A DNA stretch of 42,392 nt from a candidate division FCPU426 bacterium (GTDB lineage: Bacteria > Oederibacteriota > JAAXVQ01 > JAUVAV01), in the NCBI GenBank assembly GCA_030591525.1, contig JAUVAV010000027.1, positions 1-42,392 on the forward strand. The letters are read 5' to 3'. The position numbers were made by a program, and so were the translations under genes. The notes below the pieces were generated by a model, which saw only the letters and a list, made by a program, of their open reading frames with translations, was not told where the DNA came from and did no database searches. Shown piece after piece: positions 1 to 42,392 of the stretch. The first letter of the stretch is position 1. Every line of letters begins with the position of its first letter.

Positions 1-1
1 G

Positions 2-226
2 GATGAGGCCAGGGCTGAGCAGGCGAGGATAGAGCAAGCCAAGGCGGATGAGGCCAGGGCTGAGCAGGCGAGGATAGAGCAGGCCAAGGCGGATGAGGCC
101 AGGGCTGAGCAGGCGAGGATAGAGCAGGCCAAGGCGGATGAGGCCAGGGCCGAGCAGGCGAGGATAGAGCAGGCCAAGGTGGATGAGGCCAGGGCTGAGC
201 AGGCGAGGATAGAGCAAGCCAAGGCA
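2..226 (+). repeat. five tandem 45-bp coding repeats
   Basis: Units begin with GATGAGGCC at 2, 47, 92, 137 and 182 with an exact 45-bp period. They differ at only a few positions (CAA/CAG, GCT/GCC, and GCG to GTG at 179). The unit is a multiple of three and encodes 15 residues, so copy number can change without a frameshift. The array probably extends upstream of the window. Confidence 0.95.
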
Positions 227-928
227 GCAAAAAAGGGATATGTCAAAGTGCCGGAAGCAAAGGAAGGTAAAGTTAAAAAGAAAGAAATACGGATTCCTGC
301 GCCCATAGATGAGAAAAAAGTAAAAACCGGAAAATCACGAGAAATTGATGAGAGGAAAACAGTAAGACAGGCAAATCCAATATCCATGGAAATTAGTGAG
401 AAATTTATTCCGGTCAGGGAAAATTGGTTTGCGGAATGTGTTGATAAAATTGGGGTTTATAATAAAAAACAAAAAAAAGACAGCGAGCGAATTATTATTA
501 ATAATCAGCGGATCGGCGGGGAAGCGGAAATAGTCCTCAAAGTTCTGCAAATAAAGGTAGTCAATGATTATCTCGGACAATACAAGTACTTGGAGGACAA
601 TGCCGGGGTTGGTTTTAAGGATAAACTGGAGGCTTGCGTTTTTGCAGAGCAGAGCGCTGAATGCTTAACCTATTCGAAAAAGCTCCAGACCGATAAAGAC
701 GGAGATTCACATTTAGAAGAAAATAAGGGCGCGCAATTCCTGGAAATGGCCCGCGCAGTGGCGGCCTATATCGTTTCTGCGCCGGATTCGAAAGCCGCCG
801 CTAAGCTGGTGGCGGAAAATATTCCGGGATTTATTGACCTTACGCATATCGCGAGCGCCCAGGCTTTGGGTGATAAAAAAACCGCGGCAAAACTTTCCAG
901 CAAAATAGAGAATTTAAAAAGGAGATGA
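2..928 (+). CDS. coiled-coil repeat protein, 5' end outside the window
   Basis: The reading frame is open from the first bases of the window, so the gene starts upstream; a GTG at 179 is in frame but lies inside the repeats and is not a credible start. The N-terminal part is at least five copies of a 15-residue unit, ADEARAEQARIEQAK, rich in Ala, Glu, Arg and Gln and expected to form a long charged helix or coiled coil, TolA-like in composition. A Lys-rich stretch follows, then about 180 residues of mixed, apparently globular sequence that I do not recognise. It ends in RR and a TGA only 7 bases before the next ATG, and the AAGGAG serving that gene lies in its last codons, so the two are almost certainly cotranscribed. 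Function unknown; a structural partner or scaffold for the downstream signalling protein is a guess. Confidence 0.75.
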   Translation, partial: DEARAEQARIEQAKADEARAEQARIEQAKADEARAEQARIEQAKADEARAEQARIEQAKVDEARAEQARIEQAKAAKKGYVKVPEAKEGKVKKKEIRIPAPIDEKKVKTGKSREIDERKTVRQANPISMEISEKFIPVRENWFAECVDKIGVYNKKQKKDSERIIINNQRIGGEAEIVLKVLQIKVVNDYLGQYKYLEDNAGVGFKDKLEACVFAEQSAECLTYSKKLQTDKDGDSHLEENKGAQFLEMARAVAAYIVSAPDSKAAAKLVAENIPGFIDLTHIASAQALGDKKTAAKLSSKIENLKRR

Positions 929-935
929 GCTGATC

Positions 936-2198
936 ATGAGTCAAGCCCTTGAGATGTCTTGTCAAAGAAACAGATTGCTGCCTAAGGTTACTGTTCTCCG
1001 GGTTAGAGGAGTAATTGATTCCGATACGGCTGCGGTTTTTGAAAAGGAACTGGAAACTCTGTTGGAAGAGGAGCACTACCGTCTTTTGGTAGACCTGACC
1101 AAGGTTAATTATATTAGTTCGGCCGGCGTCGGCATCTTTGTCGGATTACTGCAGAAATTCCGGGAGCAGCCGGAAGGAGATATGAAAATCTGCAACGCTT
1201 CTTCGAAAATCATGAAGGTGTTTGAAGCCATTGGACTGGATCATCTAATGGAATTTATAAAGGCTGAGTCGGATTTGAAAGCCTGGAAAGCGGAAACCCA
1301 GATTACCGAGGACTTTGATCATTTCCATATAACCTGTGTTGCTGACAAAAAATTCAGCGGCGAGGAATTTAATCTGCGCGTAGAAGCCAGAGATGCCGAT
1401 CAAAACTTGATAGACGATTATAAAGAAAAACCCCGGATAAGCGTATCGGACGGTCTGGTATTCCCGAGAGAACTGTCGGGTTTTGCGCATGGAATATGGG
1501 AAGGCCGCATAGTCATGACCGGCACCGGCCAAGTCGAGCTTGGTTTGAGTCATGAAAAAAAACAGAGCGTTTTGAAGATAAATTTGCAGGCCAGACCGGG
1601 GCAGGCTGAATTTCCGGTAAAAGTAAATTGCCGCACCTGCCGGAATGAAGTGAAGGTAAAGGCGCCGGATATTTACCGCTGTGAGGAATGCGACGAAACC
1701 TTTTTGGTTGATGCCTGGGCGCATGTTTTCACTATCAAGCCGGGAAGCACGGCCAAAAGAAGAAAGACCCGCTACAAAGGAATGGAACTAAAAATTAATG
1801 CTGATTTCAAGTATATCGGCGTTATCCGCCGGACTATCAGCGGTTTATGCGAGCAGGAAGGCATGGACGAGGAAACTACCAACACGGTGGCCCTGGCCAT
1901 CGAGGAAATCCTGCATAATTTGGTGGAACACGGCAATGATTTTGATCCCTGGCAGATTTTCCGGATCCGGCTGGATTTTCAGAAAAAGCAGTTGAAAATC
2001 CAGATTCGTGATTACGGAGATCCTTTCGATGTCACCCAGCAGAAAGATATCTCCCTTAAATCCAGCGCCCTGAAAGGCTCCAAACGGGGAGTCGGGAATT
2101 TTCTGGTCAACCAGATGATGGATAGCGTAAAATATGAAAGCCTTAAGAATTACAACCAGTTGACCATGCTGAAGTATTATGATGTTTCGGAGGATTGA
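936..2198 (+). CDS. STAS - beta domain - zinc ribbon - HATPase fusion (antagonist and anti-sigma-type kinase in one chain)
   Basis: 420 residues with four parts. Residues 1-115 form a STAS domain; the segment YISSAGVGIF aligns with the SpoIIAA/RsbV phosphorylation site, placing the acceptor at S62. Residues ~125-220 are a beta-rich, Ig-like stretch. Residues 230-255 hold a zinc ribbon (C232, C235, C249, C252). Residues ~285-420 are an RsbW/SpoIIAB-type HATPase with N-box E324/N328, the DYGDPF motif at 359-364 and a GVG lid motif at 385-387. In classical partner switching, the kinase phosphorylates a separate STAS protein and sequesters a sigma factor; here both are on one polypeptide. No signal peptide or membrane segment is seen, so it should be cytosolic. 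The ATG follows AAGGAG by 11 bases. A full-length paralogue lies at 24681-25916. Target unknown; no sigma factor gene is nearby. Confidence 0.88.
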   Translation: MSQALEMSCQRNRLLPKVTVLRVRGVIDSDTAAVFEKELETLLEEEHYRLLVDLTKVNYISSAGVGIFVGLLQKFREQPEGDMKICNASSKIMKVFEAIGLDHLMEFIKAESDLKAWKAETQITEDFDHFHITCVADKKFSGEEFNLRVEARDADQNLIDDYKEKPRISVSDGLVFPRELSGFAHGIWEGRIVMTGTGQVELGLSHEKKQSVLKINLQARPGQAEFPVKVNCRTCRNEVKVKAPDIYRCEECDETFLVDAWAHVFTIKPGSTAKRRKTRYKGMELKINADFKYIGVIRRTISGLCEQEGMDEETTNTVALAIEEILHNLVEHGNDFDPWQIFRIRLDFQKKQLKIQIRDYGDPFDVTQQKDISLKSSALKGSKRGVGNFLVNQMMDSVKYESLKNYNQLTMLKYYDVSED

Positions 2199-2219
2199 GC
2201 TTCCAGTGCGGATATTTGA

Positions 2220-2831
2220 TTAGAAATTAATCTTTGCCAGCCGGCAGCCGAAAACCGGTTCGCGTTTTAATTCCGGAACCATGTTGGGTAGACCGGCCAT
2301 CTCGGGGATTAAGCCGATCTCGCCGGATAGAAGATCATCTCCTCCTCCGCCGGGGGCGCTGAATTCCAAAAACACCAGCCCCAGCCCTAAAGCGGCGCCA
2401 ATCAGGCCGCCTAAGCCGATTTCCGTATTAAAATCCCTGTCATCATAACGGGCATAAGCGATGGTAGCAACCATGGCCCCCATAAGCATTCCAACCGCTG
2501 TGCCGCCGGCAATGTATTCCATTAGGGGATAAGGGTTACTGGATACCGGCGCGGTGAATTGATAAATACCGATTCCGGTTCCCAGGATGGCGCCACCGAG
2601 AGCGCCATAAACGGGGCCGATTAAGATTAATTCGGAATCCGTGCCATTTTCCATGCCGTACGCCATAAGGCCGGCCGATAAACCGATCAGGGTTCCGGCG
2701 GCGGCTCCGTTTAAAATGTTATTATAAAGGAGGCGTCCGCGGCTGAACTGATAGCTGCCGGCCAATACATGGTTGGCGTTGGAAAGGAATAAGATAATTG
2801 CCAGGAGAGATAGAAGAAATCTGGTGTTCAT
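2220..2831 (-). CDS. exported glycine-rich envelope protein
   Basis: I place the start at 2831 because GGAGG lies about 8 bases upstream and because it puts a typical signal peptide at the N-terminus (MNTRFLL, a hydrophobic core, then a VLA-G cleavage site); a longer frame to 2894 lacks both. The mature part contains four hydrophobic Gly/Ala-rich segments spaced about 40 residues apart (for example AAAGTLIGLSAGLMAYG and GGLIGAALGLGLVFLEF), resembling glycine-zipper membrane segments. The family is not recognised. It is probably an envelope protein, perhaps oligomeric. It converges on the STAS fusion with 21 bases between the stops. Confidence 0.7.
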   Translation of the reverse strand: MNTRFLLSLLAIILFLSNANHVLAGSYQFSRGRLLYNNILNGAAAGTLIGLSAGLMAYGMENGTDSELILIGPVYGALGGAILGTGIGIYQFTAPVSSNPYPLMEYIAGGTAVGMLMGAMVATIAYARYDDRDFNTEIGLGGLIGAALGLGLVFLEFSAPGGGGDDLLSGEIGLIPEMAGLPNMVPELKREPVFGCRLAKINF

Positions 2832-3104
2832 GGTGTTCCTCCGTGTGAAATCATAGAATTGGCACTTTAAAAACGAAATCCCATAAAGTTTCAAGATGAT
2901 ATTTTGCTTTGGTTTGACTGGATTTTTGATTTCAAATCTAAATTTAAGCTGCCCATGTCATTAACGACTGAATTAATATTACAGAGATTAAATCAAGGAG
3001 TCAATGATAAAAATGGATAGCCGTGCAGAGTCTTTTTATGCGGGATAAGGCGTACCGTCCCACTTGCGGGGGGAGGGTTTAATTGACGTCGGGAAGCAGA
3101 TAAT

Positions 3105-3443
3105 TTATTTTAACTTCTGAAACGGCATTAGCTTGACTTTGGACTGCTGATAAATTTTTTCCTGATCTTGATAATTTACGACAATATGTCTGAAATACCT
3201 TTTGGCTGCTTCATGTTCTTGCCGGCTATCATAAATCAATCCCATGTGAAAAATGGCCATGGCTGTGATATTACGATCACTCTTGAAATTTCTAATAATC
3301 GCGGTAAGCGCTTTTTTGGCAGTGTTGAAATTACTGTTGGCAATATCATGAAAAAGATCCTCGTCATAGAATTGAATTGCTTCCTGGTCCGGTTCAATTA
3401 CTTCAAGCTGCTGATTTAAAGTCTGAAGAAAATCGATAAGCAT
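3105..3443 (-). CDS. small TPR-like protein
   Basis: 112 residues, no signal peptide, starting at an ATG preceded by a strong AAAGGAGGAA ribosome site. The middle of the protein (about residues 60-95) resembles a TPR helix pair: MAIFHMGLIYDSRQEHEAAK followed by a second helix ending in a Tyr-rich segment. The N-terminal half is acidic. One or two TPR-like units are too few for a full superhelix, so it may act as an adaptor. It appears to be a single-gene transcript, flanked on both sides by more than 200 bases without genes. Function unknown. Confidence 0.65.
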   Translation of the reverse strand: MLIDFLQTLNQQLEVIEPDQEAIQFYDEDLFHDIANSNFNTAKKALTAIIRNFKSDRNITAMAIFHMGLIYDSRQEHEAAKRYFRHIVVNYQDQEKIYQQSKVKLMPFQKLK

Positions 3444-3662
3444 TAGTATTTCCTCCTTTCTAAATTAGCCCGGCGTAACCATGGTCCGGAGTAGTAATAT
3501 TGCCTATACTTTTATTTATACCAATATTTAAATTTTAATATATCAAGTATATGTCACAGGCCTGTCATTGTTTTGTAAAAACAGAGAGTGAAATACTATT
3601 GATAATAAAGGTTATTGCGGCATATTGAGGCTGGGATTAACCGCGCGCTTGGAACAGGAATA

Positions 3663-4859
3663 CTATCTTAACTTAACGATGATGATTTTTTTAACCGGGA
3701 AGGTTTTGGTTTCGCCGTTATGGTATTGAATGCGCAGGCGGTACAAATATACTCCGGGCGCAACATCCTGGATATCCCAGATCATTTGTCCCTGGGATAC
3801 TGCCGCGTGTTCTTTCCGGAGGGTAATGACTTTTTCGCCCAACAAATTGTAAATTTCATTGGTGACTGAAGCGCCTGCCCCTAAACGGTAGGAAAAATAA
3901 ATCCGGCCGCCGGTTGCCGGAACCGGGTAGGCGAGGATGTCCTGATCCGGTTTTAAAATTTCCCGGGGGGTGGGAGTAGGGGTTAGGGTACGGGTAGAGG
4001 TCAGAGTGTGAGTGGAAGTAGACGTAAAAACCGGCGTTGGAGTCGGCGTGCGGGTACGCGAAGGTGTAATGGTAGCAGTGGGAGTAGGATTTGCGTTGGC
4101 AGCATAGTTCTGGGCGACCTCAGCCGGGCTAAGCGCCCGCGAATATACTGCCACCAGGTGCATTTCGCCTAACCAATATCGGCTATCCGGAAGAACGTCA
4201 AATTCAAGGGCTAATGCAAGCCGGTAACTGCTGTCCCAGTTGGAAAAATTGCCTGCCCGGACGGCCGTGCTTTGGGAAACACTGTCAACATAGATAACTA
4301 CATTGCCGGAAGAATCCCGCGTACAAACCAAATGGGTCAAATCAGTAGTAACATAACCATCGGGTGTCTCCATGGTAGGCCAGCCGTTATCAGAATTACC
4401 AGGATCCGTGGTTCGGAGGCGAAAGCCGTATCGGGTAAGATCCGAACAGAGCATAAAGTTACGATAGGAGGCGCCGTCAGAGCAGGTGATGATTCTAGCC
4501 GGTCCTTCCTGCGTGGTGTTAAAAGGATTGACCCAGGCTTCCAGACTAATCTCATCTGATGACTGGCAGGCGTTAAATATTTTAGTGGCAGGACCGGAAG
4601 AGGCGAGTATGGTTGGGTTATTAATGGCAAGCGCTCCGGGAATCCAACTCGTGGCCGAGGGTGTGTTATTAATAAGCTCCAAGGGCGGTTCGACGCCGGA
4701 AACATCATGAATAATATCGCCGTTGCCTTCTTCAAAATTATATAGCGCGATTAAACCATTGGTAACGCGGTCAGCTCGCACCGTTGTCAGACCCAGAGGT
4801 ATGAAAATCAGTGCTAAAAAAACCCTGGAAATAATTCGAAAAGAGGATAAAATGAGCAT
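3663..4859 (-). CDS. secreted LamG-domain protein with Thr/Pro linker and type-IX-like C-terminal domain
   Basis: 398 residues. A signal peptide covers about residues 1-29 (cleavage near TVRA-D). Residues ~35-250 are a LamG/concanavalin-like jelly roll: GLIALYNFEEGNGDIIHDVS, SLEAWVNP, VCTRDSSGNVVIYVDS and a WLGEMHLVAVYSRALS strand are typical. A linker of about 45 residues of repeated TPTPT/TSTRT follows. The last ~90 residues (from DQDILAYPVPATGG to the Lys-rich end) match the pattern of FlgD-like or type IX sorting domains: YP.P..G, IYNLLGEKV, GVYLYRL. The start has AGGGAG 5 bases upstream. The protein is presumably exported and retained at, or released from, the surface; LamG domains usually bind carbohydrate or protein, but the ligand is unknown. 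The sorting role of the C-terminus is inferred from family resemblance. Confidence 0.82.
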   Translation of the reverse strand: MLILSSFRIISRVFLALIFIPLGLTTVRADRVTNGLIALYNFEEGNGDIIHDVSGVEPPLELINNTPSATSWIPGALAINNPTILASSGPATKIFNACQSSDEISLEAWVNPFNTTQEGPARIITCSDGASYRNFMLCSDLTRYGFRLRTTDPGNSDNGWPTMETPDGYVTTDLTHLVCTRDSSGNVVIYVDSVSQSTAVRAGNFSNWDSSYRLALALEFDVLPDSRYWLGEMHLVAVYSRALSPAEVAQNYAANANPTPTATITPSRTRTPTPTPVFTSTSTHTLTSTRTLTPTPTPREILKPDQDILAYPVPATGGRIYFSYRLGAGASVTNEIYNLLGEKVITLRKEHAAVSQGQMIWDIQDVAPGVYLYRLRIQYHNGETKTFPVKKIIIVKLR

Positions 4860-4991
4860 TATTACTCCCTTAAAACATCATGCGATTAAAAAACGCAGGC
4901 TCTACATATCTAATCTCAGAGGGTAATATCGTGCCACTATTATATATTTAATATTAGCATTTAAGACGGGTAACGACAAGCTTGTATTAGA

Positions 4992-5215
4992 GGACGTAAG
5001 CAACTTTGGATTCTGCTGCAAAACCCCCTGAGAAGTCATTGCGAGCGACCGAAGGGAGCGCGGCAATCTGATTTTATCCTTATAAAATCGAGATTGCTTC
5101 GTCGCTGTCGCTTCTCGCAAAGACAGCAAAAAGGGTTTTGCAACAGAATCACTTTGCAACTATGCGCGCGTAGATTACTTCCTGCGTTCTTTCGTTTCAC
5201 GCATAGTTGCAAAGT
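4992..5215. repeat. inverted-repeat elements in the 4860-5415 intergenic region
   Basis: Two structures lie back to back. The first has terminal inverted repeats (GATTCTGCTGCAAAACCCC at 5009-5027 against GGGTTTTGCAACAGAATC at 5133-5150) around a core starting CATTGCGAGCGACCGAAGG that itself folds on ATTGCTTCGTCGC, a core common as dispersed repeats in bacterial genomes. The second is ACTTTGCAACTATGCG (5151-5166) against CGCATAGTTGCAAAGT (5200-5215), a perfect 16-bp inverted repeat. No credible gene lies here; the rest of the gap holds the promoter described separately. Confidence 0.8.
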
Positions 5216-5254
5216 TGCTTGCGTCCCCTAATGTATAAATTCTCATTTTAAAGC

Positions 5255-5282
5255 TTGGCATTTTAAAAGTCTGATATATAAT
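5255..5282 (+). promoter_or_regulatory. sigma-70-type promoter for the propeller lipoprotein
   Basis: TTGGCA at 5255-5260 and a perfect TATAAT at 5277-5282 with a 16-bp spacer. Transcription would start near 5289, giving a leader of about 125 bases before the ATG at 5416. Confidence 0.6.
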
Positions 5283-5415
5283 TAAACCTTAAAATATTTT
5301 GGTAAAATTGGACGAAATAATTTATGGATTAGCTAGGGCGGGAGCGTGCGGCGGAAAGAAAAAAAGCCAGTGTTTTTACCATGCCAATATATACCTAATG
5401 AATGGAGGAATGAAA

Positions 5416-6909
5416 ATGGCTGCGAAAATGATATTCACATACTTGGTAATCTGTGGATCCGTACTGTGTTTGGCGGGATGTCAATCCGGGACGCCGGAGA
5501 TTAATCTGAAAAGGGAACTTTCCGATGAAATATTGGCGGAAATAAAAGCCGAAGTGCCGGCCGATTTGCAAATCTCCCCGGATAACCGGAGAATCGCCTT
5601 TTCGCAAACCGCGGGAAAGAAGCAGGTAATGGTGGTGGACGGAAATAAAAGCCGTCGTTTTGATCAAGTTGCGGGACTTGTTTTCAGTCCGGACAGCCGG
5701 CGTGTAATGTACGGCGTTCAGAACGGAAAAAAATGGTCCGTAATCCTTGATGGTAAGATAGGTCAGCGTTATGTCAGCGTAGCTGGTTTGGTCTTCAGCC
5801 CGGACAGTAAACAGGCGGTGTATATTGCGGAAAACGGCGGCAAGGAATTTATGGTTATCAATGGCCGGCAAGGCCGAAGCTATCAAAAAGTATGGCCGCC
5901 GGTTTTCAGCACTAACGGCCGCCGGATAGCTTATCTTGCCCGGAGCGGGGCGAAAATGTCTTTGGTAGTCAATGGCGTGAAAAGCCGGAATTACGATGAG
6001 ATCGGGATGCCGGTATTCAGTTCCGATGGGAAACATATTGCGGTTCGAGTGGAGAACGGCCGGAAAGCTTACATATTAAAGGATGGAATCAAGGGAAAAA
6101 CTTACGCCTTGACAGGGAATCCGGTTTTCAGCCCGGACGGACAGCGCTTGGCTTATTCCGTAGTAGATGGAATCAAGGAAATGGTAATCATAAATGAAAA
6201 AGCCGGCGCGCCGTATGATGTAATTGAAAAAAGTTCTGTCATTTTTAGCCCGGATAGTAATCGTCTGGCCTATATTGCCCGGGAAGGTAAAAAAAAGCTG
6301 GTAGTAGTGGATGAAAAAGCCGGACAACCATATAATGATATACAGAAAGTGAGCCTGGTCTTCAGCCCGGACAGCCGGCGTTTGGCTTACGTGGCCAAGC
6401 AAGGCAAGCAGTGGACTGCAGTGCTGGATAATCAGGACGAAAAGCCTTTCGACAGTGTACAAACCCCGGTCTTCAGCCCGGACAGCCGGCAGGTGGCATA
6501 TGCCGCGGAAATTGAACGCAGAATGCTGATAGTCGCAGATGGGAAGCCAGGGCCGAAATTCGATTATGTGAAGCCGCCGGTTTTCAGTCCGGACAGCAGT
6601 AAGCTGGTTTACCGGGCTAAAAAAGGCAATAAATTATTTATTATGTCTAATGGGAAAAAGCATAAACCATATGCTGATATATGGCCGGTTATTTTCAGTC
6701 CGGACAGCCTTTATTTAGTATACGTTGCTTCTCAGGGCCAAAAACGGAGGGTGATTATCAACGGGCATGAAGGTCCGGAATATCATGATATTATTGAGGG
6801 AAATGTAATATTTATGGATGATGGCCGGATCTGCTATGCCGCGGCGCAGGCCGGGGCTCAGAGTGGTTATAAAATACATTATGTGGTGGAGAAAATAAGC
6901 CTGCCATGA
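5416..6909 (+). CDS. outer-membrane-type lipoprotein with TolB/WD40-like beta-propeller repeats
   Basis: The ATG at 5416 is chosen because GGAGG lies 7 bases upstream and because it gives a clean lipoprotein signal: MAAKMIFTYLVICG, then the lipobox LAGC with C22. Gln at +2 does not match the inner-membrane retention signal, so outer-membrane sorting is likely. The mature protein is about twelve consecutive units of ~37 residues, each beginning (V/I)FSPDS followed by a (L/V)AY strand, a K/G-rich turn, a VV(N/D)G strand and a Y/F-D turn, as in PD40/TolB-type propellers. Twelve units suggest two six-bladed propellers or one large ring. No catalytic motif is visible. A protein-binding scaffold at the outer membrane is the likeliest role. 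It has its own near-consensus promoter and an AT-rich hairpin downstream, so it is probably monocistronic. Confidence 0.82.
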   Translation: MAAKMIFTYLVICGSVLCLAGCQSGTPEINLKRELSDEILAEIKAEVPADLQISPDNRRIAFSQTAGKKQVMVVDGNKSRRFDQVAGLVFSPDSRRVMYGVQNGKKWSVILDGKIGQRYVSVAGLVFSPDSKQAVYIAENGGKEFMVINGRQGRSYQKVWPPVFSTNGRRIAYLARSGAKMSLVVNGVKSRNYDEIGMPVFSSDGKHIAVRVENGRKAYILKDGIKGKTYALTGNPVFSPDGQRLAYSVVDGIKEMVIINEKAGAPYDVIEKSSVIFSPDSNRLAYIAREGKKKLVVVDEKAGQPYNDIQKVSLVFSPDSRRLAYVAKQGKQWTAVLDNQDEKPFDSVQTPVFSPDSRQVAYAAEIERRMLIVADGKPGPKFDYVKPPVFSPDSSKLVYRAKKGNKLFIMSNGKKHKPYADIWPVIFSPDSLYLVYVASQGQKRRVIINGHEGPEYHDIIEGNVIFMDDGRICYAAAQAGAQSGYKIHYVVEKISLP

Positions 6910-6958
6910 CTAGAGCGATGGCATTAATCCCGCCGGTTGGTTTACAGAGCGCCGAGGC

Positions 6959-6993
6959 ATAGTTTTTTTACCTGGCAGGATAAAAAAAACTAT
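6959..6993. terminator. AT-rich hairpin after the propeller gene
   Basis: ATAGTTTTTTTA (6959-6970) pairs with TAAAAAAAACTAT (6981-6993) around a 10-base loop, 50 bases after the stop. Such A/T stems can act as terminators in either direction, but there is no GC-rich stem. Confidence 0.35.
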
Positions 6994-7048
6994 CTTTACT
7001 TATCATTTCAGGTTAAGATTGAAACTTTAATAAGCTAGCCGGAAATTT

Positions 7049-7121
7049 CCCGCCTTGCAAGGCGGGGAGGAGCATTCTACATCCCGAATCAAAATTCTTT
7101 GCCCTTAAAGGCGGAGAATTT
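7049..7121. repeat. palindromic sequences upstream of the chemoreceptor gene
   Basis: CCCGCCTTGCAAGGCGGG at 7049-7066 is a perfect 18-bp palindrome. A second imperfect stem, AAATTCTTTGCCC against the GGCGGAGAATTT side, spans about 7092-7121. The CCCGCCTT...AAGGCGGG motif recurs upstream of the GGDEF gene near 25990, so it is probably a dispersed repeat rather than a gene-specific operator. Confidence 0.5.
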
Positions 7122-7168
7122 GAATTTTCCTGCTTTCCCCCAAAAATCTGGGTCCGACCAGAGGGGAA

Positions 7169-8944
7169 ATGAGGTTAAGGAGGTTTTTGAAACAATTTAT
7201 GCGAATGCAGCACAAAAGCCTTAAACAAACTATATTTTTATTTGTCTATACTTTGGTTATCGGTGTTTGTTTATTAAGTTTTGTCCCCAATTATTTTCAG
7301 CAAAAAACTTTTTTACGGGCCGAATTTATGAAGCGGGGAGAAGCGCTAGCAAAAAATCTGGCGTTTAACAGCCGGAAGCCTCTGCAGAATAACGATCAGA
7401 ATGCTATGTATGCCTTGGTGGACGGCCTCATGAAAGAGCCGGACATACGCTGGGTGGTTATCAAGGATTCAAACGGTCGAATATTAGTTCAAAATGGTGC
7501 GGATGAAATAAATTTAGACCGGGGGCAGGAGGATTATTCCGGTAATGCGGGTAAAGTAAGCATTAAACATTATAAACTCCCTAATCAAGAGGTAATTGTA
7601 GATATTCAAGTCGCAAGCCGCATTCAAGAGGATGCGGCTTTTAAAACTAAATCGAACTTGGAGTTGGAACTTCTGGAAGAAATGAAAGAACGGGAAGAAA
7701 GTCATACTACTCGCGTGCAAGAAATATCTTTGGGGACGGTGCATGTCGGTATGTCGTTAAAAAGCCTGCATGCCACTCAAACCAGGATTACGATGCAATC
7801 AATAGTGATTTTCCTCGTAGCGATGGGTTTGAGTACCTTGATAGGACGGTATTTTGCCGATATATTTTTAAAGCCGATCAACCAATTGGTCACAATCATG
7901 GGAGACATAGCTTCACAGCGCGGCGATCTTACGCGGCGGATTACAATCAACCGGGAAGACGAGTTGGGGAGATTGGCTAAACATTTCAATATTTTTATAG
8001 AAAATATTCGGCAGATCATTTTGCATACTGTTTCCCTGATGGATCGCATGAATTCCTCTTTGGAAGAGATTTCCGCAACCGCTGAGCAATTAAACGCTAC
8101 GGCGGATAATATCAATGCCAATGTTCAGTCATTTACTCATGATTTGCAGCAACAGGAAGAGGACACTAAACAGACCACCAACACGATTACTCAAGTAGCC
8201 GCGAACTTGCTGGAGGTCACGCAAAAATCGGAAGCAGCCATTCATATTTTTGAAGAGACCGAAAAGGATTCTCAACAGGGGCGGGAAACGGTTCAGTCTT
8301 CGGTTTCGAAAATGAATGGAATTGCGGAAAATATGAATGTTATCGACAAGCGTATGGATGACCTGACCACTACCATGGATAAAATCGGAAATTTTGTAGA
8401 GTCTATTCACGATATATCGTCCCAGACTAATCTGCTCTCATTAAATGCCGCCATCGAGGCGGCCCGGGCCGGAGAAGCCGGGCGGGGTTTCTCGGTAGTG
8501 GCGGAGGAGGTAAGGAAATTGGCGGAAAATGCCGCTACCGCTTCGGAGAGCATCCATACTCTGATTTCAAAAATCCAGAAAGAAACCAGGGCTACCAGTG
8601 ACGCAACGAGCAAAGGGACAACTTCCGCCCGGGAAGGCCGTGATGCCGTGCATAAGGCCGGTAAATCGCTGGAGGACATATTGGGGAAATCAAACGAGGC
8701 GGCGGTCCTTTCGGTGGAAGTTAATAGCAATATGAAGGAACAATCGGACGTGCTTAAATCCATGATGGAACGTATCCGTAATTTTCAGCAATTAGGCCGG
8801 AATAATTTCGAGAGCGCTGAAAGCATGGCAGCGGGGGTAGAGCAACAAACTGTTTCGCTCCAACAGATCAATAATGCCATACAGAACCTGAGCGAGGATG
8901 GAATGAAGTTGAAAAAAATGATTGTGGAATTTAAAGTGAATTGA
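7169..8944 (+). CDS. methyl-accepting chemotaxis protein with periplasmic sensor and HAMP
   Basis: 591 residues. TM1 at about 20-40, a periplasmic sensor at ~41-208, TM2 at ~209-230, HAMP at ~231-283, then the signalling coiled coil. The tip carries the family signature [20 protein letters not shown] followed by [16 protein letters not shown] (residues ~417-452), the contact site for CheA and CheW. The C-terminus has no CheR/CheB-binding pentapeptide. The sensor begins [20 protein letters not shown] and resembles that of the phosphatase at 22458 (EMEQRGITIARNIAANA), so the two share a sensory module. The start is uncertain: ATG 7169, or ATG 7199/7205 downstream of an AAGGAGG at 7177. No che genes are in the window, so it must signal to proteins encoded elsewhere. 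Confidence 0.9.
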
Positions 8945-8983
8945 ACTGAGGACTATCCCTTTACATATCTCTTCCAAAAATCA

Positions 8984-9011
8984 TTGACAAAACAAGGGTT
9001 GCACGTAAAAT
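8984..9011 (+). promoter_or_regulatory. sigma-70-type promoter of the tRNA/tig operon
   Basis: Perfect TTGACA at 8984-8989 and TAAAAT at 9006-9011 with a 16-bp spacer. Transcription would begin near 9018, about 47 bases before tRNA-His. Confidence 0.65.
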
Positions 9012-9064
9012 GTCCTTTTTTTAAAAGGCGGTTCTTTTAGCCGGGAAATTTAAACCGCTGCCAT

Positions 9065-9142
9065 GGTGGGCGTAGCTCAGTTGGTTAGAGCGCTAGGTTG
9101 TGGTCCTGGAGGCCGCGGGTTCGAGTCCCGTCGTCCACCCCA
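9065..9142 (+). tRNA. tRNA-His (GTG)
   Basis: Full cloverleaf with acceptor GTGGGCG/CGTCCAC, anticodon loop TTGTGGT closed by CTAGG/CCTGG, and encoded CCA. An extra G at 9065 faces the C discriminator, the G-1:C73 pair diagnostic of tRNA-His. Confidence 0.96.
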
Positions 9143-9165
9143 GATTCCCGCTGTGCGGGAATCTG
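9141..9165 (+). other. hairpin between tRNA-His and tRNA-Arg
   Basis: CAGATTCCCG and CGGGAATCTG form a perfect 10-bp stem with a 5-base loop directly at the tRNA-His 3' end. A second stem, AATTTCCCC with GGGGAATT, lies at about 9181-9210. Neither has a U-tract, so processing or spacing elements are more likely than terminators. Confidence 0.45.
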
Positions 9166-9216
9166 AGCATTTGAGCATTCAATTTCCCCCGCTCTGAAGA
9201 TCGGGGAATTAGATAT

Positions 9217-9292
9217 GCGCCTGTAGCTCAGTGGATAGAGCAACGGCCTCCGGAGCCGTGGGTCGGACGTTCGAGTCGTCTCAGGCGCGCCA
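9217..9292 (+). tRNA. tRNA-Arg (CCG)
   Basis: Acceptor GCGCCTG/CAGGCGC, anticodon stem ACGGC/GCCGT with loop CTCCGGA, encoded CCA. Confidence 0.95.
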
Positions 9293-9304
9293 GAATGAAT
9301 TTTT

Positions 9305-9380
9305 GGGTGCTTAGCTCAGCTGGTAGAGCAGCTGACTCTTAATCAGCGGGCCACAGGTTCGATCCCTGTAGCACCCACCA
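9305..9380 (+). tRNA. tRNA-Lys (CTT)
   Basis: Acceptor GGGTGCT/AGCACCC, anticodon stem GCTGA/TCAGC with loop CTCTTAA, encoded CCA. It reads AAG. A second Lys tRNA (TTT) lies at 20181. Confidence 0.95.
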
Positions 9381-9411
9381 GATTTACATTCCCCCCCCCG
9401 GCGGAATGAGG

Positions 9412-9576
9412 CTGTGTCGTAACTGTTTTTGAGGCAATTAGGTTATTTTGTCATTCCGAACGTAATGAGGAATCTCCACGAAACGCTTAATTTGAAAGGG
9501 CGTTCGGAGATTTCTCGGCTGCGCCTCGAAATGACAAATTTAGTGAAATTGCTCGAAAACAACCTTTATGACACAG
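9412..9576. repeat. inverted-repeat element inside the tRNA operon
   Basis: About 165 bp with imperfect inverted ends (CTGTGTCGTAAC at the left, TTTATGACACAG at the right) and a core starting GTCATTCCGAACG, GAGGAATCTCCACG that pairs with GGAGATTTCTCGGCTGCGCC and GAAATGACAAA. The core matches those of the elements at 18532 and 20008. A run of ten C lies just upstream (9391-9400). Short frames across it are repeat-derived. Confidence 0.75.
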
Positions 9577-9615
9577 GGGGGGAATTATCATGTCGAGGAA
9601 AGGAGCGGGAAATAA

Positions 9616-9698
9616 GCGAGGGTGGTGAAACTGGCAGACACGCTAGACTTAGGATCTAGTGCTTCGGCATGCGGGTTCAACTCCCGCCCCTCGCACCA
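9616..9698 (+). tRNA. tRNA-Leu (TAG)
   Basis: Class II tRNA with acceptor GCGAGGG/CCCTCGC, anticodon stem CTAGA/TCTAG with loop CTTAGGA, a variable arm (TGCTTCGGCA) and encoded CCA. Its 3' end is only 7 bases before the tig start codon. Confidence 0.96.
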
Positions 9699-9705
9699 AT
9701 TAATT

Positions 9706-10989
9706 ATGCTAAAAGTCGAAATTAAAGAAAAAAGTGAAACTACCAAAATTTTAACAGTGGAACTTCCGCCGGAAGAGGTAGATAGGCAATTTGAGAAAGA
9801 AACTATTAAGTTTCAAAAAAAAGCATCCCTGCCGGGTTTCCGGCCGGGGAAGGTTCCTTTAAACGTCATTGCCAAAACCTATTTCCGGCAGATCCGGGAG
9901 GAAGTTCTGGACCATCTTTTTAACCACTCCTATCGGCAGGCCCTGGACCAGACAAAGTTGGTGCCCATTCAGTCTCCGCGGTTGGAGAAAATGGAGTTGC
10001 AAAAAGGAGAACCCTTGCGTTACCAGCTTACCCTGGAAGTTTTACCTAAAGTAAAACTTTCTAATTATAAAGGTATGAAGTTGAAGTCCTCGAAAATCAG
10101 GGTTTCCCAGGATGAAATTCAAAAGGTGCTGGAAAATCTCCGGCAGCATAACGCCGTGTTGGAATCAGTAGTGGGAAGAGTTTCCCGGACCGGGGATGTC
10201 TTGTTAATCGATTTTGTAGGCCGTAAGCACCAACAGCCCATACCCGGAGTTAAAGCCGAGGGCTATAATCTGGAGTTGGGTTCCGGGCAGGCCATAGCAG
10301 ATTTTGAAAGCCGGCTTGTTGGCATGGCGGTGGATGAAACCAGAATCTTTGAGAGTGTTTTCCCGGAAGATTATCACGCTGCGGAATTGGCCGGCCAGAC
10401 CATTGAATTTACGGTAACGTTAAAGGCGCTTCAGGAAAAAAAAGTACCGGAATTAAATGATGATTTTGCCAAGGATTTGGGGCCTTTCGGAAATTTGGAG
10501 GTTTTGCAAGAGCGATTAAAACAGGACTTGGAAACGGAAAAAGAGCAGCAAAACCGTAATTATCTTCGCGACCAGGTTATGCAGGAATTAGGCCGCACCA
10601 CGCAGGTAAAAGTGCCGGAGGTTTTAATCGAGCAGTCAATAGCCGATAGGTTTAAAGACCGGCAGAACCGCCAGGTTCAGGAAAAACGGAATGAGGACGT
10701 AAATGATACTGTGCCGGAAGAATTTAAAACCCAAAACCGTGCGCAGGTGGAATTACTATTAAAAGCCCGCTTGGCGCTGCGTGAAATAACCATTGGCGAG
10801 AAAATAGACATAACCGGGGAGGAAATGGAAGCCGAGGTCGGGAGGATGGCCCGTGCTTCCCGTCAAAGTGTGGAGGCCGTAAAGGATTATCTTACCCAAA
10901 AACAGCATTGGACTGAAATTCAGGAACGTCTGGGTAATAATAAAACCCTGGAGTTCATTATCAGTAAGGCAGTCATCAAGGAGACATAA
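9706..10989 (+). CDS. tig: trigger factor, ribosome-associated chaperone and prolyl isomerase
   Basis: 427 residues from ATG 9706, matching the family's usual length of about 430. Residues 1-120 are the ribosome-binding domain with the signature GFRPGKVP at 44-51, which docks beside the exit tunnel. Residues ~150-245 are the FKBP-like isomerase domain ([11 protein letters not shown], then [20 protein letters not shown]). The rest is the helical chaperone domain. It heads the tig-clpP-clpX-lon protein quality-control cluster. The upstream frame runs into tRNA-Leu and is not coding. There is no Shine-Dalgarno: the ATG sits 7 bases after the tRNA CCA, so tRNA 3' processing would leave an almost leaderless mRNA. 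Confidence 0.96.
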
Positions 10990-11002
10990 GGAGGAACAGG
11001 TT

Positions 11003-11614
11003 ATGGCTTTAATTCCTATGGTAGTCGAACAAACCCAGCGCGGAGAAAGGGCCTATGACATTTTTTCCCGCCTGCTAAAAGAAAGAATTATTTTCCTGGG
11101 AACTCCGGTTAATGATGAAATAAGTAATTTAATTATTGCCCAATTGCTTTTTCTGGAGTCCGAGGAGCAGAAGGAAATTTCACTGTATGTTAATAGCCCG
11201 GGCGGAATAGTTTCCTCCGGTTTGGCGATCTACGATACCATGCAGTACATTAAATCACCGGTTTCCACGCTGTGTGTGGGACAAGCGGCCTCCATGGCGG
11301 CCGTGTTGCTGGCGGCCGGAGAACCGGGGAAGCGTTACGCCCTGCCTAACGCCAGGATTATGCTGCACCAAGGGACAGCCGGGTTTTCGGGTTCTATGCC
11401 GGATATTGATATTCAAGCCAAGGAGATCCAGCGGGTGCGGGAAAGCATGAATAAGATATTAGCCGGCCATACTCAGAAAAACATAGAGCAAATCCTGGCG
11501 GATACGGACCGCGACTTTTTTCTGTCCGCCGCCGAGGCGCAGGATTACGGAGTAATCGATGAGGTAATGAAGATTGACAAGAAAGGAAAAACCAAAGCCC
11601 ATGGTTCGCAATAA
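11003..11614 (+). CDS. clpP: ATP-dependent Clp protease proteolytic subunit
   Basis: 203 residues, typical length. The serine-protease triad is visible: S97 in GQAASMA, H122 in MLHQG, and D171 in [11 protein letters not shown]. It forms the tetradecameric chamber fed by ClpX. The start has AAGGAGGAA upstream of ATG 11003, 13 bases after the tig stop. Its 3' end overlaps the proposed clpX start by 14 bases, so the two are probably translationally coupled. Confidence 0.97.
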
Positions 11615-12863
11615 TCCGCCTAAAAATATCGCATGCTCGTTTTGCGGGAAGCATTCCACCGAGGTGCGTAAGCTGATTCAGGGCCCGGGAGTTTATATTT
11701 GCGAAAAATGCGTAAGGCTGAGTAATAATATCCTGGCCCAGGATCGTGAGGCAACGGATATATCGGCCGGCGTCCGGAAAGTAAACCTTAAACCGGCGGA
11801 AATCAAGCTTTTTATGGACCAATACGTGATCGGACAGGAAAAAGCCAAACGCTTGCTGGCGGTGGCCGTCTATAATCATTTTAAAAGAATTCAAGTACAT
11901 GGCCTGCAGCGGAAAGACGAAGTGGAATTGTCTAAAAGCAATGTACTCTTAATCGGGCCTACGGGTACGGGCAAGACCCTGCTGGCTCAAACCCTGGCCA
12001 GAATTCTGAAAGTTCCTTTCGCGCTGGTTGATGCCACCACTTTAACCGAGGCCGGCTATGTTGGTGAGGACGTGGAAAATATCGTTCTTAAACTTCTCCA
12101 GAATTCCAACTATGACGTGGAGGAGGCTCAGCGCGGAATTATTTATATCGACGAAATCGATAAAATCGGGCGTAAGAACGAAAATCTTTCGATTACCCGG
12201 GACGTTTCCGGGGAGGGTGTACAGCAGGCCCTGCTTAAAATTATTGAAGGTACTACGGCCAGTGTTCCCCCTAAAGGCGGCCGCAAGCATCCCCATCAGG
12301 AATATCTGAAAATTGATACCTCGAATATCCTTTTCATTTGCGGGGGGGCCTTTATTGGGATGGAAAACATCATTCAACAGCGGGTCCGCGCCAGAACAAT
12401 AGGCTTCGGCGCAGAAAAACACAGCGATCCGGTTACAGCCGCCAGTCAACTGCTGGAAAAGGTCCGCCCCGAAGATCTGATTAAATACGGAATGATCCCG
12501 GAATTTGTCGGGAGGCTGCCGGTGATCGGAATATTAAACAAGCTGGATGAAGAAATGCTGGTACGCATTCTTTCGGAACCAAAGAATTCCTTGATCAAAC
12601 AATATCAGAAATTTTTTGAGATGGAAGATGTAAAGTTGACCATAACCAAAGCTGCTCAACAGGAAGTGGCGCGGGAGAGCCTGCGCCGGGAAACCGGCGC
12701 CCGGGGATTGCGTGCTATTTTGGAGGATGTTATGCTGGATTTAATGTACGAACTACCCAGCCGAACTGATGTCCGGGAATGCATTATTAGTCCCGAAGTA
12801 ATCAAAGGCCGGAACGACCCGCGTTTGATACTGGAACCTCCCGCGGCCGCCAAGATCGCTTAA
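11601..12863 (+). CDS. clpX: ATP-dependent Clp protease ATP-binding subunit
   Basis: 420 residues from ATG 11601. The N-terminal zinc-binding domain has C12, C15, C34 and C37. The AAA+ core shows Walker A GPTGTGKT at 119-126, a GYVGED pore loop, Walker [12 protein letters not shown], and the IGFG loop (ARTIGFG) that docks on ClpP. It unfolds substrates and feeds ClpP. The frame stays open to a TTG at 11574, but the ATG directly before [13 protein letters not shown] gives the usual N-terminus. AAAGGA lies 13 bases upstream, inside clpP. Confidence 0.96.
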
Positions 12864-12877
12864 GGCCGGGAAAGATC

Positions 12878-15328
12878 ATGACTAAAAATGGACCTAATCG
12901 CATGAAACCAAAAATAAAGCCAAAGGTTCTTCCGTTTATGCCGCTCCGGGATATGGTGGTTTATCCGAATATGATTGTATCCCTGTTTGTAGGACGAAAA
13001 AAAACTGTTAGGGCTTTGGAAGAATCCATGCAGCAGGGCCGGAAGATCGCTTTGGCCGCACAACGGCAAGCTCAAATTGATGATCCCGCCCTGGAAGATA
13101 TTTACGAGGTAGGAACGATTGTCCGGATTCTCCAGGTTTTGAAAATGCCGGATGATTCTTTTAAAGTTCTGGTCGAAGGACAAGAACGTATACGCATCAG
13201 GGGATTTCGTGCCCGGGACAACTATTTTACCGTGGATTATGAAGTTAGCCCTTACGAAATTCAAACCGGGGCGATAGTACAAACGGCTATGCGGAATGCC
13301 TTGGAGTTGTTCGGGAAGTATGCCCGTTTATCCAAAAATATTCCCGCCGATATACTAACTTCGCTGAACCGAATGAAAGATCCCCATAGGTTGACGGATC
13401 TCATGGCAGAGCAACTTCCTTTTCCGGTCGATAAAAAGCAAAAACTGCTGGAAATGGTAAAGCCCTTGGCCCGCCTGGAGGCTTTGGCTGAATTATTATA
13501 TAATGAAATTGAACTCCGGGAAATTGAGCGCCGGATTAAGGGACGCGTACGCAAACAGATAGATATTACCCAGAAAGAGTATTATTTAAACGAACAGATC
13601 AAAGCTATCCGCAAGGAACTTGGTCAAAAAGACGTGGAAAGCGAGAACGAGGAACTGGTCCAGCGAATAAAAAACGCCCAAATGCCAAAAGGAGCAGAAG
13701 ACAAGGCTACGAAAGAATTGGCGCGGCTTGATCGCATGCCGCCCATGTCTCCGGAAGCTACGGTAACCCGGACGTATATTGAGTGGTTAGTAGCCTTACC
13801 CTGGTCGTTTCAAACCCCGGAAAAGCTTGATCTTCGGATAGTGGCACGTACTCTGGATAAAGATCATTATGGACTTAGGAAAGTTAAGGACCGGGTACTG
13901 GAATATCTGGCAGTAAGGAAGCTGGCTCCCAAAATGAAAGGGCCGATTTTATGTTTGGTGGGACCGCCGGGCGTGGGCAAAACTTCATTGGCCCGTTCCG
14001 TTGCCGCTGCCATAAACCGTAAATTTGTTCGAATCTCCCTGGGAGGAGTTCGCGACGAGGCTGAAATCCGGGGGCACCGGCGTACTTACATTGGGGCTAT
14101 GCCGGGAAAAATTATTCAATCCCTGAAAAACGCCAAAAGCCGGAATCCGGTTTTTTTATTGGATGAAATTGATAAAATGGGATCTGATTTCCGGGGGGAT
14201 CCGGCCTGCGCCCTGCTGGAAGTACTTGATCCCGAGCAAAACCAGGCTTTTAACGACCATTATCTGGATTTGGATTTTGATCTATCGAACATAATGTTTA
14301 TTGCCACTGCCAATATCTTTCAAAATATCCATCCTACTCTGCGGGACCGCATGGAGATCATAGAAATCCGGGGATATACTCAGGAAGAAAAAACTCAGAT
14401 TGCGCAAAGGCATTTAAATGCACGCTTATTGGAAGAACACGGCCTGACCACTAAAGACCTGGTGCTATCACGGCCGATGATTGAAAAGATAATCGCAGAA
14501 TATACCTTTGAAGCCGGGGTACGTAATTTGAACCGCGAAATTTCGGCTCTGATGCGCAAAGTGACAAGATTGAAGGTTGAAAAAAAATCACCTTTAAAAG
14601 CAAAAGAACTGACCGCCCTCGAGCTGACAAAATTATTGGGCCCTCCCAAGATACTGCGGCGAAAAGGCGAAAAGGCGGATGTTGTGGGTATAGCCACCGG
14701 CCTGGCCTGGACCGAGAACGGCGGTGAAATTCTGACCATCGAAGTCGTGCCTCTGCCGGGAAAGGGACAATTGATATTGACAGGAAAATTGGGAGATGTC
14801 ATGAAAGAGTCCGGTCAGGCGGCCGTAAGTTATGCCCGCAAGCATGCGAAGGATTTTCATATTCCGCCTGATTTTTACCATAATTCGGATATTCATATTC
14901 ATGTGCCGGAAGGTGCCATACCGAAAGACGGGCCTTCGGCTGGAATTGCTATGGCGGCGGCTTTAGTTTCAGCGTTCTCGGGGATTCCCATAAGAAAAAA
15001 TACTGCTATGACCGGCGAGATAACCCTGCGGGGGCGGGTTTTGGGCATCGGGGGCTTGAAAGAAAAGCTGCTGGCAGCCATGCGGGCGGGAATTAAAACT
15101 GTTATTATTCCTCATGAAAATCAGAAGGATCTAGTGGATCTGCCGGTAGAAGTAACCAGAAGCCTGGAGATTAAATTAGTTCAGAATATGCAGCAGGTTT
15201 TGGAGGTCGTTCTGGCGCGGGAGAAGAGAAGCCAGGTTAAAACGCGGAAAGCTTACGCAAAAAAAGCCCGGGAACAAACGAAACAGCCGGTTGACCAAAA
15301 CGGTATTTCGCCTCCGGCGGTTATGTAA
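12878..15328 (+). CDS. lon: ATP-dependent Lon protease
   Basis: 816 residues, full length. An N-terminal substrate-binding (LAN) domain begins at VLPFMPLRDMVVYP. The AAA+ module has Walker A GPPGVGKT at 362-369 and Walker B VFLLDEIDKM. The C-terminal protease has the catalytic dyad S687 in PKDGPSAG and K730 in GLKEKL, with the usual 43-residue spacing. The tail is Lys/Gln-rich and variable. It degrades damaged and regulatory proteins in the cytosol. It follows clpX by 14 bases with a weak ribosome site; ATG 12902 is an alternative start. The stop is followed within 18 bases by a repeat array. Confidence 0.97.
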   Translation: MTKNGPNRMKPKIKPKVLPFMPLRDMVVYPNMIVSLFVGRKKTVRALEESMQQGRKIALAAQRQAQIDDPALEDIYEVGTIVRILQVLKMPDDSFKVLVEGQERIRIRGFRARDNYFTVDYEVSPYEIQTGAIVQTAMRNALELFGKYARLSKNIPADILTSLNRMKDPHRLTDLMAEQLPFPVDKKQKLLEMVKPLARLEALAELLYNEIELREIERRIKGRVRKQIDITQKEYYLNEQIKAIRKELGQKDVESENEELVQRIKNAQMPKGAEDKATKELARLDRMPPMSPEATVTRTYIEWLVALPWSFQTPEKLDLRIVARTLDKDHYGLRKVKDRVLEYLAVRKLAPKMKGPILCLVGPPGVGKTSLARSVAAAINRKFVRISLGGVRDEAEIRGHRRTYIGAMPGKIIQSLKNAKSRNPVFLLDEIDKMGSDFRGDPACALLEVLDPEQNQAFNDHYLDLDFDLSNIMFIATANIFQNIHPTLRDRMEIIEIRGYTQEEKTQIAQRHLNARLLEEHGLTTKDLVLSRPMIEKIIAEYTFEAGVRNLNREISALMRKVTRLKVEKKSPLKAKELTALELTKLLGPPKILRRKGEKADVVGIATGLAWTENGGEILTIEVVPLPGKGQLILTGKLGDVMKESGQAAVSYARKHAKDFHIPPDFYHNSDIHIHVPEGAIPKDGPSAGIAMAAALVSAFSGIPIRKNTAMTGEITLRGRVLGIGGLKEKLLAAMRAGIKTVIIPHENQKDLVDLPVEVTRSLEIKLVQNMQQVLEVVLAREKRSQVKTRKAYAKKAREQTKQPVDQNGISPPAVM

Positions 15329-15345
15329 GGCAGGCCGGAGGTTCC

Positions 15346-15617
15346 GTAGGGGCGGACTTCCATGTCCGCCCGTTCGCCTAATGCAAAATGCTGGGCCGGC
15401 ATGGAAGCCGGCCCCTACGTTTAAAATAACCGCGAAAATGTTTTGTGTGTTGGTCTTATGGTTTTATGTAGGGGCGGACTTCCATGTCCGCCCGTTCGCC
15501 TAATGCAAAATGCTGGGCCGGCATGGAAGCCGGCCCCTACGTTTAAAATAATCGCGGAAATGTTTTGTGTGTTGGTCTTATGGTTTTATGTAGGGGGCGG
15601 ACTTCCATGTCCGCCCT
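15346..15617. repeat. tandem 122-bp repeats of GTAGGGGC palindromes
   Basis: GTAGGGG recurs at 15346, 15468 and 15590, giving two nearly identical 122-bp units and a truncated third. Each unit holds two hairpins: GGCGGACTTCCATGTCCGCC, and GGGCCGGC/GCCGGCCC around ATGGAA. The few differences are in the AACCGCGAAAATG segment. Related palindromes lie at 29888-30135 and 35702-36008. This fills the lon to aminotransferase gap; no gene is supported. Confidence 0.9.
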
Positions 15618-15647
15618 GGTAATAAGTATTAAGGAGAAGCACGAACT

Positions 15648-16802
15648 ATGAACTTTAAAAAACGTTTAATGACCCCGGGCCCGACGGATATTCCGCCATC
15701 AGTTCTAGCTGAGGCGTGCAAGCCAATTATCCATCACCGGACACCGCAATTTCGTAAGATATTAACGGAAGTCGTTGCCGGGCTGAAAAGAGTATTCCAG
15801 ACCAACAATGACCTGCTGATTTTTCCGGCGGCTGGTACGGGCGGCATGGAATCCGCGGTAGTAAATCTCTGTTCCCCCGGCGATACCATTTTAACGGCAT
15901 CATGCGGAAATTTTGGCAATCGCTGGACCGCCATTGCCAAAGCCTATGGAATATCAGTAGAACATTATGAAGTCGAGTGGGGCGGCGAAAGTGATCCCCA
16001 GGAAATTAAAAAACGGCTGGCAGCCCATCCGGAAATAAAGGTTGTTTTTACCACCCTCTCGGAAACCTCCACCGGAGTAGATTTGGATATCAGCGCGATT
16101 GGCAATATTGTAGCCCAAACTCCGGCGGTTCTGGTTGTGGATGCCATATCCGGTATGGGGGCTACTCCTATGAAGACAGATGAGTGGAAAGCCGATGTAG
16201 TAATAGCCGGGGCCCAGAAGGGTTTTATGATTCCACCCGGGCTGGCCGGAGTGACGATTTCTTCCCGGGCTTGGGAACTGGCAAAAACGTCCAAAATTCC
16301 AAAATATTATTTTAGCTGGGAAAAAGCCCATAAAGCCATGACAGCCGAGGCTTTGGCGAATACGCCTTATACGCCCTCGGTATCTCTGATTATGCAAATG
16401 GCCGAATCCCTTCGCCTCATTGAGGAGGAAGGGATGGAAAATATCTGGAAGCGTCATGCCCGCATGGCCCAATCCGTCCGCTCAGCCATGGAGGCCCTGG
16501 GTCTGAAGTTGTTTGCGACCGGCCGGCCGAGCAATGTCGTGACCTCGGTTTGTGTGCCGGAGGGTGTTGACGGAATAAAATTATTTAAGACTGTCCGGGA
16601 TACTTATGGCATCACTTTAGCCGGCGGCCAGGGTAAATTAAAAGACCGGATATTTCGTGTCGGGCATTTAGGCTATGCTGATGATTGGGATGTAGTTGCG
16701 GCCGTGGCCGCCATTGAGCGTGCCTTAAATGAGCAAGGATACGTTATGGAGATCGGCGCCGGGGTTACTGCGGCGGAAAAGGTGCTGTTTGCAGCGGAAT
16801 AA
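15648..16802 (+). CDS. class V aminotransferase (serine-pyruvate/phosphoserine type)
   Basis: 384 residues, fold type I PLP enzyme of the alanine-glyoxylate/serine-pyruvate aminotransferase family. It opens with LMTPGPTDIPPSVLAE and IIHHRTPQF, has D165 in VVDAISGMG and the PLP lysine K191 in AGAQKGFMIPPG. Its position just before serA suggests it supplies the phosphoserine aminotransferase step of serine synthesis, as family members of this type do in some archaea and Thermotoga relatives. Alanine-glyoxylate exchange is the alternative. AAGGAG lies about 12 bases before the ATG. No serB is in the window. Confidence 0.88.
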   Translation: MNFKKRLMTPGPTDIPPSVLAEACKPIIHHRTPQFRKILTEVVAGLKRVFQTNNDLLIFPAAGTGGMESAVVNLCSPGDTILTASCGNFGNRWTAIAKAYGISVEHYEVEWGGESDPQEIKKRLAAHPEIKVVFTTLSETSTGVDLDISAIGNIVAQTPAVLVVDAISGMGATPMKTDEWKADVVIAGAQKGFMIPPGLAGVTISSRAWELAKTSKIPKYYFSWEKAHKAMTAEALANTPYTPSVSLIMQMAESLRLIEEEGMENIWKRHARMAQSVRSAMEALGLKLFATGRPSNVVTSVCVPEGVDGIKLFKTVRDTYGITLAGGQGKLKDRIFRVGHLGYADDWDVVAAVAAIERALNEQGYVMEIGAGVTAAEKVLFAAE

Positions 16803-16822
16803 TTGCAATATATTACTGTCTT

Positions 16823-16887
16823 CCTGGACCCCGGCTTCCGCCGGGGTGACATCCTAGCCGTCATTCCGGCGAAAGCCGGAATCCAGG
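16823..16887. repeat. inverted repeat between the aminotransferase and serA
   Basis: Arms of 27 bp (from CCTGGACCCCGGCTTCC at 16823-16849, and TCATTCCGGCGAAAGCC to CCAGG at 16861-16887) pair with a few mismatches around an 11-base loop. It is a dispersed-repeat type; it could also fold in the shared transcript. Confidence 0.7.
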
Positions 16888-16940
16888 CAATATATTAAAC
16901 CGAATGTATAACATATTACCGATAATTATGGAGGAAATGC

Positions 16941-18527
16941 ATGTATAAAGTATTAATTAGTGATAACCTGGCAAAGGAAGGGCAGCAAATTTTAAGCGCT
17001 GATCCTGAAATTGAACTGGATGCGAGGGAAAAAGTCCCGCCGGAGGAACTGTTGGAGATAATCAAGGATTATGATGCCTTGATTATCCGGAGCGCAAGTA
17101 AAGTAACTTCGGAAGTATTAACGGCCGGGAAAAAATTGAAAATCATTGGGCGGGCCGGAGTAGGGGTCGATAACATAGATATTCCGGAGGCCACACGGCG
17201 CGGTATAATTGTAATGAATACCCCGGACGCCAATACCATTTCTACGGCGGAACACACCTTCTCTCTTTTGTTGGCCATGTCCCGGAATATTCCGCAAGCC
17301 GATAGTTCGGTTAAAAAGGGGAAGTGGGAACGGAAAAAATTCATGGGGAGTGAAGTATACGGAAAAATCCTGGGAATTATCGGGTTGGGTAGAATTGGAA
17401 GGGAAATGGCAAAAAGGGCGCTGGCTTTTGGGATGACGGTTAAGGCGTATGATCCTTTTCTGACCGAAGAAAAGGCAGATAAATTAAATATTAAATTAGC
17501 CTCATTGGACGAGATTATTTCTACGGCGGACTACCTCACCGTGCATACGCCCAAAAACCAAGAGACTTCGGGAATTATTGGAAAAGCTCAGTTTGAAAAA
17601 ATGAAGCCTTCGGCCCGCGTGATCAATTGCGCGCGCGGGGGAATTATCCGGCAGGATGATTTGCGGGATGCACTGCAGGCCGGTACGATTGCGGCCGCCG
17701 CCCTGGATGTTTACGAGAGCGAACCACCGACGGATAAAGGACTTTTAAATTTGGACAATGTCATTCTGACCCCTCATCTCGGCGCCTCCACGGAAGAGGC
17801 CCAGGTTAAGGTAGCGGTAATCATGGCCGAACAAATTTTGGACGCGCTCAAAGGAAAAGTGATTCGTAATGCCGTGAATATACCCTCTTTATCGACGGAG
17901 CTTTTAAAAGAAGTGGCTCCCTATCTGGAACTGGCAGACCGGCTGGGAAGCTTCCAAGCCCAGCTGCTGGATGGTAAATTAAGGAAGATCACGGTTAAAT
18001 TTGCCGGGGAGGTTTGTGATTATCCCACGGATATCATGACTGTGGCAGCGGTTAAAGGTTTGCTTTCAATCGTGCTTTCCGAGGCCTTAAACTACGTAAA
18101 CGCCAGATTTCTGGCCAAGGAAAGAGGTATTGAAATAATAGAAACCACCTCGAAAGATACCAAGGATTTCACAAACACTATTGCGGTATGCGTGGAAAGC
18201 GAGAAGGAAACCCGTGAAATTGTGGGAACCCTGATTGGCAAGAAGCGCGAGCCGTACGTTGTGTCGGTTTTGGGATATCACACGGATTTTAGTCCCAAAG
18301 GTAATTTGTTGGTTTTCACGCATCATGATGAGCCGGGAATCGTTGGAAAAATGGGGACTATCCTGGGTGATGCCGGTATAAATATTGCCGCGCTGCATAT
18401 GGGCCGCAATGAACTGGGCGGGGAAGTTGTCAGCATTTTGAATCTTGATTCGGGTGTTCCCAAGGAATTGCTGGCCGATCTATACCGGGCCGCGAAAATT
18501 AAAACCATGAAGCTGGTGAAATTATAA
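16941..18527 (+). CDS. serA: D-3-phosphoglycerate dehydrogenase
   Basis: 528 residues, the long form. It catalyses the first step of serine synthesis from 3-phosphoglycerate. The substrate domain has GRAGVGVDNIDI. The Rossmann domain has GIIGLGRIGREMA around residue 148, and the catalytic His lies in LTPHLGASTEEAQ. An intervening ASB domain (~315-450) precedes a C-terminal ACT domain (~455-528; FTHHDEPGIVGKMGTILG), which usually binds serine for feedback inhibition. GGAGG lies 6-7 bases before the ATG. It probably forms an operon with the upstream aminotransferase. Confidence 0.96.
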   Translation: MYKVLISDNLAKEGQQILSADPEIELDAREKVPPEELLEIIKDYDALIIRSASKVTSEVLTAGKKLKIIGRAGVGVDNIDIPEATRRGIIVMNTPDANTISTAEHTFSLLLAMSRNIPQADSSVKKGKWERKKFMGSEVYGKILGIIGLGRIGREMAKRALAFGMTVKAYDPFLTEEKADKLNIKLASLDEIISTADYLTVHTPKNQETSGIIGKAQFEKMKPSARVINCARGGIIRQDDLRDALQAGTIAAAALDVYESEPPTDKGLLNLDNVILTPHLGASTEEAQVKVAVIMAEQILDALKGKVIRNAVNIPSLSTELLKEVAPYLELADRLGSFQAQLLDGKLRKITVKFAGEVCDYPTDIMTVAAVKGLLSIVLSEALNYVNARFLAKERGIEIIETTSKDTKDFTNTIAVCVESEKETREIVGTLIGKKREPYVVSVLGYHTDFSPKGNLLVFTHHDEPGIVGKMGTILGDAGINIAALHMGRNELGGEVVSILNLDSGVPKELLADLYRAAKIKTMKLVKL

Positions 18528-18531
18528 ATAA

Positions 18532-18693
18532 TTCCTGTGTCGGAAAGCGAGTTTTCTCAAGTTTGTCATTCCGAACATAGTGAGGAATCTCCACGAAAAC
18601 GCCTGAAATATCAGGTCTCTTGGAGATTCTTCGCCTTCGGCTCAGAATGACAAAACGCGGGAGTCCGCTAAAAACAGCTTTACGCAACAGAAA
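18532..18693. repeat. inverted-repeat element, copy upstream of purA
   Basis: About 162 bp with terminal inverted repeats TTCCTGTGTCGGAAAGC and GCTTTACGCAACAGAA. The core runs from GTCATTCCGAACATAG to GGCTCAGAATGAC and folds into one long hairpin. It starts 4 bases after the serA stop and ends 25 bases before the purA ATG. The copy at 20008 is nearly identical and in the same orientation. Confidence 0.85.
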
Positions 18694-18697
18694 CTAA

Positions 18698-19999
<1,302 letters not shown>

Positions 20000-20007
20000 T
20001 CTAACTG

Positions 20008-20169
20008 TTCCTGTTGCGGAAAGATTGTTTTCTTAAGTTTGTCATTCCGAACGCAGTGAGGAATCTCTACGAAAACGCCTAAATTATCAGGTCTCTTGGA
20101 GATTCTTCGCCTTCGGCTCAGAATGACAAAATGCGGGGTGTCCGATAAAATAGCTTTCCGCAACAGGAA
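20008..20169. repeat. inverted-repeat element, copy downstream of purA
   Basis: 162 bp. Ends TTCCTGTTGCGGAAAG (20008-20023) and CTTTCCGCAACAGGAA (20154-20169) are perfect 16-bp inverted repeats. The core hairpin matches the copy at 18532. It begins 8 bases after the purA stop and ends 11 bases before tRNA-Lys. Confidence 0.88.
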
Positions 20170-20180
20170 TTAATAACTAA

Positions 20181-20256
20181 GAGCCGGTAGCTCAGTTGGT
20201 AGAGCATCGCCCTTTTAAGGCGGGTGTCGAGAGTTCGAGACTCTCCCGGCTCACCA
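20181..20256 (+). tRNA. tRNA-Lys (TTT)
   Basis: Acceptor GAGCCGG/CCGGCTC, anticodon loop CTTTTAA on stem TCGCC/GGCGG, encoded CCA. It reads AAA and AAG. Confidence 0.96.
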
Positions 20257-20265
20257 GTTCGGATC

Positions 20266-20295
20266 AAATTCCCCGCACTTTAGTGCGGGGTAATT
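20266..20295 (+). terminator. hairpin after tRNA-Lys
   Basis: CCCCGCAC (20271-20278) and GTGCGGGG (20283-20290) form a perfect 8-bp GC-rich stem with a 4-base loop, extended by AATT on both sides. There is no long U-tract, so termination is probable rather than certain. Confidence 0.5.
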
Positions 20296-20408
20296 CAAGA
20301 CCTCATCAATCAAAACCTACTCATCAACTCATAGCAGTAAAATGACGAAATACCTACAGTGGGTTTACAATAATATTTCACAATATTCACAAAATATCAA
20401 AATAATAG

Positions 20409-20437
20409 TTGACAAAAATATTAAATAGTGATAATCT
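20409..20437 (+). promoter_or_regulatory. sigma-70-type promoter for the TPR/phosphatase operon
   Basis: Perfect TTGACA at 20409-20414, a 17-bp AT-rich spacer, and TAATCT at 20432-20437. The start of transcription would be near 20444, about 60 bases before the TPR protein ATG. Confidence 0.68.
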
Positions 20438-20505
20438 AATATTAGAATAAAAATGGAAATGATTCTCTTTATTTTGAAGTAAATTTAAGAAAGAAGGCCG
20501 ATAAA

Positions 20506-22461
20506 ATGTTCTGCAATCGGCAAAAAAAAATCTTAATATCTATAATTTTTCCGGTTTTTTTTTGTTTCGGGATTCTAATATACCATCCGGCCGAAGCTAA
20601 TAATTCAACCAATAGAAATACCTCCTCCGTTACGAAAGCTTCCGATGCGCAATTCAATAAGGGGTTAAAATATTATAACCGCGGCAAATATCAAAAATGT
20701 CTTGCTCCCTTGCAGGCTGCCGTTAAAATTAATCCTCAGGATAGTGAAGCATTACTTTTGCTGGGAACAGCCTATTTACATCTGAAGAAATATGATAAAG
20801 CGAAAAGATATCTGATAAAAATTCTGGAATTAGTTCCGGGAGATATCGACGCTTCGAATAATTTGAGCTTGGTTTACTTCAATCAAAAGCGCTATTCGGA
20901 AGCGATTAGCCAACTGCAGAAAAGTCTTAGGATAGATTCTAAAAATATCGATGCCCTTACTAAGCTGGGATATATTTATTATAAACTGGGCAAATTCGAT
21001 GATGCCATTAGAACCTATAGGCGTTTACATAAAATTAAACCGCAAAGCGGTAAAATTCAGGAGCGTTTGGCTTTACTTTATATAAAATGTAAAAAGTATG
21101 ATGAAATAATAAGATTTTATTGCCAAATCAATAACCGCCGGCATTTAAATGCCTGCCTCCTAACCAAGGTCGGTTTGGCCTATTATTATAAAGGTGACTT
21201 TAAAAAAGCCGGCCGGCGCTTGAAAGAGGCGGCTAAAAGAGATCCCGGAAAAGCGGAACCTCATTATGTATTGGGATTGATAGCTCACAAGCAGGCTGCG
21301 CTTGATGCGGCCATTAGGGAATACAAGCAAGCGGTTAAACTCAGGAAAAATTATCCCGCAGCGGTTAATCAATTGGCGACGGCCTACGAGGATAAGGGCG
21401 AATACCATAAAGCGTTGTATTATTATCAGATTAATTTAAAGCTTAAACCTAATGATCGTAAGGCTAAGCGGGATTATGATGCCGTTAAGTCTAAGGCGAT
21501 TGATTATTATCTCCGCAAAGGCAGTAAAGCCTATTTTCGTAATGACTATAATAAGGCTTTGCGTTATTGGGGACGGGTCTTGAAGCTGGCCCCGCATAAC
21601 GCCAATGCTAAAAAATTCATCAAAACCGCGAAGAAAAGACTTGCGGCGAAAGTGAAATTACGGAATGATCGTGCCGATGCTTTTTATCAAAAGAAATTAT
21701 TTCGGGATGCCCAACAGGAATGGAGCGAGGCGCTGAAGCTGAATGCGGAAAATAAACGGGCCCGTGCTGGTTTGGGAAAAATTAATTTGCACAATCAAAA
21801 GCAGGAGGAAAGACGGATCGCAAAAGGCCCCAAGCGTGTCAACCGCAGCAATCGGCAGGCCGCGCTTAAGGGTTTTAAAGGCACGCTTAAAACCGGATCG
21901 AAAAAAAAAGCGTCCCGGCAGTATGTTAATAGTATACCCACCGGACAAAAAAAACGTTCGGAGCAAAGTTATCGCAAGGGGATTGAATTGTTTTCCAAGG
22001 ACAAGCTGAGGGAAGCCATCGCCTGCCTGGAACAGGCGCTGGAAGTGGATAGTAATAACCAGGGAATAAAAAATTTGCTATATAAAGCCCGCACGCGGCT
22101 GCGGGAAAACGTTAAGGCGCTACGGTCGCGGGGAATTGAACTGGCCAATGCCGGACGCCTGCCGGAAGCCAAAGAAAAGTTTAATCTGATACTTGAGCTT
22201 GATCCGGATAACGCCGAAGCGCGGGAGCATTTATCCAAACTTAACGGCAGCAGCGTTCAAATAGTAGTCAGCAAGGAAAAAATCAAAAAACTTTATTATG
22301 ATGGAGTCTCGCTTTATCTGGACGGAAAAAACAAGGGGGCGATTAAAGTCTGGCGGAAAATCCTGCTTTTAGATCCTGAAAACGAAGAAGCTAAAAGCTC
22401 TATTGTAAAGGCGCAAATGGAATTAAAGGAAATGGAAAAAAGAGGGATTGGAACGGAATGA
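20506..22461 (+). CDS. exported TPR-repeat protein
   Basis: 651 residues. A hydrophobic N-terminal segment (residues ~9-30, ending HPAEA-NN) looks like a signal peptide. About thirteen TPR units follow, eight in a nearly continuous N-terminal block (~45-330) and more toward the C-terminus, separated by a Lys/Arg/Gln-rich linker at ~425-480. Units show the usual pattern, e.g. LGTAYLHLKKYDKAKRYL and LGYIYYKLGKFDDAIRTY. The protein is very basic. Its TGA overlaps the ATG of the phosphatase gene (ATGA), so the two are translationally coupled and likely work together; the TPR protein could be a periplasmic ligand or partner for the phosphatase sensor. That role is inferred from the coupling only. 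Confidence 0.85.
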   Translation: MFCNRQKKILISIIFPVFFCFGILIYHPAEANNSTNRNTSSVTKASDAQFNKGLKYYNRGKYQKCLAPLQAAVKINPQDSEALLLLGTAYLHLKKYDKAKRYLIKILELVPGDIDASNNLSLVYFNQKRYSEAISQLQKSLRIDSKNIDALTKLGYIYYKLGKFDDAIRTYRRLHKIKPQSGKIQERLALLYIKCKKYDEIIRFYCQINNRRHLNACLLTKVGLAYYYKGDFKKAGRRLKEAAKRDPGKAEPHYVLGLIAHKQAALDAAIREYKQAVKLRKNYPAAVNQLATAYEDKGEYHKALYYYQINLKLKPNDRKAKRDYDAVKSKAIDYYLRKGSKAYFRNDYNKALRYWGRVLKLAPHNANAKKFIKTAKKRLAAKVKLRNDRADAFYQKKLFRDAQQEWSEALKLNAENKRARAGLGKINLHNQKQEERRIAKGPKRVNRSNRQAALKGFKGTLKTGSKKKASRQYVNSIPTGQKKRSEQSYRKGIELFSKDKLREAIACLEQALEVDSNNQGIKNLLYKARTRLRENVKALRSRGIELANAGRLPEAKEKFNLILELDPDNAEAREHLSKLNGSSVQIVVSKEKIKKLYYDGVSLYLDGKNKGAIKVWRKILLLDPENEEAKSSIVKAQMELKEMEKRGIGTE

Positions 22462-23999
22462 ACACGACGACTTCCCCGGTCCGGCCGCAAAAGGTATCCC
22501 GGTCTTCGTCATCCCGGCATAAAAAAGGCGGTTTGCGGTATAAGTTCGGCTTGTCCATTACACTGCTATTAACCTTAACCATCATTTTTATTAGTTTTTT
22601 TGCTCTCCAGGGCGAGCAAGTGGCGCTGCGCAACGAGATGGAGCAAAGGGGCATAACTATTGCCCGGAATATCGCCGCGAATGCGGCCAAGCCCCTGTTG
22701 CGCGGTGAAATCCTATCCCTGGCTTCACTGGTAAAAGATGCTTTAGAAAATAAAAGCGTGACCTATGCGCAAATCGTGGATGATGATAGCATCATCGTAG
22801 CGCATAATAAATTGCAGAAATCCGGCTCCGTCTATCACCGGCCCCCGGGCGTGGAAGCGTTGCAGAACCGCTCCATTGCCGTTTCCGAGGTATTTCTTTA
22901 CCAAGGCGATAAAAATGTAGATGTTGCCATCCCGATTCTTCTGAAAAAACAAGTCAAATTGGGCGAAGTGCATATCGGTCTCTCCCAAACCCACATTGAT
23001 ACCGTCATCCGCCAAGCGGTTATGCAAATTATTGTTTTAGCAGTTATTTTTGTGGTGCTCGGTATTATTGTAACCATGATTTTGGTCAGCGTTATTGTTC
23101 GTCCGATTAAAGCCCTGGAGGCCGGAGCCGATATTATCGGCCACGGAAATCTGGATTATACCATTAAGGTGGAGAGTCAGGATGAGATTGGAAATCTGGC
23201 GAGTTCCTTTAATCGGATGACAGTTGATTTAAAGGATGCCCAAAAGAAAATTATTGAAAAAGAAAAGATGGAGCAGGAACTGGAAACCGCCCGTAAGATC
23301 CAGTCGGTTCTCCTGCCCAAAGAATATCCTGCCCTGGAAGGTTTTCAAATCGTCGCATTTTATAAATCCGCTAAAGTAGTGGGCGGTGATTATTATGATT
23401 TCCACAGGATCAACGACAAATTACTGGGCATAACGGTAGCCGATGTTTCCGGTAAAGGCGTGCCTGGTTCGCTGGGTATGGTGATGACGCGGAGTATCCT
23501 GCGTTCCCAGACTTATTTAGGCAATGCCTGCGGAACATTGTCAAAAACCAACCGCCTGCTGTTTAGAGATATTAAAAGGGGAATGTTCGTGACTATGTTT
23601 TACCTAGTGCTGGATTATGAAAAAAAGACGCTGGATTGTTCCAATGCGGGTCATAATCCCATGATGTTAGGTCATAAAAACGGCCAAGTTGAATTATTTA
23701 ATCCGGCCGGAATAGCTTTAGGCTTGGATGAAGGGAAACGTTTTGATAAGAAATTGCAACCCGTGAATCTCAAGCTAAAGTCAGGCGATACCTTCATTCT
23801 ATACACCGACGGAGTTACCGAGGCTATGAATAAGCAGGAGCAAGAATTTTCCGAAGAGCGGCTGGCCGAAATATTGGGCAAAAATGTTTATTTAGACGCC
23901 CAAGAATTAAGTGATACTATTATTAACGAGTTAATGGGATTTACTTCCGGAGCCGGCCAGCACGATGATATTACCCTGGTAACGGTTAAGGTGGAATAA
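22458..23999 (+). CDS. membrane SpoIIE/RsbU-type phosphatase with sensor and HAMP
   Basis: 513 residues. TM1 at ~30-50, periplasmic sensor at ~51-188, TM2 at ~189-213, HAMP at ~214-267, a short coiled coil, then a PP2C-like SpoIIE domain (~285-513). Metal-binding aspartates are visible: D311 in VVGGDYYDF, D329 in VADVSGKGVPG, D451 in YTDGVTEAMN and D503/D504 in HDDITLV. Members of this family dephosphorylate STAS antagonists, freeing them to bind the kinase. Likely substrates are the STAS protein 24112-24474 and the STAS domains of the two fusions. The sensor is related to that of the chemoreceptor at 7169. It is translationally coupled to the upstream TPR gene. Confidence 0.92.
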   Translation: MNTTTSPVRPQKVSRSSSSRHKKGGLRYKFGLSITLLLTLTIIFISFFALQGEQVALRNEMEQRGITIARNIAANAAKPLLRGEILSLASLVKDALENKSVTYAQIVDDDSIIVAHNKLQKSGSVYHRPPGVEALQNRSIAVSEVFLYQGDKNVDVAIPILLKKQVKLGEVHIGLSQTHIDTVIRQAVMQIIVLAVIFVVLGIIVTMILVSVIVRPIKALEAGADIIGHGNLDYTIKVESQDEIGNLASSFNRMTVDLKDAQKKIIEKEKMEQELETARKIQSVLLPKEYPALEGFQIVAFYKSAKVVGGDYYDFHRINDKLLGITVADVSGKGVPGSLGMVMTRSILRSQTYLGNACGTLSKTNRLLFRDIKRGMFVTMFYLVLDYEKKTLDCSNAGHNPMMLGHKNGQVELFNPAGIALGLDEGKRFDKKLQPVNLKLKSGDTFILYTDGVTEAMNKQEQEFSEERLAEILGKNVYLDAQELSDTIINELMGFTSGAGQHDDITLVTVKVE

Positions 24000-24111
24000 G
24001 TACTATGCGAAAAAGGGAAATAATTTTGTTCTAGAGTAAAAATTACTTTATATGCAATTTTATTTGTGCTAAACTTTCGCTTCGAAATAATCGAGGCGGG
24101 GAGGTGTATTA

Positions 24112-24474
24112 ATGAAGAAAATCAATGTAAGTGTCCGGGATTCGGCCCTTAATTCCGGGTGCACAGTAATTGATGTAGCCGGCTTCCTAGATGCGTATAC
24201 GGTCGCGGAACTCGAGGAAGTATTTAATTTTCTGATAAAGGAAAAAAAATTCAAACTGATTGTGAATTTGGGTAAACTCGATTATATTAGCAGTGCTGGA
24301 TTAGGGACTTTCATGGGCGTAATTGATGAAATTCGGGACAATCAGGGTGACATCATGTTAACGAATCTTTCGCCTAAAATTTACAAAGTTTTTGATCTTT
24401 TGGGATTTTCCGAGCTGTTTTTAATAGTGGAAGATGAAGCCGCGGCGGTAGCTAAATTTCAGGAAGGTCATTAG
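24112..24474 (+). CDS. stand-alone STAS anti-sigma factor antagonist
   Basis: 120 residues, one STAS domain of the SpoIIAA/RsbV type. The site LDYISSAGLGTF places the phosphorylatable serine at S61 by alignment with SpoIIAA S58. Ala replaces the second Ser found in SpoIIAA, and the same ISSAG is present in the fusion at 936. Unphosphorylated protein would bind the HATPase kinase; phosphorylated protein would be released and recycled by the phosphatase encoded 112 bases upstream. A strong GGGGAGGTG ribosome site precedes the ATG. Confidence 0.92.
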   Translation: MKKINVSVRDSALNSGCTVIDVAGFLDAYTVAELEEVFNFLIKEKKFKLIVNLGKLDYISSAGLGTFMGVIDEIRDNQGDIMLTNLSPKIYKVFDLLGFSELFLIVEDEAAAVAKFQEGH

Positions 24475-24636
24475 TTTTTTCTATTCCCCCCTATGCCTTC
24501 TCGCTCAAGTGAGAGGCAACACCATTTCTGAGTTTGAGAAGCATTGGCGATTCGACCCCATATTTAAAGTGTTGCAGGGAGTTTAGCAGCGTCTGATTTT
24601 AAAATAAAGATAATCCTTTGCAGGTAGGGAGAAAGG

Positions 24637-24657
24637 ATGCCGGGAAGCCCGATTTAA
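24637..24657 (+). other. possible short upstream ORF before the second STAS fusion
   Basis: ATG at 24637 has a good ribosome site (AGGGA, 6 bases away) but opens only six codons (MPGSPI) before TAA at 24655. The fusion gene begins 23 bases later with a poor ribosome site. This could be a leader ORF that couples translation by reinitiation, or chance. Confidence 0.3.
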
Positions 24658-24680
24658 ATCAGGTTTTTCCAAGTGAAGAG

Positions 24681-25916
24681 ATGAAAAAGCTGGAAATTTA
24701 CTCGCGATATGCCGGCAGACGGAATGAAGTAAACATTCTCGATTTTAAAGGTTCGCTGAACATAACTACGTTCAATCAGTTTGAGGGTTTCCTGAAACCA
24801 TTTTCAGGAGAAGGTGCAGTGAAAATTGTCCTTAATTTTTCACAGTTAACCAGCATCAGTTCCTTTGGTCTGGGCCTTTTGGCGGGAATGATGCATAACC
24901 CGGATGGCCTAGAGGATGTTAATCTCGCCGAAGTGCCTAAGAAAATCAAGCAATTATTAGAAAAAGTACAGCCGGCGGAATATCGGTATAAAATTTTTGA
25001 GCATGAATCGGAAGCTGTTCAATTTTTCCTGAACCAGCAAACTTCTGCCTATGCTCATCATTTTGTGCTGACGTCCCCCCCAGCGGAGGTTATTTCCGGA
25101 AAGCCATTTATCTTGGAAATCGCGGCTTATGATGCCTCCGATCATTTGATAGAAGCATACCAGGGAAAACCTCATTTGATCGTGGATAGAGGTATGGTTT
25201 CACCTACCCTGATAACTGATTTTAAGCATGGTTTATGGGAAGGCAAAGTAATTGTAACCGGTAACGGTCCGTTGCAGTTTTTCGCTTGGGATGAGTGCGG
25301 CTGGGGTGAAACTACCATACGCCCCAAAGCGCAGGGAGAACCGGCTAAATTTCCCATTGTAGTTGTCTGTTCCGGCTGTGGTAAAAATAATATTGCAGGT
25401 AAAACCGATTTTTTTCGATGCATTCAATGCAATGAAATCTATTTTGTGGACTGGTTTGGCCATGTGGTGCCTTTAAAACCCGGTAATACGAAAAGAGCCG
25501 ATTTTGTCAAACACCTGGAATTTAAAATTCCCAGCGATGTTAATTACCTTAATCATGTCCGGAATTTTATCATGGGGATATGCAGTGAGGAAAAAATAGA
25601 CGAAGAAAAAATCACTCAAATCGAAATGTCTCTCGATGAAGCCTTGGCGAACGTGATAGAACACGCTTACTCGTTTGATGCCTACCAGGAAATACGAGTT
25701 AATCTTTGGATTTATGCCCATAAATTGGAAATCGTCATTAAGGATTACGGACGCTCGTTTGACAGCGAACGCCTGCCCCTTCCGGATATTAAAAAGCATA
25801 TTGAAGAACGGCGGATCGGCGGTTTAGGGCGTTATTTGATTAAAACCTTGATGGATGAGGTGACGTATCATAAAGCTTTACATTGCAATGAACTCCGTAT
25901 GATCAAGCGATTTTAA
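24681..25916 (+). CDS. STAS - beta domain - zinc ribbon - HATPase fusion, second paralogue
   Basis: 411 residues from ATG 24681, the start that aligns with the paralogue at 936; the frame is open to a TTG at 24618 that lacks a ribosome site. STAS domain at 1-118 with acceptor S61 (SISSFGLG); beta-rich domain at ~125-215; zinc ribbon with C230, C233, C247, C250; RsbW-type HATPase at ~275-411 with N-box E320/N324, DYG at 355-357 and GGLG at 380-383. All four parts occur in the same order and nearly the same spacing as in the first copy; FKHGLWEGK here matches FAHGIWEGR there. The N-box (SLDEALANVIEHAY) is closer to RsbW than in the first copy. It probably belongs to the partner-switching set with the phosphatase and STAS genes just upstream. 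Its target is not in the window. Confidence 0.88.
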   Translation: MKKLEIYSRYAGRRNEVNILDFKGSLNITTFNQFEGFLKPFSGEGAVKIVLNFSQLTSISSFGLGLLAGMMHNPDGLEDVNLAEVPKKIKQLLEKVQPAEYRYKIFEHESEAVQFFLNQQTSAYAHHFVLTSPPAEVISGKPFILEIAAYDASDHLIEAYQGKPHLIVDRGMVSPTLITDFKHGLWEGKVIVTGNGPLQFFAWDECGWGETTIRPKAQGEPAKFPIVVVCSGCGKNNIAGKTDFFRCIQCNEIYFVDWFGHVVPLKPGNTKRADFVKHLEFKIPSDVNYLNHVRNFIMGICSEEKIDEEKITQIEMSLDEALANVIEHAYSFDAYQEIRVNLWIYAHKLEIVIKDYGRSFDSERLPLPDIKKHIEERRIGGLGRYLIKTLMDEVTYHKALHCNELRMIKRF

Positions 25917-25946
25917 CCTACCTCCTCCCCGGAGGGCGGGGTAGGG
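25917..25946 (+). terminator. hairpin after the second fusion gene
   Basis: CCTACCTCCTCCCC pairs imperfectly with GGGCGGGGTAGG immediately after the stop codon. There is no U-tract. The following 90 bases before the GGDEF gene contain a CCCGCCTTGAAAGGCG repeat. Confidence 0.35.
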
Positions 25947-26040
25947 TGATACGAGATGTAGAAAAGCATTATTTCTTTCCCGCTTCATCCCCGCCTTGAA
26001 AGGCGCGAATTCGCGGCTGTGGATTAAAAAGGAGATATCC

Positions 26041-27459
26041 TTGGTTTGCTTTAAAGGAATCAAACAGCAACAAAGTGTTTTTTGGCTGGCTATTTATGGG
26101 AGCGTGTTTTTAACCCTGGGTCTGGTTTTATCCACCATAATAGGTCTTCGGCAGCTGACTGCCGGTTATCGAGTTTTAATTTTAGTGGTTAACGGCTTGC
26201 TGATAGTTGTAGCCGTTTTGCTTATTTATCAGTTGTTTTTCCGTTTTTTTAAGCCGATAAAGCTTTTGCTTCGGGAGACCCGGGAGACTTTGCAAGGAAT
26301 TCGCAAAGACGGAATAACCATGGTTCGGGATGACGAAATCGGAGTTCTGGCCAACAATTTCAACCGGATTATACTGGACGATCAGATGAAACGCATAGAG
26401 TTGGAGAACTCCAATCAGGAACTGGCTTCCCATGCGGACATTATTGAAAAAACCTACCGGGAGCTCGATAAAAAAATATATGATCTTTTTACCCTCTTTG
26501 GTATCGGTAAAGAACTGAATTCCACTCTTTCGCTGGAAACTATTCTGAAAATCACTTGCTTCACTTCCATGGGACAAGTAGGCGTTACGGTTATGACCAT
26601 TATGCTGCTGGAGGAGAAGGGCGAGACCCGAATGGTTTGCCAATATACCAAGGGACTGCGGAAGGATCCGAAGAGACCGGAAGCTTGCCGGTTTAGTATG
26701 GAGTTCCTGAGTCTGCTGCGTTTGAATGAACAGCCTTTTTTATTTTCCGCCCTGGAGGGGAGGCCGCATTTAAAGACCGAGATGGATTTTTTAAATAAGT
26801 ATAAGACTTTTATCATTGCTCCTTTGACGGCCAAAGACCAGGTTATCGGTATGCTGCTCCTGGGTAAAAAATTATCCGGCGAGGAGTTTGTACAGGGAGA
26901 AAAAAATTTTCTCGCCACCCTGGCATCCTTAGCCGCGCTGGCCTTGAGAAATGCCAGGTATTATGAACAGGCCATAACCGATGATTTGACCAAACTTTAT
27001 CTTAAACGTTACTTCCAGCTGCGCCTGGAGGATGAAATCAAGCGGGCGACACGGTATCAAAACAAGATAACTTTAATCATGATGGACCTCGATCATTTTA
27101 AGGAGATTAATGACACTTATGGTCATGTCCAGGGCGACAAGGTTCTTAATCGAATTGGCGAGGCGATTAGGGAAAATTTCCGGGACGTTGATGTTGCCGC
27201 GCGGTATGGCGGAGAGGAATTCTCGGTCATTATGCCGGAAGTCTCTAAAAGTCTCGCTTTAATTGCGGCTGAACGCCTGCGTAAATATATTGAAAATATC
27301 TCTTTCCGAGTAAATGAAAAAGGAATTAATGTGACTATTTCCATAGGACTGGCGGAATTTCCGGAAGACGGCAAGTCTCCCATACAACTGGTCGAAGCCG
27401 CGGATAAAGCTTTGTATTGCGCAAAGGAGAATGGGCGTAATCAAACGATGTTGGCCTGA
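26041..27459 (+). CDS. membrane diguanylate cyclase with GAF and GGDEF domains
   Basis: 472 residues from a TTG at 26041, chosen because AAGGAG lies 6 bases upstream; the frame also extends to 25996 without a ribosome site. Two membrane segments lie at ~12-36 and ~45-68, then a HAMP-like stretch, a coiled coil, a GAF-like domain (~150-300) and a GGDEF domain (~312-472). The active site reads RYGGEEF (GGEEF at 390-394) and the metal-binding MDLDHF is intact, so it should make c-di-GMP from two GTP. An RxxD inhibitory site (RDVD, 381-384) is present, implying product feedback. No EAL or PilZ gene is in the window. Confidence 0.92.
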   Translation: MVCFKGIKQQQSVFWLAIYGSVFLTLGLVLSTIIGLRQLTAGYRVLILVVNGLLIVVAVLLIYQLFFRFFKPIKLLLRETRETLQGIRKDGITMVRDDEIGVLANNFNRIILDDQMKRIELENSNQELASHADIIEKTYRELDKKIYDLFTLFGIGKELNSTLSLETILKITCFTSMGQVGVTVMTIMLLEEKGETRMVCQYTKGLRKDPKRPEACRFSMEFLSLLRLNEQPFLFSALEGRPHLKTEMDFLNKYKTFIIAPLTAKDQVIGMLLLGKKLSGEEFVQGEKNFLATLASLAALALRNARYYEQAITDDLTKLYLKRYFQLRLEDEIKRATRYQNKITLIMMDLDHFKEINDTYGHVQGDKVLNRIGEAIRENFRDVDVAARYGGEEFSVIMPEVSKSLALIAAERLRKYIENISFRVNEKGINVTISIGLAEFPEDGKSPIQLVEAADKALYCAKENGRNQTMLA

Positions 27460-27471
27460 GCGCGTGCTATA

Positions 27472-28152
27472 ATGACCAGTCGGAGTAAATCCAGAAAATC
27501 AAAACCGCGGCCATGGGGACAATGGCTCATAGGAAGCTTGTTGTTTTTAGCCGCGGTTCCCGGCACTTGCGTTCTGCTGCGGCATTTATTGGAATTTAAG
27601 TTTGTGACGCAGGCGCAACTGGCATTTATCACCGGTTTTGGCGTTTACCTGGTAATGCATTTGCTTCTCTGGAAACCGGTTTTTATCCACGTGATGGGGC
27701 ATGAATTGACCCATGCCTTCTGGGCTGTAATTTTGGGAGGTGAAATCAAATCATTGCTGGTTTCCCAGGAAGGGGGACAGGTTACTCTTTCCAAAACCAA
27801 CTTTTTCATCGCGCTGGCTCCGTATTTTTTTCCGATCTATACTTTTCTGATATTGCCTGTTTATTTTATTGCGGCTCCCAAATTTTATTCCATACCGGCT
27901 TTTCTCATAGGATTTACCTTGGCGTTGCATCTGGCATTAACCCTTCATTCCCTGCACGATCGGCAGAGTGATATTTGGGAAATCGGGTTATTTTTTTCCA
28001 TGGGTTTTATCTATCTGATGAACTTAATAGTCATTGTAATTATAGTATCTGTTATTTCTCCGGAAGTCATCACCTTGCCGGAACTGGTGCGGGAGAGTTG
28101 GGGCTTAACCATGGCATGGTTACTTAAAATGATAGCAGGACTAGGAGTTTGA
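27472..28152 (+). CDS. membrane protein with HELTH zinc-protease-like motif (M50-like)
   Basis: 226 residues with about five hydrophobic segments. H77-E-L-T-H81 in VMGHELTHAFWAVILGG is the HExxH zinc motif inside a predicted membrane helix, as in M50 site-2-type proteases. I do not see the NxxPxPxLDG motif that normally provides the third ligand; SLHDRQSDIWEIG near residue 165 is the only candidate acidic segment, so activity is uncertain. It follows the diguanylate cyclase by 12 bases and is probably cotranscribed. The last residues (LGV) and stop codon are encoded by the left end of a repeat element starting at 28141. Confidence 0.7.
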   Translation: MTSRSKSRKSKPRPWGQWLIGSLLFLAAVPGTCVLLRHLLEFKFVTQAQLAFITGFGVYLVMHLLLWKPVFIHVMGHELTHAFWAVILGGEIKSLLVSQEGGQVTLSKTNFFIALAPYFFPIYTFLILPVYFIAAPKFYSIPAFLIGFTLALHLALTLHSLHDRQSDIWEIGLFFSMGFIYLMNLIVIVIIVSVISPEVITLPELVRESWGLTMAWLLKMIAGLGV

Positions 28153-28253
28153 GCAATTACTCGTTTTTTTGAGAGTAGATAGTAGAAAGTAGACCGCATT
28201 TGAGATATTTTATCTAATTTCTATTATCGAATCTCAAATGCTCTGGAGCCTAG
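28141..28253. repeat. CTAG-bounded repeat element, single copy before lnt
   Basis: 113 bp from CTAGGAGTTTGAGCA at the left to TGCTCTGGAGCCTAG at the right, with weak inverted ends (10 of 15 match). Inside are a T7 run, AGTAGATAGTAGAAAGTAGA, and a stem of GCATTTGAGAT with ATCTCAAATGC. It overlaps the 3' end of the metalloprotease-like gene and supplies its stop codon. A near copy lies at 34141-34245. Confidence 0.8.
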
Positions 28254-28271
28254 GGTGAGGAGTACAGGGTG

Positions 28272-29876
28272 ATGCGGTATCGGAACTTATTATTAAGCAT
28301 TTTCGGCGGTCTAATGGCGGGACTGGCTTTTCCGAATTTTTTGTTCACCGGTATGAATTGGTGGGGAGGCGTTTTGGCCTATGGCTGCCTAATCCCCCTG
28401 CTGGCAATCCGGGAAGAGCGCGCTTTTCCGGCTTCCTGGCGTTGGGGGTTTATATATGGTTTCATTTATTTTGGCCTGGCGATCATTTGGATGGTGCCCA
28501 TGAAAGCTATGCATCCCTTGGGTCCTTTAGCCTGGTTTGGTTTAACCGGGTACCTGGCTTTATACCCGGCTGTCTTTATTTTAGTATATCATTTTTTGCT
28601 TAAAGGCGGAGTTCCGGCCTGGTGGGCAGCGGCGCCTCTTTGGGTGGGCTTGGAGTTTATAAGAAACTATGGATTATCCGGATTTCCCTGGGTCTGCTTA
28701 GGCTATGCGCATCATCAAAGTACCGGCTTAATGGCACTGGCACCGGTAACCGGCGTCTGGGGGCTTTCGCTTATAACGGTCTTGGCAAATTCCGCCGGAC
28801 ATTATATATTAGGGCGCTGGTTTCCCGGCTGGGCCGGCCAGGAATCAATTATCCCTAAGACTATACCGCTTCGGAAATTTACCATCAAAGGGCGCTTGCT
28901 CGCCTGGGGTCTGCTGTTAGTGCTGATTTCCGGAGGAGTGGTTTATGAAAAAGTTAAACTTCGTCGTCATCCCGGCTCGGCACCGGTTACGGTGGCCGCC
29001 CTGCAAGGTAATATCGATCAGGATCAGGTCTGGGACCAGGAATATCAAAGAACGACTCTGGACCGATACCATGAATTGATTAACCAGGCCGCAGACCAGG
29101 GCGCCCGGATAGTTATTTGGCCGGAGACCGCCTTTCCGGGAATATTCAATCTGGATGGTAACCTGGCCGATTATGTCCGTCGTTGGTCGCAAGCTTGGGG
29201 GATCTGCCAGCTACTGGGCAGCGATAAAGTTGAGCCGGGAGGCAGGGGGAATTACCGGTATTTTAATTCCGTAATATTGATTGAACCTTCCGGAAAGGTC
29301 GGTCAAGTTACCTCCAAGGTTCATCTGGTCCCTTTTGGGGAATATATTCCTTTCAAGCATACCATCTTCTATTTTTTGCACAAAGTTGTAAAACGGTATG
29401 TTGGAGAAGGTTTTACTCCCGGCCGTAAGCGCCGGCTGCTGGTGTGTCCGTCCGAAGGAAAAAAAATATCGTTCGGAGCTTTAATTTGTTTTGAAAGTAT
29501 TTTTCCGGGATATACGGCTAAGCTGGCACGCCGGGGAGCTGAAATCCTGGTGGTAATCACTAATGATAAATGGTTCGGCATGACCGCCGCGCCAGCGCAG
29601 CATGCTGTTTTTTCCGCCTTACGTGCGGCGGAAACCGGACGATACTTGATACGGGTTGCGGCTTGCGGAATTTCCGGGATATATAATTCCCGCGGGAAAC
29701 TAATAAAATCATTGCCCTTGAACCATGCAGGGGTTTTGGTGACAGATGTCCGACCGCGTACGACTCTAACCAGTTACACGGTTTATGGTGATTGGCTTCC
29801 CTGGTTGTGTTTAGTGATATTAGCGGGGGAGTTAATGGCATGTATAATACGGAGAAAGAAAACGTTGGCCGTTTAA
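28272..29876 (+). CDS. lnt: apolipoprotein N-acyltransferase
   Basis: 534 residues from ATG 28272 (a GTG one codon upstream is equally possible; AGGAG lies at 28257-28261). It adds the third acyl chain to lipoproteins in the inner membrane, a step required for outer-membrane sorting. The N-terminal half has six or more membrane helices; the C-terminal half is the nitrilase domain. The catalytic triad is visible: E285 in IWPETAFPG, K349 in SKVHLVPFGEYIPF and C406 in LICFESIFPG. It fits with the lipobox protein at 5416. It sits downstream of a repeat element that forms most of its leader. Confidence 0.95.
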   Translation: MRYRNLLLSIFGGLMAGLAFPNFLFTGMNWWGGVLAYGCLIPLLAIREERAFPASWRWGFIYGFIYFGLAIIWMVPMKAMHPLGPLAWFGLTGYLALYPAVFILVYHFLLKGGVPAWWAAAPLWVGLEFIRNYGLSGFPWVCLGYAHHQSTGLMALAPVTGVWGLSLITVLANSAGHYILGRWFPGWAGQESIIPKTIPLRKFTIKGRLLAWGLLLVLISGGVVYEKVKLRRHPGSAPVTVAALQGNIDQDQVWDQEYQRTTLDRYHELINQAADQGARIVIWPETAFPGIFNLDGNLADYVRRWSQAWGICQLLGSDKVEPGGRGNYRYFNSVILIEPSGKVGQVTSKVHLVPFGEYIPFKHTIFYFLHKVVKRYVGEGFTPGRKRRLLVCPSEGKKISFGALICFESIFPGYTAKLARRGAEILVVITNDKWFGMTAAPAQHAVFSALRAAETGRYLIRVAACGISGIYNSRGKLIKSLPLNHAGVLVTDVRPRTTLTSYTVYGDWLPWLCLVILAGELMACIIRRKKTLAV

Positions 29877-29887
29877 AGAAAATCAGC

Positions 29888-30135
29888 GTAGGGGTGGAGT
29901 TCCATCTCCGCCCTCGGATGGGTTAAAGGCCGGACTGGCAGGGAAGCCGGCCCCTACGAATCCGGAAAAGGCGAGGCGGTTTATGTAGGGGCGACGCATG
30001 CGTCGCCCCTACATCCCGTGGGAGGTATATCACAGCTTTCAAGGGATTGAAGAAAGAGTATGAAGGATTGTAATATATTAAACATAGTTTGGATATAGCC
30101 GGCAGTGGTAGGGGCGACGCATGCGTCGCCCCTAC
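29888..30135. repeat. cluster of GTAGGGGC palindromes between lnt and the PfkB gene
   Basis: The 29877-30241 gap has no gene. It holds GTAGGGGTGGAGTTCC at 29888, an arm ending GCCGGCCCCTAC at 29957, and two identical perfect 28-bp palindromes, GTAGGGGCGACGCA plus its complement, at 29985-30012 and 30108-30135. Each palindrome is followed by a similar tail (ATCCCGTGGG, TATATC, then TTGAAG), so the second is a diverged duplicate of the first. Confidence 0.88.
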
Positions 30136-30241
30136 ATCCCGTGGGTGTATATCCCAACTTTCGAGAAGTTGAAGCCTGCGGTCACCATATCGAAAATATG
30201 CAAAGGTTTTAACAATATCTGATATCTACAAGGAGGATTAA

Positions 30242-31162
30242 ATGGATGTTCTGATTGTAGGCTCCATAGCCCTGGATGATGTAAAAACTCCGGCTGGCGA
30301 AGTAACCAACGCCTTGGGAGGTTCGGCCGTTTATGCTTCCCTGGCGGCCGGATATTTCGCGCCTGCGGGAATTGTGGGAGTGATTGGAGAAGATTTTCCC
30401 GAAGCTCACATCCGATTACTACGCGAGCATCGAATCCAGTTGGAAGGCTTGGAGCAAATGCCCGGTAACACTTTTCATTGGTCGGGTTGTTATGAGCATG
30501 ACATGGGAACAGCGCAAACCCTTAAAACCCAGCTTAATGTTTTTGCCGGATTTTCGCCGAAAATTCCCCCGTCTTTCCAGGAAACCCCGTTTGTGTTTCT
30601 CGCCAATATCGACCCTGAACTTCAGTCCCGGGTGCTGACTCAGGTGCATAAACCGCGTTTCGTCTTACTGGATACCATGAATCATTGGATAGACCAGCAG
30701 CGGGATAAACTTATTGAAGCTATGGCAGCGGTTGATATGGTAGTTATAAATCAGGAAGAGGCCCGGCAGTTGGCCGGAGCCGCTAATTTAATCCAGGCGG
30801 CCCGATGGCTGCGCCGGCAGGGCGCGCGGGGGATAATTATTAAAAAAGGGGAGCATGGAGCCTTGGTTTTTTGGGAGGATCAAATCGGAATTATTCCGGC
30901 TTTTCCTCTGGCGGCCGTGAAAGATCCCACCGGAGCGGGGGATACATTTGCCGGTGGTTTTATCGGGGCTTTGGCGCGCCGGGGAGAAATAAATTTCGAA
31001 ACTATACGAACAGCAGCAGTGATGGGGACGATTATGGCCTCTTTTACTGTGGAGGACTTCTCGGTGCAGTGTCTTTCCCGATTGCGTAAAGAAACTATCG
31101 AACTACGCTACGATGAATTACATAAAATGGCCCGTCTGAATACAAAGCCGGTGAGCTTATGA
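30242..31162 (+). CDS. PfkB-family carbohydrate/nucleoside kinase
   Basis: 306 residues, ribokinase fold. The N-terminal substrate region reads [10 protein letters not shown] (as [11 protein letters not shown]) and LGGSAVYAS, and the C-terminal signature is [12 protein letters not shown] with catalytic base D234. It phosphorylates a sugar or nucleoside hydroxyl; the first signature (GGSAVYAS) resembles members annotated as sugar or adenosine-type kinases, but the substrate cannot be read from sequence. A strong AAGGAGG precedes the ATG. Its last codons overlap the aminotransferase start (ATGA), so the two are coupled, though a shared pathway is not obvious. Confidence 0.88.
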
Positions 31163-32328
31163 TTTCCAATAAACTAGGTCGTATTCCACCTTATGTTCTG
31201 GCACGGGTGGTGGCGGAGACCAAAGCGGCCAGAATACGGGGAGAAGACATTATTGATTTTGGTATGGGAAATCCGGACATGCCTACGCCCCGCCATATTG
31301 TAGACAAGCTGGTGGAAGCGGCCGCGAAACCGCAGAACCACCGTTATTCGGCCTCCAAAGGAATTTTTAAATTGCGCGAAGCGGTTTGTCGATGGTATCA
31401 GCGGCGTTTTCAGGTAAATCTGGATCCCGAGACCGAAGCCATCGCTGTCATCGGCGCCAAGGAAGGCATTTCCCATTTTATGCTGGCTTTGCTGAATCCC
31501 GGCGATTCGGTAATCGTGCCGATACCTTGTTATCCCATTCACGCTTACTCCATTGTATTGGCCGAGGGAAATGTGATCGGCGTTTCTGGCCGGCCGGGGG
31601 AAGACATATTTCCGCGAATTGCCGAGGTTTGTAAAAATACTTGGCCCAAACCGCGGGCAGTGGTTCTCTCCTACCCGCATAATCCTACCGGTGCCATCGT
31701 GGACCTGGCATTCTTTGAGCGGGTATTAGAATTGGCCAGATCCGAGAATTTACTGGTAATTCATGATCATGCCTATGCGGAACTATGTTTTGAGGGATAT
31801 CAATCCCCCAGCATACTTCAAGTGCCCGGAGCCAAGGAGCGGGCCGTGGAATTTTACTCACTTTCAAAAACCTACAATATGCCCGGATGGCGGATCGGGT
31901 TCATGGTAGGAAACCGTGAAGCCGTGGCTCTGCTGGGTCGTATAAAAAGCTATCTGGATTACGGCATATTTACACCTATCCAAATTGCGGGTCTTTGGGC
32001 CCTAAACGGCCCGCAGGATTGCGTGGCAGAGATAGTGCAAACTTATGCCGAGCGCCGGGACGTTCTGGTGGAAGGGTTAAACCGCTTAGGCTGGGAAACA
32101 TCCAAACCCCGGGCGACGATGTTTGTCTGGGCCTCTATTCCCGAACGCTTTCGGCATATGAACGCAGTGGATTTTTCCATGCGTTTGCTGCGCGAGGCCA
32201 AAGTATCGGTCTCGCCCGGGACTGGTTTTGGAGCAGAGGGGGAAGGATATATTCGTTTTGCCTTAATTGAAAATCTGGAGAGAACCAGACAGGCCCTCAA
32301 GGGGATTAAAAGGGTGTTAAATAGTTAA
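31159..32328 (+). CDS. class I/II aminotransferase, AlaC-like
   Basis: 389 residues, fold type I PLP enzyme. The opening [20 protein letters not shown] and [17 protein letters not shown] closely follow the AlaC-type (glutamate-pyruvate) aminotransferases. The PLP lysine is K237 in [16 protein letters not shown], and SYPHNPTGA holds the conserved Asn and Pro. Glutamate-pyruvate transfer is the likeliest reaction; LL-diaminopimelate aminotransferases are close relatives and cannot be excluded. It overlaps the PfkB gene by 4 bases, and its stop overlaps the stop of the opposing histidine kinase gene. Confidence 0.88.
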
Positions 32329-34034
32329 AGCACCGCAACGGTTCTTTGGGGGAGATTGACAACCGGCAGACTGAACCAGAAACGGCTTCCCGCGCCAACT
32401 TGGCTTTCTACGCAGATTTGAGAGCCATGGGCTTCAACGATTTCCTTTAAAATAGCCAGCCCTAAACCGGTTCCTATGTATTTTCTGGTGGAAGAAGCAT
32501 CTACCTGATAAAAACGCTGAAATATTTTATTGAGAGAATTGCGGGGAATACCGATACCGGTATCCTGCACGCTGATTTCAAGTAATTCCTGCTCCGACTG
32601 TTCCACCGGGGAGCCGGGAAGACGACCCCGATAGACGCTTAGGCCGAGGGTGATGGTTCCCTTAGCCGTGAACTTGATAGCGTTGGAAATTAAATTCTGC
32701 AGAACTTGTTCAATTTCATGCCGCCGGATACGAACCACGACCGGCTCTTGAATTCCCTGACGTATTATCTCTAATCCTTTGGCCTGCGATATTTCAACGG
32801 TATCGGCAATGACCTGATCCATCAGCTCGTGGATGTTCACCATTTCCATATTTTTTAAGCGGCCATGGTTATCATGGAAACGCGCCTGAGTCAGCAGATT
32901 GTTAATTAGTAGCATAAGATGAGTAATGTTACGTTTAATAATACCTAATTTATCTTTTTGCAACTCGTCCAAATTTCCGATCCGGTCGCTTAAGAAGAGG
33001 TCGATATAGGTTCTAATGGAAGTAATCGGCGTTCTTAATTCATGGGAGACATTGGAAAGAATCTGGTTCTTTAAACGATCCGATTCCTGGAGGTCGTGAT
33101 TGACAACCTCTAACTCCTTGATTTTCAAGGATAATTCGGCGTAAAGCCGGGAATTTTCCACGGATACTCCAATTTCTTCCCCAATCCGGGATAAAAGCTC
33201 CAAGTCGCATTGATGAAAAAAATGTTTGGAATGACTGCCAATGGCCATGATGCCCAAGCAGTGTTTTTGTGTGCGCAGCGTAAACAAGAGGAGATTCTTT
33301 ACTTTATTCATGGCAAGATCATCGGTTATTTCCTGCAGCTCGTGAACGTCGCGCAAGATACAGGATCTACCGGAAGAAAACGCTGCGCCGATAGGATTTC
33401 CCGACAACTCCAGGTCGGCTAAGCAGCGGGAAGACGAGGGCGAGCCCAGGTGCGAAACCAGGTTTAATTTCCCGTTGCGGGGATCGAAAACGTATACCCA
33501 ACCTGTATTAGCGCGCATCAATTGCAGAATTTTATGCAGACTTTTTTCCAGGATGGTATGAAGATTAAGGGACTGGTTTATAATAGTGGTGATTTCATTG
33601 AAAAAGGACAGTTCATGGTTTTTTTGTCCGATTTCGAGGTTTCTGGTCCCTAGCGTATTAGTCATCTGGTTGAAGGTGTGCGTCAGCCGTCCTATTTCAT
33701 CCTGAGAATGTTGGGGCAGGGGTTCAGTCAATAGGCCGTGGCCCAGGAGTTTAATGCCGGCCTCTAATTCTTCCAGTGGTCTGAGCAGGCGGGAAACAAA
33801 CCAGATTCCGCCAAGCATCGAATATAAAAGCGCTCCTGCCAGAAAGACCAGCCCCACCCAGGTTCGGACGGTCAGGCAAGCGAATAAGATCAGCGGCAGA
33901 GAGGTAAGCGCTAAAATCAACACCAGAATTTTGTTTCTGATTTTGCTGCGCCAAATTAGCTTCCGGCATATTCGCAACCAGGAGGCAGTGAAGAACCGGT
34001 TAAGCAAAGAAACTTTAGATTCCATTATGCGCAT
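32325..34034 (-). CDS. membrane sensor histidine kinase with HAMP and GAF domains
   Basis: 569 residues. Membrane helices at ~33-55 and ~60-80, HAMP at ~80-132, GAF at ~150-300, a coiled coil, then HisKA with phospho-acceptor H331 in [12 protein letters not shown] and a HATPase with [17 protein letters not shown] and GTGLGLAI. There is almost no periplasmic loop between the helices, so the signal is probably cytosolic (GAF) or membrane-borne. No response regulator is adjacent, making it an orphan kinase. ATG 34034 is used; ATG 34025 is also possible, and neither has a strong ribosome site. It converges with the AlaC-like gene with a 4-base overlap. Confidence 0.93.
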
Positions 34035-34140
34035 ATTTTATGTTCCCGAGGGTTAAAAAGCAAGTACAGACTACAGGATTTGACATTTTTTTAATATTGG
34101 ATTAGAATATCCGTGAATTTGCGTCGGAATAATGTGATGG

Positions 34141-34397
34141 GACTCTGAGTAATTAGTCGGTTTTTTTAAGAGTAGATAGTAGAAAGTAGACCGCATTTGA
34201 GATATTTTATCTAATTTCTACTATCGAATCTCAAATGCTCTGGAGCCTGAGCATTTAGTCGGTTTTTTTAAAAATTTCTGAGCAATTGAACAATAGAAAA
34301 TAGACCGCAATTGAGTTTTTTTATTGCTCTATTGGTCAATTTTCAATTGCTCTGGAGTTTGAGCAAATAGTCTATGACTAAATGCTCAAACTCCTAG
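34141..34397. repeat. compound copy of the CTAG-type repeat before greA
   Basis: The 34035-34405 gap holds one near-identical copy of the 28141 element (about 34141-34245), a diverged second copy (about 34246-34353, with GCAATTGAG and CAATTGC arms), and a closing inverted segment. That segment, GGAGTTTGAGCA (34354-34365) with TGCTCAAACTCC (34383-34394), is a perfect 12-bp inverted repeat with an inner TAGTC/GACTA stem. The right end, TGCTCAAACTCCTAG, is the exact complement of the left end at 28141. Confidence 0.82.
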
Positions 34398-34405
34398 GAG
34401 GTATT

Positions 34406-34879
34406 ATGGAAAAGATATTTTTAACTCCGGAAGGGTTGGAAAAACTTAAAAACGAACTGGCTGTGCTTACCGGATCCCGGAGACGCGAAATTACACAAGC
34501 GATTAAAGTGGCGCGTGAACACGGAGATCTTTCCGAAAACGCTGAATACGACGCGGCCAAAGAAGAACAAGCTAAGCTTGAGTTGCGCATTAGTCAGTTG
34601 CAGGATCAGCTGGCTAAAGCCCGGTGTATTGATAAATCCAGTATTCCCGCCGGACAAATTTCCATAGGTCAGCATGTGCGCCTCCAGGATATTGATCGGG
34701 ATGTGGAATTGGGGTATATGTTAGTCTCGCCGGCTGAGGCCGATTTCGAGCAGGGCAGGATTTCCATTACATCGCCCATCGGTAAAGGCCTGGTTGGCAA
34801 GAAGGTGGGAGAGGCAGTTGAAATTAAAGTTCCGGCCGGTCTGCAGCGTTACCGCATAATTTCCGTTGAGAATATGTAG
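34406..34879 (+). CDS. greA: transcription elongation factor GreA
   Basis: 157 residues, typical length. The N-terminal coiled coil includes the family signature AREHGDLSENAEYDAAKEEQ, whose acidic tip residues reach the RNA polymerase active site and stimulate cleavage of backtracked RNA. The C-terminal FKBP-like domain ends with SPIGKGLVGKKVGEAVEIKVP. ATG 34406 has AGGAGG 4 bases upstream; the ribosome site is partly inside the palindrome CTCCTAGGAG at the end of the upstream repeat. Confidence 0.97.
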   Translation: MEKIFLTPEGLEKLKNELAVLTGSRRREITQAIKVAREHGDLSENAEYDAAKEEQAKLELRISQLQDQLAKARCIDKSSIPAGQISIGQHVRLQDIDRDVELGYMLVSPAEADFEQGRISITSPIGKGLVGKKVGEAVEIKVPAGLQRYRIISVENM

Positions 34880-34907
34880 GACAGCGCTTCACTGATATAT
34901 TGCATCC

Positions 34908-35033
34908 TGGAATCTAAATTGAAGCTAAAATCCCCCCCTTTTTTTGTAAAGGGGGGTAAAACAAGATGTGTTCCATATAACCTACTGCCAGTGAGCTCTT
35001 TTTTCTCTTTTTAACCATTTCAATTTAGATGCT
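34908..35033. repeat. inverted-repeat element between greA and the toxin-antitoxin pair
   Basis: About 126 bp with ends TGGAATCTAAATTGA and CAATTTAGATGC. An inner stem of C-run and G-run (34932-34955) follows the left end. Its right-hand 45 bp, read on the complement, match the left part of the element at 39879 (AGAGAAAAAAGAGCTCACTG against AGAGAAAGAAGAGATCACTG). Confidence 0.75.
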
Positions 35034-35070
35034 AGGGTTGCAAATACTGGTTTACTTTTATACTCAATCA

Positions 35071-35102
35071 TGGTATCATAAATAGTATCAAATATAGTAC
35101 CA
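35071..35102 (+). promoter_or_regulatory. repeat-containing operator candidate of the toxin-antitoxin operon
   Basis: TATCATAAATAG and TATCAAATATAG form two direct 12-bp repeats, framed by TGGTA and TACCA. It lies just upstream of the antitoxin ATG, where antitoxins of this class usually bind to repress their own operon. A possible TATACT -10 lies at 35059. Confidence 0.4.
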
Positions 35103-35120
35103 GGAAGGATGTGAAATAAG

Positions 35121-35405
35121 ATGTCTATGAGTATTACGGAAGACATTAAATCGGTTTCTGATTTAAAGAAAAAAACTAATGAAATTTTCAAACAGATGCA
35201 TTGTACGGGGCGGCCGATCATTGTCACAGTTAATGGCAAACCTGATGCGGTTTTACTTGATGTGGAAGTTTTTGAGAAAAAATTAAAGGCACTAAATATC
35301 GCTGTTCTGTTAAACGAAGCCGAAACCGAAGTTAAAGCGGGGCGTATTCGGCCAGCGCGGGATTTTTTGAAGGAGCTTAAGCACAGTGCGAAAATATCAG
35401 GTTGA
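35121..35405 (+). CDS. Phd/YefM-type antitoxin
   Basis: 94 residues. Residues 1-60 fit the Phd/YefM fold: ITEDIKSVSDLKKKTNEIF, then RPIIVTVNGKPDAVLLDVE, a DNA-binding dimer domain. The C-terminal ~35 residues (ETEVKAGRIRPARDFLKEL) would wrap around and neutralise the toxin. It overlaps the toxin gene by 20 bases, the usual arrangement that keeps antitoxin in excess. Confidence 0.88.
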   Translation: MSMSITEDIKSVSDLKKKTNEIFKQMHCTGRPIIVTVNGKPDAVLLDVEVFEKKLKALNIAVLLNEAETEVKAGRIRPARDFLKELKHSAKISG

Positions 35406-35697
35406 AATTACCCGAATAGCTGAACTTGATATCCAGGGAATTTTCGAATATATTTTGAGTGATAATCATAAAGCGGCAATAAAGTGGGTTGGCGAAATAG
35501 AACGTCAGGTTGATTCACTGGAAAAATGTCCTTTGCGGTGCGGCGTCATTCCGGAAACAAAAGAATTGAGAAAAACTTACCATCATATTATTTTTGGCAA
35601 TTATCGAACTATTTTTAAAATCAAAGGTTCCAAGGTAATCATAATGCGAGTGATTCACGCTTCACGATTGCTTGATCTGCAAATGTTTGAAAAATAA
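35386..35697 (+). CDS. RelE/ParE-family toxin
   Basis: 103 residues from a GTG at 35386 with AAGGAG 10 bases upstream. The pattern EITRIAELDIQGIFEYI, LEKCPLRCGVIPE and a C-terminal YRTIFKIKGSKVIIMRVIHA strand pair followed by RLL is that of RelE/ParE toxins and is closest in length and ending to ParE/YoeB-like members. RelE types cut mRNA at the ribosome and ParE types inhibit gyrase; the choice cannot be made from sequence. Chromosomal, no plasmid genes nearby. Confidence 0.87.
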   Translation: MRKYQVEITRIAELDIQGIFEYILSDNHKAAIKWVGEIERQVDSLEKCPLRCGVIPETKELRKTYHHIIFGNYRTIFKIKGSKVIIMRVIHASRLLDLQMFEK

Positions 35698-35701
35698 AAT
35701 A

Positions 35702-36008
35702 GCAGCCGGCCCCTACGACTATCTGAAAAGACGAGTTGGTTTTCGTAGGGGCGGAGTTCCATCTCCGCCTTAGCGGTGGTTTAAAGGCCGGCCCCTACAA
35801 ATTTCCGGATAAGCAAGCATGTGAATTGTAGGGGCGGCCCCCTGTGGCCGCCCATTGAATATCAGCGTGAACTTGAAAGCACGGGCCGGCATGGAAGCCG
35901 GCCCCTACAGATATCTGAAAAGGTGAGTTGGTTTTTGTAGGGGCGGAGTTCCATCTCCGCCCTTAGGGATGGGTCAAAGGGCGTGCCGGCATGGAAGCCG
36001 GCCCCTAC
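35702..36008. repeat. cluster of GTAGGGGC palindromes between the toxin and lptG genes
   Basis: At least six arms fill this gap, e.g. GCCGGCCCCTAC ending near 35725, GTAGGGGCGGAGTTCCATCT near 35745 and again near 35937, GTAGGGGCGGCC at 35828, and GGCATGGAAGCCGGCCCCTA twice. The array begins 4 bases after the toxin stop and ends 1 base from the lptG stop codon on the other strand. No gene is supported. Confidence 0.88.
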
Positions 36009-36009
36009 T

Positions 36010-37119
36010 TTATCTCTGCGCCTTGCGCATGAGATATACGCCCAGGAAACCAAAGATTATGTTGGCAATCCATACTGACAGTAGGGGGGGCAGAGTTCCG
36101 TTTTTGCCGAAAGAACTCCCTACGGCGATAAAACCGATATAGAAAAACCCGGTTAATAAGGTTAATACGAAGCCGATAGCCACCCAGATCATAGCCCGTT
36201 TTCCGGTGGGAAAAATAAAGGGCAGGGAAACGCCCAGCAGGGTTAAAATGAAATTGGCAAAGGGGAAAGAGAGCTTCAAGTGAAAATTGACTTCCTCCTT
36301 GCGGGGATCGCTCCCGGTTTCCTTAAGCAAATTGATACGGTAACGCAGTTCCTTTAAAGTCATGGCCAGCAGCTGATCGGAATCTTTTTCTTCACGGATA
36401 AAATCCCGGGGGGCTTCTTTAAAAGGGAGGCTGAGGGACTCGAATTTGTTGAATTCCGTGACCATTCCTTTGGAATTAAAGCGGCGCATCACCCCGTTTT
36501 CGAATATCCATTGGCCCTCGCACCAGCGTCCCCGAGGCGCATCCAGTCTGCGTTTGATGGTCTGGCCAGGGCCCAATTCCAATAAAATCACACCTAGCAT
36601 GTGTCCGGCCCAGGCATCCAGGTGTTTGATATGCAGGATCCGGCGGCCGGAAGCGCTGCGCGTAACCCCATCCCGGCGGGAACGAAATGATTGATCAGCC
36701 TTGTGCTCAATGTTTACCCGCTTAATATGATGGGCCCGGGGATTAGTATAAGGGATTACTACTTCATTAAACACCATGACCATTCCTACCATCAGCAAAG
36801 CCGCTGCCAGAATCGGAAAGGCTACCCGGTAGAAGCCTATGCCGCAGCTGCGCATGGCAATCAACTCGTTATTCCTGGCCAATTGTCCCAAAGCAAAGAG
36901 CGAGGCCAGCAAACAGGCCAGAGGCAGAATCTGGACCAGAAAATAGGGTATGCGGTAAAAATAATAGAGAATAATCAGGGAGAGGGGCGGGTGATGATTG
37001 ACAAAGGTCCGCATTTCATCCACTAGCTGGGAAATAATGTAAAGACCTATGAAAACCAGGATAGTGAAAACCAGGGGTTTGAAAAATTCCCTTAGGAGAT
37101 AGCGGGAAAGGGTACTCAT
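36010..37119 (-). CDS. lptG: LptG-type lipopolysaccharide export permease
   Basis: 369 residues of the YjgP/YjgQ family: three N-terminal membrane helices (~15-35, ~60-85, ~100-120), a periplasmic jelly-roll (~130-260), and three C-terminal helices. LARNNELIAMRSCGI after the second helix is the coupling segment that touches the LptB ATPase. With LptF it forms the inner-membrane exporter moving lipopolysaccharide to the outer membrane. Assignment as LptG rather than LptF rests on gene order. Its ATG overlaps the lptF stop (ATGA). Confidence 0.88.
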   Translation of the reverse strand: MSTLSRYLLREFFKPLVFTILVFIGLYIISQLVDEMRTFVNHHPPLSLIILYYFYRIPYFLVQILPLACLLASLFALGQLARNNELIAMRSCGIGFYRVAFPILAAALLMVGMVMVFNEVVIPYTNPRAHHIKRVNIEHKADQSFRSRRDGVTRSASGRRILHIKHLDAWAGHMLGVILLELGPGQTIKRRLDAPRGRWCEGQWIFENGVMRRFNSKGMVTEFNKFESLSLPFKEAPRDFIREEKDSDQLLAMTLKELRYRINLLKETGSDPRKEEVNFHLKLSFPFANFILTLLGVSLPFIFPTGKRAMIWVAIGFVLTLLTGFFYIGFIAVGSSFGKNGTLPPLLSVWIANIIFGFLGVYLMRKAQR

Positions 37120-38276
37120 AGCAATTTTTTCCCATTAAACGGCCGGTGCGCAAAGAAAGGGGCACGCTCTTTGATGGTCCATGCCAGTCCATAGAGTCCG
37201 GCTGCGATTAGCAGAAAGTTGGGGAACCACATTGCCCAAAAGGGCGGGATGCTTCCTTTGGAACCAAGGGTTTCACCCAGAGAAAGAAGAATATAATAGA
37301 GAAATATTAATAGCACGCCGGAAAAATAGGCTAAATAGCGGCCGGACCGCGGCGCCAGTATTCCCAGAGGAGCCCCCAGTAAAAGAAAAGCCAGGCAGGC
37401 AAAGGGAATTGATGATTTTTTATGATATTCCACCCGCAGCCAATTTGTGTTTTCGCCCTTACTTTTCTGCTGCCGGATTTGCGCTCTGATTTCAGCCATG
37501 GACATCTCCCGTGCGCTTCTTCCGGCGTTTTGATTTTTATCCGTTAACGCACGGTTAATATCCAGATCCAGGAAATTTGTATGGAAGTCGATCCGGGAAA
37601 AGGCCTCAGGATCGTCCGGCGGCACAATTTGCATAAAGCCGTTTTCCAGTTTGAGCACCACCCGGCGGTTTTTATCATCAGTGATCAATCGGCCTTGCTG
37701 CGCCATAAGGGTACGGATAGGATCGTCCGGTGAGCTGCCTTTTACAAAAACCACAACATCCCGGAGTTCGCCGGTGACAGGGTTTTTATCTCCCACGCGG
37801 AAGACATAACCGTCAAAATCCTCGACAAAAACATGTTCGCGAATGACTATGGCGGCCCGCTGGCTGACAATATTGAAATAAAGATTGCGGTAAGCAAAAT
37901 TAGCCTGCGGAAGAATGGTGTTGTTGAACCATATCATTATTACGCTCAAACCCGCGCCAATTATCAGGACGCGGGCCACCAAGGGAAGCATGGAAATACC
38001 GGAAGCTTTCATGGCCATAATCTCCTGGTCGTTTTTTAGACGGGAGAAAGCGGCCATGACCGCTACCAGACAGGCCATGGGAATGGTAATCGCAAAGGTG
38101 GAAGGCAGGATGTATAGCAGCAGTTTTCCCACCACAAATACCGAGATGCCATATTTAACAATAAGGTCGGAAAGCGTAAATATCTTATCCATAATCAGGA
38201 GAAAAGTGAAAATGGTGATTCCCATCAGGAAGGGAAAGATATGCTCCCGGATTACGTAGGCCGGCAGGGTTTTCAC
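37116..38276 (-). CDS. lptF: LptF-type lipopolysaccharide export permease
   Basis: 386 residues of the YjgP/YjgQ family, with the same 3 + jelly roll + 3 helix plan. The coupling helix segment reads SRLKNDQEIMAMKASGIS. It starts at a GTG that overlaps the stop of the glycosyltransferase gene (GTGA), and its own stop overlaps lptG. The three genes form a tightly coupled operon of envelope polysaccharide or lipid A functions. No lptB, lptC or lptA is in the window. Confidence 0.9.
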   Translation of the reverse strand: MKTLPAYVIREHIFPFLMGITIFTFLLIMDKIFTLSDLIVKYGISVFVVGKLLLYILPSTFAITIPMACLVAVMAAFSRLKNDQEIMAMKASGISMLPLVARVLIIGAGLSVIMIWFNNTILPQANFAYRNLYFNIVSQRAAIVIREHVFVEDFDGYVFRVGDKNPVTGELRDVVVFVKGSSPDDPIRTLMAQQGRLITDDKNRRVVLKLENGFMQIVPPDDPEAFSRIDFHTNFLDLDINRALTDKNQNAGRSAREMSMAEIRAQIRQQKSKGENTNWLRVEYHKKSSIPFACLAFLLLGAPLGILAPRSGRYLAYFSGVLLIFLYYILLSLGETLGSKGSIPPFWAMWFPNFLLIAAGLYGLAWTIKERAPFFAHRPFNGKKLL

Positions 38277-39808
38277 AGCTGGGGCTCCGATCGCCGATTA
38301 TCCGGCTCTTCGGGCGGACGGAGGAATTTATGCGCATGATAAAATCTGATTTCCCGGACAAGGCGAGTGCCCTGCCGGACTATAAAAGGTTCCAGCGGCT
38401 CAAGGGAAAGAAAGCGGGAACGGATATGGTCGATTTCCCAGGCATGTTCGCAGACATAAAGCGCATCCCGGCCGTAAAGCTCCGGAGCACGGTTCCAGAA
38501 ACGATATTGATTTTTAGCCGGTTCATTCCGGGCGAATAATTGAACATCCGGGTGGTCCGGCGTGTAAAAAGAAAGAATGCCGGCCAGTTGATAACGGCGC
38601 GCGGCCAGAAAGGGGGCGGTGCCTCCGGAGTTATTTAGTTTTTCCAGACGGCGTCCGGTCTCAGCGCCGATCCCGGACCACCCCCGGATGCGATCCAGGG
38701 ATTGGGCTGCCCGGCCTTTAAGCGGAAGGAATGACCAGACTGATTCCAGATGTACGGTTAGGGTAAGCAGGGACGCACTTAGCAGTACCGCGAGTATCCA
38801 GCGCGCGGTTAAAAGGCGGCGCCTGGTTTCGAGTTTTTGAACGGCCCAACCGGCCAGGATGGCCAGGGCGGCCGGATAGGCCGGAGCCGGCCAGTTGGCA
38901 TAAACATTTTTATGGAAAGAAAGCATAAGGAAAAAGATAAGCAGGGGCGCGGAAAAACAAACGAGGAAAAGAAAGTTTTGTGAGTTGGTATTCCGTCTGC
39001 GCCATTGCTGCCAGGCAATTACAGGTGCGGCCAGGCAGAAGATTCCCAGCAAAGGTGTTATTACGCCCAATTGGCCGCCGAGGAAATTAAAGACGGTTTT
39101 CAGCGACAGGGAAAAGTGTTGGCCGGTTCCGGCTAAATTGCCAATATGTCCGAAAGAAGACCAGGCATGAGCGGCATTCCATAAAATAATCGGTGAACTC
39201 ATTACCAGAACGATTAAACCTGCCAGATAAGGCTGCGGCCGGCGCCACCAGATTCTTTGAGATGGTGAGAGCAGTAGAAATAAAGCCAGAGCAGGAATAA
39301 ACATGATCATGGTGTATTTGGCCAGGATTCCGAAACCTACGGCCAAGGCGCCTAAAATCCAGCCGGGTCTCCAGTTTTCAAACAGGGCGCGGTAAAAACA
39401 TAAAAGAGCGCCTATCCAGGCGCTCAACATAATGGAATCATGCATCATTAAAACTGCCCCGACCGAAAAGAGCAATGCGGATTGGAGCCCCAGGAAAGCG
39501 TACCAGGCCGTACGGCTGCTCTGAAAAAGCCGCCTTACCAGGTCAAAGAACATCCAGGCAGTAAAAAAGGAGAGAACAACCGATCCCAGCCGGACGCTCC
39601 ATTCATTGGTCATACCCGTGAGTAAAGTAAAAAAACGGATAACCAGGGCCAGCATAGGGCCCTGGTCGTAGTAGGACCAGTCCAGATGACGCGACCAGGT
39701 CCAATAGTATGCCTCGTCCGGGCATAATTCGAAAAGGCCGATACAAATCATACGTAAAACGGTGAGCAGAGAAAGCATCAGCCAAAAAAGTTTTTGATAG
39801 TTCTGCAA
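38273..39808 (-). CDS. GT39/ArnT-like membrane glycosyltransferase
   Basis: 511 residues from TTG 39808, which has AGGAG 7 bases upstream; TTG 39814 is in frame but too close to it. A dozen or so membrane helices, with the first periplasmic loop carrying LCPDEAYYWTWSRHLDWSYY, the Asp-Glu and aromatic motif of PMT/ArnT-like enzymes that use polyprenyl-phosphate sugars. The C-terminal ~120 residues are soluble (YQLAGILSFYTPDHPDVQLF). It likely transfers a sugar to a lipid (lipid A or polyprenyl-linked glycan) or protein on the periplasmic side; the coupling to lptF-lptG favours lipid A or LPS modification. Donor and acceptor are not determined. Confidence 0.85.
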   Translation of the reverse strand: MQNYQKLFWLMLSLLTVLRMICIGLFELCPDEAYYWTWSRHLDWSYYDQGPMLALVIRFFTLLTGMTNEWSVRLGSVVLSFFTAWMFFDLVRRLFQSSRTAWYAFLGLQSALLFSVGAVLMMHDSIMLSAWIGALLCFYRALFENWRPGWILGALAVGFGILAKYTMIMFIPALALFLLLSPSQRIWWRRPQPYLAGLIVLVMSSPIILWNAAHAWSSFGHIGNLAGTGQHFSLSLKTVFNFLGGQLGVITPLLGIFCLAAPVIAWQQWRRRNTNSQNFLFLVCFSAPLLIFFLMLSFHKNVYANWPAPAYPAALAILAGWAVQKLETRRRLLTARWILAVLLSASLLTLTVHLESVWSFLPLKGRAAQSLDRIRGWSGIGAETGRRLEKLNNSGGTAPFLAARRYQLAGILSFYTPDHPDVQLFARNEPAKNQYRFWNRAPELYGRDALYVCEHAWEIDHIRSRFLSLEPLEPFIVRQGTRLVREIRFYHAHKFLRPPEEPDNRRSEPQL

Positions 39809-39878
39809 TTGCAAACTCCTGGAAATTCTATGATAATTCGCACAATTTTAGGCTTAGACTGTCATTCTGTCAAGTACC

Positions 39879-40106
39879 CTGGAATCTAAATTGAAATAGT
39901 TAAAAAAGAGAAAGAAGAGATCACTGGCAGGACAAATTGGTTATTTTATGCTTTGTGAAAATTTAACCAACCAGAAACACAAGTTATTTTACCCCCCTTT
40001 ACAGAAAAAAAAGGGGGGGCAGGGGGCATTTTTTAAGTATAGCTGCGTTTCCAGCAAATACCCCTTTCCCAAAGGGGGGGATTTTAAATTCAATTTGGAT
40101 TTCATG
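39879..40106. repeat. inverted-repeat element upstream of the surface protein gene
   Basis: About 228 bp in the 39809-40233 gap, with ends CTGGAATCTAAATTGAAAT and ATTCAATTTGGATTTCATGG. Inside are two C-run/G-run stems, one around 39991-40019 and one around 40061-40080. The left ~45 bp match the right end of the element at 34908 in inverted orientation. No gene is supported inside. Confidence 0.72.
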
Positions 40107-40159
40107 GATTAATTTTATGGCCTATAACCGGATAATATTCTTGCGCCTTTCGTCAGGTC

Positions 40160-40187
40160 TTGGGATAATATTATTTAATGATAATTT
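40160..40187 (+). promoter_or_regulatory. possible promoter of the surface protein gene
   Basis: TTGGGA at 40160-40165 and TAATTT at 40182-40187 with a 16-bp AT-rich spacer. Both boxes depart from consensus. Confidence 0.35.
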
Positions 40188-40233
40188 TGCATACGCGATA
40201 CGCGCGAAATCGCCGCGTATTTTGGAGGTTTTT

Positions 40234-42392
40234 TTGTCTGCCGTAAGGAAAGCTTTAACCATAATTATTCCCTGCTGCTTGGCCTTTGCTTCATTGAGTG
40301 TTGCTCAGCCACGCGAAGCCGGCGTCACAACCCCCATGGCATCAAGTATGCCGGGCTTAAACCCGGCCGAACCTGTGGGCCATACCGCCAACTCTCAGGT
40401 GCTGGCTGTTCCTGAACCTACGGGTAATACCACCGGTTCCCGGGCGGCATTCGGCACAACTTTGCCGACGCCGCTTGGTTTGGAAGCTGAAGCTGGTGGA
40501 GAGCGTGTGCTGCTGGCCTGGGAACCGGTCCGGGTAACCGCTACAGCCAAAATAATGTACCAGGTTTTTCGCTCGGAAAGTGCAATTCCGGCGGGACCTC
40601 CCGGATCTCCCTGGCCCGACCCGATTAATCTCCAGCCGATTAGTGAAGAGTATTTTCTGGATTCCGGGAGCACATCCCGTATCCCTCCGCAGCCGAATAA
40701 GCATTATTTTTATGCGGTAATCGCAATCGATGCCCAGGGAAATACTTCATCCCTGTCTCAAGTCCTGGAAATTTATAATATTTCAAAATTATCCCCTCCG
40801 CTGGGAGTGGAAACCAAGGCCGGAGACGGTTCGGTCCAACTTAAATGGCTCCCGGTATTTTCCGGCGGGGAACACGGACTGGCCGGCTACACGATTCATC
40901 GTTCCTCCCAGTCCGGGGTTATTGGCAATTTAATCGGCCCAAAACTTCTGGAAGCCGTATCTTACCGGGATAGCGGACCACCCGACGAAGGACTTAAAAA
41001 CGGGGTGGAATATTTTTACACGATATTCGCCCAGGACAAACTCTGTAATCATTCCCAACCTTCCGAACAGGTCTTGGCCATGCCCTTTAAGCCCGCTTCC
41101 GCGCCGGCTAATCTGACAGCTACGGGAAAAACCGATGATATGATAGAGATAAAATGGTCCGCTTCTTTGCCGGGAACTTTTCCGGTTAAAGGCTACAATA
41201 TATACCGGGGCTCGGATCCGGAAAAACTTGAAGGGCCGCTGAATAAAACCCTGGTGAGCAAGACCCGGTATGTCGATTCTGAAAACAATAGCCTCCGCAA
41301 ACCAATTTTGGGACAAATATATAATTACCGGATTATAGCCGTGGACCAGCGGGAATTAGAAGGCGAGGCCTCGGTTACGGTTCAGGCTGCGCCCCGGGCT
41401 CCCATCGCGATACCTAAAACCGGCCTGCTGTCTACCGCGATCCCCGGCCTTCCCCCGGAATCCTCCCTTACTATTTCCGGAAGGAAAAAAATTGATATTG
41501 GTTATACTGAAGTCATTCCCCTGAATACCCAGGATGGTGGTTCTGATCTCCGTTCGCCCTCCCTGACTTCAGGATTAAGCAAAGGATTTATTTTGGAGCA
41601 GGAATTGCGGGTTAAGCTGGAAGGCAAGGTGGGAAAAAAGATCACCGTGGACGTGGATTACGACGATACCACGGAAGAACAGCAGAAAATCTCTATTGTC
41701 TATGCCGGGGATCCGGACGAGGTTATACAGGAGGCGGCTTTCGGTGATATTCTGCTGGATCTTCCGCGGACGGAGTTTGCCGGATACAACAAGAGCCTTT
41801 TCGGGGCCAAGTTTAAGATCGGACTGGATCGATTCCGGTTTACCGCCATTGGCGCCCAGACCAAGGGGGAGTCGGCGGTAGAAACATTTAAGGGCAATAC
41901 TTCCAAGCAGATTAAGGATATCCAGGATATCAATTTCGTGGCTTTTGCATATTATTACCTTACCAAGTCCTGGCCCGGACAGGTCAACCATCCTGATCTG
42001 CCGGGGTATGAGTCCGCTGAAAAAAATCATGGAATTGTCTCGGGTTCTGTCCAGATTTACGTAGCGGATACTACGGGTACACAGAATATTACGGCGGATA
42101 CGGTGAGAGTCATTCGGCCGGATGGAACCCTTAATTTTAATTATAAATCTCCCGGCATTGATTACATTGTGGATTATAGCCAGGGCATAGTTACATTTCT
42201 TTCCAAGCCTGATAAAACCTCGGTAATCGCAGTAGCATATAAGTATATGGATGCCGCTGATGCCGTACATACTGTGGGGTATCAGGCTGACGGGACTTTT
42301 GACTTTACGCCGGGGAATTTAAACGTTCCGTCCACCGGCGTTACCACTGATGTGGCCCACCTTATCCAGGATTATAACAGCACCAACAATTA
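40234..42392 (+). CDS. large exported FN3-repeat surface protein, SprA-like, 3' end outside the window
   Basis: The frame is open through the end of the window (719 codons). I place the start at TTG 40234, with GGAGG 5 bases upstream, because it gives an ideal signal peptide (MSAVRKALTIIIPCCLAFAS, cleavage near VA-Q). An ATG at 40117 in the same frame lacks a ribosome site. After a Pro/Gly-rich stretch there are about three FN3-like domains (~80-195, ~196-290, ~291-390; e.g. GYTIHRS, VKGYNIYRGS). From about residue 410 the sequence changes: ISGRKKIDIGYTEV, FILEQELRVKLEGKVGKK, VDVDYDDTTEEQQKIS, EAAFGDILLDLPRTEFAGYN, then FGAKFKIG and AIGAQTKGES. This pattern resembles the N-terminal region of SprA, the type IX secretion outer-membrane channel, and related large surface proteins. 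It is presumably an outer-membrane or surface protein. The SprA relation is from memory of motif patterns and is unverified. Confidence 0.8.
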   Translation, partial: MSAVRKALTIIIPCCLAFASLSVAQPREAGVTTPMASSMPGLNPAEPVGHTANSQVLAVPEPTGNTTGSRAAFGTTLPTPLGLEAEAGGERVLLAWEPVRVTATAKIMYQVFRSESAIPAGPPGSPWPDPINLQPISEEYFLDSGSTSRIPPQPNKHYFYAVIAIDAQGNTSSLSQVLEIYNISKLSPPLGVETKAGDGSVQLKWLPVFSGGEHGLAGYTIHRSSQSGVIGNLIGPKLLEAVSYRDSGPPDEGLKNGVEYFYTIFAQDKLCNHSQPSEQVLAMPFKPASAPANLTATGKTDDMIEIKWSASLPGTFPVKGYNIYRGSDPEKLEGPLNKTLVSKTRYVDSENNSLRKPILGQIYNYRIIAVDQRELEGEASVTVQAAPRAPIAIPKTGLLSTAIPGLPPESSLTISGRKKIDIGYTEVIPLNTQDGGSDLRSPSLTSGLSKGFILEQELRVKLEGKVGKKITVDVDYDDTTEEQQKISIVYAGDPDEVIQEAAFGDILLDLPRTEFAGYNKSLFGAKFKIGLDRFRFTAIGAQTKGESAVETFKGNTSKQIKDIQDINFVAFAYYYLTKSWPGQVNHPDLPGYESAEKNHGIVSGSVQIYVADTTGTQNITADTVRVIRPDGTLNFNYKSPGIDYIVDYSQGIVTFLSKPDKTSVIAVAYKYMDAADAVHTVGYQADGTFDFTPGNLNVPSTGVTTDVAHLIQDYNSTNN

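What the first reader, a model, noticed from the sequence alone, without database searches (positions are those of the whole stretch)
936..2198. Antagonist and anti-sigma-type kinase fused in one polypeptide
The protein carries an N-terminal STAS domain with a conserved acceptor serine (S62) and a C-terminal RsbW-type HATPase. In the described SpoIIAA/SpoIIAB and RsbV/RsbW systems these are separate proteins, and switching depends on their exchange. Here the kinase could phosphorylate its own STAS domain, in cis or across a dimer, giving a self-contained switch. The full set of partners is unknown.
Basis: partly seen in the sequence, partly recalled or inferred. Interest (0 to 1): 0.78.

Follow-up and report, generated by a model that had tools for sequence, protein, structure and literature searches.

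The report
Switch kinase fused to its substrate
In a little-known bacterial phylum, the substrate and the kinase of a classic on/off signalling switch are joined in one protein; the joining itself has been published twice before, but this version adds two extra domains, has a partner gene of its own, and has a sister copy whose attached substrate is decaying.

Summary
ORF 936-2198 (420 aa) is STAS (16-110), an Ig-like domain (about 125-222), a CxxC...CxxC zinc ribbon (225-258) and an RsbW-type HATPase (288-412). Acceptor Ser62, the ATP-binding boxes and both sides of the known RsbV-RsbW contact are intact. The novelty claim fails: M. tuberculosis Rv1364c carries an RsbW-type kinase that phosphorylates its own STAS domain, and Actinoplanes SipA is STAS plus RsbW HATPase in one chain.

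The organism belongs to Candidatus Firestonebacteria. Thirteen four-part proteins occur in 9 of 45 phylum genomes, and a shorter STAS-zinc-HATPase form occurs in 3 more and in 2 genomes of another phylum. The window holds a second copy (24681-25916) in a phosphatase-STAS-kinase-diguanylate cyclase cluster. In that lineage the fused STAS is decaying (26% identity between genomes, acceptor lost once, domain absent in three), while the separate STAS stays 80-90% identical. In the copy flagged here the fused STAS is strongly constrained, with no separate STAS beside it and a membrane/coiled-coil partner gene found only in the same five genomes.

Best reading: a partner-switch module whose kinase phosphorylates its own STAS. 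The output is unknown and probably not a sigma-B-type factor. New variant of a known kind.

The parts
936..2198 (+). A-type kinase P0001, 420 aa: STAS - Ig-like - zinc ribbon - HATPase
   Evidence: GGAG at 921-924, 11 bases before the ATG
981..1265 (+). STAS domain (residues 16-110)
   Evidence: Pfam 1.5e-14; RsbV/SpoIIAA matches
1119..1121 (+). codon of acceptor Ser62, equivalent to RsbV Ser56
   Evidence: alignment to 6m36; kept in 15 of 16 fused STAS domains
1308..1601 (+). Ig-like beta-sandwich, no Pfam family
   Evidence: AlphaFold pLDDT 88; fold matches to S-layer SbsC, filamin and macroglobulin domains, best E 6.4e-4; Pfam none for this protein
1602..1745 (+). zinc ribbon, C232/C235/C249/C252
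   Evidence: all four Cys invariant in 19 of 19 proteins; weak Zn-ribbon profile hits
1797..2171 (+). RsbW-type HATPase (residues 288-412): R298, E324, N328, DxG 359-361, GxG 385-387 kept
   Evidence: Pfam 7e-22; residues invariant in 19 of 19
1..928 (+). upstream partner gene, 5' end cut off by the contig start: (ADEARAEQARIEQAK)n repeat and a conserved C-terminal domain (374-925); stops 7 bases before P0001
   Evidence: the domain occurs only in the five genomes with an A-type kinase, adjacent each time
24681..25916 (+). B-type paralogue with the same four parts (alternative TTG start 24618); fused STAS degraded at contact residues (D28N, Y59S, K94Q)
22458..23999 (+). sCache-HAMP-SpoIIE phosphatase of the B cluster
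   Evidence: Pfam
24112..24474 (+). separate STAS protein of the B cluster, contact residues intact
   Evidence: Pfam 1.7e-16; 80-90% identical between genomes
25996..27459 (+). GAF-GGDEF diguanylate cyclase of the B cluster (GGEEF motif present)
   Evidence: Pfam GGDEF 7e-49; synteny in G002, G004, G005, G006

Best explanation
P0001 is a partner-switch module of the RsbV/RsbW kind with substrate and kinase joined. Inferred mechanism: the HATPase domain, acting as a dimer as RsbW does, binds the STAS domain of its own chain or of the sister chain and phosphorylates Ser62. Phospho-STAS lets go and leaves the kinase face free for another partner. A separate PP2C phosphatase removes the phosphate, so that STAS clamps the kinase again. 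Fusion keeps substrate and kinase at 1:1 and makes the phosphatase signal the only variable input. The Ig-like domain and zinc ribbon would serve docking or sensing. The likely partner is the co-encoded membrane/coiled-coil protein, not a sigma-B-type factor. Shown: domains, intact residues, constraint, and the co-occurring partner gene. Inferred: phosphorylation, cis or in-dimer geometry, trans phosphatase, partner and output.
For: Domain matches. RsbW R23 and E49 and RsbV D23, Y53, S56, R84 and R87 (PMC7340262) map to R298, E324 and D28, Y59, S62, K91, K94, all kept or conservatively replaced in all five A-type proteins. The fused STAS of the A type is held at 62-82% identity to P0001 in the pairs compared, close to its HATPase at 69-99%. 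Control by nature: in the B lineage, where a separate STAS stands upstream, the fused STAS drops to 26% identity between G000 and G006, has lost the acceptor in G006 (S62P) and is missing in G002, G004 and G005, while the separate STAS keeps 80-90%. The STAS-less B proteins form one clade (96/97). The short STAS-zinc-HATPase form directly follows a SpoIIE phosphatase gene in G008 and G028. Upstream partner: 5 of 5 A-type genomes, 0 of 39 others. Precedent for self-phosphorylation of a fused STAS: Rv1364c.
Against: No activity was measured. The full-length model is weak (pLDDT 67, pTM 0.49) and does not decide whether STAS docks on the kinase. No phosphatase gene lies next to P0001. C-type proteins (G016, G010) keep an intact fused STAS although a separate STAS stands upstream, so the two do not exclude each other. 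The B-lineage decay is one lineage. A-type proteins and their partner come from one family of genomes, so co-occurrence is partly shared descent.
Confidence: 0.55

Rival explanations
1. The fused STAS is a docking or inhibitory domain, not mainly a substrate: it occupies the kinase or recruits other STAS proteins, and the true substrate is one of the separate STAS proteins encoded elsewhere in the genome.
For: In Actinoplanes SipA the fused STAS binds the HATPase and is predicted to bind on a different face from the partner STAS; phosphorylation was not tested there (PMC10733313). The genome has many separate STAS proteins. C-type loci have both a fused and a separate STAS.
Against: Acceptor Ser and the classical contact residues are kept in every A-type protein, which mere docking would not need; no separate STAS is next to the A-type gene.
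Confidence: 0.25
2. Classical anti-sigma module: the HATPase of P0001 holds a sigma factor and the fused STAS replaces RsbV.
For: RsbW-type HATPase closest to the RsbW and SpoIIAB models; the genome encodes a 262-aa FliA/WhiG-like and a 412-aa RpoD-like sigma factor besides RpoD and ECF-type factors (classified by my reading of the sequences).
Against: No sigma gene near any of the fused genes examined; no sigma-B/F-type factor recognised; six HATPase_c_2 kinases score above 75 bits, too many for one group-3 sigma factor. The B copy sits with a diguanylate cyclase instead.
Confidence: 0.15
3. The module controls cyclic-di-GMP synthesis, as the SiaABC and BgrUVW switches do.
For: The B cluster is phosphatase-STAS-kinase-GGDEF in G000, G002, G004, G005 and G006; SiaABCD and BgrU/V/W/R are partner switches acting on a diguanylate cyclase (PMC7647112).
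Against: This applies to the B copy. P0001 has no GGDEF gene beside it; the A2 copy has one only about 3 kb away on the other strand.
Confidence: 0.15

Closest known systems
Actinoplanes missouriensis SipA (AMIS_54230), PMC10733313
   Same: N-terminal STAS and C-terminal RsbW-type HATPase in one polypeptide; the two domains were shown to interact
   Different: 243 aa, no Ig-like domain or zinc ribbon described; partner is a sigma factor carrying its own STAS; phosphorylation not examined
Mycobacterium tuberculosis Rv1364c (PMC9138534, PMC7693655)
   Same: RsbW-type kinase and STAS in one chain; the kinase phosphorylates its own STAS (Ser600)
   Different: Also carries PAS and PP2C phosphatase; STAS is C-terminal; no Ig-like domain or zinc ribbon
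Bacillus RsbV/RsbW and SpoIIAA/SpoIIAB
   Same: Both domains, acceptor Ser, ATP boxes and contact residues
   Different: Separate proteins; act on a sigma factor encoded nearby
Pseudomonas SiaABCD and Sinorhizobium BgrUVWR (for the B copy)
   Same: Phosphatase, kinase, STAS-like protein and diguanylate cyclase together
   Different: The kinases there are not described with Ig-like, zinc-ribbon or fused STAS domains; membership of the SiaB/SiaC families was not tested

Membership tests
Anti-sigma factor antagonist (RsbV/SpoIIAA superfamily) | STAS domain above curated cut-off | tested here: met
   ant_ant_sig 61.7 vs 53.45; STAS 54.1 vs 22.6
Anti-sigma factor antagonist (RsbV/SpoIIAA superfamily) | phosphorylatable Ser at the RsbV Ser56 position | tested here: met
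   S62
SpoIIAA equivalog | TIGR02886 above cut-off | tested here: not met
   48.4 vs 114.75 bits
RsbW-type switch kinase | HATPase_c_2 domain with catalytic Glu, N box, DxG, GxG | tested here: met
   78.2 vs 27.4 bits; E324, N328, D359-G361, G385-G387 invariant
RsbW equivalog (anti-sigma B) | PRK04069 or TIGR01924 above cut-off | tested here: not met
   59 vs 145 and 53.8 vs 155 bits
RsbW (anti-sigma B) | binds and inhibits a sigma factor | not testable with these tools
   no sigma gene next to it; binding needs experiment
Rv1364c-type fusion | kinase and STAS in one polypeptide | tested here: met
Rv1364c-type fusion | PP2C phosphatase in the same chain | tested here: not met
   no SpoIIE match in P0001
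SipA-type fusion | STAS N-terminal, RsbW HATPase C-terminal | tested here: met
   PMC10733313
SipA-type fusion | adjacent sigma factor with its own STAS | tested here: not met
   neighbouring ORFs hold none
Partner switch acting on a diguanylate cyclase (B copy only) | phosphatase, STAS, kinase and GGDEF genes in one cluster | tested here: met
Partner switch acting on a diguanylate cyclase (B copy only) | STAS controls cyclase activity | not testable with these tools
   needs experiment

The most novel reading that the evidence does not exclude
P0001 and its membrane/coiled-coil partner form a two-gene signalling unit in which a substrate-kinase fusion, tuned by a zinc ribbon and an Ig-like domain inside the cell, switches a membrane-anchored protein rather than a sigma factor or a cyclase. 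That would be a new output class for partner switching.
Probability: 0.25. Interest if true: 0.62.

Novelty: new variant of a known kind. Interest (0 to 1): 0.42.

Why it matters
Partner switching is usually explained as exchange between free proteins. A lineage in which substrate and kinase are fused, with a sister lineage whose fused substrate is decaying beside a conserved free one, is a natural experiment on when fusion is kept and when it becomes redundant. The two extra domains and the private partner gene make the question of input and output testable. The basic fusion idea, however, is already published for Rv1364c and SipA.

Tried and rejected
Chance ORF or assembly artefact: rejected (dN/dS about 0.11, conserved neighbourhood in G001). 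Broken kinase: rejected, all ATP-site residues kept. Scan of genome contigs found only two loci of one close relative because its peptide patterns are narrow, so it was not used as evidence of absence. Known family for the Ig-like domain: Pfam gave only one-member weak hits (MG4 0.0075, Filamin 0.098) and the solved-structure profile search only a weak hit to the FdeC adhesin (0.0053); the fold search supports an Ig-like sandwich but names no family. Upstream partner: no match among solved structures for its C-terminal domain; Pfam found nothing for the window's copy above cut-off and only weak membrane-helix-type hits for the G003 copy. Full-length model used only for domain folds, not for domain arrangement. 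A literature search including 'Firestonebacteria' returned no relevant paper among those listed. The original Rv1364c paper (PMC2785613) is not held; a review and a later paper citing it were used.

Full report
WHAT IS THERE. ORF 936-2198 on the + strand encodes 420 residues. Pfam places STAS at 16-110 (1.5e-14) and HATPase_c_2 at 288-412 (7.1e-22), both well above their cut-offs. One is a roughly 100-residue domain without a Pfam family. Folded on its own it gives a confident model (pLDDT 88), and its fold matches are Ig-like sandwiches (S-layer SbsC, filamin, macroglobulin, intimin; best E 6.4e-4). The other is a zinc-ribbon-like CxxC...CxxC whose four cysteines are invariant in all 19 relatives compared. 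Sequence and fold searches lead to RsbV/RsbW and SpoIIAA/SpoIIAB. The full-length model is mediocre (pLDDT 67, pTM 0.49), so I draw nothing from its domain arrangement. Against the nearest relative dN/dS is about 0.11, with the HATPase almost unchanged, so this is a real gene under purifying selection.

SECOND COPY IN THE WINDOW. A paralogue with the same four parts lies at 24681-25916, and a third copy lies on contig C81 of the same genome. The second copy stands in a cluster: sCache-HAMP-SpoIIE phosphatase (22458-23999), separate STAS (24112-24474), kinase, GAF-GGDEF (25996-27459). I call the copies A (936-2198), A2 (C81) and B (24681-25916).

SURVEY. Titles of near relatives name Candidatus Firestonebacteria. 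Forty-five genomes of the phylum are held. Four-part proteins occur in nine of them, thirteen proteins in all: five A, four A2, two B and two in more distant genomes (C type). A three-part form without the Ig-like domain (D type) occurs in three more genomes (G008, G028, G011); in G008 and G028 it directly follows a SpoIIE phosphatase gene. In a sample of 384 genomes, most from other phyla, no further four-part protein was found, but the three-part form appears in two genomes of one family in another phylum (G159, G296). Only up to four candidates per genome were scored in that search, so absence elsewhere is not firm.

DOES THE FUSED STAS MATTER? The RsbV-RsbW crystal structure gives the contacts: RsbW Arg23, Asp42, Lys44/Ser48, Glu49 and Tyr118 with RsbV Asp23, Arg84/Arg87, Tyr53, Ser56 and Ile91, Glu49 touching the phosphorylated Ser56 (PMC7340262). 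Mapped by the alignments, P0001 has R298 and E324 on the kinase side and D28, Y59, S62, K91 and K94 on the STAS side. RsbW Asp42 and Lys44 are not conserved (T317 and A319 by my count). The mapped set is intact in all five A-type proteins, nearly so in A2, and intact or conservatively replaced in C and D types. The B lineage is the contrast: the fused STAS of G000 has D28N, Y59S and K94Q; that of G006 has Y59H, S61T, S62P and K94Q, so the acceptor is gone; in G002, G004 and G005 the kinase starts at the Ig-like domain and has no STAS at all. Between G000 and G006 the B-type fused STAS is 26% identical, the HATPase of the same protein 64%, and the separate STAS upstream 82%. Between A-type proteins of comparable divergence the fused STAS is 62-79% identical and the HATPase 69-80%. 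Where a separate STAS took over, the fused one decayed; in the A type it is kept. Two limits: the B decay is one lineage (STAS-less proteins one clade, 96/97), and C-type proteins keep an intact fused STAS beside a separate one.

PARTNER GENE. The gene ending at 928, seven bases before P0001, is cut by the contig start inside a 45-bp tandem repeat. Its C-terminal domain (374-925) occurs in exactly the five genomes with an A-type kinase, always directly upstream, and in none of 39 other phylum genomes. The G003 copy is complete enough to show two hydrophobic N-terminal segments before the charged repeat, so I read it as membrane-anchored. All five genomes are of one family, so shared descent contributes, but G004 of that family lacks both genes (its assembly is 87% complete). 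I take this as the best lead to input or output of the A type.

OUTPUT. The genome has eight sigma-70 region 2 matches: by my reading RpoD, an RpoD-like 412-aa protein, a FliA/WhiG-like 262-aa protein and five ECF-type factors. No sigma-B/F-type factor is recognised, while six HATPase_c_2 kinases scoring above 75 bits and seven SpoIIE domains are present. A dedicated anti-sigma role for each kinase is therefore unlikely. For the B copy, the neighbour suggests control of a diguanylate cyclase, as in SiaABCD and BgrUVWR (PMC7647112).

COMPARISON WITH WHAT IS KNOWN. They are not. Rv1364c carries PAS, PP2C, kinase and STAS in one chain, and its kinase phosphorylates its own STAS at Ser600 (PMC9138534, PMC7693655). 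SipA of Actinoplanes missouriensis has the same order as here, STAS then RsbW-type HATPase, in 243 residues, with the two domains shown to interact; its authors knew of no earlier protein with that domain structure (PMC10733313). What is new here is the Ig-like and zinc-ribbon insertion, the co-occurring partner gene, the expansion in one phylum, and the contrast between kept and decaying fused STAS. I file it as a new variant of a known kind.

VERDICT. Observation confirmed. Interpretation partly supported: cis or in-dimer phosphorylation of S62 is plausible and fits the constraint pattern, but it is not shown, the module is not self-contained because no phosphatase is included, and the fusion is not unprecedented.

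Noticed in passing
window 22458-27459: Phosphatase - STAS - kinase - diguanylate cyclase cluster, syntenic in at least four other genomes of the phylum; looks like a partner switch acting on cyclic-di-GMP synthesis.
   Followed up: partly
L016 7637-10174 (own genome contig C10): One ORF of 845 aa joins an RsbW-type HATPase, sCache, HAMP and a SpoIIE phosphatase, i.e. kinase and opposing phosphatase in one protein, followed by a STAS match in a 286-aa open frame; similar long frames occur in other genomes of the phylum.
   Followed up: partly
window 1-225: 45-bp tandem repeat, five copies, coding for a charged repeat in the truncated upstream gene; the contig ends in it.
   Followed up: partly
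window 15346-15616: 122-bp tandem repeat, 2.2 copies, 97% matches, in the gap after the Lon-like protease gene that ends at 15328.
   Followed up: no
L103 and L104 (other phyla): Gene order phosphatase - STAS - HATPase - tandem GAF with a second phosphatase domain, an arrangement parallel to the B cluster with a different output domain.
   Followed up: partly
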